64,000 nt of DNA from Trichaptum fuscoviolaceum. Taxonomy: Eukaryota > Basidiomycota > Agaricomycetes > Hymenochaetales > Trichaptaceae. The stretch lies in NCBI GenBank assembly GCA_910574455.1, contig CAJSYZ010000010.1, positions 1,764,770 through 1,828,769 of the forward strand. The letters are read 5' to 3'. Below, piece after piece: positions 1-64,000 of this stretch; position 1 is the stretch's first letter, and every line of letters begins with the position of its first letter. The notes under the pieces were generated by a model that saw only the letters and a program-made list of their open reading frames with translations, was not told the origin of the DNA and did not search any database. The position numbers and the translations under genes are program-made.

Positions 1-1918
1 GTCAGGGACGAGTTCGTCTACCAAGATAATTCTCATCGCAGTGTCGAGGGTTAAAGCCTTCTCCCTATGCTCATTACGTCGATTCAATAGCCGCCGTAGT
101 CTCAAATCATCGGGAGACACGCTCGTGTCTTCACGGGCTTTGGGGATGGGTTCGTTCGTCTGACCCGCTTTCAGGTCGGCGGATGCCATTGGCACGGTGG
201 CCTCCATTTTCAGGCATAAACGGTCGAAGTATTCTTGCATCTCCTTCAACGCGACATTGACCTGCGGCACTTCGAGAGTCCCGCCTACAGCCACGCACGG
301 TATATCCTCCGGGCCCACGTACTCTTGCCCGTCCAGCTCAGCCATCCTGGCAAAGTGGTCCTCGAAGTGGAACTTTACCATCAAGCCTTTGAACCGATGT
401 TCATACATTTGGTCGTCAAAGAGATAGCCGGTAAAATCCTTATCCAGTATTACTTTCGCGTTTGTGTTCCAGGCCGCGTCGGCATCCAGCAAATCAATAG
501 TCTGAGGATCCATCGGGTTCCTTTCCAGCTGGCTTAGCCGGCGATCGAGGAGGAAGAATAGTCTTCGGTGAAATTCGAAGACTATAAAAAATCGGACCAG
601 GAAAAATTTGAACTGGTCGACGATTGATGCGTTAAGTGGTGGCTGCCAGGAGTATGGCGTCGCCGTCTTTTCCTTCGATGCATCCTCCGACACATCCACA
701 GCCTCGAACTCATCCTTTCCATTTCCCTTTCCCTTTCCCTTTCCCTTTCCCTTTCCCTTTCCCTTTCCCTTTCCCTTTCCCTTTCCCTTTCCCTTTCCCT
801 TCCCCTTTCCTTCATCATTTCCCTTCGCATACGCCTCTGTCAGCTCTAACTCTGCCAAGGACTTGGTGATGTCGACAATCAGGTCGTCGAATAGATGCCT
901 TGGAATGATAGCAATGTCATTAGACAGGATTGTCGCTGGGCCCTGAGCTATGCCACTCATGCCGACTTCGCCTGTACGTCGTCCTTCCTTTAGCTTCTTG
1001 CCCGGCCCAGGTGATAGGGTCGCGAACTTCATGTAGAGTTGTTCAACCTTGTTCAAAAAATTTCGAATCATAAAACCACTTTCGCCAGTAACGTCATAAG
1101 GGATGACCTGTTTTGGAGAGAAGAATCCTTTCTCTAATGGGAACGCAATTATGAAGCTTTTCATGACGACTACCCTATTGTCCTCGCAGAGGGTGCGTAT
1201 TTTACTGCTGGCTTTGGCGGCTTCGTTCTGGGTGAGATCCTGTGAGCTTCATTTGTTTTACGATAGCAGCTCAAAATTGGCTTACCCCTTTGGCGGCTGC
1301 CGCACTAATCTGTAAGTCGTGTACTGTGTATACAAGACCCTTCACTGTCTCCTGCAAACACTTGTAAGTCCCAGCCATCTCCTCGAGTGTCACTTTGTCC
1401 GCCTTCGAGTCCAATTCCTCAGTCACATCAACGAATGCGTCGTCAATAGCCCGTATATGTCCTACAATCCGCTGTTCCTTTTCTAGTGACTGCTTTCGAT
1501 AATTTTCCAGGTTAGTGAGCCTGCGCGAAGTCACGGCGAAGAGACTCTCCTGAGCTGAAGCTCTCGCGATTAGGGTGTAATCTTGAGCGAGCTGTTTCTT
1601 TAGAGCTTCAATAGCGTCCTCATGCTTTTTCAATTGCTCCTCATGTATATCCTTCTCCTTGTGAAGCTGGAGTGAGTCAGTCGCCCGGCTGAAGTTGGCT
1701 TCTGAGAGGTTTGATTCGACATTTGAGATAAGTTTTTTGGTTTTCATCAACTCATTCTGCAAAAGCTTTAATTGCTCCTGATCACTGTCCCGCTTATTTA
1801 TCAGGAGTTCCCTATGCCTCCGTTCGAAATCTTCCTTTTCATCTCGAAGCCTTCTTTCTTTCTCCTCAGTGTCGATCCGAAGTTGCTCTAGCTCTTTCAT
1901 AGAGACTAAGGCCTTCAT
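1..1918 (-). CDS. Unrecognised coiled-coil protein with a Gly-Lys repeat; 3' end cut off by the window edge
   Basis: The minus strand is open from 1918 to 1286. It continues after a 46-bp phase-0 intron (1285-1240, GTAAGC..CACAG) from 1239 to the left edge with no stop, giving at least 624 residues. Residues 1-170 are charged and heptad-like (many E, K, R, Q, L), which suggests a long coiled coil. The second exon carries about 15 Gly-Lys dipeptides encoded by an AAAGGG hexamer run, followed by an acidic stretch. I recognise no domain. The reading frame stays open about 20 codons upstream of the chosen ATG to a possible acceptor, so another 5' exon may exist. Flanking DNA shares repeat motifs with the Plavaka region, so it may be element-linked; that is inference. 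Confidence 0.6.
722..806. repeat. Hexanucleotide microsatellite (CCCTTT)n
   Basis: About 14 near-perfect CCCTTT units. On the minus strand they encode alternating Gly-Lys inside the coiled-coil gene. Length changes in units of six would keep the frame. Confidence 0.9.
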
Positions 1919-1980
1919 GATATCGTCGTAGGGGGAACGGCCGATGTGTTTGTGGATGTTGCTGCCACTGTCAGATGATC

Positions 1981-2345
1981 AGAATCGGATGCGTACTCAG
2001 GCTGGCGCCGTAACTCACGACTCAGATACGTCAGCTTCATGTTCCGACACCTTCAAGTTCAAGTTTCCGGCCTCACTGGCATGTAATTCCGTGACTTCGC
2101 CACTTGATGCGTGCATTCCAAATTCAAGAATGGTCAGACTCGGACGCGCACTCAGGCTGATACCGTTACTCACGACTCGGATTCGGCGTCAGCTTCCAGC
2201 ACTGGCACCTTACTGGTACTAGCCTCACAGTCACTAGCAGCCTGAGCGGTATGTGATTCCAAGACTTCGCCACTGCCAGTGGGCCAAATTTAAGAGTCAG
2301 AATCAGGCGCATAGTAATCAGGCTGAGACCGTCACTCACGGTTTG
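1981..2345. repeat. Three imperfect tandem repeats of about 160 bp
   Basis: Similar segments begin at about 1981, 2137 and 2299. Each opens with AGA(A/C)TC(G/A)G and contains an ACTCAGGCTG-like core followed by a CGTNACTCACG-like stretch. The spacings are 156 and 162 bp. No convincing gene lies in 1979-4004 on either strand. Confidence 0.6.
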
Positions 2346-2599
2346 TCCGGAAGTCCGTTTGCGATTATTACAGCTGCGCGTGCTGCTAGGTCTGTCTTTT
2401 TTGTTCCGGGTTTCTCCACCCATGCTTGCAAGATGAATTTTATATGGTCAAGGACGTTTGCCAAGTAAATATCCTCCTTCGCAACGGGGTGTGAACCCAA
2501 TCCTATACTAGCCGCTGTTTTTAGTAAAGGAATGGAAATTAGTAGTGAATATTTCAGACAACTGTCAGTATACCATGACGATATACGGACCATTAACAA

Positions 2600-4004
2600 T
2601 ATGGTGAGCCCTACTATCAGCGTTTCCTGTGCCGGACATAAATACGTTGAAAGTATCTGATGCCATGTTCAAGTTGATGTTTTTTCTGCTATGTATTGAT
2701 AAAAGTTGCGGCGGGCTGGGGCACAGAGACAGCCAGCGCAGTTTAGTTCAAGTTTCAGGTTCAATTTGACTCTGGATGGGTATTGGGTTACTGCTAAAGC
2801 CTAGTCCGGACGCTCACTACTAGTAGTAGCAGGCTGAAGTTCAAGGACTCGGAGTTGCCACTGGCACTGGTGACTGCGAGTCGGAGTCACCGTGACGCAC
2901 GCGGCGGTGACGAGTCAGCGGTTCAAGTTCAACTTGAATCTGGCTGCCAGTGGCAGCTACTACTACTACTACTATACTACTACTAGTAGTAGTACTACTA
3001 GTACTAGTAGTGCACGGCGCCGGTGACTCAGCACGACTTTGAAGTTCAAGTTGCTGCTGGCAACGGCCCGTTTCGAACTCCGGACAGGAAGTCCCCTGTC
3101 ACTGCCAGTGCTGCCAGCCTGCCAGTGAGTGCCAGTGAGTGACAATCTCCGAGTCTACCACTGTTAGTAATACTACTAGTAGTAGTATTAGTAGTATTAG
3201 AGCTCTAGTTGTAGTACTAAAATACATACATGTGCGGAACATCCGATTCGGCTCTGAACAAGTTCCGGCCACTGGCACTGGCAGACGATCTTCAAGGCCT
3301 GGCTGAGCTTCAGTTGAGGAGGGCCGGTGACAAGCACAATGATATGGGCTTCGTAAGTAGTTGCGACAGATGGGGCAGAATCCGGGTTCTTGAGAGCTGA
3401 ACCGACATCCAGAAGTAGAGGGGATTCAAGGCCTGACACACCTGAGTTCGGATAGCAAGAGAGCGCCGGAAGGGCCTACTACTACTACTACTACTATAGT
3501 ACTACTACTATTAGTAGTACTAGGCCAACACCGGCAGCCTCACTCACTGGGCTGGCAGGCTGACCTGATCCCGGGCCGGGTCCTGCCAGTGGCAGTGGCA
3601 GTGGCACAAACTTGAACGTGGCTCAAATTGTCCCGATATAACTGAAGGACCAAGTCGCCAGAGGCCTTTATCGAGGGTCCCACAAATCGGCAGTCTGCTG
3701 AGTTTCCGCTGAGTGAGAGTTCACTAAAGTTAGTACTAGTAAGTTAGTAACTACCGCCTGTCATCATTCACTCACACCAATGTGACTGGCACTGGTACTC
3801 ACTGGCAGGCTCAGCCTGAGGATGATGACCGATGATGCCCCTATAGATCCACGCCGTTCACACGGCGCTTAAACTTGAACCATCCTTCGTCAACAAGCCT
3901 TGCTTTTCTTTCAATTACTACTCTCCGCCGCTGGTAGTGGCACGCCATTACTGGTATTTCTTACCATTGAGGCTCGAAGTTAGGTTACTGTCAAAACTCC
4001 CAGC
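2600..4004. repeat. Repeat-dense non-coding block with (AGT)n/(ACT)n palindromes and CAAGTT motifs
   Basis: Runs of ACT and AGT triplets face each other at 2960-3012, 3165-3200 and 3477-3525. The last is a near-palindrome bounded by GGCC. Between them lie many copies of TTCAAGTT/AACTTGAA and GCCAGTG/CACTGGC. The same vocabulary recurs at 6.2-7.0, 11.1-11.7 and 12.7-13.0 kb. This looks like subterminal or MITE-type transposon sequence; no coding signal is seen. Confidence 0.55.
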
Positions 4005-5871
4005 ATGTCAAGTTCCGAACGCGGGGACGAAACTTCAGGCTCTCGCTCGGATACAGATGACGAGTCAGTCTCTAGCCCGGATACAGATGATGAGCAGAGC
4101 GTTTCAGAATTCACCATACCTGGTACTCGCGACAGTAGTAGCTCAAAGCGCTCGATTGTCGATGGGTCCGACTCCGAGTCTGGCACCGACTGGGAACAGG
4201 ATGCATTTCTCGAACTTATCGATTTCGGTAGGGATCATATTGCTTACTTACTACGCAGCTTGGCTTATCTTTGGTGAATTGACAGAGGACTTACCCCGAG
4301 GCTTTCAGTCAAAACTATTTATCGATAGCACCGTGGTCCAATCAATCGTCAAAAGTTTGTCGTCCAAGATAAAGCGTGCAGACCGCGTCGGATTCTCGTC
4401 GGAGGACTTTCAGGAAACGCTTCACCTGGCTGAGCGCCTAGGGATGTGCTTTGATTCAGCAAATATGAGGATCCTTAAGAGGGATAGGGAGATTCAAGCT
4501 CTGCGGAGAAAGATGGAGAGGGCGATAGATCAGCTTGAGTCCAATACATTTCAGTACACGGACATGCTCTTCAAACTCACTGAAGAGCTAGCGATCTTCA
4601 AGCATCACATGGTAAGCCCAGGCTGCATCTTGGACTTGAAATAAACTCTGACTTAATCATTTCTAACTTCTCGTCCTATTCTTCTCGGTGATATACAGTC
4701 TGAGCCGCTTCATCTGCTTATCAACAAACGTGTGGATGAATTCAGACTTGCTGTCGCCACAGCCTTCATATCTGTTCTTCCCGGCGCATTTCCGTCAAGA
4801 AAACTCTCCAATATTTTTACTGGGGGCGTCATCTGGGACTACTTTTTGACTTGCTTAGTAACCCATTATCATTCACACCATACGATCCTGCGCTGGCAAA
4901 TTCGACTTGAGGATAGTAAGGAGCTCGGCAATCGTTGGATACAGACGAAATCTGTCTTCTCTGCGATAAGGATTGACATCAAAGACACAGAGCTCGGGAG
5001 AAATATTCGTCATGAACTCGCTACTCAATTGAAGCACTTTACGACAGTCATGGCTATGAATCTCGAAAGATCTGAACACAAACCCCGAAATCCCAGGCTT
5101 GCGCTTAAGTTCTTCCTGCCCCTTCTTATTTGGTCCTATAACGAATGCAAGGATTGGGTAGCCGCCTTAGACGAATGCAGTTCGGGACAACAGTCAGAGT
5201 CGACCAACATTCGACTCTCGGAAACAGAAGTCAATTGTTCTGCCACTCAGACGAAGGCTGTCTTTCAAGCCGGAACAGCACGTGATGCACGGCGTCAATG
5301 GAAACGTGAACTTGAACGTGCCGGTGGAGAGGGTGCTCTGTCCGACATTCAACAACTCATTCAGAAGTCAATGGATATTCTTGGCGCCGACTCGGCTGAC
5401 GGCGTAGCATCCTCGTTGAAGATAAATCGACAACTCCTGCGCAAATATGGAGACCGTTCGGCCATCCTGAGCAGGTTCAATTGGATCAGGAAATGCTTAA
5501 TTATCCTCTCTGACGACTTGCTCTTGGATATGCTCCTCAAAAATGATGGTGCAATGCGTCGGTTTACGATGAAGATGGATGCCTCTCAAATAGGGATTAT
5601 CGAAGCGAGTCAGGGCATTGGACGATTTGACAATGCCGATTACAAAGATACAGACGAGGAAAATCTGGACAGGTCCACCCACTTGTTCCTCAAGGATATC
5701 GAGCACATGGAGCATCTTGAAGCCCTTGTTCCGACAGAAGAGAATATTGACTCTCTCGTCTTGAAAACAGTCAACGATCTACTTCATGAGTATGGTCCAT
5801 TCTATTTAACGGATTATGGAATCCTATTTGCTCTTCTCGACAAATTGGACTCTATCCCACACCAGTACTGA
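4005..5871 (+). CDS. Unrecognised protein with acidic-serine N-terminus, three exons
   Basis: Exons 4005-4227, 4286-4611 and 4699-5871 join in frame to 573 codons plus stop. The introns are GTAGGG..GACAG (58 bp) and GTAAGC..TACAG (87 bp). Residues 1-75 are rich in Ser, Asp and Glu, with two near-identical SDTDDE-type repeats. A helical, charged segment follows around residues 130-180 (RDREIQALRRKMERAIDQLE), then a longer globular part of mixed composition. No signal peptide or obvious membrane helix is seen. I do not recognise the family. It lies between repeat blocks of the type that surrounds the Plavaka gene, so a transposon passenger is possible. Confidence 0.65.
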
Positions 5872-7140
5872 TATAAGTACGGCAGTGTACTAGCTGACGG
5901 TTACAAATCGATCCATTGGTCACCGGCACACCATTTTGGCTGAGGCCCAAGGACAAGTTTTTTTTCGTTCATGGACAAATATTATGTTTAAGGATTTGTA
6001 CTCTTACTATTTAATGGTTTACTCTATGGTGATCCACTTACTCTTCTCTCTTCAGACTCTACTCTTTACAAGTCAGCTCTGTACTATAAGTACTAGTATT
6101 CAAGTTAGAAACCACTACCGCCAATAAATCTTCTTGAATATGACAAAATAATATTTAATAATATTCATATACTTATCTTTATGACAGGTGCTCAACATGA
6201 ACTTGAAGTCGTAGTACTACAGTACTACTACTCAGCCTAGTAGTGGTACATTTTGAAGTTTAAAGTACTCATATTCAAGTTTTTTTTTTGATATTTCATA
6301 CTATGCAAGTCGGGAACTGCAGTGATACACCACTATCAGCCTGAGGCTACTCAATCATCCTCCATCATATCTACGCTTTCCTCTGAAGCGCTTCATGTGT
6401 ACTATGTAGTATACAGTATTACTACTATGCTAATCGTACTATTTGTAACTTCAAGTTCAAAACATAGCTAACTTGGAGAGGAAAGCATGCCTCTTTCCGG
6501 ATGCCAATGGGGAACTTCTGGCCTGAGGTAGGTCACTGGCATGATCCGACTCGGCGAGTCAGTTCGAGCTTGAGTCCGCTGATGGCAATGTGAGCTTCTC
6601 GAGAGTTTGTTTTTTACTAGGTCATAACTAGTACTGTCATTTTATTATATCTCAACACTGAATTTGTCGTACTGTTTCAAGTTGTAACTTCGAGCCAACG
6701 TACTAGTAGCTACCAGTGAGTGGAAACTTGAAGCATGCCTCAGGCTCTTTCTGGATTCAAGTTGAGAACTTCCGGCCTGAGGTAGTACTACTACTAGTAC
6801 TAGTAGTAGTAGGTCCGAGTCATTGGTTCGAGTCAAATGCCAGTGTTCAACTTGAAAGCACTCAGGCTTTCAAGTTGGATTGGTGTTATGTAAAAAAATT
6901 TGTACCAATAGTACTGTACTAGTACTAGTACTACTAGTACTACTACTACTGTACTACTCGACGCCGGCGGCCGCCCGGGGAATGATTTCCGACCATCGCA
7001 CTGACTGCAATATTTGGCTACCATCATCTACAACACTTGAAGAAGGTCTGTTTTCACATCATTTTCTTTCAGTACCGTAGTATCCTCAATTCATAAGTTT
7101 CAATATACTCCGTATGTGCTGAATGAAAAGTTTATGTTTA
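5872..7140. repeat. Non-coding block 3' of the Plavaka gene with CAAGTT motifs and AGT palindromes
   Basis: This block has AT-rich DNA to 6300, then (ACT)n/(AGT)n runs at 6215-6245, 6785-6815 and 6905-6955. They are interspersed with AACTTGAA-type motifs and CCTGAGG/CAGGCTG words. Short ORFs across the triplet runs (Leu/Val-rich) are low-complexity artefacts. No gene is supported. Confidence 0.5.
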
Positions 7141-10100
7141 TCACTGTCTATTTTCGTACAAAGATTCGTGCATGTGCATGTCAGCAAATCGGTTAACATA
7201 GAATCTATCATAAAAGTCCAGGGACTTCTCAGGTGTCAATGACTTCGGCGGACATTCATCACCCTTTGGAACCCCAAGGAGGTGAGCCAAACGAAAGATG
7301 TCCCCTATACCTATCACCAATAGCTTCGGAGCCTTGCAGTCACGGTGATAGTGACGTCTGCCACTGGCATTCACACCAGAACAGCATTCAACACAGGCGG
7401 TAGAGGTCTCTAACTCATATTCCGGCTTGACAATCCACATACTTGTTTTTGGGTCAGGCGAGTCTCCAACACGCTTGAACAATTGGACGAGAGCGCAGTC
7501 CTGATGCTCCCCTTTAGCGGTGAAGGAAAAAAGAAGCATAACCCGGGCAACTCTCATTCCTGAAAACCCCTTTTTGCGGGGGCTAACTCGAACAAGGACT
7601 GCGTCATGTCTTGCTTTTCCGCGCCAAGAGGGATTGGACCTGATCACCTCCCTCATTGCTTGTTCTATTGGGATCGATTCGCCACGGTAGGCAAAGAAAG
7701 CGGTGGCTGAATGGAAAATTGAGAAGTCATTGTTCATGTCCAATTCAGCTGTTGGTTCGGCTCTGCCAGAGGAGCCCCTTAAGTTGGAATTGCGCTTCTC
7801 GTACTTGTTGAATAAGTATTCTTTAATGAGCTGTCGGAGCTGTCGAAGCTCTGGATGGCCTTTTATCGCCGCAAGCGCGTTGAGCTGTTTCGGGTACACC
7901 TTACTGGACTCTGCAAGTATAACAACAGAGAAGTCAGATGTGCAGCACCAAAAGCACGGGTTACTAAGTAATACTAACGTTGTTTCGAAGCCATTAACAT
8001 CAAGCTCAAAGGGTCATTTCTGCCGCCCAAGCGAAGCTGGCCATTCTACGCTATGAACCGCACCACACTGGGGCTCATCCACTGAACTTCCGGAATCCTC
8101 CAGGTCAGCAATTTCGATTTGCTCTTGGTTGCCCACAATGTCATCGAAGAAGTCCTCTGTATCATCGGCTGCCCCTGTTGTTTGTACGCCATGATGTTGC
8201 ATCTGCTCCCTCTGGGTTGGGGCCTTCTCGGCGTCATCCGTCTTTGACTCTGACATATTTTTCCGCAAAACGTCTCGCAAGGCATTCCACATAGCCTCAG
8301 CCAGCGTATCGTCCAGCAGTCCACGCCTTTTGAAGTCTGCCCTCGACGCAATAAGTTTGCTGAGTCGTTGGTTTGCTGTGATCATCTGTCCCAAAGGATC
8401 ATTTCTGTTCGAGCGCCGCCATGTCTCCTTGACCGCGTGAATGTGTTTATTTTCTGTTATAGACGAACACAATCCGCTAGGAGCAGCAAAGAGAGGGATC
8501 ATTGTTGGATAATGGACCATGGCATGTTGTCGTGGCAGTGAAAAATTATCCCGGATGCCCTTTGCTATGAATATTTGCCGATATTGATGATAGTGATCCA
8601 GAGAGGCTTTAATTTGATCAAGATTTGAGGCTGTAATCGTGTACCGACGCACAAGGTAACAGAAGTCCAGAAATGCACTCAATGCATGAATTATATCATC
8701 GTGCACAATGCCCACAATAGCCGGAAGATACACCTAAGTGGATTGCATCAGATATCAGCAAACCACCGCCTCGAGCGAGATGCAAAGACCACATACTTTC
8801 ATAAGCGCCTTTGAATCATTACCTGTCCATTGCTTGAAGCCTCGACCTTCAGGAAATCTGCGAAGACCAGGAAAAGGAGCAGCAACTCTGATTCTACGTG
8901 AAAGTTAGCAATGGTATTCACATTAAACGACTTGTAAGGTAATAGTGCCTTTTATCCACAATATCCAGCTCTGTCGTGGTCATGCACTGGCAAATCCACT
9001 CAACAAGATGGTCCTTGAACACGCCTTTGATGATTTGGTGCAGCAGGTCCGGAGATATGAGATCGCATATATCTGCGCGCGGAAAGTCATTGGTGAAAGG
9101 CTACAGAACAACATACAAGTTGCAGAATACGCATCCAGTGAAGAAGTTGAAGTACGTACCACAATATCCTGGTGGAACCCGTACTCTTTCCGGATTGTTG
9201 CTCTATTAATGTTGTTGCCATCTACTTGATCTATCAATTGTTCGTGCAGCTCTTTTGTTCGAGGATTTGAAACAAATTCCAAATTATCTAGGTCCTTGTG
9301 AGGTGCTGTGCATCTATGCCGCCACAGTAAGTCATTGCCTCAGACTCGGATATGATTTTGGGAAAGGACGGTACTTACTTGCAGCACCATCCAGTGCATA
9401 TTGCGCATAGACTCACCTGTTCCGGATAATCGGCTATATACGAGCCGAGTCCGAGAACCGACCTACGCAAGTGACCATCAGGACACCGGAGAATGGTTAA
9501 CTCAGTGTTTATGGACATGGCGGTCTTCAGTGAACTCAAGATTTTTGATATAGACGAATGAAAAATTTGATGTCGAAAGCGGCGGAATTCATCTGACTTT
9601 TCGTATTGCCGCTCAGCTGCAAAATGTGTCAGAGCTAATCAAATATTACGGTATGATACACACTCTTTGGTATTGCTAGAAATGCTACAAGCTGGACTGT
9701 ATTCAATTTCTGTGACCGCCGGGCCTTGTTAGATACATTCCCGATGGAGAGATACAACGGATAGTATTCGTTATTTCCAGTTCCGACAGAGACTGTTGTC
9801 TTATCGCTCCCTAAGATCACCGGAACAAACATAGATCCATGGACTGCTTTATCTTCGGCGTAGATCTTGTTCTAGGTCAAGGATAATCAGCATGTTTCCT
9901 GCGAGTTTATGATTCATGACCTACAGCCTGTTCCCAAGCAAAATTTCCGGACATGTAATTTCTGAATACTCGTTCTTTGTCATCAGAGTCCTCCTTCGGC
10001 TGATACTCGCGAAACGGGACATAGTCGAATTCGCCTTCCAACGCCGGATTGTCCACCAAATTCCGGATCACTTCCAGAGGATCCCGATACCATACATCAT

Positions 10101-11110
10101 ATTCTTTCCTCTTCCATGACTCGGTGTTCTCGTTTGTCGCCTTTTGGCCATTGTCGTCCGTGTAGAAGTTACTAAAGGACTTCCAAGACACATCACCGAC
10201 TTCCGTAGCGTCAATGACGGTGTACAAATTTTGTGCGTCTCCATCAAGTAGCGAACTAGTTATACCTAGATCCGAGTCATTGTCAGGCTCTGTCGTATCC
10301 AATTCGGAACATCCGCCAGATTTTACATTCTCCGCCACCTGAATCAGCTGATAAGCCTTCATGATTCCGAGAATTTTTGTTATGTTCCCAGCAGACATTT
10401 GCTCTTCCCGATACAGAAAATCTGCGAGCTCGAAATCTGCTCTGCACGAATAGGGAAACCAGACATTAGACACAGGTTCGTTTCGCGGAACGGGTGGTTC
10501 TTCATTTTCTAAGGAAATTCCTGCCGCATCGCATGGCGTGGCTGCACGGTGTCAGGTGTCAGAGTACTGCAGTAAACCGGGGACAATAAACATGACACGC
10601 ACCATTCAAGTATCTGTGATACACCTTCAAGTTATCCTCGCTCTCCTTATAATCTCCAATGTCGGAGTCCAAATCTTCAGAGGATGCGCTACGGCCATCA
10701 CTTCCGGTGACAGAATGATGGGACAGAGAATCAGCTCCGTCTAAATCTTGAAGCAGCTCGTCTCGGCCTATGCTAAGCATCGAGATATCCTGCGTAAGTA
10801 TAGAGATGTCGTAATCGTAACTTGAAGAGCCGCAGCCCATTTTATCTTCAAGTTGACCCTCGACCCGGAGTTCGGGGGAGTTCGAGATACTTTTAGGTTC
10901 TGGAACTTGTGCGGGTCGAATGGGTGATGAATCATAACCATAAGCAGCAGGTCCTGATGCAAATGATGATGGATGAGCTGAGTATTCATGTCTTGTTCTT
11001 GCGGATTGATTCTTAAACCTTCTGTCGCAGTCGGAGAAGGTACATCGAATGGATGGGGGGAAGAAATCAGTAAAATGAACGGGTTTGGGCTTTCGCCGTG
11101 TTACCGGCAT
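7141..11110 (-). CDS. Plavaka transposase (CACTA-like DNA transposon), multi-exon
   Basis: Successive minus-strand exons match the Plavaka order. The N-terminus (11110) carries a C2H2-like finger (C-x4-C-x12-H-x4-H). Next comes a FPYSCRADFELADFLYREEQ block near 10450 and KEYDVWYRDPLEVIRNLV near 10100. The core segment VPVILGSDKTTVSVGTGNNE follows at about 9820, with EYYPLYLSIGNV after it. The late conserved block lies at 8733-8400, with FSLPRQHAMVHY and GLCSSITENKHI, then WRRSNR. The C-terminus ends with FYVNRFADMHMHE at 7141. Exon 1 ends at a GTGCGT donor near 10600, and a donor at GCT/GTAGGT is seen at about 9925. The apparent stop near 8014 is best read as intron (acceptor CTTGCAG near 7910). 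I see no unavoidable stop, so the gene may be intact. It is divergent from the gene starting at 11700. Confidence 0.85.
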
Positions 11111-11699
11111 CGACTTGGATGCAACCTATAGTAGTACCTATTAGCAACTTGAAGTCGACTTTTGACTTACTTCGACTTTTGACTTACTAAGTTAGAACAT
11201 GAATCCCCAGCCTCAGGCTGAAGCTGTCAACTTGAACTTGAAGTAGCACTGGCAGCGAATCGAGTTCGCCAAGGTGGACTCGCGTAGTAGGAGCTAGTAG
11301 TAGTCTACCTGGCAGATTTGCTAGTAGTACGGTAGAAGGCTGCGGCTGAGTGCCTTGACTCACTGACTGCCAGTTCCAGTGTCAGGCTTGCCGTCTCGGT
11401 CGCCGGAATCCGAGTCGGAGTGCAACTTCAAGTTGAAGCCTGCCAGTGCCAGTCTGAGTGAGCCTGAGTGCCAGTGCCAGCGCCAGTGCCAGGTACCGCC
11501 GTGACTCAGGCTCGCTCACTGGCACTCCGAGTCACTGCCAGCCTGAGTGCCAGTGGCAGGCTGGCAGTGGGCGTAAATTTTCCTTGAATAGGCGCCCTCA
11601 TCTTCAACTTGAACTTTAACTTGCACCTTTGACTCTGAGTCGACTCACCATCGATATTCATAGCACCTGCCAGTGTGCCCCTATTACTACTGCACAGGA
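11111..11699. promoter_or_regulatory. Divergent intergenic region between the Plavaka transposase and the microexon gene
   Basis: This 589-bp spacer separates two start codons pointing away from each other, so it must hold both promoters. It is dense in GCCAGTG/CACTGGC (11430-11570) and in CTTGAACTTGAAG-like words (11150-11250, 11600-11630). No ORF of note is seen. Binding of the transposase to these repeats is plausible by analogy with CACTA subterminal repeats, but that is inference. Confidence 0.45.
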
Positions 11700-14600
11700 A
11701 TGTTAACTCAAAGACAGACGCGGGCTAAGAATAGCGATCAGCATCCGGGAGCGGTAGTCAATAAGCTGCGAACACGTCGAACGAAAGAGGAGATATTGAG
11801 GGAGAAGGAAGGGAAGGAGAGAAGGAGAGAAGAACAGGCATCAAAGCGTGATGAGGCATTGAGGGAGAAGGAGGAGAAGGAAAAACAGAAGGAAGAACGG
11901 GCAGCTCTGCGCGAAGCTGCGGCACAGCAAGCCGCGTATGCGAGAGAGAAGAGAAAAACTCATCGCGGAACAGAAACGGGCAGCGAAAGAACAAGAGGCA
12001 TCTGAGAAGGTACGCAAGAAAAGAACTGCAGCAGAGCAACAGGAAACAGCCATACTGGAGACGATGGAGCTTGAGAACAATTTGTCAAAGGCTCTTGACA
12101 TTCGCACCCATATGGGCTCAACTGCACCTAAGCTGGCGGGCACTGGCAAACGAGGGCGAAACAAGTCGAAAGGCGTCCCTGAAACTAGTGAGTCCTTATC
12201 TTCAAGTCAGTGACAGTCGAGTTATGAGATATGGGCATAACAGGTTCAACGAACGATGAAAAAGACAGCTCTTGTGCAGCTGAAGACGGCGAACATTTAA
12301 AGATTCGTAAGTTGTTTGCCTTTATGACTTTAGACTCCAAGGGTGACCACTTTAACTCACATTATGATGCAGCTAACTCCGATGCGCCCAACAGAGCGCG
12401 CGCAAAGAAAGTTAGGAAAAAGGATACCAGAGGTGCACTTCCTTTCCGTACTCGCGTGCAGGGTGCAAAGGGTTCAAATAGTGCCATAAGTGGCACCGGA
12501 TATCATAGTACGCTTGCAGGACAAAACAGCAGTCTTTCTGGTGAGGATACAGACATGATAGAGTCGCCCAATACGTCGAAGCAGAACGATAGGACAAAGC
12601 GACCTGTTAGGGCACTTCGCAACACAGATGGATCCACATTCTTCGGCGGAGAGGGCAGAAACCCTGAGGTCGCAGGGACAGAGGAGATCGACTTGTGAGT
12701 TTTAAGTCGTACTACTACTCAACCGTTGGCATCATAGTACGAAAGATCAATTTCAAACAAATTCAAGTTGATAGTAAGTGTGAAGCTTGATTTAGACTCA
12801 GCTACTTGAAGCTTATCCGACATCGTACTACAGATTAGTATTACTACTACTAACTTGAGCCTGAGTGCGCCTGGCGACACCGTGCCAGTGACCGGCTTGA
12901 CCGGCGCGCGGCGGTGCCACACTCAGGTTGGCACTTAACTGTGACCCCGAGATGCCACCCGGGTTGGCAAGTTGCAGCTTCTTCACTTATAATGCTCACA
13001 TTCTTATCTTTATTACAAGTTGTGAGCCTGGCTGACACAAAGAAAAACTAGGCTCCCCGTCTCGGCGCAAGACGATGCGAACTTTAGTCCTTGGGAGAAT
13101 GAAGGAGTGACAGTAACCCTCACGAGTTTCCAAGGTGTAAAGAATAGCTCAGCTAGCGAACGACAGACGGCACATCTCGTTGACTCCGACACTGATATTG
13201 TGAGTTGGATGGAGCATTAATTAGACTGGCAGAGGAAATCTTAATATTTTGATTGTGCGTTTAATTAGGACGTGAGTAGACTGACAATACCGACCCAAGC
13301 CAATGTAAGTGCCGCTTATACTTCAAAGAAATCGTTTGATTCACAATAACTATACGTCGGTGGAGTCTCATGCACAACGATGGCTATCTAACATCATTTC
13401 TGTATTGTAACAGGATGGAGCTAGCAGCAAATTGAAGAAAAGGAAGCTATCCCGCGACACTCTCTCCGAGTTGCAGGCTCATATAACACTGGTAAGCGGC
13501 TTCATAATCTCCTGTTTCGTTCAAGCTACTTATTTTTCTTTCTTTATGCACTGGAGAAGAAGAATATCAAGGGACAATCGGGCATTCAGGTGAGTTCTAC
13601 ACAACAAAGCATGGACTTGGTGCCATACTTTGTTGTGGCCTCCGGCGTCGAATATACTTCCTTCATTACTTACCAAATTGTACTCTGAATAGGGCGCGAG
13701 CATGACGAACATCGTCAACTCCCAACTCGATGTATTGGTAAGTTTATTCTGCTTTTAATCCTCACCCGTATACTCATCTATTTTCCCGTCAGGACGGTAT
13801 TTCTGTTGAGGGTCATAGGGGGCAGTCTCCAGCGTCGCATCTACAGATACAGGTATGTGTAGGCATCGACACTCATTAGGATTACTTTTGGTGCCCCTTT
13901 CTTTGGCAAGTATCTGGATGTCCACTAAACCTTGTTTATGTGTAGGACAGCATGATTGTGAATAATAAGAAGAGGAAGTCGCCGCCTGACTCAAACTCAC
14001 ATATCGATGTGGTAATTCGTACTCTTCCACCCAATTTCAAAAGCACTTCCTTACTATCTAAAACAGGCTAGCATGAACGTGTATATGAAGAAGCCTCCAT
14101 CCCAGGCTGCCTCAACAGTTAGTGTCAATCACATCTAATTTCCATTTCATATTGTTTTCTGATCAAGCGACAAGGACTTAAATACTGCTAAGGAGAGTGA
14201 ACCGCAAGACAGTCATTCTCAGGCTGATATACTGGTATTTAATTCTCTTCGAGCTTCCCTTGGTAAGAACTCCTCTAATTGCTACAGATGAAATCTACTA
14301 CCTCTGTTCGCAATCTGAAGAGGTCACTGGCGGTTCATGCACATCATATTGCAAGTGTGAGCTAATTGCTGCAATTGATTCGGTACTTATTCTCGGTTCT
14401 TCTGACAGGCAAGTGGTCGTGAGGCGTCGCCAACACCACAAGCACAATCACCTGCGATGACGACAGTATCCTTCAGTCCCAAACCCGAAGTGCTCGCAAC
14501 CAAGGCTCATCTTGGTCATCGCAAAGTCTCTCGGACTACTAGCTCTGTGCGTTGATCCATTCATGTTTGTGACATGCATCCACTAACTTGCTTACATGCA

Positions 14601-16054
14601 GACATCTGTAGGACTTGAGGATAAGGATAGAAATAGTAAAGGAAGGGAGGGATCCCGCGCTCTCGGCAAAAAAAAGGGCAACGAATCAGTGTCTTCCTCC
14701 CGGAACTCAGGCTGGCTGGACTCATATTCTTCTGCCTTCGCTGTATCGCGCAGTCGGAAAGTCCACAACTCCATGGCAAAACCCAGACAATAAGTCCATC
14801 GGAACACTGTGGGGGAAAGTATTTGATTCTGTCGAACTTAGTTACGACACACAATTGGCCGACATCTGTTCTTTAGTTGAGTCATCCCTATTTGTCTTAC
14901 ATCGGCCATACTGAATCAGGTATGATCTATTCTGTAGGCAGCCCAGAGATGCTCTGATAGTTGGCGGAAGAAATTGTTTGAGAAAGCCGAGCAGTCAATT
15001 TCGAGTTTCGTCGGCAACGAGCGTTCTAAGTCAGTGGAGACCGAAGAAATTGTGAAGATGTTGCAGACGATGGTCGACAAGAAGAAAGCTGAACCATTCC
15101 TCTGGGAACGCTGGCATAGTATGGAAAGGGTGTGTGAGATTTCACTCAATGTCACCCTTCGAGTCCGTGCATTGACTATGAATGTACACAGAAGCAAGGA
15201 TTGTTCTGCTCTGACCTCGTAGTCTCAGTGTTGTCCGTGCACATTGTCTTGGCCCTGGGTCGGCATAAAGTATTGGACAAGAACACAATAGGAAAGCCTA
15301 TGGTGCCCTCGCCCTTGCGGCAACAGCGGTATCTATCTACTTCAGTACTTGCAGTGGCTTTATTCACTGAATCTCTCATGGACAGGTCAAAGTTGCAATC
15401 GATAAGCAGGTAGCCCGGTTGCAAAATATCAAAGAAGAGCTTGGTGGTGCTGAGTGGTACTTCACTAGTGCTCTGTGGCAGCCTCATACGGACGACTATG
15501 TCAACTTATTGTCAAATTCCTCGTTTTTCACTGAATCAAACTGGGAGAAGGTTCGGTCCCGCATAGAAGCTTACAACTCCGTTGAAGATGTCAATGCGGG
15601 AAGGAACGCCGAACTTGTTGGATCGGGTGTCACTGGCAGGGATTTCTCCCTATATATCGACGTTGGAGACGCGGATGCGAGCGGCGAGTATACACATGGT
15701 GAGGGCGCTAATAGAAGTGGTAAGTGCAAGGAGAGAAACGAAGACAAGGATAATGACGGCGAAGAAGTTGAGGATTTCAAGGAGAGGGAGGACGACATGG
15801 AGGACGAGGGTGTGTCTGGCGAGGGAGACGAGGACAAGGATCAGGATGAGGACAATGACGATGAAGAGGACAAGGATCAGGATCGGGATAAGAACAAGGA
15901 TGCGGACGAGGTTCTTAGCGTGGGTGATGGATTCAGTGGAGGCTCTGAGGGCGAGGCGAATGACGCAGACAGAAAGGGCGGGGAAGGCGAAGGCAATCGC
16001 GAGGACGACGAGGGTTCATTATGGGATTCGGCTACGGACGGCGCAGACTTTTAA
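11700..16054 (+). CDS. Unrecognised coiled-coil/acidic protein built from many phase-0 small exons; one frameshift
   Basis: The start is ATG at 11700. The first exon encodes a Lys/Glu/Arg coiled coil. The frame jumps by one base at a purine tract near 11938-11955, then continues as the same kind of coiled coil. A 348-bp intron (12695-13042) follows. Next come exons ending or starting in phase 0: 13269-13304 (36), 13414-13491 (78), about 13560-13589, 13693-13737 (45), 13793-13852 (60), 13946-14011 (66), 14067-14117 (51), 14175-14234 (60), 14288-14356 (69), 14409-14546 (138) and 14938-15129 (192). The large exon from 15386 ends in Asp/Glu/Lys-rich low complexity and stops at 16054. A possible extra last exon (16135-16209, PSFSEYAEEQAEVAKYDLDQ) would need splicing past that stop. 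I do not recognise the protein. A TnpA-like partner of the neighbouring Plavaka gene is one guess. Confidence 0.55.
12695..13042. repeat. Repeat-filled intron (MITE-like insertion)
   Basis: The donor TT/GTGAGT and acceptor CAAAG/A restore the frame (leucine codon split by the intron). Inside are ACT/AGT triplet runs near 12705-12720 and 12830-12850, AACTTGAA-type words, and GTGCCAGTG. These are the motifs of the surrounding non-coding blocks. At 348 bp the intron is several times longer than its neighbours. Confidence 0.5.
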
Positions 16055-16216
16055 GAGCAGGTCGATCACTGGTGAGCTTTGGCTTTAACCATCCCGCCAC
16101 TGTATTCAAACACTTACTATCATCAACTTGCAGTGGCCTTCGTTCTCTGAGTATGCCGAGGAACAGGCAGAAGTGGCGAAATACGATCTGGATCAGGATG
16201 CCGTGGTGTAGTTACT

Positions 16217-16480
16217 GAGGGACACTGAGGCACTGATTTCTACTTATCTGTCTTAAATTACTTGTGGAATGAACCAATACTGGAACCTCTTGTACGCACT
16301 TACACGCTTGGGTACTGCAAACCTACAGACGAAAAAGTCTACTTATATGATTAAATGCTGAATTACTTATGGAATGAACTACTTGAACGTCTTACACACT
16401 TTTACTCTTGAGCACTGCAATTAAACTGCCAGAATAAATTCTTCTGATATGCTTGAATGCTGGAGACTGAGGCACTGAGA
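16217..16480. repeat. Imperfect tandem duplication of about 105 bp downstream of the microexon gene
   Basis: AATTACTTGTGGAATGAAC near 16257 recurs as AATTACTTATGGAATGAAC near 16363. Related text follows each copy (CTTACACGCTT/CTTACACACTT, GGTACTGCAA/AGCACTGCAA). GAGGCACTGA also recurs at both ends. The stretch 16210-16640 holds nothing else I can identify. Confidence 0.5.
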
Positions 16481-17170
16481 GCACTGATTTCAGTTGACGG
16501 CACTGAATTCAGTAAGCCCCTTCCTGAATAATGAAACCACATGCCTGAAATCAGTAAATCAGTAGAATTTTACTTCCCAGGGCTTCAGAGGACTTAAGGC
16601 CGGTTAAGTAGCCGTAAGCAAAAAAGAAGATTCCCTGATGTGGTGACGGGTCCACCCGTGCAACTTCTTAGCGCACATGAAATGCACTTATATTATGGGC
16701 TGAAGATCGCAACTCCTGCGAACTCCGTTAACAGGTCAATCTTTGTGGCGAATATGCTCGGCACTTCTATTACTATCTCAAAGAACCCAGAGGAAGATGT
16801 TAGAAGTCTAATACGTTCAACTCCCTTACAACAACTTGTACTAGTAGTGAGTATCACGCACTTACTTATGTTTCTGTATTGATCGAAGTAGAGGCTGATT
16901 GTCAAAAAACATAGATAGCTTCTCAAGCAGAGAACATTTCATTTTTAGCCTCAGTCATCCTTGTTGGCTTGATTTTGGTTCGTAAACTACATCAGTACTA
17001 CATCTTCAACCCGCTGACGATTTTTGGGCCGCAGGCTAAGACTGCTCGTGATCGCTGCCGTTCTCAAGGTGGGATTTGGTATCTAAATCTAAATTCAAGA
17101 CCTGATTTATACCTTGTACGCATTGCTCTTATTCACACCCGTGAGTCTAATGTAAATCTTACGAACGTAG

Positions 17171-17600
17171 ATATCGCTGTGGTGTGCGGACTTGTTACAA
17201 GCTCTAGGCACACTCATAGATCTGCGATGCAGTCATACCAGCCTCGCAATGCTCTTTGTCGTGTTTTCCGTCACTGCAATTATCTACCTCTTCCTTGAAA
17301 CCGTAAGCCTCGTCAATGAGTCAGTTGGGACACTACTTATTATAAAACCATCCTGCACCCGATTCATGTATGAACTGTATGATCGGGTCACAGGGTCTGC
17401 CGGAAAATACGATTGCAGAATACGCCTGGCTCTGGGTTGGTATTTTGGGGACTTTCTTGGTGTACATCCCTTTTCACTGTCTTCGGAGCCTTCGCTATCT
17501 AAACACAGCTGATTGGAGAAGGGGTGTATCGACGCCGAAAAAAAGCAGCGATCGAAGCCGGAAACTGACGGGATCAGCTAAAAGACGAAGGCGACCTTGA
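17171..17600 (+). pseudogene. Remnant of a GPCR-like seven-helix membrane protein
   Basis: The segment 17171-17302 (after an acceptor, ending at a GTAAGC donor) encodes a helix-loop-helix beginning SLWCADLLQALGTLIDL. It resembles the helix 2-3 region of fungal GPCR-like proteins. The segment 17390-17600 encodes IAEYAWLWVGILGTFLVYIP and a basic tail, like the last helices of that family. The helices expected between them are missing, and I find no complete frame. The upstream DNA (16640-17170) has no clear exon. Family assignment is tentative. Confidence 0.35.
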
Positions 17601-18084
17601 TGATCCATGACGTAGAAGTGCTTTTGAACATGCGTGTACATTCTTTAGCTACCAATTCTGTCCTCATTCTTTCTTAAACAACCACGGTAATGGACAAACG
17701 CTAATGCACTTACAGGCATTCAGTTAAACCCCAAATCCTTGTCCTGCACATTGGCCGTAAGCCCGGGTGGTTCAAGTACTCACAGACTCTCACAACCCTA
17801 CACATATCGCTAAGAGTAGATGATCGGAAAAGTATTGATGACCTTCAATACATTGATTTAGAGGAGCTTGCAACTAAGCCGAAGCCTGAGCTGCTGGATT
17901 TAGTACTATGAAAGGATGCCGAGTACGACAGCCTTAGTGTTTTCCTGCTTGCAAAATCATCCAGGCACAACAGGGATCGGCTGGTTGAACATAGAATCCG
18001 CTGGACATAAACAGTACACGCAGATGGTGGCACTCAACATTGGATTGGCTACATTCTGTGACATATAGTTTAACGTAAAAAGAG
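17601..18084. other. Intergenic, nothing recognised
   Basis: Short AT-balanced spacer between the GPCR-like remnant and the 3' end of the F-box gene. No ORF with coding character is seen. Confidence 0.4.
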
Positions 18085-19880
18085 TTACGCAGGATATGTT
18101 ATTTTAATCCATCGCTGACGTGCTCTTGTTTGAATAAGTGCACCACTAAGATAGTCCAAGTCGAATTGGAGAAATGGAAATTGAAGTTCGGGGATAGATC
18201 GAAATAACAAAAGAGACGGGCGATGTGCACTGTTTGCCCCGTCGGCTCCGGAATCGGGCACTGACAGAGCAACTTCGTGTGTAGGCTCTGTGCCTCCTTT
18301 TCGCGCTGCATGACGCATGATAGAGCGGCCTGATAGCGATACTTGTTCAATGAGGCAAGTGGATGCAGACTTTTCTACGCAGAACGGCGGGGGTGCGAGT
18401 CCGATGCTCGAGAGAAGAGTCAGCGATGGCGGCTCTATTTCTGATTTGCGAGGGGTAAAGGCGTAGCGGTTCAGGACAGGCCATTGGTTTATCCAAGACT
18501 GCTCGCTCCTTGCAGTAAACTGGATTGAGAGCTGATCAAACGCCTCCCACTTCTCCTTCCAGTGAAAGGAGCATAGTGAAGGGAGAGTCGCGTGTCCCAC
18601 CACGAATCCAAATGGCAGATCGACTCCTAGATCTGTAGAACCGAGTCTGTCGATGTCGATGGCTGCAGATGCAGAAGGTGATCGACTATCGTCTTTCTGT
18701 GTGGCGAATAGGTGGCGAATGTCCAAAACTCTCAATGCCAGGCTTTTCGAAGCGTAGAATGATAGGAAAAGATGCTCCCTGATGATAGAGATTTTGGGAT
18801 GTGAAGGATGCAAAGGGGTCTTGTGCTTAAGATTAAGTTGAAAACCATAAACTTCAATAAACAGTTGCTTACATCGGGGATGGCAGAGAACATGATTTCA
18901 TCCGAGGCGAAATTTGCGAGAATCAGTAAAGATGGTCCGTCAGGAGTATCATCCGGTCCTATGCATAGAAGTGCCAAAAAATCACCTTGTATGGCAACAT
19001 GGAGTATGTCCGGATATCTCTCGCTTTGCACTCTTTTTGAGTATAATCTACTCGCTTCGATGTACTTTATATCTATTCGGAAGACCTCAATCAAACTGCA
19101 TATAAAGGTAGGGCGAAGAGAAACTCAGTGCTAGATTCTATATGAGGAACTGTGGACGCTCACATGTCTTTCGCGAGCCAGTGATCCGCTGTATCGTGAC
19201 CAGATATCACAACGAAGGCCGTGCCATCGTCGCGGAAGTCGAGGTTATAGTTTTGAACGAACATTTCACCAAGTGGGGATGGATCGGAAGATGGCGACTC
19301 AGGATACGTCCAGACCGCTTTCTGAGCTCTAACATCTACCATCTGAACGAACCCATGAGACCATTGAACAAAAAAATAGTCTCCTCCCGGTACGAGCTTA
19401 ATACTGCGGCGATTATACACAGGAGAGATGTGCGCCTCTCTTCCCGGATTATAGAGCCCCAGAGCAAGAGGATGGGTACTGTTTGACGTGAAAAAGCCCA
19501 ATGAAGGTGGATCATCCAGTTCGATGAATATTTGGCGATTGTGTGAATTTCTACCGAAAGCTCCGTTTCGACAATTGTCAAAGGCTTGTACAGCTTTAAT
19601 TACCAGCCGCCGAAGCTCCTCGCTCTTCAGTGTATGAACGTCAATATGGATAGGTAGATCTGGCGCTCGTGCCTGATCAAGGCGACGAAGATGCGCTAAC
19701 CAGACTTGCTGGGTCGATACTAGATCTCGGAGCGCTCGGCATGCCTAAGAGAGAGTCAAATTAGAAGAAGAGTCGTCTGGGAAGTGTCCAATTCACCTGT
19801 TCGAATCTAAGTAGATCCTTCAGTTCACATACGGAAAGTAGGTCAATTAGGATATCGGATGGTAGGTCGAGAAGTAGCAT
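18085..19880 (-). CDS. F-box protein with a long beta-rich C-terminal region
   Basis: The start is ATG at 19880, and residues 1-28 are an F-box core (LPSDILIDLLSVCELKDLLR). Exon 1 is 19880-19797 (phase 0). Exon 2 is 19744-19164, beginning ACRALRDLV, the usual continuation of the F-box helix bundle. Exon 3 starts at 19095. A last intron near 18880-18830 leads into the exon ending at the stop at 18085. The body has the WD/beta-propeller-like feel common in Agaricomycete F-box proteins (for example GDYFFVQWSHGFVQMVDVRA), but no clear repeat unit is visible. By family it should be an SCF ubiquitin-ligase substrate adaptor binding Skp1; the substrate is unknown. The exact acceptor of the last intron (CTTAAG or CACAAG) is uncertain. 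Confidence 0.75.
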
Positions 19881-21634
19881 AGCCGCGAGAATAAGTCAAG
19901 GGTTTTTCGCAACAGTTTGGATGTAGGGGGATCAGCTAGGTTGAATCCGTGAGGTTTCTGAGGACATGTTCCCTGTCCTTTGCCGTGAAGAAAAGACGTC
20001 ATGTGACTTTGAGTGTTCTTAAAACTTCCATTTTTGGCGTCTGACTTTGAATCCGTCAAGGGTCACCGCTTCAGTTCTAACGCGAAGATTGCATGTTCAA
20101 GTTGTTCTTTCACTTCCATCGACAACAAAAGGACGATTTAAAACAGCTTCTGCACCTGAGATCAACATCTACCTTTACTTGTCTCTGGGCTTGATCTGAT
20201 ATCTGTTCTTGAACTGAAATGAAAGCACAGCATTTCGAACTTGAGAACACGACGACTACTGGTATACATAATCACAAAAGTATGAACAACAAATTGGACA
20301 AAACCACGGAAGCTACTAAGGACCTTTCGGGTGAAACTGGCGCAGCTATGCGTATCCTAGCTTTTTACCGAGCTCAAATATCCTTTGTTTCTGCTAGCCT
20401 TTCCGAACAAGCAAACACCCTCGCATCAAATCGGAGAAGGAGTACTAGTAGCGTCTCGCATCAAGGCTTCGTAGCGAATGAATGTGCGGTCATGGAGATT
20501 TTAGGAAAGTCCAGCTTCTCGGAGTCAATCCTACCCCACATCGGCACAGCCATTCACTAAAACAACGCGTCAAGCGCCCCCACATCCCCGCATTCTGTCC
20601 TTCTTTCCCCCCTGGCTTACAAGTAATGGTTGAGCAGCCATCGGAACCATCTTCCCCATTTTTTTGCGCCGCAATCCGGAAGTGTCGAATGCACGATGTA
20701 GGAAACAGGAATCGGAATCAGGATGTTTTTATTCAAGTTTCGACCCTCCTGGCCAGTTCTGATTACTCGTGAGATTCATTGATTTAGAAAGGCACCAGGT
20801 GCTGACTACCTTCAAGCATTGATATGTAAATTCCTGGTCAGTCGATAGCTTCTTCAGGCCCACTATATAAGTACTGATATTTCAATCTGAGATTGGAACT
20901 CCGAGTCGACTGTCTTAACAGATATCTACGTACATCATATGCGTTTACGAGGTTCTTAGTATGACGGTGTCTCGATCGCACTACGTACCGTTCGAGAAGC
21001 AGCCTAGCTCCCTCGTCATTGACCTAGACTAATAGATTCGAAACGGCACGACACCTCCGTTTATCTCTATCTATGAATAGCACCAATTATCATCTAGAAC
21101 GGCCTAAGGACGAATGGACAAAATGCGCTGCTCCGAACGACTGCTCGCGGCCCTTCCAGCTCTGCAAAATCCATCAACCATGCGCGCATTGATGGCTTTC
21201 CTGTTTTACCCGAATTTTTAGCCGGTGATATTCGCCGCGAAAGTCGGCTTGAAACGGTGGACAACCATCGGACGACGATGCGCTTGAGAGTTAGTATGCA
21301 TCGTGCGGTCCGTCCGGCCACCCTCATGTATAGAATTTCCAATAATTCTGACTATGTTTTTGCGTTTTCTCTCCGACAGATTCATTAGTTGGCACTAGAA
21401 CCGGCATACGCGACGAAGACCGGGAGCGATCGTAGGCCGGACTCGAAGATCGGGGCCTAGATCTCCCACGACATATTGCCCTGGAAAGGAATTTAAACTG
21501 GGATTGATCAACTTTGGGCCGCTTCTCAACTCTTCTCACATTCATCTGGTCCAAGGATAGCTCACGAATGTTCCGCACTTCCTCCCGAAGGCTTCTCTCA
21601 ACCCGATCCAAGGCCTACGCCATCACTCCAAACG
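19881..21634. other. Intergenic between the F-box and ADH genes
   Basis: Contains the divergent promoters of both neighbours and one doubtful small ORF (listed separately). No repeat block or RNA gene is recognised. Confidence 0.4.
20219..20560 (+). CDS. Doubtful hypothetical small ORF
   Basis: An uninterrupted 113-codon frame from a real ATG, with fairly polar, Ser/Thr-rich composition. I recognise no domain, and no splice-linked exon is obvious. It lies between divergent neighbours, so it could be a chance ORF in a promoter region. Confidence 0.2.
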   Translation: MKAQHFELENTTTTGIHNHKSMNNKLDKTTEATKDLSGETGAAMRILAFYRAQISFVSASLSEQANTLASNRRRSTSSVSHQGFVANECAVMEILGKSSFSESILPHIGTAIH

Positions 21635-21643
21635 TATATAAAA
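21635..21643 (+). promoter_or_regulatory. TATA box of the alcohol dehydrogenase gene
   Basis: TATATAAAA lies 81 bp upstream of the ATG at 21724. A C/A-rich leader (ACACAACCACTCACCCACAC) follows, as in highly expressed fungal genes. Confidence 0.6.
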
Positions 21644-21723
21644 GAAGCCTTGGAGAACTCCTATCGACCTCAAACACAACCACTCACCCACACACATCCC
21701 AACAACTTTACTTCCGAAACGCC

Positions 21724-23435
21724 ATGTCGACCGCCTCCATCCCAAAGGTGCAGACAGCCGCCGTCGTAGAATCTATTGGCGCACCCATCGACATCAGGCA
21801 TAACCACCCCGTTAAGCAGGCATCGGAACTCGCGCCGGGCGAGTGTCTTATAAAGCTCAGCCACTCTGGTGTATGTCTCTTTGCTATGTAGCGGTGGCAC
21901 GGTACTCATTACTTTCACCTGCATATAGGTATGCCACACGGATCTCCATGCGAAGCAAGGGGACTGGCCTGTCAAGCCACAAAACCCTCTCATCGGTGGT
22001 CATGAAGGCGTTGGAGAGATTGTCGCAATTGGTGCCAACGTGAGTCCCAATGGTTGCGCCGTCAGCCGAAAACTGTACCGATAATCTGCATCCACTTAGA
22101 CCACCCACTCACCGGTGAAACTTGGAGACCGCGTCGGAATTAAATGGCTGGCCAACAGCTGCCTGAACTGCGAATTCTGCCGCAAAGGATTTGAACAAAG
22201 TGAGTGACGATCAATTGCTTCATGCGATGCAGTCAGCTGAGCTCTGCCCCCCAAGACTGCGTGAACGCTCAACTCAGTGGATATTCCGTTGACGGCACAT
22301 TCTCTCAATATGTCGTTAGTATCCGTGGATCTCCGTTGCTCTTCTCTTTATGACAAACCTTTTTTACGCAGGTATCATTTGTGCAACATGTGACTCCGAT
22401 ACCAAAAGAACTCGACAGCGCTGGAGCTGCTTCAATCCTGTGTGCCGTGAGTAGAACTCAACAGCATAGCATTCCTGGAACTGATGGTTTTCTTGTTCTC
22501 TTGCTTCCGTAGGGTGTCACTGTATATCGTGCGATCAAGTGTAGCCACACCAAGATCGGTGACTGGGTTGTCATCCCCGGTGCTGGTGGAGGACTTGGCC
22601 ATCTCGGTAAGCAGCTACTGCGCGTTTTCTTCATCGGAAATCATCTCTCAACGCTCATTCATGATATCGTAGCTGTCCAATATGCTGTCGCTATGGGTCT
22701 GCGCGTCGTCGGCATCGGTGAGTCTTCCACGTCCTTCACCTCCTGGTAAGCGCTAATTCCGAATGCAGACACCGGTGCGGAGAAGAAGGAGCTTGTTCTT
22801 TCACTTGGTGCCGAGAAATGGATTGACTTCAAGGAGACCAAAGACCTCGTCAAGGATGTCAAGGACGCGACGCAGGGTCTAGGTCCTCACGCCGCAATTG
22901 TCGCTGCAGCTCATGTGAGGCTTCCTTTCGTGAAATATTTGCTCATCATTACTAAGAGTGCATCGCTAGGCATCCGCATATGAGCAGGCCGTCGACTACT
23001 TACGACCAACGGGTACACTTGTTGTTGTCGGTCTACCGAACGAAAAACTAGGCGCGAATATCTTCTGGACTGTTTTCAAGGTATGTTATTTGTTCTCATG
23101 GTTCATTTCCTTGCTCCTTGCTTATATATTTCTCCAGTCCATCAAAATTGAAGGTTCATATGTCGGGTATGTGAAGATTATTAAGCCAAACTTCCCTTAG
23201 ATCTTCTAACACCTAGTTTGTATAGAAACCGACAAGATGCAATCGAAGCACTCGATATTGCTGCAGCTGGCAAAGTGAAAGTGCACTTCAAACTCGGAAA
23301 GCTTGCCGACCTCAAAGAGTGAGTACTCCCTATCTTACTATTTCCTCAACGCTTACATATACAATTCTCAGCGTATACGAAGGCATGGAAAAGGGAGAAA
23401 TTGTCGGCCGTGTCGTTCTCTCGATGGACAACTAA
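21724..23435 (+). CDS. Zinc-dependent alcohol dehydrogenase (ADH1 class), 12 exons
   Basis: Exons: 21724-21870, 21929-22039, 22100-22199, 22256-22314, 22372-22446, 22513-22606, 22673-22717, 22769-22914, 22970-23080, 23138-23166, 23226-23318, 23372-23435. They sum to 1074 nt (357 residues). Catalytic-zinc residues are the Cys of VCHTDLH and the His of GGHEGVG. The structural-zinc cluster reads [16 protein letters not shown]. The NAD-binding Rossmann motif is [14 protein letters not shown]. The length matches the tetrameric microbial ADHs that interconvert ethanol and acetaldehyde; substrate preference cannot be read from sequence. The acceptor of exon 4 (CCCAAG at 22255) was chosen because it restores the family sequence. 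A TATA box lies 81 bp upstream. The gene is convergent with the FMO gene, 285 bp apart. Confidence 0.93.
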
Positions 23436-23719
23436 ACAGAACTTCGGCTCCGAGTCACTCGGATGTAAAATGTAATAGTAGTTGTAGCTCTGAGTTCTTT
23501 CATTTGTATTAGTAACACTATCGCAAAATTGTACAGTCAATGTGTCAATTAATAGTACAATTTGTATACTTTGTTGTTGTGCCTCCAACGTACGTCTTTA
23601 AATATGTATGTTGTTTTTATATTAGGTTACGTTTTAAGGTGAAGCGAGTACATTGACGGTGTCTATCCAATACAACACTAAGTAAGCTATACCAAAGCTG
23701 CCATGAATTTCTTAGCATA

Positions 23720-25294
23720 TTAGAGCTTCGACTCTTTACTACTTGCCGCAGGAGCAACTTCCTCCGCTCTCGTACATAGTTTTCTCATAAAATCAATCCA
23801 CTCCTGCATTCCGCCTTCCCCAACTCCTTTCAGCCACTCCTCTGCTTCCCCAGACGCTTCCAATTTGATCCATTCCTCTCTCAGGACCACTTTCTTGTCA
23901 TAAAACTCAATTGACCAGTCCGGAACCTTGTGTTCTGGCCCATTGAGCCCTGCAAGTGCATGCAGCGCATCCCGGTACTCGAACTGCTCGTTCCCGGAGA
24001 ATCGGTGCCACTCATGCGCGAGCACCTCTGGGTCGTCCCCGAATCGGGCCCGGAGCGCCTCATACCGCTCGACGACGGCGACGGACTCACTGCGGGGATC
24101 GAGCGCATCTGGGTGCGCGAAGACGTGTGAAACGGCGCGCATTTGGGCCTCGCACAGCGGGAAGGGCGAGACGCGCAGGGGGAGGCCGATGAACGCGGCG
24201 GACCAGGGCGGGAAGTCGGCGGCGAGCGGGAAGAGCTCGCGCGCGAGGGGAAAGAGGAACGTCCCGGTTTTGTGTAGGTGTGCAGGCAGGGGTGGGACGG
24301 GCCCTGGGGTGGATGTGGGGAGGGTGGAGAGGAAGGGGAAGCTTTGGAGGTAGCCGGTCGCGAGGAAGACGTGGTCGATGCCGGACTCGGAGGACCCGTC
24401 AGAGAAGTATACGGTGCGAGAGTCGTCAGTGGAAAAACTAACTACTCTGGCTCTCTTTTCAATGTTCCCGGCATTTGGGGATGGCTCTCCGGGATTTGGA
24501 ACAGAGTGATAGAGTGTCTTGCAGACGGTATGCATCTCGGTCGAGATGTCATTACCACTAGGACCGGCTCCAATTACAAGGATTCGTTCTCCGAGAGGGC
24601 GAGGAGAGCGATAGTATACTGAGTGCGTCGCTCTCTTCTCCGAGAGCCACTTGTCCAGTCCAGGTACCGGTGGGTAAAATGGCACACGGTAGTGTCCATT
24701 CGCAACAATCAGACGGTCGTATTCGAGCTCTTCCCCAGTAGATAGAGTCACAGACCAAGATGCCCCATTCCAGATAGTCGATGCGACGGAGGTATTTAAT
24801 CGGATATGTGGCATCAGATCAAAGGTCTTCGCATATAATCTCAAGTAGTCCGCCACTACCGATGCTTTAGGAAATAGAGGAGTTGACGGCGGGAATGGCA
24901 TCGACTCATAGCACATGACTGGGTGTGGAAGATTGGTTGTAAGTGAATCGTACAGAGGAGTCAGAGGAGGGTCATCTGTCGGAGGAGCAGGATGCCTAAA
25001 TCTCAAAGTTAGTAAAATAAATTATAGAAAGTGCCGACACAGGCTACAAACCATATTCCTCCAATATCATCTCTAGCCTCGTAAGCATCTACTGACCAGA
25101 ATCCTGACTGAAATTCCTTGGAGTCTTTCAGGATCTTCACGGCCGCCAGACCACCAGCTCCGCCACCAATCACGCATATTCGGATGGGCTTAGCGCCGAG
25201 CGCTTCATTCACGTATAATGCACCTATAGTAGCATTTAGAAATAGCGATACTCTCTACGAGCTAAGTCGTTTACTTACTTGAGAGGTGGTCCAT
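23720..25294 (-). CDS. Flavin-containing monooxygenase (FMO family)
   Basis: Exons 25294-25279, 25223-25052 and 24995-23720 sum to 1464 nt (487 residues). The FAD-binding glycine motif (ICVIGGGAGGLAAVKIL) is near residue 22, followed by EARDDIGGIWHPAPP. A diverged FMO fingerprint (ATHSVYYRSP) precedes the second dinucleotide site RILVIGAGPSGNDIS. The late ATGYLQSFPFL element is typical of FMOs and related Baeyer-Villiger enzymes. It should use NADPH, O2 and FAD to oxygenate a soft nucleophile; the substrate is unknown. The start was set on a 16-nt first exon because the frame around 25212 has no in-frame ATG before the glycine motif. Long GC-rich exon 3 produces several antisense ORFs that are shadows. 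Confidence 0.9.
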
Positions 25295-25915
25295 TAACAG
25301 AAGCTGTATAGATCTAGATTGAGATCTACTTTGATCTGCAGGGTGAGCACCGTAGCAATGCGCCAATTGCTACTCTAGCGTTACTTGCTCAGTCAAAAGT
25401 GCAGGGCAGAGCTCAGTTTCCAAAAATTCGGTGCTTTATAGCCGGGTATAACGAGTCAGATTCTTATGTTGTCATAGTTAGAGTGATAGTTGGTAAAAAC
25501 TTGCGTGCTCTATCAAAGTCAGTGATGATAGCCGCCGGACGGACTCGGATGTATTCGTGCGGCCCCGCTCATAGCGTCGGAATATTCCGGCCCTCTCTAT
25601 TTGAGCCTCGAAATATGTGCTGAATGAAAAAGAGAATACATATATTATGGCTACAGAAGTCATAACGTCGCATATCTGGCTTTGCTTCAGCGGCCTTTCC
25701 TGCTTGCATATACAATAGATCGGTGACGCATTAAGTATTCTGCCACTCTCACTAAATCTAAGCCTATGTCAGGAGTCAGGAATTCGCGAATGCTAGCATT
25801 AAAATCAAGCCATTGAAGCTGAGAAGAACTCCCATTATGAAGCTTCCTTCTCCACAAACATCTAATGTCTGCTCGATGAATCCCATCATTCACCCTGTTT
25901 CAACTAAATCGTTAT
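25295..25915. other. Intergenic between the FMO and DUF6533-like genes
   Basis: AT-rich spacer holding the upstream region of the FMO gene and the 3' end region of the membrane-protein gene. No feature is recognised. Confidence 0.4.
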
Positions 25916-27098
25916 TTACCGTGACGATGCTAACCCGAATGATAGATCCGCGGATGGGCACTCAGGGTGTGATAGGGTTGTTTGCAGCGCCGGTGCATGG
26001 CATTGAATGGTTGGGAGTGAGGGCTGCGTCGCCTTTTGGTCTTTCCTGAACTTAATGTATCGGAGGATCTTGCAAGCCATGGCGTTCGTCACTACGGAGT
26101 TAGGTATCGTCAATATCGCGCGGTAAAGCTTAAGCGAGTGCGGCAAGAACATTATTGCGGTGGTTGCGAGGTTATCGCAGACGCTTATCCTGTGAGGCTC
26201 CATCAGATTTGTTGGATAATGGTAACCCGTTCGTTTGAATCTATGTGACTTACAGGAAGTATAGCTGTCCACTTTGCAGCATAGCTCTACGGAGAGCACT
26301 GCTTGACGTCTTCCCTCCGAGGAAAATCCCCAGCTTCTCCCTGAGTGTCTTCCCTTCCCGGATCTCATCGCATGTCAACTTCCACGATACAGCATGGAAC
26401 ACGAGCGCATCAAATATTGACTGCAATAAGTTCAGCACTACCGTACGGCCGAACAGCAGATCGTGTTGTGCCGAGGTGGACACCACGTACTGCGAAGGGG
26501 TAGAGAAAGGAGGCAATGAAAACACCGAGCCACAGGAAGTAGAAAAGCCATCGGATTACATACTCGTCATGATAGACGGCGTGCGCACGAATGAGGAAAA
26601 GAACGGCCGTGGCTAGTATGCTGATTGACATTCCAATCGCAATCATCGAATCGAACAGTTGGCAGTTGCTTATAATTCCAGCTGAAGGATTATAATGTGA
26701 TTTAAGGGGCGAAAAAGAGGCTGTGAAGGCCTACTGTGGAAGATGGTGCATCCCACCAGAAGAACAGTGGTTCCCAAGCTAAGAGTGCAAATATCAATGA
26801 CAAGTCAAAGGAAGATGACCAGGATGCACTTACACAGAAACGAAATACACTACAGTCGGTAACTTAATCGTCTCGCGGAAGAGTAGCTTGTAGTGCAACC
26901 AGACATTCGATAACAGGTACCAACTATATGCCTGAGTTTGAGAGAGGGACAGATCGTCAATCTCGAAAAGTAACCAAAGAAAATTATTCGTACCCCAACC
27001 GAAGCTATGATAATATATCTGTATACCTGTAGCTCAGACTCAAGCTCCGGAGTAGGTACGGGTACTGCCTTAAGGGATGAAGAGAATGAGTTAAGCAT
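25916..27098 (-). pseudogene. DUF6533-like integral membrane protein with an apparent frameshift
   Basis: The start is ATG at 27098 (MLNSFSSSLKAV). An intron near 27010-26940 leads to an exon ending TIKLPTVVYFV, matching the N-terminal part of Agaricomycete DUF6533-type proteins. A later exon (26646 on) holds two helices, SILATAVLFLIRAHAVYHDE and RWLFYFLWLGVFIASFLYPF, then GVHLGTTRSA, as in that family. At about 26412-26425 the reading must shift frame by one to continue as IFDALVFHAVSWKL and LRRAMLQSGQLYFL. A GTAAGT intron follows, and the last exon ends around RYIKF with stop at 25916. No intron explains the shift, so it is either a mutated gene or a sequence error. Function of the family is unknown; seven helices are usual. 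Confidence 0.55.
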
Positions 27099-27109
27099 CG
27101 GTGGGGCAT

Positions 27110-27640
27110 CTAAGGCTCCTTGATTATAGACTTGGGTCGGAAAGACAATATGAAGAGGCTTTTATGTGCGTCTGACAATGAAAGCAGTGTAGGCTTCGGA
27201 TGAAGATTGATAGTCTCTTGTACGGATGTCAAGGCATGGAAAAAGATTCTGGAGAGTCCCTTTTCCCACTGGAGCCGACTAGTACGGAGGCCATGCGTGA
27301 TCCCCAAGGCGCAGAAATTCGCAAACAAGATTTGTGGTCCTCGAGGGTTTGAAAGAACAAGAACGTTCGGGATTCTAAGTTGTGTGTCACCGTGAGCAGG
27401 ATTCTGTTAGTATTATTTGCTGGAGGTAGAACGTTTACGTACCGAGGATAATTGATCATTCAAGCCAAGAGGAAGATTGACAGTCGGCCGCTTTCAAAAA
27501 GGACACCACACAAAACATTGGATGTGATCGAGTCAGTTTGGTATACTAGTAATCCTGTGCAACGCCACTCTGGATAGAATAAATTGACAGTCACGATAGA
27601 GGTTAAATTCATGATGATGCAAGCAAGACTATCAAGAAAT
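27110..27640 (-). pseudogene. Possible remnant of another membrane-protein gene
   Basis: Reading down the minus strand from about 27640 gives a hydrophobic stretch (SLACIIMNLTSIVTVNLFYP), then TDSITSNVLCGVLFESGRLS. An in-frame TGA follows, then NYPR, a possible intron (GTACGT..ACTTAG), then a frame continuing as LRTSRLQWEKGLSRIFF. The pattern resembles the C-terminal half of a fungal multi-helix membrane protein, but I cannot name the family and see no start. Nothing is recognised in 27640-28108 apart from one TTGAACTTGAAG motif near 27965. Confidence 0.25.
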
Positions 27641-28108
27641 CATGACAGATGATCGGCCAAGGTCGAGAAGTTCTTGATTTCATATTCGCATGATAGTCAC
27701 TGTTTCGAAGGGAGATTGGCTCCGATGCACAGCAGCTCTGCTAGCTCTCTTCTCTGAGCCCAAGTCATCCGACTTATGATAGAGTCGCCCAGCGCTTGTT
27801 GACCTTCAAATCAAGAGAGACCATGACCTGAAACTCATAAACGGTTTGGGTGATCATAACCATTAGGCTCTTTGCGGTCAGAGTCGACTGGGTAGACTAA
27901 GCTGCACCCCGCACTGTGTAGGAGTAAGGAAACAAAGACGATCAGATGAAAATTTTCAAGCCAACTTGAACTTGAAGATCTGTTGCCAGTGCAGTTCCAA
28001 AACTTGAAGAAGGCTAATTTTTTTTACATAATCAATACTTCAAGTTTTGAGTTGACTTTTCTGCGATACATATGGCAAGTAATCCTGCTTTTGCTTGACT
28101 TCTACACT

Positions 28109-29378
28109 ATGTTCCGGACGACTTGTTGCTTTTCGAAACATGTAGAACGACCTATCTTGTCACTGCGCCCACAGGTGCGCCTTTACACCCAGCAAAAGAC
28201 AGCTCGGACACCCCGCTCGTTACCTCAACAGACGACTGTCAACCCAGCACCAGGTTCACAGTTTAAGAACCGGACGACCGTACCGTCTGGTTCGTCGAGC
28301 TCCGTCAAACCTTCTGGCTCACATGCATTGCAACCAGCACTGGTGGTAGATGAGAAATTAGCGGCTAAAGTGCGAAGAGATGTGATGGCGCGAGAGACGA
28401 AAGAGACGGGCCAGGAAGCGGACATGATTCGCATGTCGCTGAAAATGGGTGCAGACCCATGGGCTCAGAAAATGAGTTTACTAGGTAAGTTACAATCGCA
28501 AAAATGTATGGCCTATGTTTCTGATGGACCCTGCAGACTTGCGAATACCAACACCTCTGTCAAAGGCACGAGCGATGTCTAATGACAAACGTCTAATTAC
28601 CCTCCCCTTGATATACTGGAGAGCCTTTCGAGAAAATATTCAAAACAATGTGCAGAATATGATCAGGTGAACGAATTCCTGCGATGCATCTCATTTCGTT
28701 ATCATTTACGGACGTTCAAGCTAGTATGTACCGCCTTGCGAGCGACTTTGCTTTCCCTCGAATTGTCACGAAACGGAGACTACATCCTCAAATATTCGCT
28801 GCCAAGTCGACGAAGGATTCAGCTTGGATAGCACCATTCCGCCAGGATATCTTGGAGCGGTACAAACGTATAAACGAAGCGATAGCAAAGTACGTTGCAT
28901 ATTTCTCAAGCATCTTTGTTCTTTTATTGATATCATTACATATAGTGGTGATGCCCGTTTATTACGAGAAGTGACTGCGTATGAATATCAAGACCATGCC
29001 ATGCAACTTCTGCGACGTAATGCTCAAAGGACCGGAGATCGTTCATATTCCTGGAAACTTCATTCTCTAGTTTCGCCTGTTCGTATCCTCTCCCTTCGCG
29101 CCTTCCCCGCATACTATGCCCAGCAAGAGCCGACAGTAGGAAACCGCATGTGCGCACAGGCCGTCGTGCGCTTCGAGACTCTTCAGTCACTCACTGTGAT
29201 GGATCGCAAGGGTCAAGTCATCAAGCCCGATGGTTCTGTTGCAGAGCCTGGCTGGGAACCGGAGCCGAAGAAGGTGCTGGAGTATCTGGTTTTCGAGAAC
29301 AAGATGTTCTACCGTGATGGGTGGTACGCGCGTGACCAGATATTTGAAGGTGTTAGAGCAAATTTCAAAGATCTATAG
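28109..29378 (+). CDS. Mitochondrial large-ribosomal-subunit protein mL45 / Mba1-like (Tim44-like domain)
   Basis: Exons 28109-28484, 28537-28666, 28725-28889 and 28946-29378 sum to 1104 nt (367 residues). The N-terminus is basic and Ser/Arg-rich without acidic residues (MFRTTCCFSKHVERPILSLR), a typical mitochondrial targeting sequence. The C-terminal exon has the Tim44-like fold signature: AQAVVRFETLQSLTVMDRKG, then VLEYLVFENKM and WYARDQIFEG. By family it sits at the mitochondrial ribosome exit site and helps attach the ribosome to the inner membrane for co-translational insertion. mL45 and Mba1 are related, and sequence alone does not decide the name. It is convergent with SEC20, only 32 bp from its stop codon. 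Confidence 0.75.
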
Positions 29379-29410
29379 TACACAATAATAGACTAGTTCC
29401 TCTGGTAATG

Positions 29411-30680
29411 CTATAATTCGATATGATCTATCGAGGCTGAGGATGCGGCGGTGGTCAAAGCCGTGGATATCGATGACAATACTTCGTCGGGTACGCTTGA
29501 TATCGTTTCTTGTGCCGAAGTGCTCGTTAATTCTGATGCAGAGGGAGAAAGGGGGGCCACGGATGATAGTGCTGTTGACACACTTTCTCTGACCGTTTCC
29601 AGTATACTCGACACCGTTGCGCTTCCCTCCTCCTGTTTCATGAGTATATCTTCCGCCGACCGTTTTACCACAGACCGAGTTGATGAAGGTACAAAGCGTG
29701 TCCAGAACAAAGCCACGCGAATTCCTCTGTCCACAATCCGTTGCTTGACGATGAAAAGGACAACCAAGACGAAGAAAGCAAGGCCACTGAAGATGAGCAG
29801 CCGGTCCATCCAGTCCGCTTTCTCAAGCGCAGTGATAAGCTGTTTTGAGGTTAGGGTGATCGACGAAAGAACGTCATGTTGTAAAGAAGCGGCCCTTAGG
29901 GTTGCAGTAGATTGCTCTGAGTAGATGAATTAGTTCAGACCGATGTACGAGTTACTTCAGTCGTTCTGCCTCACCGAGCATCTGCGTAGACAACACCGAC
30001 CGCTCCAGTTCTTTCTGCATTAGTCCCATCGTTCGTCGCAGAGATTCCGTGACATCATTACTCGCTTTCATTAAAGCATCATCTCTGTCCAAATTTATAT
30101 GCACACCATCGTCAATGCTGTATTACACAGGGCACGAACATTATGAACTCACGTCGCCTTCTCCTCAACATTTCGGTTGTCCATCGCTCCTTTGAAGAGG
30201 TCTTCGCGGTTCGACTTCAGTTGAACGTCGATGATCTTCTTCGAATGCAGTAAGGCCGCCCGCATGTCTTTGCGTATTCTGGCAGTCGATTGTTGAGCTA
30301 ATGTTTTCTCAACCACGCTACAATACCCGACACTTACCTCTCGCTCGACTCTCGGAACTCCTCTACCAGCTGCTTCACCGACTGTCGGTCACCCTTCCGC
30401 GGTACATCATCTGCCAATATATCCAGTGCCTTGTATAAACAGCCTCAGTATCAGCTGTTGTTCGCCTGTACCAAGAGTTGCGCACTCGTACCTCAATCTG
30501 CTGTCCGAACGCATTGAGGTCTTCCTTCAGCTCAGCCGCGAGTTTCTGTTGCACAGACAACGGCCCTTTACAGTCCCGAAGTCGAGGTACTTGATAGTCA
30601 TCCAAGTCCTTCTGTCGCCGCTGTAAGTTATCAATGAGATTTATGGTCTCGGTGTCAAGGCTGCTGGGTATCGGTGCCAT
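29411..30680 (-). CDS. SEC20: SEC20-like SNARE of Golgi-to-ER transport
   Basis: Exons 30680-30492, 30429-30338, 30278-30153, 30084-29975 and 29916-29411 sum to 1023 nt (340 residues). The N-terminal half is helical and charged. The Sec20 SNARE motif region (residues about 165-205) runs through TATLRAASLQHDVLSSITLT and SKQLITALEKADWMDR. A single membrane anchor follows at once (LLIFSGLAFFVLVVLFIVKQ), then RIVDRGIRVALFWTRF, the hallmark of fungal Sec20 proteins. A Ser/Thr/Ala-rich tail follows the anchor. The family forms the ER-resident complex with Ufe1 and Use1 that receives COPI vesicles. The tail here looks less conserved than the core. Confidence 0.88.
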
Positions 30681-31592
30681 GTCTCGTGCGCGTAGTAAGA
30701 AACTTTGAAGTCGTTGATGAAACACAACGTCTTAAGCCGTTTACTGTTAAATGCTATTAGGAATCTTCCACAGCGTAGTCGTACTAGAGGTGGCGCTCCT
30801 TTTCCTTGAGCAAGTCCATAAGCTACTAGTAGAGGTTAAGGCTTACCTCTACAACGAGGTATGTACCGCCACACCGTGGCACGGTGAATACAGATGAACA
30901 ACCACTTTACTTTCCACGACAACCAATGTCTTTGTTCAGCATAGCTGGCGATTGCGTTTCAATCCTGATGCCCAATTCACTACAAGTATGTACCTTTATC
31001 AAAATCACATCAGTATTGCCTTAACACAAAGAAGAACGCCGATAGTTTTCTAATAGCGCGGCAACACTGGCAGCCATCGGCTCGATGTTGAAGCTCAGCA
31101 TCACCAAAAGCCATGCATGCAAATGGTTATATGTATTGCGAGCGACTACTATCCGTGCTCAGATCAGCCGGGTGTGAATATCAAAATTTCCTAGGGAGAT
31201 GCTTCATCGAAGTGAGCTATCGATAACTTGTAGCAGCCGCAAGACACACATTTTGTGTGACTCGGAGACAAAACCCGGAAGTCGCCTATAGTGATGGCCT
31301 TGGCTTACAGTATTTGTGACCATGTACTCCTGGGCCCCTCCGTACTCCTACAGTCTCATGTCGAACAAAAGGATGAAACGGGCCTGAGACAATTCGCCAC
31401 TTATTAAAGAATCAAATTCCTGGTCCCAAATGTACCTCGTTACGACCACAACTGCTGTTAAGTGGTCCCTTCACATCACCAAGCCTTTCGTATAAAACTC
31501 CTGACCTCAGTGCCTTCTCACTAAAGCACAGGTACATCCCACTTATATCCGCAAATACCGTCGTTACAGCAAGGATACCCACGATTTCGTTC
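30681..31592. other. Intergenic between two divergent genes
   Basis: Holds the upstream regions of SEC20 and the F-box gene at 31593. No repeat, RNA gene or convincing ORF is seen. Confidence 0.4.
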
Positions 31593-32912
31593 ATGCTCAT
31601 TCCGAACGGTCGCCATTCGATGCGACACTTCTCTCATTTCCCTTTCGGAAGATGGAAACACTGGAAACGCTCTGCATCAAAACGTGATGGTCTCTTAGCT
31701 GAGGTCAAACGCTCCCCAAAGCCGTTTAATCTCCCAGCTGATGTCTTACACGAGATATTCAGCAGCCTCGTTGGTATCTTCGACAAGGAATTTCACGTAG
31801 GAGGTCAGTATCAAAGCGCGCACCCCGGGTGGAGAGTATCGACAGTCCAGGGACCAGAACTACTGCGTCTCGCATGCGTCTGTCAACTCTGGAAGGAGGT
31901 GGCCGAGAGCTACATATACCGTGATATAATCATCTCATCGTACCATGCTCTCAGGACGCTGGCTAAAACCTTATCAAAGCCCGAGAATGCGCACCTTCAT
32001 ACCTTTCTTCACTCTTTCGTCGTCACAAACTTCAACATAGTTTCCCTTGATTATTGGAAATACCCCGCGCAGGATCTACAGACGATCTACAGACTGTGCC
32101 CAAACTTGCACGTCACGGAGTACGTGTGTCCATTTGATTTTGAAGCCTTGCTTTCGGATCCCTTAATGGATAAGATGAACTGGCGTGTTTTGACTCGACT
32201 TGAGGTGCATTACCCTGGTAGAACGTCTGTCACTAAAGCACCCACTCAACTCCTTGGTCCGGTCGCCGAGCTGCAGTCACTGCAGGAGCTGGTCATTTAC
32301 GCTTCTCAACACCCATCCTATGTAGACGACGCCGGTGCCAATCACAGTCAGGTTGAACTTCCATATATGCCACAACTGCGTAGTCTTTCTCTAAGCAAGT
32401 GGAACACGATTAGGGACGGCTTCCCACAGTTCCTACGTTTCGTTCCACTTCTTGCTGTGGAGCTAATCGATTGCACCGTGGACGTTTCTGACCTGTATAT
32501 ATTTTTGGTAAAGCAACGATTTCTCGAAGCTCTTGTGATCACCGGCAGGATCATATTCATTAAAGGCAGCGATATCTACAGATGCATTAGCTACAGCTTC
32601 AATCTCGTTTATGTCTGCCTTCCTATGAGGTTTATAAGGAAGGGGGACGGCAACATACCCGTTCCTATCGACTCCCTGCGGCGGCTTATACTGACAGACG
32701 AGTTTGCGCAAATGGACAAGGACGATTTGGAGTGGCTGGAGAAGAGGTTGGAGTACTGGATCAAATTTGTTTGTCGTAGTCATGGAAGGATTGGATTGAA
32801 AGGTATACGCATTCTTGTCTCCCCCAATACACCCGCATCGCGGACGAGCTGGAGCAGAGTTAGAGAACAGGCGAATGCTGCTGGTGTGCTCTTCGACGTG
32901 GATGTAGGTTAG
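31593..32912 (+). CDS. F-box protein, single exon
   Basis: An uninterrupted 439-codon frame. An F-box begins near residue 45 (PFNLPADVLHEIFSSLV) and continues through PELLRLACVCQLWKEVAESY to YRDIII, the usual F-box plus first strand. The rest (residues 120-420) has leucine-rich spacing without clean LRR units (TRLEVHYPG, ELQSLQELVIY, MPQLRSLSLSKWN), as in many mushroom F-box/LRR-like proteins. The expected role is SCF ubiquitin-ligase adaptor; the target is unknown. It shares only the F-box with the gene at 18085-19880. Confidence 0.8.
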   Translation: MLIPNGRHSMRHFSHFPFGRWKHWKRSASKRDGLLAEVKRSPKPFNLPADVLHEIFSSLVGIFDKEFHVGGQYQSAHPGWRVSTVQGPELLRLACVCQLWKEVAESYIYRDIIISSYHALRTLAKTLSKPENAHLHTFLHSFVVTNFNIVSLDYWKYPAQDLQTIYRLCPNLHVTEYVCPFDFEALLSDPLMDKMNWRVLTRLEVHYPGRTSVTKAPTQLLGPVAELQSLQELVIYASQHPSYVDDAGANHSQVELPYMPQLRSLSLSKWNTIRDGFPQFLRFVPLLAVELIDCTVDVSDLYIFLVKQRFLEALVITGRIIFIKGSDIYRCISYSFNLVYVCLPMRFIRKGDGNIPVPIDSLRRLILTDEFAQMDKDDLEWLEKRLEYWIKFVCRSHGRIGLKGIRILVSPNTPASRTSWSRVREQANAAGVLFDVDVG

Positions 32913-34256
32913 TAAATTCGCTTTGATTCTCGTACCGTTCATAAGTTAAAGTCTGATTATGACTCAAATTTACGCAGGTGCATGCGTTCGTGATGACTAT
33001 TATCTAGGGACCAATTCAAAAATACCGAGTGCCATTGCAAAGCAACAACTTGAAGACTACTAGACACATATCATAGTTCCACTCTCCTAACCTCATCTTG
33101 TTGTAGATGTAATTCTGTCAATCATCTTGTAAACTATATACAGTACATGTTGAAAGAACCTATTAGTTACTACTATGCAATAGCTACTGGTGCACTGAAG
33201 GGCAAATCCTCTCAGCACTATCATGTTAGTGGCAACGAGCACGGCCTCTTTCAGGGAGAGCAATCTCGTCTTTTTTGTCCTATATCGTTTATCTGTTGGG
33301 GGACTGCACACTTGTTATACTTGAGGCCTGAGCGATCTTCAACCGGGAAGCAACATCAAGCTATTAAACCATAACCGGCCGGGAAATTTAACTTGAAGTT
33401 GAAAGATGCCGGGCAAGATATCTGCACTATTAACGAGTGTTTCTTCCTTTCTTCGCTTATTCAATCATGACTCTATGTGTTTTCTAAACATCAATTTCTT
33501 TACACTAACAATCTTTGAGCTATGTAATCTCTTCTCATACTAGCCTGCCAGTGAGTAGCGTTAAATCGGAGTTTCAATTTTTGAACTTCAACTTAAGTAG
33601 TAAGCTTCACCGTGACGCGATTGTTTTCTTCTCAACCATTCGACTTCATCTCGAATATCGATTAATGATGCTTCATCTGAAGTCTGCGATCGGTGAGCAG
33701 CCAACTCATGGAATAAGTATTGACTCGGATGGCGGCTCCATGTAGTACCCTCAGCTTTTATGTGGCCATACATACATTCTTTGGCCTCTCCCATAGAACG
33801 TAAGCTGCCATAGGTCACCCGATTCGCCTTAACATCCATGTCAAAGTACTCAAATATTCGAAGACTAATGGATGAGCTCCAAGCCTCTCAAATTAATTGC
33901 CAGTGTCCTTCGTTAGGGATGGAAAATTGCGAACGGACTCGGAGGCGCCCATTGGCTTTGCCCTGCTAGTACAACCTGAGGATCCTTGTTCAGTCGGCAT
34001 CCGAGCAAACTCGCAGGAGCTACGAATAGTGTGCAGGATGAATTGATCATTGTACAAAATTGCATCGACAGCCTCTTTACAAAGAAAGTGTAAGTGAAAA
34101 TGTGTATATCCTACACCGGACAAGAAATGACAAAACAACATGGAGGAACTAAAATGGAATGGATGATATGTAAACGTATTTGACACAGATTGTTGTGTCG
34201 CAATCCTTCCCTATCATCATCACGGAGATACATCATTGATTCTCGTCATGAGCCCG
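32913..34256. other. Intergenic, AT-rich, with scattered CAAGTT-type motifs
   Basis: AACTTGAAGTTGAA occurs near 33390 and GAACTTCAACTT near 33580. These match the vocabulary of the left-hand repeat blocks. Short ORFs here have no recognisable content. Confidence 0.35.
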
Positions 34257-34892
34257 TCATCGTTTCTTCCCTGACCCACTCGGTGGGTTGACGCGCCCAC
34301 GAGGGAGGAACCGCGGAATTTCACTGCGAGTTCAGTCGTCAGAATGAATGCATTGTGTAATAATAGGGCAGAGCGATGCTCACATATCGTCATCATCCTT
34401 GGCAGGTGTTTGTGAAGCGGCATTGCTGTCTCCGGTAGCAGGAGTATCGTCCGTGCTGCAAGTCATAGACAAGCCTCCGTTAGTACAAGCGACTCGGATG
34501 GACCAACTGCCCTCTCATTCAAACTCTCACCTCTCCTTCACTATGTCCTCTCTTTGCGGAGTGACATCTTCCGATGGCTCGCTGACAGGTTGAACGTGCC
34601 TAGCAATTCAAAACAGAAGCTCAGTCAGTTCGTTATCACGATTCCAATCGTTCGGAATTTGTTCTCTGCGGATAACCCTTTTGCATCGTGGTAGTAGGAT
34701 AGGGCTACTCTTCGCATACATGGCCCCCGGCGCTGATTCTTATTCCGATTCCAACAGCGCGCCGGCAGGGTACACGCATTATGGGAAATTCACATCAGAA
34801 TATACTCACTGTTCATCTTCCGGCTTCAAGCTCTGATTCTGCACAGATTTGTGTTCTCCGGGATCGTAGAAACTGTCGTCGATTGTTGACAT
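34257..34892 (-). CDS. Small acidic protein, member A of a three-gene tandem family
   Basis: Exons 34892-34810, 34599-34531, 34455-34384 and 34323-34257 sum to 291 nt (96 residues). All three introns are phase 2 (donors GTGAGT, GTGAGA, GTGAGC). The body is rich in Glu, Asp, Ser, Pro and Thr, with a DDDD run. The last exon turns basic: IPRFLPRGRVNPPSGSGKKR then stop. That last-exon motif recurs in the genes at 36648 and 38209, which supports the exon model because each was assembled independently. No signal peptide or known domain. Function unknown. Confidence 0.6.
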
Positions 34893-34978
34893 TATTTGCG
34901 GGAATTACTGAGTTGGATTGAGGTGAGTGGAGTGCAGGAGATGGGTGTCCGATAACAAGAGGAGGTAGACCGCGCTGG

Positions 34979-34986
34979 CTTATATT
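34979..34986 (-). promoter_or_regulatory. TATA-like box of family gene A
   Basis: AATATAAG on the minus strand, about 90 bp upstream of the ATG at 34892. The spacing matches the other TATA boxes in this window. Confidence 0.4.
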
Positions 34987-34992
34987 AAGACG

Positions 34993-36647
34993 ATTCTCTT
35001 AAGTAGTTAAGCGCCTCAGGCTCCCGCCTACTCGGAGGGCGCCTAAATGTCAGTGAACTGATCGCATCCGGTGTTTCACCCTCTGCCTACTGTGCAGGTC
35101 GGTTCACAGCAAGTATTTGAGCACACAGTAGATATCATCGCTATTCACTATAATCCGATGCAGAGATTGTGTACAACGATACAAGGCGGGGAATGGGCAC
35201 TTCGAGGCCTCATACTATATCATCGCTTTCGGCCTGCTATAAATAATCCTCCGCCTGCCCCGACAGGTATGGATTTTCGCAGTACTACAGGACCGTCTAT
35301 TCATAGTCAAAGTGGTATCACAAGCGCAGGGGAGTCCTTCGGAAATTTGTGAGTTTACAGATGCTAACGACCGAATCGATCGTTTATGCCGTCTATAGTG
35401 TTAAGAGCGAATCCGCCGGGTCCTGTGTAATGTATAGTAATGGGGTTTCGAGTCAAGCATAGGTAGGCCTCTAAGATTAGCTTGAAGGCGTTCTCGGGCG
35501 TGTCGACTTTATATTCCGGTCAGCTAGAGCACTGCAGGAGCAGAATATTTTTATACCGGACCATTATGAGCGCGGAGATGGTTGGTCAATTGGCCAGTGC
35601 AAATCACCAGGGCCCAGGATGGTATCAAGTCTCTTGTTACAATAGCAGGATGCTGTAGCAGAACCAAATCAAACCATAGTCTTGTTCAGCTGCAAATACC
35701 GAGCGCATCAAGCAATTACGATACCACAGCTCATAATGATGGAGCAACTGAGCAACTAAAGGCTGGAGTGGGCGTTCTAAACCTTTACAAGCTCAAGGTG
35801 CTGTTCATTCGGCGATAAGTCGCGTGACTTCTTTGCAAGTATCAGGTTGTCGCCGCCCGGGTGTGCTGTGCGATGTCTGTTAACACCAAGGCACCGCCAA
35901 TGGCCACGATGAAGGCGTGCAGGCTCCACCGAGTTTTGAAGAATGGGCTTCCCTCAGAAGAGAGTTTTCTAACGCATGTGATAGTAAACGAGTAGCTATT
36001 AGCTTCACGTAAATAATTTGTGAGTTTGCCATGTTGATTATTAACAAAAGGCGGTGCGAGCAACGTACATACATACGATCAAGCTTCTAAGCCTAGTGTC
36101 TGCTGCGACATTCCGTGTATCCTACATGACTAGAACGTCCCAGCAACGCATGTAATTGCAAGTTTGAAGCATGTTCATGTTGTTTGAGCGCTGAAACCAA
36201 CCCGTGGCATAAACTTGATGACGTAGGATTTGGATCGGTTGCCTCCAAGATCAAGGAGCAGGATTGAAAATTTGTACAGAAGGTCGCGGGTTCAGTCATT
36301 TGGGATATCTGGAACTGGGACTGCTGGAGACATTGAAGGGATGCATTATCCTGTTGTCTTCAAGTAGGTCGACATGATGACCGGAAGTAAAAAGAACTCG
36401 CATAACTGAGGTCGGGTAATTCCGGCATAATCTTCACATTTGTAAGCGGCTTCAAATGCCGAGATTGCTGTATTACAAAATTTTTAGTGAGAAATAACTA
36501 CGATTCTATGCAGGATACATAACGTTGCAGATAACTTGGATACATGAGGGTATCATACACAGCTAACTAATTAGATAAAATGCGAAAGGTGTGATATACA
36601 AGAAATCCGAAGGAATGAAATCAAGGACGGCCGAAATAAGCGGGCGA
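34993..36647. other. Intergenic between family genes A and B
   Basis: No gene is recognised on either strand. A plus-strand frame at 35071-35352 has no domain and overlaps the upstream region of gene A. Confidence 0.35.
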
Positions 36648-37431
36648 TCAAAAGATTATACATCCGCCACCGCCTCCTCGCTTTTTGCTTCCGTATGTCG
36701 GCCGGTTAGGTCGGCCTTTAGGAAGGAATCGCATTCTACGGAAGGTAAATATGTCAGTGAGCAAGTCTGAACGACGGACATGAAGACCGATGACGACCGG
36801 ATTAATGTTTTTCGGTCAACAAAGCTGCGGAGGGTGAATGATGGATGATAAACATATGATCTTCAACTCACGTTGACCTCCGGGACTGCTTTCCCGCCGT
36901 GTCTGCGAGATCCGATTCTATGCCTGGAACTGTTGGTTCCGGATTGCTCGGCTTGCCCGTCGGATCACTGTCATACCAAAATACGAACGTTAACATTCTA
37001 GTCAGTTCCACAAAATTTCAATGTTTGACATACGCAGCTTTGGCTTGGTTCTCATCGCCGGTCGGGATTTCAGGCTCCCCGACCCCGGCGCTGATCGCAG
37101 GCGTCGCCTCTTCGAGCTCGTGGGACGAGTGCACGGACTGCCTCTCGGTATCACCAATTGATTCTGCATACCGAGATGCTTCTGAGAGGCTATGTTCGTG
37201 GAAACGTTGAGAGTGAATAGGAGTCGTACGATTTCGTTTATTTCCGAAATAAATTGAAATTCATGGAGTGCAAAATGTCAATTCATGGAGTGCAAAGTGT
37301 CATGGAGTACTCATTGACACGTACCTAGTTCTTTGCTCCTCAGGCTTAGATTCAGGACCAGACTCCCCCTTCACGTTCATTACGGCCTCCTCCATGGATC
37401 TCGAGGCTTGCAGCGGCGCTGGACTTGACAT
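36648..37431 (-). CDS. Small acidic protein, member B, ending in a CaaX-like box
   Basis: Exons 37431-37325, 37189-37034, 36967-36872 and 36735-36648 sum to 447 nt (148 residues). All introns are phase 2, as in member A. The first three exons encode an acidic, Pro/Ser/Glu-rich chain. The last begins with the family motif MRFLPKGRPNRPTYGSKKR and ends GGGGGCIIF then stop. A cysteine four residues from the end followed by two aliphatic residues fits a CaaX prenylation box. The preceding KKR plus Gly run would suit a membrane anchor. Members A and C lack this cysteine. Function unknown; it is longer than usual basidiomycete pheromone precursors. Confidence 0.6.
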
Positions 37432-38208
37432 AACAATGATATGCTTGTAGCGAAGACGCTGAGAACCAACTGAAGTTGAAAGAAGATCTGTTCGGCTTGA
37501 CCGTACGCGATTGGCAAGAGCCTGCGAAGACTAGCAGGGATGAACAGTGAGCGGTGAGGGTCAGAAATGTGTGGGACTAGGTAGGACTGTTGGAGGATAT
37601 TCGCATATTTTTGTTCGCAACGACTTTGTATGAGCGGCGGCACGATGGTGATGGTAGAATCAAGTGTAATCAGCACAGCTGTCGTGGGAACTCAGGCTTG
37701 AACATGATACAAAGGGTCCTAAAACGGCATCACATTGCTGAAGGCTATGCACTTAGTATCTAAATTCTTGGATCGAAGTGTATAAAACGTGTAGTACATT
37801 GATCTGCAAGGGAAGGGACGATCATCAAGCACAGTGGTGTTATGTTGATAGATTTAAAGAACGTTGGACGTCGAAGCTGCTGTACTGCCTCATTCAACGG
37901 CATTCCTCCAACTTGAAGAATCCATGGGGTGGGTAGATCATAGATGTGGAGGCAGAGGCCAAAATGTCAACACATTTGTAAAATACAGTATGCGAAGTGA
38001 ATGATGGACAGTAATGGCAGGGCGACAAACTGAGAGAAACGCAAAGCAATGGGCGCGTGGAAGAAACCATGTACAACGGAAGGACGAATTGAAAGCGAGC
38101 TTGAAAGAGCTAATAAGTGCACTGATAGACGGAGGCATAAGGTATATGTGGGTATCAGTGTGGGTAAGATGGAAAACGTGATTAAGTGCATAAGGCTCGA
38201 GTACGATG

Positions 38209-38695
38209 TCATCGTTGTATCACGGGCTTGGGTTTAATCACGGGCTTGGGTTTAGGTCTGGCAGAGCCGGATGGCAGATTTGGAGTGCCTTTGGGGAGGT
38301 AGCGAGGATAGTAAAACGTGATGGAATCATCATCACCACCATTAGCATTGTCGACTCTAGAATAACAGGGGAAACAATCGTAATTCTAAATTAAAGTTTG
38401 ACCCAGAGCAAGAAAAAGAAAGCACATACGTCTCTGTGATGGACCCGCCGGCTGTTTTACTCGATTCGTCGCCATTCTCTTCTTGGCCTTGGGTTGGCAC
38501 TGGACGTTCTGTGGCCTCGTTAACCTCGGAGTCCATTTGAGATGACGAACCAGCTGCGCTACACAAGGCACGGGAAATTTGAGCATTCAATTAAGAAGGG
38601 TAGTGTCAGATAGGCACTTACCTGTCTTCGTTGCTCGCCGACTCGGGAATAGTGAGAGTGGCCTGAGGGCCAACAGCTACGATTGAAGGCGACAT
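38209..38695 (-). CDS. Small acidic protein, member C of the tandem family
   Basis: Exons 38695-38622, 38558-38430 and 38356-38209 sum to 351 nt (116 residues); both introns are phase 2. The middle is Glu/Ser/Thr-rich. The last exon carries PRYLPKGTPNLPSGS, aligned with the motif of members A and B. It is followed by a basic Pro-Lys tail containing a KPKPVI repeat, from a 17-bp direct repeat near 38216-38250. One intron fewer than its relatives. Function unknown. Confidence 0.6.
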
Positions 38696-38770
38696 TGTTC
38701 AGGAAGTAGGCGAGCGGAGTTGCGTTGCAGAGGTGGATAGGCAGGCCTTAACGGAATAGGGAACCGCCTT

Positions 38771-38777
38771 CTTTATA
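38771..38777 (-). promoter_or_regulatory. TATA box of family gene C
   Basis: TATAAAG on the minus strand, 76 bp upstream of the ATG at 38695. Confidence 0.5.
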
Positions 38778-39459
38778 CTCGTTTTTTTTCTTTTTCTTTC
38801 AACCGGGCGCTCGTCTGCAATGCGCCACAAGAAAGTCTGAAGCCGCCCTTGACTCAGTTGAGGTCTCCAACTCAAAACCTATGCAGGTTCGTCCGGTATA
38901 AAAGACATGAAGCAAACGTTCGGTTCAGACCAGTGCTCCAACCAAGGACGCTGGAGTTGACTCGGACACCTGCAGTGTTCACAGCCTACCGGGCGCTGGA
39001 AGACTTCACGAAACTTAAGTCCACGACAGGTGCTTCTGAGCACCTCAGCGCTGCACTGGAATCACGTTCGAACGCCCATTCCTTCCTTTGGGCAGTTCGT
39101 TGAAAGGGAGATAGGCGGTGCGAGCGAATAAGTAGGTAGGCTTAAAAGCGCTCACTTTCGTTATCCTAGGAAAACACCGCATGTCCCCGGCGAGAGAAGC
39201 TGATTGAATGAGTTGGGGCTTGCATCGTGATGAGCCATCAAAGTTACTAAGGTCTTCAATAGCTTGCCCGTGCTTCCCATGCGAACCAGAGTATAAGTTA
39301 GGAGATAGCACATAAAGGCTCCTAGTGATCAGTTAATCCAGGATCGCCTGAAGTGGCTGTAGTGTTCGTACCTGCTGGACATGCCAATCTGCAATGATTA
39401 TCTGTGGATGTTTGATCGTCTACGATGCAAGGGCTGATTCTCCATGCAAAGTACAATGA

Positions 39460-39840
39460 TCATCGCGATATGGGAGCTCTGGCTATCAATAGGCCTGAAG
39501 GCCTGAGGGGGTCTTGAAAGAGGAGATTGCCTGTACACGCAGCATTCGCACCGTGCACCGTGCCAAGGAAGGGCCCCGAGTGCTGTGGCACCCTGCACCT
39601 CATTTCCGAGCCCGCGTCATATCCGGTAAAGCCCCGGTGGATAGCCATAGAAATTTGTCTGAGCCATCGGCGTTCCACTATGTTTTCTAGATGACAAGGC
39701 GGGTGTAGGTTCGGGATCATACGGAACAACGACGCGGGCTGTAGCAGAACAACAACGTTACACGCACCCATAAGAAGGAGAACTAGGAAGGCAGTGTTAA
39801 CGGACACGGAGTAGAAGGAAGCATTAGGGTGTTTTGCAGA
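39460..39840 (-). pseudogene. Possible fragment of a membrane-protein gene
   Basis: An open frame with one clear hydrophobic helix (NTAFLVLLLMGACNVVVLLQ) is followed by a loop and a basic segment (ENIVERRWLRQISMAIHRGF). The layout resembles the last helix and tail of fungal multi-helix proteins, but no start or other helices are found. Confidence 0.2.
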
Positions 39841-40466
39841 ATGGCCGTCTTCACACCGTTATGCAATCTAAGAATAGTTTGGACCATGCTATATAGTGCT
39901 CATTGCTATGGTATCTGTTCAATGAGTAAACACAGCCGTTGATAGGACACATACGAAGGATCAAGGCTTCTGATCTCACAGACGAGGTCCCATTCAGCCT
40001 TCCTAATTCAAAACCTCACAGACTGAAGAATGCCCACGGGATAATTGGATCCAGTATGATAGACTGCACGTCAGACAGATGGAGTTTGATAATGGAAGAG
40101 CACATGCCTGATGGAATGTCGGAGCAACTCTACCGCCCTAATGCAGTATCTCATCGCATCCTCTTAGTCGAATAGCGTGTATGGTATGAGACTGTTTGGA
40201 AAACATTCAAGTTAGTGCAGCAAGTCATGGGATTAAATTAGGACGCTCACCATGAGTGCCGGCTGTCACCTCTTAGGCAACGGGCGCCCTGTCCTTGGAT
40301 TGCAATGCTGCGGTCCGACGACGGTTCATTTGATTGGGATCCATTAAAGAACCAGCACAGGTGACGCGACGAACATGGAGTAAACTTGAAGAAAAGAAGT
40401 CATAGGCAGTGTTGCGTGGGAGTTGACAACGGTTTGATAATTATGTAACCGTGACTTCAAGTTAAC

Positions 40467-40489
40467 TTCAACTTCAAGTTGAAGTTGAA
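40467..40489. repeat. Perfect 11-bp-arm palindrome of the CAAGTT type
   Basis: TTCAACTTCAA, one base, then its exact reverse complement TTGAAGTTGAA. Followed by GCAGTGCCAGCCTGAG, the same word set as in the Plavaka region. Confidence 0.7.
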
Positions 40490-40885
40490 GGCAGTGCCAG
40501 CCTGAGCCTGAGTGCGAGTCGTCGCCACGGAACGGACTTGGATGTCTGTACTACTAGGTCCTTTGAAAGGCGAAAACTACAACGGACATCGGCGACAATT
40601 GCATAGTAAGTCTCGCTCAAATATGAAGTACTGGCGGACAGCAATGAACGGAGAGGACTGCGGTCCGAGAGCGTTACATACTAATTGTGGTCCAAAAAAC
40701 TTATTTGACTCGGCGTTGCACAGCCTGAGGCCTCAAATGGAGCTGTGCTCAATTGGGTTGCACAGCCAGCATCTCAAGTCGACATAAATCATTCTCTCTC
40801 TCCTACACCATCCTAGGTTTCCTAAGTTCCCCCGCACACTTATCCGCTGCGCTATCGCATTAGTGTCACTACTACGTCCACTACA

Positions 40886-43012
40886 ATGCCTGCTTCAGCC
40901 GAATCTGTGCTTTATGACAGCTACGACCTTGCACTTGCAAAATTACGACCCACAACTCCTGCTTATTCAGTCCGTTATTCCAAGTCTGTGAGGTACGTTA
41001 AATCTCTCGTTATTGTACACACACTGATCGCTTTCAACTATCAGAACTACGTTATCCCATGTTCAAGTCGCTGCCGGTGTATTTTCAAGACTGGCTGAAC
41101 CTGAGTGCGCACATTTACATGGCGATTTTGTTGCCAATAATCTAATTCGTTATACAGGCCTAGGTATCTCCCAGAAGGGTGGTCGTCTTACACGCAACCC
41201 GAAGGCCAATTGTACTTCTACAATAAGCGATCTCGTGTCTTGACTGAAGCGTATATATATTCGGCCCCGACGCTGAAGCGCATTTCTTACTGGATTGATG
41301 TCATCGAACGACTCGCTTGCAGGAACGAAATCAAGTTTACGGAAAGCGTCGAATTGCTCTTGCAGCTCGATGAAAGTGACGACGGATGCTCTTACTACCT
41401 TGTCGACCATTCGACTCAGTCAGAGTTTTGGTTACAGGATTACTCCTCAGAAGAGTTGAACCTGCCACCTTCTTTGACGCTGTCGCAGCTCAGTGAGTGA
41501 GCCCTCAGCCCAAAGGTGAATCGTTTTGAACTCTATTTTCCAGGGTGGATATCATCTGAACACTACTGGACTCATGTGGAATATTTCCCTTCGCATCTGG
41601 ATGGTGGTATACCGAAAACTATTGCCTCGGAACTCATAAGCATTCTTACGCATGCTAGAGCAGGTAGATCAAGTTCTTTCAGCGCTTCCAAGAGAATTTT
41701 GGCGCCTAACTGTTCATTCTCCAGATCATTTGACTTCGTCCGTCGGAACGTTTCCGTATACCGCAGACCAATGCAGAGACTTCATCGATGTTATCCGGGA
41801 TCCAGTGACAAGATCAGAAGACGCCTTAACGGATATATATGTCATTTGTGTCGTAGGTGAGCGCTCACGGAATTTATAGTATAGCCGCCTTATTGATGGC
41901 AATCGCCCTCACAGCACGTCTCTGGGCGCAAGTCGGTAAGCGAAGCTTCCCTGCATAAGGTCCCTATATTAGTGTTCCGAAGTCCTAATACCTCTAATTA
42001 GCTAGACACCGTTTTCTGAACTTCTACGGCGAAGAAAATTCACGGTTATCAAGAGATCAACGGATGGTTGACGATGGACCGCGGCAACCTGCGTTCCCCT
42101 TAAGGCTGATCTCGAGGCTGTTCTTGTTCGATATGCCTCGTCGTTTCAATACGGATCTGGGACAGTTGTGGGTAGACAACCTTGTGTACGCGGACCCCTG
42201 GAAGCAGTTCATCAACCGCGCGAATCTCGAGTGGAAGGAAGCGGCGCAGGGATGTGCGGTGCTCATATTGTCAGTGCGTGACTAGGGTGCTAAGGATCCG
42301 GTGCTGATAACGTCCATTATGATTACAGACTACATGCGATCTTCTACGCAGCATCGCTAGGCTTGCGCCCTGTTGCCTTAGCGTCACTTGCCCTTTCGAC
42401 TGTAGGCCTCGTCACGGGCACCACTCTATCCCATTACCACCAGATGCCGCTCGTCTTCGAAACAAATGATGCTGTGAGAAAGGAACATTTGGGTCCTCCT
42501 TGGCCGCAGCACTTAGGTGGTGACTAATGAATGCGCGGTGACTTTGTCTATGTCGTGCATTCCTTAGTCCCCACCTCAGTGCTGCGGCCAAGGGGGCCCC
42601 GCCGTTTTGCGCTGCACTGGTTTCTGACACACCATTCTTCCCCTCTTTTATGTAGGCAAACTTCTTAGCGCAGACGTGTCATGAGTCATGTGGCTTTGCA
42701 CCCCTGTCCATGGCGTACAGCCTCCCTAAAGCATCGCTTTTCTGGTCGATGGCTCTGATCACAGTTCAGACATGCATCGCCTTGTTCGTGCGGACCAACA
42801 TCTACGTCGCAAGCGTGTTCACGTTCGTCGCCGTCGCGGGCATCGTCTCCGTCGCCGCCGTATTATTCTTCGCAAGCTTGCCGGACATCGAATTCGATTG
42901 GTTCCGAATGCCCCGCTGCTTTACTCGCTTTATACACCGAGCCTCTAAGAACGATAGCGACCTGGAAAAAAGCGATGTCGAAGTCAAGAAGGCATCGGGG
43001 TTTTCGCCGTGA
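40886..43012 (+). CDS. WW-domain-like protein with C-terminal membrane helices
   Basis: Exon 1 is 40886-40992, exon 2 is 41045-41104, and exon 3 starts at 41158. Further exons follow around 41540, 41670, 41910 and 42000-42270. The last two parts lie around 42330-42475 and 42656-43012. The WW-like segment reads LPEGWSSYTQPEGQLYFYNK; the second Trp is replaced, as usual in this fungal family. It is followed by ERISYW/LLLQLDE-type text (KRISYWIDVIERLA, VELLLQLDESDDGC, STQSEFWL). The C-terminal part has at least three hydrophobic segments (HAIFYAASLGLRPVALASLA; FWSMALITVQTCIALFV; VFTFVAVAGIVSVAAVLFFA) and a short charged tail. It matches a widespread Agaricomycete family of unknown function. The penultimate intron is unusually long and carries a hairpin. 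Confidence 0.75.
42498..42593. repeat. Imperfect hairpin (30-bp arms) inside an intron of the WW gene
   Basis: The left arm 42498-42527 begins CCTTGGCCGCAGCACT. The reverse complement of the right arm 42564-42593 matches it at 28 of 30 positions, with a loop of 36 bp. It lies in the 42476-42655 intron, which is about three times the usual length here. It could be a small MITE or a functional RNA hairpin. Confidence 0.75.
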
Positions 43013-43016
43013 ATAG

Positions 43017-43065
43017 AAAAAGGGTTTTGCTTCATTGATTTTGGTAATGAAGCAAAACCTTTTTT
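43017..43065. terminator. Perfect-stem hairpin just after the WW gene stop codon
   Basis: The arm 43017-43036 (AAAAAGGGTTTTGCTTCATT) is matched by AATGAAGCAAAACCTTTTT at 43046-43064 around a 9-base loop, 4 bp after the TGA. It could shape 3' processing or be a tiny inverted-repeat element. The terminator label is inference. Confidence 0.5.
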
Positions 43066-43102
43066 ATATTCATGTAAAAAACCCCACCTCACGACAAACG
43101 GT

Positions 43103-43185
43103 GAGGAAAATGAATGAAGGTGTAAACTGACAGAACAGGAGCTAACTACGCATCTGTCAACTTACACCTTTATTCATTTTTCTCC
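43103..43185. repeat. Second inverted repeat, about 31-bp imperfect arms, 3' of the WW gene
   Basis: The left arm contains GAATGAAGGTGTAAACTGACAG. The right arm 43154-43185 contains CTGTCAACTTACACCTTTATTC, its near-complement, around a 20-base loop. The rest of 43186-43921 is intergenic, with one CTTCAAGTTCAAG word near 43420. Confidence 0.65.
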
Positions 43186-43921
43186 GCTAAAATGGAACGT
43201 CCGGCGACCACAACTGTGTGTTTCTAACGGGTCATTTGTGCTCAACGACTTGTTCAGTGGGATAACTTAAAAAGACATATATTTTACTTCAGGGTATCCT
43301 AGTAGTATATCTATCCGATGCGGGGGAAGCGTTGATTTGTATTATTTGTACTTTGAAGGCGTTGCAACTTCGTGTATATAATAGGTATGAAACATGTGAA
43401 GCTTGCTTAGTCATCATCTTCAAGTTCAAGCTGGGCTGAGTTTGGAGATGACTCGGACATGGAGTCCGCATTCAATAGTAGTTGACCGTGACCTTCACTG
43501 GGTTTTCCTCTGATGAACTCAAGCTCTCAAAGTTATGTACTGTGCTCGAACTGTTGGCGACTATCATCATTGCAGAGGAATATACTAGAACTTACGAACG
43601 ATGGTGAATTGCCATATAGACGCGCGCATCAAAGTGATCATCATTAGCGCTGACTCGAAGATCTTTGCCTTGAGGGAGAACCATCACTGCTATCAGTGGG
43701 CTACCTGGCTCTTTTACCGCCCATGTCCGTAGTGTCGAGCGCTAGCGCCGGGCACGGAAGAATGTATAACAATCCTCCCACCGATTTTTAGAAAGGCGCC
43801 TGGGCTTTTGCTTCTTCTAACTACCTTCTGAACAGCTTGAGTGTACCAGGCCTCGTCAACTGATTCATCTCTCTCTTTCTCCTTCTCGACTACAGAACAA
43901 GGAGAATACGCAAGTCAGAAA

Positions 43922-45875
43922 ATGCCTGGTATCGTGCGGCAGGGACATGAACACGATGCAGTGGGGAAAGTGGCTTCAGTCTCCAAAAAGGCGCTCTCCA
44001 TTGCGATCCAATACCAGGACACCGCAGCCTATGCTAGGATGGGTGGAGACCCACCACCCCAACTCACACATGCACACAATGACCCTGAGGTCCTGAAAGC
44101 GCTTCTCATTCGTGCGTTTGCATACTGCATCTTGTGCTATCTAAGCGTTCGGGTTACATTGATTGATGCAATGACTTTTTGCGTGTTAGGCGTCTATGGA
44201 TATATGGAAGAAGACATCGAGATCCTCATGGACGATGGGAAGCACACTTCGCCAACTCGGCATAACATTGTATGATATTGCCTGGTTTCTTTACTGAGAG
44301 CGCCGAAAGCTAATCTTAGTGATTTAGTTGAGGGCAATAGACCGAATGGTGAAAACTGCGAGAACCGGAGATCATTTCGTCTTCCATTGTAAGCCAACTA
44401 AGAACTTCTTACTGTGTAGGAGAAGATTGGATGACACTTATACCAGTCTCCGGCCATGGGTCACGCGTGGAAAACGTAGATCATAATGACTACGAAGCCG
44501 ATAACATGGATGAAGGTTTGTCTATTTCTTTTTCATACTTCTGTCCGTCTTTAGACTTATTTCGTTTCTTTTTAGTTATTTGGCCAGTTGATGTAATATA
44601 CGATGAAAAGCGGGACGAAGTGAAGAACTACATTGTGGACGATGTCGGTCAATTCTGTTCTCTATCTAACACGAGACGGGTGAGACTCATATCCACGTCT
44701 ATCTAGGAGCTGAGGCAACGCCTTGTTGATGGACTCCCACCAGGGACCCACCTCACTGTGCGTCACCTGAATTGAGGATTTTCTATTTAACGCTTGTGTG
44801 CTCACTCTTATGAACTTCAGGTCATTCTAGATTGCTGTCATTCTGGATCTGGAGTTGGTAGGTTCCATTTCTATGTATCAGAAGCGTGCTCCCTATTCAT
44901 CGTAATCCATTCGTCAGATCTTCCGTTCATGCACTCGGATGACAGTGGATCGGAAATATGGTCTTCGCCTGTGGCGCCTTCGGTAACTCATAAACCTTGG
45001 GAGACGTCTTGGAATTCAGCTTCGAAGGGTAAGCCACACTTATACGTACAGCGCTCAAATGCGCGCTGAAAAAAAACTTCAGTCAGAGCGAAAGGCTCAA
45101 TCAAATTCAGTAAGCTCAATTCTTTTCCCGGATAAGCGCTGAAATTGAGATTACCCTGAAGAAATGCCCTTCATGGAGCATGCGCCATCTCATTCTTCTC
45201 CAGGAAGACTATCTCCTGGCGCCCAACTCACTCAGATGTTCCGGGAGAAATTGACGCAAGCCGCTGCTGAATTAAACGACCGAAACAAGGGCAAATATGT
45301 GGTATGCAAAACCCGCAAATGCGTACCGTACTACCTCTATCTCACTCGATGTACTTTGTAGACGTCATGGGCTGCGTGTGCAGATGAGGAGATCACTTAC
45401 GACGGACCTGACGGGGGACTTCTAACACATGTGAGACCTTGTCTGTATTGCTGAGGCCTTTCTTTGACTAACACGAGTTGTTAGGCATTTGCGAACATTC
45501 TGTGTAAGCGTGACATCACTCGTTAAATTAATGGCGTACTCATTGGATACAGCCCAGAATCAACGCTTGACGCATAAGGAATTACTTGTCGCCCTCGGGT
45601 ACGCACTGTTTCCTCTCCCAGGTGTCATGACACATTGACTCCATGAGTAGTACACACCTTGCCAAAACTCTGAAGGTCGCAAAACATCAAGATGCAGGCA
45701 ATCCCATGTCCTGTCCGAGACCTATAGTGAGTTATGTATATCTTTGGATATAGTGCTGCCTACCTGACAATCCCTGTCTTTGCTGCAGTTGGGGAGTCTT
45801 CATAGGATGGTGAGCAACCCAGTGTTCAGCCGTCCTGTCCGCAATTCTGACGATCTTGGAGAGCGAAATTTATGA
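43922..45875 (+). CDS. Type I metacaspase (caspase-like cysteine protease)
   Basis: The start is ATG at 43922 (MPGIVRQGHEHDAVGKV). Exon 1 ends 44111 and exon 2 is 44190-44269. Later exons carry GDHFVFHFSGHGSRVENVD, with the catalytic His split by an intron just before SGHG. They also carry the DE-rich segment DNMDEVIWPVD and VILDCCHSGSG, whose second Cys of DCC is the expected nucleophile. The C-terminal part includes LTQMFREKLTQAAAELND and KGKYVTSWAACADEEI, then GGLLTHAFANIL and a last GSLHRM motif. Order and motifs fit fungal metacaspases, which cleave after Arg/Lys and act in ageing, stress and proteostasis. No long Pro/Gln-rich prodomain is seen. The junction near 45100-45165 does not resolve cleanly in phase, and the final stop (45875 or an earlier splice) is uncertain. 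Confidence 0.85.
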
Positions 45876-46827
45876 TGCACCTTTTGCGTTCTAAGTTAGC
45901 TAACTGATTCGTGGTTCGAGTGATTCGCTTCGTTGCCTTCCCAGATTCTCTTGTCATCATCGTTCATCTCGCATTCCGTGTCCGTTGGATAACAATCGTT
46001 GAGTTTCCTTACCTGCTGGAACCCCGCCTCTTCAACTTTTTCTACACGAGCAAAGAGCGATTGCTAGTCCGCTTCCACAAATTATGTGGTTTTTATTCAT
46101 TTTGTCCTACTTTGCAACTCATTTATTGTTACACATACCTTTAACCTAACTATCGCGGATGCGAATCCATTGGTTTGGATACAGATATCAACTTACTTAA
46201 ATTCAAAATTCAACTGAAGCTCATGGAATATGCGCACGTATGCAAAGTTGTCTGCGAACCTTTTACTTTCTGCTATCTACCCCCTCCAGCGCGTCTGCTT
46301 CAAATTTATATCTCTTTGACCGTTCCCTATTTCCTCGCGAACTACGCCATATCATCGTTGAACTCCTTGCCATATGCCACACATCTTCTCTGGGGTTCTT
46401 CAAATCTCTTGAATGGTTGACTTGTACATATTGTTGTTGACACCAGCCCCTATTGTCGCCACACAGCTTCGTCTTTAGCATATTAGAATAATACAGAAAT
46501 AGGACGGCTATGACGAAGGACGAATGTAATATCGGCCGGCCTTCAGAATGCTCAATACGTCCATGCCATCTTAGAGCTTAGATTAAACTTGAGTCGAAAG
46601 CGGCGGGAAGGCTTCGACGAGCCTTAGGATATGCTTCCAATACACCGAACTTTTTTTTTCCAAAAATTCAACATTGTTTGATCTAGAGACTGCATATTGT
46701 ACAGTGTGAGTGATCTACAGCTACAGTGCTCGACAACATTCATGAAAATAAAAATACCCGAACTACGACAATTATCAATGATGACGCTCTTCCCACCCAC
46801 CCACCGCAAGCGTTAAGGCTCTAAAGA
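45876..46827. other. Intergenic between convergent metacaspase and EF-2 3' ends
   Basis: AT-rich with pyrimidine runs. Short hydrophobic ORFs (for example 45911-46144) have no recognisable family. Nothing is supported. Confidence 0.4.
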
Positions 46828-48205
46828 TTAGAGCTTGTCATAGTAAGCGTCCAGAGAAGGAATCTCAGGCTTGAGACCCTTGCGCGTCCGAATTTCCCTG
46901 ACTATTTCCTCGAGCTTGCCGCCCTTGTCAAGTGGTGATCCAGCCATGACGTCCCAGTGGTCGAATACAGCTTGCGGGAATGCTTGGCCGCCTGTTTGCT
47001 GGCGAAGATCAGCATTGAAACCAAAAGATTCGCTGACGGGTAGATACGCCTTGACGGTAAACATCGGGGTTCCGACACGCTGTTCCTGGGAGAAGACAAC
47101 CCCGCGACGCCTGTTGAGCACGGAGAAGATACCACCGATCGCGCTCTCGGGGCACTGGATCTCGACGAGGTAAACCGGCTCCTGGAGACCAGGTGTCGCG
47201 AGCAAGCAAGCGGCATAGCAGACCCGTCGAGTCGTTGGGATAACCTGTCCACCGCTACGATGGATGGCATCGCCATGGAGCGTCACGTCGAGTATGTTGA
47301 AGCGCACGCCGCGCATGTTCTCCTCCGCACATACACCCTCCTTCGTCGCCCACTGGAAACCAGCGACGCACGAGTCCTTGATTTCGTGGAGGTACTGCAC
47401 ACCTTTCGTGACGTCGACGAGCAGATTGGGGCCAGTTGTGTCCGGACCGAAACACCAGATCTTACGCGCGTCGGACACATCCCAACCGAACTCATCTGCA
47501 AGAAGGCGCGCGCGCAGCTTGAAGTCGTCGCGAGGGTTCACTTTGCCATCCTCGATCGCCAGAGAGAGCTCTTCTGTCAATGGCTGTGCCTTCATGTACA
47601 GACGGTTGTGCTTGTTCTGTGACTTGGAGAGCGCGACGATCGAAGACTCGGCCTTCACGGTCTCGCGGTAACCGACGACAGGATCCGACTTCTTCAGCGG
47701 TATGCCGGCGTGGACCTCCTCGAGTTCCTTCAAGCAAATCTCGAGATGCAGCTCACCAGCACCAGCGACAATGTGCTCGCCGCTGACATCGGTCCAGGCC
47801 TGCACGCATGGATCGGACTTGGAGAGGCGCTTGAGGCCTTCGACGAGCTTCGGTAGATCCGCTGGATTCTTGACATCGACAGCGACCCGCACGACAGGAG
47901 AGACGGAGAACTTCATGACCTTCATGTTGTGCGCAGTCTCGCTCTGGGTAATCGTGCCGCTCTTGAGAAGGAATTGGTCGACACCCACGAGACCGACGAT
48001 GTTACCGGCCGGGCAATCTTCGATGGCCTCGACAGAGCGACCCATCATGAGCACAGTACGCTGCACAGTTTTGACGAAGAGATCTTCTTTGTTTCCCGGA
48101 ACGTAGTTTGGGCCCTGGATGCGGTACTTCGTATTGGTACGGACAGTCCCAGAGAACACACGACCGAAGGCGTAGAAGCGACCCTTATCAGACGTCGGCA
48201 CCATC
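46828..48205 (-). CDS. EFT: Elongation factor 2, C-terminal part (gene split by a transposon)
   Basis: This continuous frame encodes EF-2 domains II to V after the KMV / [11 protein letters not shown] junction. Visible blocks are [66 protein letters not shown] and [10 protein letters not shown]. The diphthamide loop [15 protein letters not shown] keeps its His. The C-terminal end is [14 protein letters not shown] ([15 protein letters not shown]), then AYYDKL. The coding sequence belonging to EF-2 runs from 48205 (start of the target duplication) to the stop at 46828. The matching N-terminal part lies at 62742-61524, on the far side of a 13.3 kb insertion. This half has no start of its own with a promoter. 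Confidence 0.95.
48198..48205. repeat. Target-site duplication, left copy (GCACCATC)
   Basis: GCACCATC here is repeated exactly at 61524-61531, the other junction of the insertion. In the uninterrupted EF-2 frame it occurs once, covering the Met-Val codons of SKMVPTSD. If the G at 61524 belongs to the element, the duplication is 7 bp instead. Confidence 0.85.
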
Positions 48206-48420
48206 CAGTCCTGCCAGCTACTTGAATGAATGAGATGCAGTAGATGCTGGATATATTGAGGGGCTTGAATGAATGAAACTGCAGTGGTTGCTGGCTGATA
48301 TAGGGGACTTTAATGAATGAGGGCTTGCTTTACTGCCGAACATTTATTGTTTCAGATGCAGCATTTACTGCTTCATGAAGGGTATGGTAAATCAGCCTTG
48401 CTGGGTTGTGATGCAGAGCT
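48206..48420. repeat. Left terminal inverted repeat region of the KDZ element
   Basis: After the end sequence, TTGAATGAATGA-type words occur three times (48222, 48264, 48309), suggesting a local expansion of about 80 bp. Then GCTTGCTTTACTGC (48323) and ACATTTATTGTTTCA match the right end in inverted order. Confidence 0.75.
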
Positions 48421-48792
48421 GGGATACAAATAATAGGGCAGCAGGAAATTATTATTTGGGGTATTATTCAGGCTGAATGGGGTTAAAAAGACTTGATTAC
48501 ATTATATATACTGTTTATCCGGCTTCTAATACACAGGATATCCCACTTGGGATCAGTTATTCTAATATATTGTCAGGGATGTTCGGGTACTCGGATACAC
48601 TGGCATGTACCGGTTTCAATCTGCTCTCCCTCAAAGCATCAAGGCCATAGTCTCACGGTATTGGAGAACTCCTAAGTCACGTCACTGCGGTCGTCGATGG
48701 CCATTGTTCAAATTTCGGACTCATTACAATTTCGGACTCATTACAAGACTTATAATTTGATCATTATTATAAACAGGTTATAAGTACATAAA

Positions 48793-51700
48793 TTAAGAAA
48801 GAAGAAGGTCAGTCGATGAAAGCGGGGGCTGAGACACAACATCCGAGTCTTTGACGTAGTTGACAACTCGCATGCGAAGTTTGTTCCGTTGAAGTCGAGG
48901 TTTCACTTTCTTGATAGTTGGTGCAAGTTCGAGATATTTAACTGGCCATGTCACTGGTCGTGCAAGGCCTGAGTCCCTGATTCCAGTCAACCAAATTGAC
49001 GCAAAATCCGACGCGAGGCGCTCGCGGATAGTTGCCTGTTTCTCCGCGTACCCTCTGAACCCCGAAGCAAGCACTGGTTCGCAGCCCGTCCTCAAACGCC
49101 CCTGCTCTCGCCACCACGCAGATTGATGGTCAAGCACTACGAGCGAGCGGCGCATCTCTTCGCGAAGAAGTAAAACTTCTTCCTCCCATCTTTCCGCGCG
49201 CGCAAGCGACTTCGCCCATTCAACCCGTAGTCCTGAAAAGATGTTATTGAAAGAATGTAGTCAAATAAGAAAGAGTACATACCATCTTCGAGTTCCTTCG
49301 CAGCAGCCTCATCAGAACCAGCCCCGTCCGTCTGCGGTATTGCCCTCCAAATCCACGACAACGTTCGCCTTCCTTCAGACTCAAGAGCGGTACCTTTTCT
49401 GCTTTGTTTCCCTTGAGATCTACCCTTCGCCGTTAGCTCTTGGCCTCGAATAGGAGGATGGATATCTTGAGGCAGAAGAGGCTTGAGATTTTGCTGCCAA
49501 CTTCCTTTCGGGTCCAAATTAACAAGAGCCTTCCGTGCGTCTCGATAGCGTTCGACATCTCGTTCTCGATAATGCACATGCTTGTCTAAGAGGGCTTGCA
49601 TGCGAGTGTTCGGTCGAGTTCCAGTCCCAGCTGTATGCAGCTTTTTGCTGTCGAAGAGCCGCGCACAAATACGAAGGCGCCTTCGAAGGGAAGCAATTGC
49701 CTCTCGACATTGTGGAAGGCGAAGGCGGCGCTCCTTTTCAACCAATGAAGCGAGTGCAGGGCTGTTCCTCAGAGTATCAGGCAACGAGGATGGAAGACAG
49801 AGGTCCATATCCACGGCCGACTCGATTTCGACGTCTTCGCCATCATATATCGCGAGGTCAGGGGCCGTACGGACAGGGCCAGAGGGCACGGTACCCAGTG
49901 TAGTCGATGTTTGGCGCGCTATCCTTTGCGCTCGTTTAGCAGCATTGCTCGCGCGCACAGCAGTCGCGCAGGGCATGTAAATTTGCTGTATCGCTCTCCA
50001 TAGAATAATTTTCCTGCGAACTTCCCGGTCCTTCTTGTCGATGTTAAGAGTGCGACTATTATTCTTCTTAGCTCGTGCATGCTTGTAGCTGTTTGCGAGA
50101 GCTCGTCTGTATCAGCAAAGTAAGTCAGTATGTATTAACAGTAGAAGGAAATATTAATACTGACTGTTGTTCTTCTATTTCTAACCCTGTCGCCAAGAAT
50201 TGCGTGGCTGACATTTGGTGCAGCGGAAGAACGCCTTTCTGTGTTTCCTCGTCTTCCTCTTTATTCAGTTCGCGCTTCACGTCAGCGAGGCTTGTCCCTG
50301 AAAGAAGTCGTCAGCTTAAATTGAGAGAAAAGAAGACGTCGGGGAACTGACCTTCAACCGGTTCTTCATATGGATTGCGAGACTTCTTCGGGTCGTCATT
50401 CCAGACTCGAATCATTTCCGTCCAGTCTTTGACATTCTCGTCCGAGAAGGTCTTCGTGAATTCAATGTGTTGTGCTCTGTGAAGACGGGCCTCTGCGATG
50501 GCTTCGTAAAGGCGACGTAGTATGGTAGTACCTAGTTTAAAATCGTGTCAGTATAGTAAATAGTAACAAATGTTGAAGCGCACCTAATCGCGCCAGAATC
50601 CTCCAATTCCAACCCGACCATTGACAATCAAGTGTGTCTCTACGAGCACCCGGTCCCATTTCCCGTGTAGATAGAGATGCCGGGTTCATGTAAGCCCACC
50701 CGCGCTCGATATTTTCACCATCCGTTCGTGCCATCCGTCGTCGGAGGTTGAGAGAGTAGATCGACTGGCATTTGATGCCGTGAGCCGAGATATGAAATTT
50801 GGGTATAACGAACTTGATGATGAATTTGTCAATCTTGCAGCGAAGCTCTTCAGGCAAGTCGGCAAGTCGCTTGAGAAGGTTGATATGCCATTGACACACA
50901 ATGTCATACGACACAGTGATAGAAGGCCCATCGTACCCACATAACGTGGACCAAAAGATGTAGTCCATGTTCGCGTATCTAGAATGCACCATTAACGAAC
51001 GTCCGTAGTGCGCACACAATATATGTTCACCTTTCGCCCTTCTGAAGGTCCCCCACCCCTAACTTCCTCATCATCATATGCCGACATTGGCATGCGCCCA
51101 CTCCGCTAGCATTATAAAGATCGCCGCCACGGGTGTTCGCGTGGTCGACTGCATGAAGTCCGGAATCACAATAATTCACCTAATGAAGTACAATTTTACA
51201 TTAATTGCTAAATCGTTAAACAAACACGTAATTTTAACTCACCTCCGTCTGATCTGTACAAGTCTTCAAATATTCCTGGTATCCATTTTCTTCGACGTAG
51301 TATGCTAAGCCACCCCCAAGAGCGGGGTCCGATTTGATTCCTCGATCCTTCGACTTCAGTCTGAAGTTAGCGTCTAACATTAGTACGAGCGTGTCGAGCC
51401 ATCTTTATCAAGTCAGAATGGAGTTAAATGCAGTTCAAGGAAAACTCACGATTTGTCTTTGATTTCTTCCCCGATTCCACCATCGCTCACACCAGATGGA
51501 CGCGGTGCAATTACAGGGTTCGGGCAGGCGGGGCATGCGATTGCGCAAGAGCCTGGTTTCGCGCTCGCAACACCATCAGGAGAAAGTCCGACCCCCGCTC
51601 GCTTTAATAACTTCAGATGACGCCAAAGGCGGCACACCCTCATAAATTCTTCGTAGCGTTTCTTAGGATGTAAGTTAGTATTTAGTGAGCTCTATAAGAA

Positions 51701-52881
51701 AGAATGTTACTTACCCGAGGTGGGTCGAAGTCCGTGTTATCCGTCAAATGAAGGAGCGACTGGTAAAAGTCGTATCCAGTAAGTTTGCCTTGCAGTGTAA
51801 GCTTGTGAAATAAATCGAGGCAATCGAAAGTGACGGCGGTCCTCGGCCTGTCGTGCGTCGCAGGAAACCATTGGATACGCATTAATTGAACCCAATGTTC
51901 GTGCGCCTTGCCCAACGACTTGCTGCATGAGCACCAGTGTACCTTAATACGATGCACTCCGTTAACAGAGATAACAACGAGCACGTAAGGTGTCGAGTCC
52001 TTGGCCGTCGAGGGGCATATCGATCCTCCGTGTCCAATGTTGAAGATAAGACCAAGCGCGTCTAAGTCTATCTTGTCCCAAAATCCTTTCCACGTCTGTT
52101 TAACAATGGTAAGAATGCAACTTCCGTTAGCGAACACAAATGACTTACATAGATGCGATGCAGGGGTTTGTCTGCATGTCCAATTCGCATGCAATCCCTA
52201 CATCGATACGCTGCGTCTAGACAATCGCCACATTTTAATGGCCGACCTTCATCTTCGCCAAACGCATCGCCGCAGTCCGCGCAGTATATCTGGTCCTTGA
52301 GTCCATCGATACGGAGCAATTCATCGAGTACAGAGTCTCGCAGAGGGACCCAGTCGAGGAGGGCTTTCGTCTTAACCAGTATTGTGAGTTAAAAGCAGAA
52401 GTAGACATGTAGAAATGCCAATGCTCACCTTAGATTCCTTCGCTGCCGCAAAAGAAGCAAGATCATGTTCTGTCGAGGGCTCATCATCTGATGAATAGCC
52501 AGAGCTCCCATCGCTCGCGTCTTCATGGATAGGGTGGCTGTCGTTTTCGGGGGCCAAATCTGGTGCGTCATCGTCTCCAAAATCATTATCGATGGTGTCA
52601 GTGTTGTCTTGCGTGCTCGCGAGCCAGGCCGCAAAATATTTGCTTTGAGCACCATCGGGTGCGTGAGTTTCGATAGACGGCGCTGAGACTTCAAATCCGT
52701 CATCCTCTATGGCGAACCTGGTTTTCTTCCTACTGCGAGCATTGACATCCGTGTGCACATTCCGTACAGTGGACTTGATCCATTCCGTCGTGATTATGTT
52801 GGATTCGTTCTCATCCTCGTCGTCTATGGTCTCCCGGGAGGTGGAAACAGTGGAGAACTTCGCAGCTTTGCGTCGTGGCAT
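48793..52881 (-). CDS. KDZ transposase with CxC2-type cysteine cluster
   Basis: The start is ATG at 52881 (MPRRKAAKFSTV). The acidic N-terminal exon ends at a GTGAGC donor near 52428. The CxC2 cysteine cluster follows (52300-52150): YCADCGDAF, KCGDCLDAAYRCRDCMRIGH, then PLHRIY. The next conserved block has GHGGSICPS and VNGVHRIKVHWCSC, and ends GYDFYQSLLHLTDN. The KDZ catalytic core includes a WLDTLVLMLDANFRLK-type Asp near 51400, VSYDIVCQWHINLL near 50910 (second Asp), PKFHISAHGIKCQ, and RTDGENIERGWAYMNP (Glu) with STREMGPGARRDTLD. Long helical C-terminal exons run 49976-48793. At least eight exons. The family moves DNA by a DDE-type mechanism. I see no unavoidable stop, though every splice was not verified. 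Confidence 0.88.
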
Positions 52882-54059
52882 GAGGCACCCGAGGCAGGTT
52901 TGTTGTGCTCGACTTTCCCATGACTAGAATACGATCAGCTTAACTTATATTCAAGTTGACAGAATGCAGATTTACATACCTAGAAGATCCGCGTCGAGGT
53001 CGTCAGCTATAGGTATTGAGGAAACATGTATGGCCAGAATCTGCCAAAGGGAGCGATTAACATTGCCATAGTGTCGAAGAAAAGAAGAGAAGCCAAACTA
53101 TTATTATCGCCCCGAGGCCCAAAAACCCAGCTTTGTCAGCTAGTTACTCGACTTGGTGCCAGTGTTTGATCCGATCACTGGCATTTGATTAGATTATCTA
53201 TATTCGTATCATGACGTCTAAGTTGAACTCTCAAGTTTGAATTCCCTCCCTCCTACTGTGATACTGTGTTAACATCGCACACGATAAACACGCAATGCGA
53301 TGTACCCATAGTGTTTCACACTAAATGCGTACGCATTTGGTTCCAAATCTCTACTATTCGCCATGACACTCAGGAGTGACTCTTCGACAGATTGACTGTC
53401 AAAGTAATCTTTATGGTATGTTATGGTCCGTATTCTCCAGTTCAACGATCTAATATCTGACTCTCGATTATCTTTCCAATTCTATAACACGCAGCACGCA
53501 CAAGCATCGATGCTCATTCCTTAGTGCCGAATATCTATCCTGATTTCGTGCATGTTCAACACATATTGAGAAACGATGACGACTAATACACTAACGGTAA
53601 GGCGATTTCAAAACCCCACAGTTCTAGTTCTGACATGTGTGTGATACTCTCTCTATAGTGATATTCAGATTGCCTTAGGTACACATCCGATGAAGACGTG
53701 AAAGGAGTGGCAATGCAATGAGTAGTAAGCTATCCGACCAGAATGAATTCTCCGAAACTACACCAACGAACTTCAGTATCGCTCCAACATGATCATGAAG
53801 ATAGGACATTAGGCTACCAATCACTGGGCCTTGATGAAACCTGCTTTGGCGGGCCTCACAATCCTTAGTATACCACCGGCATGACGTGAGTTCTGTTAGA
53901 GTCCTGGTTGATACTGTTAAAGTATGCCTTACTTCACAGATAGTGCCAAGCGAGTCAAAGATCAGTGACAGCAAGTTGACGCGAAGTAGCTTAGAGTGGG
54001 CAATACATTGGCAGCCTGAGACTATTGCGGACGATGCTCACTGCAGATGCTATGGTAAT

Positions 54060-54232
54060 ATATGATTCTCTTTGTATGTTCTATAAGCAATTCGACCCGC
54101 TTGATCTGGTGCGTTAGCCTTAAAGACAATACTGACTCGAGAGTTCAGATTCGATTCTCTTTATATGCCTATAAGCCTCTTTATCGTTGATTCGACCCGC
54201 TTGATCTGGTGCGTTATCCTTAAGCACATCAC
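54060..54232. repeat. Direct duplication of about 90-110 bp
   Basis: GATTCTCTTTGTATG near 54063 and GATTCTCTTTATATG near 54152 are each followed by a shared ATTCGACCCGCTTGATCTGG and GTGCGTTA(G/T)CCTTAA. The second copy has an extra CTCTTTATCGTTG. Confidence 0.65.
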
Positions 54233-54914
54233 TAACTTGATAACACAGATTCGTGCGGATAGGAATGCATATTGGTAAGTCAAGTTGAATCGTCGTATGT
54301 GTATCATACATACCGTTGATTCAGCATTTACGGTTCTAATAAAGCTCGCATTCAGGAAACAAGTTATGGAGTGCAGTGAAGTAAGATTCAAGTGATTTAA
54401 CGGAGGTACTCTGACTTCTTCTGAGCTCTATGGCGCAGAGACATACCTCTCAATGTGCATATGAACCGGAGACACGACCCTTATAAGTACATTTATGTAT
54501 TTCGAGGCCATCGAGCACGCAAAGGTTCACTTCATTCCAGGTTCGGTTTCAGTTCATTACCACTGCTGTTTCGACTCTGAAAATTGGAATACTCTACAGT
54601 CAAGAGAACAAAGTGCATGGTCTAACAAGACCTTTATATCTTAGCCTCAGTCTGGCGAGTAGCAATTAGCTTATATGCACTTTTGTAAACCCGTGAACCA
54701 GATGCGTGTCACGGGTAAGGGTATCCTTCATGTATTCAAGTGCTGCTTCCATAGCTGATGCTAATGACAGCGAAGAGGAAGAGGCAGTCGAGACTGTTCT
54801 CGAAAACATAGTGATGTAGCCAAGGCTACATAAGTTTCATGTTTTGGCTCTATGTACTAATTCTGATTGGACTCCAATAGCCTTGTTTCACCCCTGTCCG
54901 AACATAATTCAGAT

Positions 54915-55210
54915 GATTCTTCATGTAGAGATACACGGATTCAGAATCAGAGTCTGATGACGGCGAATTCGACTTAGATCGCACGTAGTCCTTGCTGGAT
55001 GGCATTGACAACTTGATTCTTCATGTAGAGATACACGATTCAGAATCAGAGTCTGATGACGGCGAATTCGATTTAGATCGCACGTAGTCCTTGCTGGATG
55101 GCATTGACAACTTGATTCTTCATGTAGAGATACACGATTCAGAATCAGAGTCTGATGACGGCGAATTCGATTTAGATCGCACGTAGTCCTTGCTTGATAT
55201 CATTGACGAC
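54915..55210. repeat. Three tandem copies of a 99-100 bp unit
   Basis: Copies begin at 54915, 55015 and 55114, each with GATTCTTCATGTAGAGATAC. They are nearly identical, so the amplification is recent. Within the unit a frame reads DSESESDDGEFDLDRT then stop, which looks like degraded acidic coding sequence. Confidence 0.85.
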
Positions 55211-55728
55211 TGAGAGCACGATGGCGGTAATAAACAGACAGATGCATAAATTTCAATTTTGGGCTCAGAATTCCAGACAAATTATCATATCAGCTTCTCC
55301 AGAAAACAGTGCATTATCATAAGTAAGAATACGCCAGAAAAGCAACAAAAAGAAGCCTAAATGTACTTATAATATAATTTTGAGGGTGGAGACCCTGCAA
55401 GTACACAGCACCAAGAAACTAGCGTCAGCCGCGTACATCTACATAGATTTCAATAGCAGCTTCAGCGCCAAAAGTTCAAGAAAACGCAAATCAAGTGCTC
55501 GCCGTAACAAATCGATCAAAAAATGAAGACACTCTACAAGAGAAATTGAGCGGGACAGGAAGACACGTCGTCCATTTCAATAGCCTCTCAGCAAAGAAGG
55601 TAGACTTCAAAGCATGTGTCCATGCTTGTCCACATCAAACTGAAGGTAGCGTATCCTAAGTGTCGCATGAAGACGTCAGAGTCACAATTGAAGGCAAATA
55701 AAGCACAAACTTACTTCGTTTAAACAGT

Positions 55729-57330
55729 TCAGGTGGATGGTCCAGCTTCGACACCGACTGTCTGGCTATCCTCCGCTTCGATGAAAGCCGCGAATGCGAT
55801 GTCGTATTTCTTGTCAGCGTAGTACACATCTGAAGAGTGCGCACTGAGTGATGACGTGACCGAGTTATTCGCGAAGATTGAAGAGTTTGCGGTGTCTTCA
55901 TCGCTATCCAGGAATACGACAGTAAGTGAGCTCGGTATACTGGTTGGCTCATTGGCGGACGTCGAGATGGCGGATGTCGTCGAGATAATAACAGTATCAG
56001 CTCTTGCCTCTTGATTGACCATAGTCCATCCGGTAGGCATGACGAGTCCATTTGAGTCACCGACAGATCCTGAGGAGGGCTCATTGGGGTTGACAGTTCC
56101 GTTGGGGAGGTCGGTGAGAGTTTCAGAAGTGGCGGGGGTAGGCGGCAATTGACCAGAAGGAGAATCCACGCGCGTCGAAGGCTGAGTTGATAGGGGCGGT
56201 TCGTCAAGGTTGCGTATGCCCGCGTCAATCCCCATAGGTTCAAAGATATACTCCCTAGTGTAGTATAGTTGTTAGTATTCGTATTTACTTTTCGGGTAAT
56301 AAACAGTACGTACACATGTCCTGATGGTTCAATGGCAAGTCGAACCCGTTGAACATTGCCATGTTCGACTGCTTCCGTATAAGCACAAACAGCCTCATGA
56401 AGCGTACCAAACTTCCGTGAGTAATTGTTCGGAATTCCTTGAACCAGTCTAGTCCTAAGGGTGCTAGAAGGACATTATATTTGTTAGTCGACTGCTGAAT
56501 GAATTTAAATGACGGACTTGCCTACTGGTCGTGTAACCGACATCACGTCCGATGAAGATAACATAATAACCTCGACGCGGCGACACCCCAGCGACTTCCG
56601 AAGCAGACACGGACAAGGATTGAGGGGAGCCCAATGAACCCAGACTACTCACGACTGCGGCAGGAGCTACTTGGTCGAAGAGTAAGTCGGGTGTTTTGTC
56701 ACCAGCCACTATGACCACAGCGCGGGCAAATGCAATGACAAAGACCAGAAAAATACGCAAGCCGAAGACTAAGCTGCGGACAAGCCATCCATCCTCGTTC
56801 GCACTCGTCTGAGTGGATTGATCTTCATAGATTCGTGGATTGTCTTCCGTAGTCGAAGGATGTTTCATTATGAGCTTAGTTATGACGGTCGTAAAGTGAG
56901 TGGAAGGAGGACAAGGAGAGCGGGACTCAACTCACAACGACCAGGCGTGTTGAATCGAACCATATTCAGCACGCAAAAAAAACTCCTGCCCCAGAACACG
57001 AAGGACAATAATGTCCGCGGGATAGAAGCTACTGCCATACCACTGATCGGTACGAAAACAAAAAATTATTGGAGCGGGGTATCCGGCGATTCTTGAAACA
57101 CGGGGGTGTCAGTCAGGTGGAGAATCGTTGCAAGAGTGACATACCAATTAAGCCATTGCTGAAGAAGAAAAGCTAGCGATGGCAATAAGCTGCCTACTGT
57201 TTGCATCCATGTTGAATAGGTAACTTGAACCTGAAGCGAGAAGTCATCAGTGATTATCAGAGATGCACACAAACAGACATCGTACCAAAATTTGTAGCTA
57301 CCTGCACGACTGGACAATCTACGACTACTC
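55729..57330 (-). CDS. Cargo protein with hydrophobic helices and a viroplasmin/RNase H1 N-terminal-like domain
   Basis: The exon 56868-56540 encodes a polar start, a hydrophobic helix (WLVRSLVFGLRIFLVFVIAF) and RRGYYVIFIGRDVGYTT. After an intron (about 56525-56465) comes RLVQGIPNNYSRKFGTLHEA, then VCAYTEAVEHGNVQ. Together these match the Cauli_VI/viroplasmin fold found at the N-terminus of RNase H1 (YYVV.VGR.PGI...A...V.G......KF....EA). The last exon (from about 56260) is Ser/Thr/Asp-rich and stops at 55729. Upstream exons near 57000 and 57230 add hydrophobic segments, but the true start is unresolved and one splice junction did not close in phase. The domain binds RNA-DNA or dsRNA in RNase H1; no nuclease domain is present here. 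It lies about 340 bp from the divergent cargo gene. Confidence 0.55.
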
Positions 57331-57670
57331 AATATTAGAATGGCTCATGTATAGATGAAAAGGGCAACATTACAGTCTGATTTAAATCCTTGACTTGCGA
57401 GATGTATAAAATTCGTCTAATTACATGTTCACTTAGTATCTTGCACCAGACTTTCAGCCTTGTGGACTCACTGTAATATATCAGCTTCGAATTGTCTTTC
57501 GCTTGCCAATAAGGCAGCGGCGGTGGGTTCTGACTTCGAAATGTAACTTGCTGCAATATAGAGGTGGCGGCGAAAGAAAAACTGAAGCGGATAGCCTGAG
57601 CATCGTCCGCGAATGCCGGACAGCTCTCAGAAAGGCAGAGCTTTCGACCTGAAGGAAATGAGGGAAAATC

Positions 57671-60600
57671 ATGGATTCCTATATAATGAATGAGAACTCA
57701 GCCATTGCTGGATGGTATTCAACGGACGAACTTACTAGCCAGTCACTCAGCTCTCCAACCGATCTAAGCTCACCAGTCTCTGACTCCCCACTTGCTTCTT
57801 CGACACTAACTATGCCAGGACACACTTGGACTGACGATGATCGTAAAGACTTTCTGACGGCCAATCTACCTGCGTACGAAGCTGCACAGGAGCGCAAGAC
57901 CACACGCCAGTTTATGGCTACATTGCACGAGAATTACTTCGCGCAATTCCCCCAGCCAGACGAAGCGCTGATGCTAGCAGAAAGGAAGGTTCGTCAGACT
58001 CGTTCAATTTCAAGTCACAATTACTTACTTCAGACTTGCGCACAGCAAGTTAGTTCCTGGATGAATAACCATAGTGGAGGTCGCGGCAAAAATAATGGCG
58101 CCTTGTTGCGGGCCACTCGAGTAAATTTCCGCGAGCTCCTTCGAGGCGCGCTGGACGAAAAGCGCCGCCAAAAGCTTCAAGCTACTCAGGCGTACTCCGA
58201 ACTCTACTGGGCGTCGAAGTTGAAGGCCGTTATTCTTGCTGAATGGAAGCAAAAGGTCAAGGACGAGCCGGACCTACCGAAGACTCGATACATCGCCTAC
58301 ATGAACTTGCGCGTGCGTCAGCTCTACGCCGCCGAGACCGACGCTATCAAGGCGGAGGTTGAGCACTATCGCAATGCTCCTCCAGCCGTACGTGGTACAT
58401 CCTCGATGCTCTTGCCCGACGAAGATGAGCTTGACGAGAATGAGAAGACGCGCCGTATTGCAGCTAGAGACACTCAGTCGTAAGTTGAATTTGAAGTCTT
58501 TACTTTTCATGAAGCTCACCAAATCAACAGAGCCATCGACAACGTTGAAGCGATCCTAACCGAGATCACGAAAGACATAGAGGAGATTGCGGGCCTTAAG
58601 ACCCACATCTTGGTATGCGGGCCTGAGCCACAGAGGGACGGGCAAATGGTTATGTTCACGTTAGTTTACCTATTCCTAATTGTCACTGTTATGTCGTTCG
58701 TTATTTGTTAATTGTCGACTTACTAGTATTACCTGTGGCAAATTGATTTCCAATAATCGATCCTTCAAAGAGTACCCCAATTATAAAACAGAAGTGCATG
58801 ATAAGTTCTTTTCGTTTGCGAAAGGATGCTATAGTAAGTAACTCACCTGAAAGACCACAAGACACAACTGACGCGTGCCCCGAAAGCTCGAGAAGAACGA
58901 TTGAAGTACGCCAACGTACCATTTCCCAACGGCGCCAGATCTTCGACTAGAGCTCGCACAGCCGAGGACACACATCCACCACGCCCGTCAGCTCCCAGTG
59001 CCACGCGGAGATCGAAAGCGCGTCAGCATGCCTCGAAGTCTGACGTCCCCGCATCCAAGGTGTCGACTGAATCGGTATCCAAAGATGACGATGAGGGCGA
59101 AACTGAAACTTCAGCATTAGACACAGCAAGGTACACTGTCGACGATAGTGAGGAATACGATGAGATGGACATTTTCTCACCTCTTTTGTCGCCTGATCGC
59201 CGTATCGTTGACTCGAAAATATCCGGAGGGCTGACGCTATACAAAACTGCAAATGATCAGTGGCTATCAGAAGCAGAGTTACAACGCATGGCTAACATTG
59301 CGAGGAATGCAGGCTTGATGAGAGAGCTCGGAATTGAAGAGGCGAAGCGTCCGTTTACTGCGAGGCCTGCGACACCACGAGACGACGACGATGGAAACGC
59401 ATTGGAAGTGGAAGATGACCGCGAGTTCGCTGTTGCTCGCTCTCGGACCACCCTACAGCCTCGAGAGAGTCTTCCTAGACAGTCGAAGCAGAATGTGACA
59501 TAGTAAGTGATTTTAATAGTCCAAGATAGCCAAGTAACTAATGAGCTCGACGTACAGTGTCGAGAAGAAAGATGACGGGCACGACCTGAATACTGTGGAA
59601 TCTATTTTGGTCCCAGTAGTACCTCGGGCCCCCGGCGACGCGATCGAGCCAACGGTAACAAGCGGTAACTCCTCTGAACCGGACCTCGGTCTTCCCCAAC
59701 CGGTGGTGGCAACCAGTCACGTCACAGTGCCCACGCCACAGGCTCTCGCTGTACCTGCCAGTGACCGTGACAGCGTGTCATCGTCATCATCTGCCGCCGT
59801 CCGAGTCCCCTCACCCTCACCCTCTCCCAGTCCCAGCAATGCCCCTGCACGTAAAGAGGTCATATCAACATCTCCAGCTGCTATTGTCGACTCCTTGACC
59901 CCTCCTTTCGTCGACGATGTGGCTATGGAAGTCGACGACAATGATGGCTTAGCGATGGCTATGGAAGTTGACAATCATGCCAGCCTTGATGGTACGCCGT
60001 CCGTTCAATCTGTGGATCTGGATTCCTTGGATCTCTCTAAGGCTCCCGCTTGGCTTCAAACTCCGTTGAAGCATCTTCGTAAAAAATTCCGTGGTGAGCT
60101 GGAGGATAAGGTATTGAGTGCTTTTGTGGCATTGGAAATGGGCTGGCAGCCGGTGAGTGCACAATGGTTTTTGAATTTAATTACATCCACTAATACATCT
60201 TAGTTTGACAAACGCATAGGTACGGCTGGCCGCCCTCAGGCCGTTGCATGGTGGATAAAAAATGCGCGCCCTATCGATAGGGCTCCGCCATGCATCGACC
60301 TGGCATCCTTCCCCGGACAGGTACGAGGCTGGTGGTCGACCATCCAGCCCCAGTGGCGTGCCCCAGTCCTCGAAGATTGGCCCCTTCCCCAGCGGATTCC
60401 AGCCGGCGAATCGTGGCAAGAAGCACGCCTCGGCGGAAGTAATGGGCTCATGCTCATTGTCTTGTGCCTATTCTGGTGGCGACAGGTTGCGGAGGAAGAG
60501 TTCGACAAGGTTGCGCTTGCCGAGTACGCGTCAGTCGCTGAGGATGTCGCCTTCGTCTTCGAGGCCATTCTTAGCTCTGGTGCAGTGAGCACCACCCCGT

Positions 60601-60752
60601 TGGCAGGCTCCGCCCGCGCAAACGCCAGGACTGGCGCGATTCGTAAGGGTTCTCTTCAAGTAGAAGAAACTGCCGGGCGGGCCAGGTCTCTTCGCTCCTC
60701 CGCCGCCAAGGAGAACGTCAAGCCATCGCGCACTCGACGCTCTCGTGCGTAG
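57671..60752 (+). CDS. Large cargo protein of a KDZ-element-associated fungal family, function unknown
   Basis: The start is ATG at 57671. Exons include 57671-57988, 58046-58479, 58531-58657, about 58729-58831, about 58870-59501 and about 59557-60151. The final part from about 60222 stops at 60752. Recognisable blocks are the N-terminal QVSSWMNNHSGGRGKNNGAL, then TRYIAYMNLRVRQLYAAETD. The middle is Ser/Asp-rich disordered. The C-terminal block runs AWLQTPLKHLRKKFRGELED, then QAVAWWIKNARPIDRAP, WWSTIQPQWRAP and GGSNGLMLIVLCLFWWRQ, ending in a basic tail. I recall this arrangement from Agaricomycete proteins often found near KDZ transposases. It has no known catalytic motif. It might be a DNA-binding or regulatory partner of transposition; that is inference. 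Confidence 0.65.
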
Positions 60753-60779
60753 GATAGCCCATCAGCTCGCTGATACCAC

Positions 60780-60990
60780 CACGACGCGAGGGGTTTTTTT
60801 CTTGGGCGAGCTCGCAGACGAACGGCGCGAGGGTTTTTTTTTGGCGAACGCGCAGACGAACGGCGCAAGGGTTTTTTTCTGGCGAACGCGCAGACGAACG
60901 GCGCGAGGGCTTTTTTTGGCGAGCTCGCGGACGCACGAGAGATTTTTTTCTTGGCAACCTCGCAGACGATGCGAGGGCTTTTTTGGTACG
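60780..60990. repeat. Five tandem copies of a T-run/GC repeat right after the cargo gene
   Basis: The unit is about 40-50 bp: GCGAGGG, a run of 6-9 T, GGCGA(A/G)C, then CGCAGACGAACG. Copies start near 60785, 60828, 60868, 60905 and about 60970. The first is only 30 bp after the stop codon, so the array would be in the 3' UTR or serve as a transcript end. Confidence 0.8.
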
Positions 60991-61399
60991 ATGACCTGTT
61001 CTTTGTGAGCCAGGAGTATTTGCTCCCAGACTCACTGGTTCCTCCCCCATCTGTGTGCGTAAATAGATAGTTTTGTCCCATTTCTTGATGTAACTACGAT
61101 ACACTCTTTTTACTTTTAATATGATGCAGTATTCTTCGCTGTCATTTCAGAGACCGGCCGTGTGAGACACGTCAACAGCTTAGTCATATATGGATCGTGA
61201 TGTTGCAACAAAAAGCCCACCGCATTTAGAATGCACTCCTATTATGGGTTACATGATGAGCCTACCGCATTTGAAAGATTTATCCGGTTGTTACGGACCC
61301 CATGTCCTTAAATAGGGAGTATAGCTTATGTTTGTTGTGCCGGTACACTACTATTATTCATGCATCCCTATTACAGCCTGCAAACCTACAGGTACAAAC

Positions 61400-61523
61400 C
61401 CTTCATCAAGAGCCAGCATGGCTGGTTAACCCTGCCATACATCAACCAGCATTTGCTGCAATTGAAACAATAAATGTAGTGCAGTAAAGCAAGACCTCAT
61501 TGATTCAGACAGCTGGCAGCAGT
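61400..61523. repeat. Right terminal inverted repeat region of the KDZ element
   Basis: Reverse-complemented, it carries the end CTGCCAGCT, then CTTGCTTTACTGC, ACATTTATTGTTTCA and CAGCCATGCTGG in the same order as the left end (CAGCCTTGCTGG there), without the 80-bp expansion. The stretch 61000-61400 holds nothing recognisable. Confidence 0.75.
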
Positions 61524-61531
61524 GCACCATC
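61524..61531. repeat. Target-site duplication, right copy (GCACCATC)
   Basis: Identical to 48198-48205. It lies at the end of the N-terminal EF-2 part, over the Met-Val codons. Confidence 0.85.
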
Positions 61532-62742
61532 TTCGAGACGTAGAAGACGAGAGGTGCTTTGGGATCACAATCACGAATACCAATGGCAGACTCGTCGTCC
61601 ACCGGTCCCTCGTAGAGAGACTCGACACGGTAGCGCTGCGCCATTTTCGGGGAAGGGAGGTTAATGACTATCATCTCTAGGAGAGAATCACCAGCGGGCA
61701 GGAACTTGCGCATAACGACCTTGACGAGTTCCTTGCCCTCTAATGCCTCCTCGTCCTGGGCGAGCTTGATGTCGAGCTTGTCAATCATAGTGAGCAGAGC
61801 ATCCTTCTTGGAGTTCATCGTGGCGTCGAATATCTTGAAAATCGGATCGAGGACAAACATGTTGAATGCGCGTTCGAGTTTATTGCCGTCAGTATCAGTG
61901 TCCTTCGTCGTCCACTTCTTTGTCTTGGGATTGAAGAAGTTGTCACCCCAAAGCTTGTCCATCATCTTCTCCTTGTCAACGCCGAACCTCTTTGCGTATC
62001 GAGAAGCAAATTGGCGAAGAGTGAACCCCCAACCGTGCAGTCCGGCACCGAAGGCGACAGTACCCTTGTCGGGATAGACCTGAACATCGCCGAGGACTTC
62101 GTCGTGGTAGGTCGAGATGATGACGTTCACAGACTCGATGGTACGCAGGAACGACTGATAGAGATCTTCCTTACTGACCTGCAGCTCGAGGAGCGCGCGA
62201 TCGACCTTGTTGATGACGACCACCGGCTTTATACGTTCGGTCAGGGCTTGGCGCAGAACGGTTTCTGTCTGCACGCAGACACCATCGATACAGTCGACAA
62301 CAACGAGCGCGCCGTCGGTAACACGGAGAGCGGCAGTCACTTCCGACGAGAAGTCAACATGTCCGGGCGAGTCGATCAAGTTGATTAAGAACTCGTTACC
62401 TTTCATGGACAACGTTTAATGTCAATCATGTCCCAGTAATGTGCATTCAAACAATGTCTCACCGTCTGCTTTTTCTTTGATTGAGCTGAGATCCTCCTTG
62501 TCCACCTCAAAGTACATTGAGATGGCAGTGGACTTGATGGTGATTCCACGTTCCTTTTCGTCTTCTCCTGTGTCCATAAACCGGCCACCGACATTCCTAG
62601 CGGCAATGATACCAGCCTTGGACACCAACGAATCTGTGAGAGTAGACTTTCCGTGGTCGACATGGGCGATGACACTCATGTTACGGATGTTGCTGGGTTT
62701 GTCCATGAGCCCACGTATCTGGTCGACGGTGAACTTGACCAT
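61525..62742 (-). CDS. EFT: Elongation factor 2, N-terminal part with GTPase domain (gene split by a transposon)
   Basis: Exon 1 is 62742-62463, then a 63-bp intron, then exon 2 from 62399 into the transposon junction at 61525. The GTPase motifs are intact: G1 AHVDHGKST (residues about 26-34), the G2/effector region [10 protein letters not shown]3 DSPGHVDF and G4 NKVD. The domain ends [16 protein letters not shown]. Beyond the junction the frame runs about 33 codons into transposon DNA before a stop, so a truncated protein of about 420 residues could be made. Joined to the other half without the insertion and one target copy, the gene has 842 codons, the usual EF-2 length. The function is ribosome translocation. 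Confidence 0.95.
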
Positions 62743-63680
62743 GCTGCCTAGCCAGAAGAGCTAAGGTGTGTAAAAGTGTGTGTTGTTTTTCCAATGGCGC
62801 TTTATTGTAGGTTCCTGGTGTAGATTTGCTGTATTTAACTTTACAGAATATGCGAGTGAGTCATAGTCATACCAATAACGGGGCCGAAAAGACTCGTAGA
62901 GAAACCATAGCCAGAGGGACAACCAAGACCTGAGTCTTGTCGGCACCGTTTTTCTGATAAGCTGACTCGTAACCGAAACTCTCCCAAAGTTAGATTTGAA
63001 TCATGATGTTTAGTCAGCAGCCTCGAAGGTCAGAAAAGTCTGAGGCCTGAGGCGTTCTCAACACCTGTCCAAGGCAGTACCGATTTACGATGGCAGATTC
63101 CATGATACGAAAGCTCTGAGTCATAGACAGTGAAGGACAGTGATATATCGATAGCGACGGCCGAGATTCCGCCAGAGCAATCAAACTCTTCTGTGGTTAA
63201 TTAGAAGTGATGATCTCGGTATGTCAGGGCGCGAGTTAGCTTCCTTGGTTGGCTTTGAGGCCATGATGGACTACCCGTACGGTTTGTGAGGGTGAATGCC
63301 TAGGATTATCGTGTCCTTGGTAAGCCTGGATAGGCCACATCCTTCCAGAGGTGTCATGCAAGGGATATGCCATCACAGTCTCATTTTGGTGAGATTCTCT
63401 GGTTGCTATCGGAATTCTTGGTTGGTATCTGAAGTGTGTTGCTCAATTGATACGAGTACTGTCAGAGGGTTGAAGACGGAGGTTTAGCACATACTAGTAT
63501 TGAGTCCTGATGACACGTACGTCTGCCACTACTATGTAGTAAAAGTTGGCACAGTCGGATATTTCCGATAACTTAAAAGTCCGGCCAAACTTTGCTGACT
63601 TTGTCACCTTAGGCAACGGATTTCAGGGTCCAATAGGGCCTCTTAGGGGTAGTTCTTTTTGCAAAAGAATAGACCTAACC
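62743..63680. other. EF-2 upstream region
   Basis: The promoter/leader side of EF-2. CACACACTTTTACACACCTTAG just upstream of the ATG could be a pyrimidine/A-rich leader with a small 5' UTR intron end. Beyond that nothing is recognised. Confidence 0.35.
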
Positions 63681-64000
63681 ATATGAAAGCTCCCGATGTT
63701 CGTCCCCCTATTTACCCAAAGAAGTTCGTGAGACTTCGGTAGAATCCCAAAACATTCACGATGTTCGGCATTCAAATTGCCGATGTTTGCGAGACCTTCG
63801 TGAACATCCGAAGCCACACGATCTTCGGGTAACATGGTACAAAATATGTAGTATATATGCACAAAATAAATACACTAACAAGAACATCAAAAATGGTAGC
63901 TAAATGCTATATTTTATGAGAAGAACATCTGTAGAACATCTGCGAATATCTGCGAATATCTGCAGAACATCTGCAAATAACTGCGATGTTCGGCACTGCC
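63681..64000. repeat. Short-repeat cluster, possible end of another transposon
   Basis: CGATGTTCGGCA occurs at 63759-63770 and 63984-63995. Related GATGTTCG/GAACATC words lie in both orientations at 63695-63830. Six tandem 12-13-mers of the type (GAACATCTGC / GAATATCTGC) fill 63920-63985. The cluster runs to the window edge. Confidence 0.5.

Follow-up and report, generated by a model that had tools for sequence, protein, structure and literature searches.

How can a fungus carry an essential gene that has been cut in two? This question is raised by a stretch of 64,000 nucleotides from Trichaptum fuscoviolaceum (the window in what follows), in which a gene for the translation elongation factor EF-2 on the minus strand (62742 to 46828) is interrupted by a 13.3 kb insert, its coding sequence staying open to either side. 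An initial annotation had taken the gene to be the essential EF-2 of the organism and the insert to be a transposon, probably freshly arrived, with an 8 bp target duplication, the lost function being covered by another nucleus of a dikaryon, by a second copy or by somatic excision. A literature search combining Trichaptum, transposable elements and elongation factor found no publication.

The interrupted EF-2 gene and the borders of its insert

The first exon of the gene (62463..62742, minus strand, 280 nt, start codon at 62742-62740) is followed by the sole retained intron (62400..62462, minus strand, 63 nt, GT..AG), the position and phase of which are those of intron 3 in a second EF-2 gene on contig 2 of the same assembly (see below), and by the N-terminal part of the second exon up to the cut (61532..62399, minus strand). 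A Pfam scan finds GTP_EFTU (PF00009) in the N-terminal piece and PF03144, PF14492, PF03764 and PF00679 in the C-terminal piece past the cut (46828..48198, minus strand), which comprises domains II-V and from which four introns present downstream in the contig 2 gene are absent. Without the element, the coding sequence amounts to 2526 nt, i.e., 841 codons and a stop and not the 842 codons originally counted, and the 841 codons contain neither a stop nor a frameshift. A length of 842 residues is found in the contig 2 paralog and in 94 of the 120 listed database proteins, the window EF-2 having one fewer.

The missing codon falls just before the RFMDTG of switch I, where the window gene reads GG-RFMDTG and the contig 2 gene GDMRFTDTR. 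The view that neither half has any other defect is thus not quite right, since switch I is both one codon short and altered: it carries the replacements T56M and R59G at sites where 115 of 117 and 117 of 117 homologs have T and R, respectively, the site of the lost codon being less conserved. Next to the diphthamide histidine, where the C-terminal part reads IHRSGG, there is in addition a G700S replacement at a site occupied by G in all 117 homologs. Both switch I and the diphthamide loop are accordingly non-canonical in the window gene, in contrast to the contig 2 gene, where both are canonical.

With respect to the borders of the insert, an 8-mer, GCACCATC, is present at 48198-48205 and again at 61524-61531. 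A search of the genome (59,093,390 bases in 12 contigs) with the left end of the element gave 17 matching places, in 16 of which, the window element included, the match starts at element base 1, while the 17th is the window element's own right end; because of these common starts the left boundary is fixed independently and chance is excluded. Of the 16 left ends, 12 were covered by pairing with a right end (unpaired are C7:3589002, C3:245302, C2:1493410 and C2:651016), and the right-end search returned 32 matches, most of them unpaired. All 12 paired copies, namely the window element, a 17 kb relative on contig 5, eight copies of about 2.8 kb, one of 8.6 kb and one of 9.2 kb, have an exact 7 bp duplication, start with CAGTCCTGCCAG and finish with GGCAGCAGTG. 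Since this holds in 12 out of 12 copies, the eighth matching letter, a G, belongs to the element as its final base and matches by chance. That the EF-2 coding sequence is cut by a 13.3 kb transposon therefore stands, whereas the target duplication is the 7 bp CACCATC (left copy 48199..48205, right copy 61525..61531, both from the paired-copy comparison), and the family termini move the end of this KDZ-type DNA transposon from 61523 to 61524, so that it spans 48206..61524 (13,319 bp).

The terminal regions of the element (48206..48416 on the left and 61401..61524 on the right, both given on the plus strand) form an imperfect inverted repeat, with 29 nt matching at 79% and 105 nt at 78%. In the genome search, the next-best left end is 72% and the next-best right end 75% identical; the KDZ exon has 43 matching places in its own genome, itself included, the next best at 85%, and the DNA stretches that match in four relatives compared are 65-77% identical. 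No near-identical donor copy turned up in the assembly, as would be the case for an element that moves by cut and paste or was introduced by a cross. Ten further copies with KDZ element ends and 7 bp duplications are located on contigs 9, 5, 4, 3, 7 and 10, and the eight copies of about 2.8 kb look non-autonomous on size alone. For the ends of this KDZ family a 7 bp rule is hence now available.

Elsewhere in the window there are a flavin-binding monooxygenase-like gene (PF00743, 23720-25006), a gene for an F-box-like protein (PF12937, 31593-32912) and, at 43921-45900, a multi-intron gene in which LDCCHSGSG was read by eye and which looks, as we presume, like one for a metacaspase-type protein; a tRNA scan found none.

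Genes of the element and its relation to known KDZ transposons

The transposase is encoded on the minus strand. One exon (51682..52197) contains the CxC2 cysteine cluster (PF18803, E 2e-36), and the core that follows (50537..51691) comprises upstream exons and the KDZ domain itself (PF18758, E 6.1e-38, at 50537-51058), which matches profile positions 96-217 of 217; the stretch between the CxC2 exon and the KDZ exon, as read by eye, stays open if putative GT-AG introns are taken out. Downstream of the KDZ domain there are further open frames (48793..50547, minus strand), perhaps the remainder of the transposase, the activity of which is presumed; three pieces of this part were scanned and gave no Pfam match.

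A divergent accessory gene is located on the plus strand (57662..60752, with open frames at 57662-58483, 58838-59503, 59538-60203 and 60204-60752), and Pfam gave no match in the four pieces scanned. Six unnamed database proteins match its first exon, one of them (P0241, 270 aa, 11 members) being a near-identical twin of that exon. The gene has an NNHSGxR motif, which is present in six out of six aligned proteins. A relative of this gene, likewise divergent, is found at most 11 kb from the KDZ exon in six of the eight nearest KDZ places outside the window (on contigs 9, 1 and 11 and at C4:1.10M, C5:7.17M and C5:2.98M, and not at C5:4.30M and C4:2.89M). Directly past the accessory gene a 38 bp unit with many T runs occurs five times in tandem (60781-60969), and three tandem units of 99 bp with 96% matches are found at 54914-55211 within the element. 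A TET/JBP gene was sought by Pfam in 18 pieces of the element without a match, the region from 53 to 57.6 kb, which has few long frames, being partly scanned.

Judged by its sequence, the element is a KDZ transposon with a CxC2/KDZ transposase that may be called Kyakuja-like, and no more closely than that. With the Kyakuja elements of Agaricomycetes it has in common the KDZ transposase and, as Kojima (2025) states for two Laccaria families, the 7 bp duplication and the 5'-CA..TG-3' termini (PMC12730594). These two families are described as being without terminal inverted repeats and as carrying a TET/JBP gene (PMC12730594), whereas the window element has imperfect inverted repeats and gave no TET/JBP match in the 18 pieces. 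Inverted repeats are also present in KDZ1-KDZ3 of Cryptococcus, KDZ elements of 9-11 kb whose jumps into a reporter gene have been shown, both introns and exons being hit by KDZ2 and KDZ3 (PMC12810828). In contrast to the window element with its CxC2 cluster and 7 bp duplication, these elements are reported to have a CxC1 cluster and duplications of 8 bp (KDZ1) or 4-8 bp (KDZ2 and KDZ3) (PMC12810828). Zisupton, finally, resembles the window element in belonging to the KDZ superfamily and in having inverted repeats, but differs in its target duplication, which is given as 8 bp (PMC12730594) and is 7 bp in 12 of 12 copies of the window family.

A second EF-2 gene and the age of the cut

The initial annotation had advised a search of the remaining assembly for a second EF-2 and had named the absence of any intact EF-2 from genome and transcriptome as evidence that would count against its own account. 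The search located a complete copy on contig 2 (C2:4945481-4948431), with eight exons and 842 residues and open throughout in a gene model whose splice sites were picked to fit EF-2 and whose GT-AG introns are 51-73 nt long. The premise that the cut gene is the essential EF-2 is not sustained in the presence of this apparently intact gene. The search of the genome DNA with EF-2 found two places. The protein search found, besides the window gene itself, the contig 2 gene at 81-89%, and other matches only at 37-53% (C2:4857.7-4859.0k and C7:3402.3-3403.7k), which we take to be of the Snu114 or EFL1 types.

The two proteins are identical in 747 of 842 aligned columns (89%), and the NG86 estimates for the gene pair are 0.066 for dN and 1.07 for dS, from which it follows that both genes have been under purifying selection for most of the time since they separated. 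Two EF-2 genes, EFT1 and EFT2, are also known from yeast, where a strain without EFT2 is reported to be viable and then dependent on EFT1 (PMC6193676); in contrast to the yeast pair, the two proteins here differ at 11% of positions and the two genes differ in their introns. Of the seven introns of the contig 2 gene the window gene keeps intron 3 alone and is without introns 1, 2 and 4-7, and the blast alignment between the two loci is interrupted at contig 2 introns 2, 5, 6 and 7.

Intron 3 is probably old, as indicated by the 62 of 120 listed database ORFs in which the EF-2 match begins beside it, at contig 2 residue 95 or 99. In 99 of the 120 listed ORFs, a number possibly raised by the size range allowed in the search, the match stops at residue 543, perhaps at another common intron that is absent from both EF-2 genes here, and this would speak against a simple intron history. 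As for a poly(A) tail, a worn one might at best be seen in the nine A in coding sense (46651-46659, which read as T on the plus strand) 168 nt past the stop codon of the window gene; runs of at least eight T occur six times in the 64 kb. At a dS of about 1, a target duplication from a retro-insertion would hardly be recognisable.

An ortholog of the window gene is present in the protein database as P0004, an unnamed protein of 753 aa with 14 members. Over residues 94-841 it is 97% identical, and it runs on without a break where the window gene is cut. The unspliced end of intron 3 seems to make up its first residues, in which case its source DNA would be free of later introns. In a tree of the window gene, the contig 2 gene, P0004 and 40 further proteins out of the 120 listed, the window gene and P0004 are united with support values of 100/100, both together with the contig 2 gene with 100/99, and this set with Hymenochaetales EF-2s with 99/95, the bootstrap not being fully settled. 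The stem of the window lineage has a length of 0.16 versus 0.063 for the contig 2 gene. Neighbours of the host EF-2 in the tree are Fomitiporia, Sanghuangporus and Schizopora, which we take to belong to the Hymenochaetales, together with other members of that order. Trichaptum itself is placed in the Hymenochaetales in PMC8970355.

Among 117 homologs (P0001 and P0116 having been dropped by length), 492 positions are conserved in at least 98%, and from these the window gene departs 20 times, P0004 19 times and the contig 2 gene five times, where it should be considered that P0004 starts after switch I and that its rows before that start mostly reflect missing sequence rather than replacements. 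Seventeen of these departures are common to the window gene and P0004. Since P0004 is unbroken and shares these departures, the paralog, with most of its oddities, predates the divergence of the P0004 lineage, and the gene exists in an uncut form.

Of 748 residues compared, 21 differ between the window gene and P0004, and parsimony assigns nine changes to the window branch and ten to the P0004 branch, leaving two unassigned. Because the replacements in the cut lineage match in number those in the uncut one, the cut was probably late. In a Poisson model taking the ten changes of P0004 as the constrained rate, the time without constraint is at most 5-21% of the branch, for omega values of 0.06-0.2, while the absence of stops alone sets weak limits, at 44% or more of the branch. 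Of the proposal that the insertion is fresh, lateness is hence supported, freshness itself is possible, and the insertion might date from culture; in Marasmius oreades, transposons have been described as active in monokaryons (PMC9674265). When the truncated N-terminal product, which continues into the element, was used as a query, no copy of it was found among the 120 matches listed out of 4207, none of which exceeds 86% identity, proteins of the length of P0004 being outside the length range of that search.

Alternative readings and significance of the cut

T. fuscoviolaceum TF100210M3 was grown from a single spore as a haploid monokaryon (PMC8970355), and if the genome is that of TF100210M3, there is consequently no second nucleus to cover the lost gene. 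Of the covers originally proposed, the second copy has thus been found in the form of the contig 2 EF-2, whereas the nucleus of a dikaryon is, under this premise, excluded. On a plain reading of these analyses, the contig 2 gene would supply EF-2, as in yeast, and the window gene would be a spare copy or else a specialised one; the housekeeping EF-2 through which the strain is viable would then be that of contig 2. We consider it very probable that a transposon has knocked out a spare EF-2 duplicate and that the essential function need not be lost.

Could the window gene nevertheless be the main EF-2, with somatic excision or another nucleus making good its loss? Its strong purifying selection (dN/dS about 0.06) and its third-position GC content of 0.68 versus 0.57 in the contig 2 gene would be in line with this, but the presumed haploid origin of the genome, the completeness of the contig 2 gene with its canonical switch I and IHRGGG, and the contig 2 gene's five departures at conserved positions as compared to 20 make it very improbable. 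Codon usage, tried as a guide to the main EF-2 by means of 416 codons from RPL3 and a TEF1 exon and abandoned, scores both genes alike (0.644 for the contig 2 gene and 0.665 for the window gene). It is scarcely credible that an assembly chimera has joined the element to the two EF-2 halves: the T. fuscoviolaceum assembly was indeed scaffolded from 118 contigs, but scaffold joints are stated to carry runs of N (PMC8970355), of which letter the window has none, and the insert, like the 11 other copies, is bounded by a 7 bp duplication and by termini typical of the family.

An old cut, or a paralog that was already a pseudogene before it was cut, might be suspected from T56M, R59G and G700S, which affect sites conserved in homologs, the last being a position at which P0004 retains G, and from the codon lost at a less conserved site of switch I. 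We nevertheless regard this as quite unlikely given the unbroken 841 codons and the nine replacements against ten on the P0004 branch; the missense count rejects death for more than the above 5-21% of the branch, even if stops alone would be a weak argument. As to the origin of the paralog, the window gene might be a DNA duplicate that later lost introns, or the contig 2 gene might have gained six. The intron common to both genes, where a fully processed retrocopy would have none, and the database ORF ends, which may point to an intron absent from both, are compatible with this, but a partly spliced cDNA would be the simpler explanation for six precise absences together with the retention of one widely shared intron, and we therefore think this alternative rather unlikely, the direction of intron change being presumed.

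A succession of events may thus be envisaged in which the window copy had already arisen when its lineage and that of P0004 parted, most likely from a spliced or partly spliced mRNA or cDNA, since six of the seven introns are lacking. It would have been kept under purifying selection while changing faster than its sister, and it would then, probably late on the window lineage, have been cut by a cut-and-paste KDZ (Kyakuja-like) transposon that duplicated 7 bp of its target, so that the cut would do away with a spare EF-2 while the essential function remains.

The apparent paradox of a broken essential gene is thereby gone, and in its place there is a translation factor with two gene copies, one of them knocked out in nature, in which the conserved but unusual paralog is the sole part of more than ordinary interest. 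One might go further and suppose that Trichaptum long kept a second, specialised EF-2, born via mRNA, marked by the 17 departures common to the window gene and P0004 and working beside the housekeeping factor, which may have had a role in, e.g., stage-specific translation and which this strain recently lost to a transposon; we put this forward tentatively and think it rather doubtful. If it were true, strains with and without the second EF-2 could be compared, and should other strains keep the uncut gene, this polymorphism would show what the second EF-2 is for.
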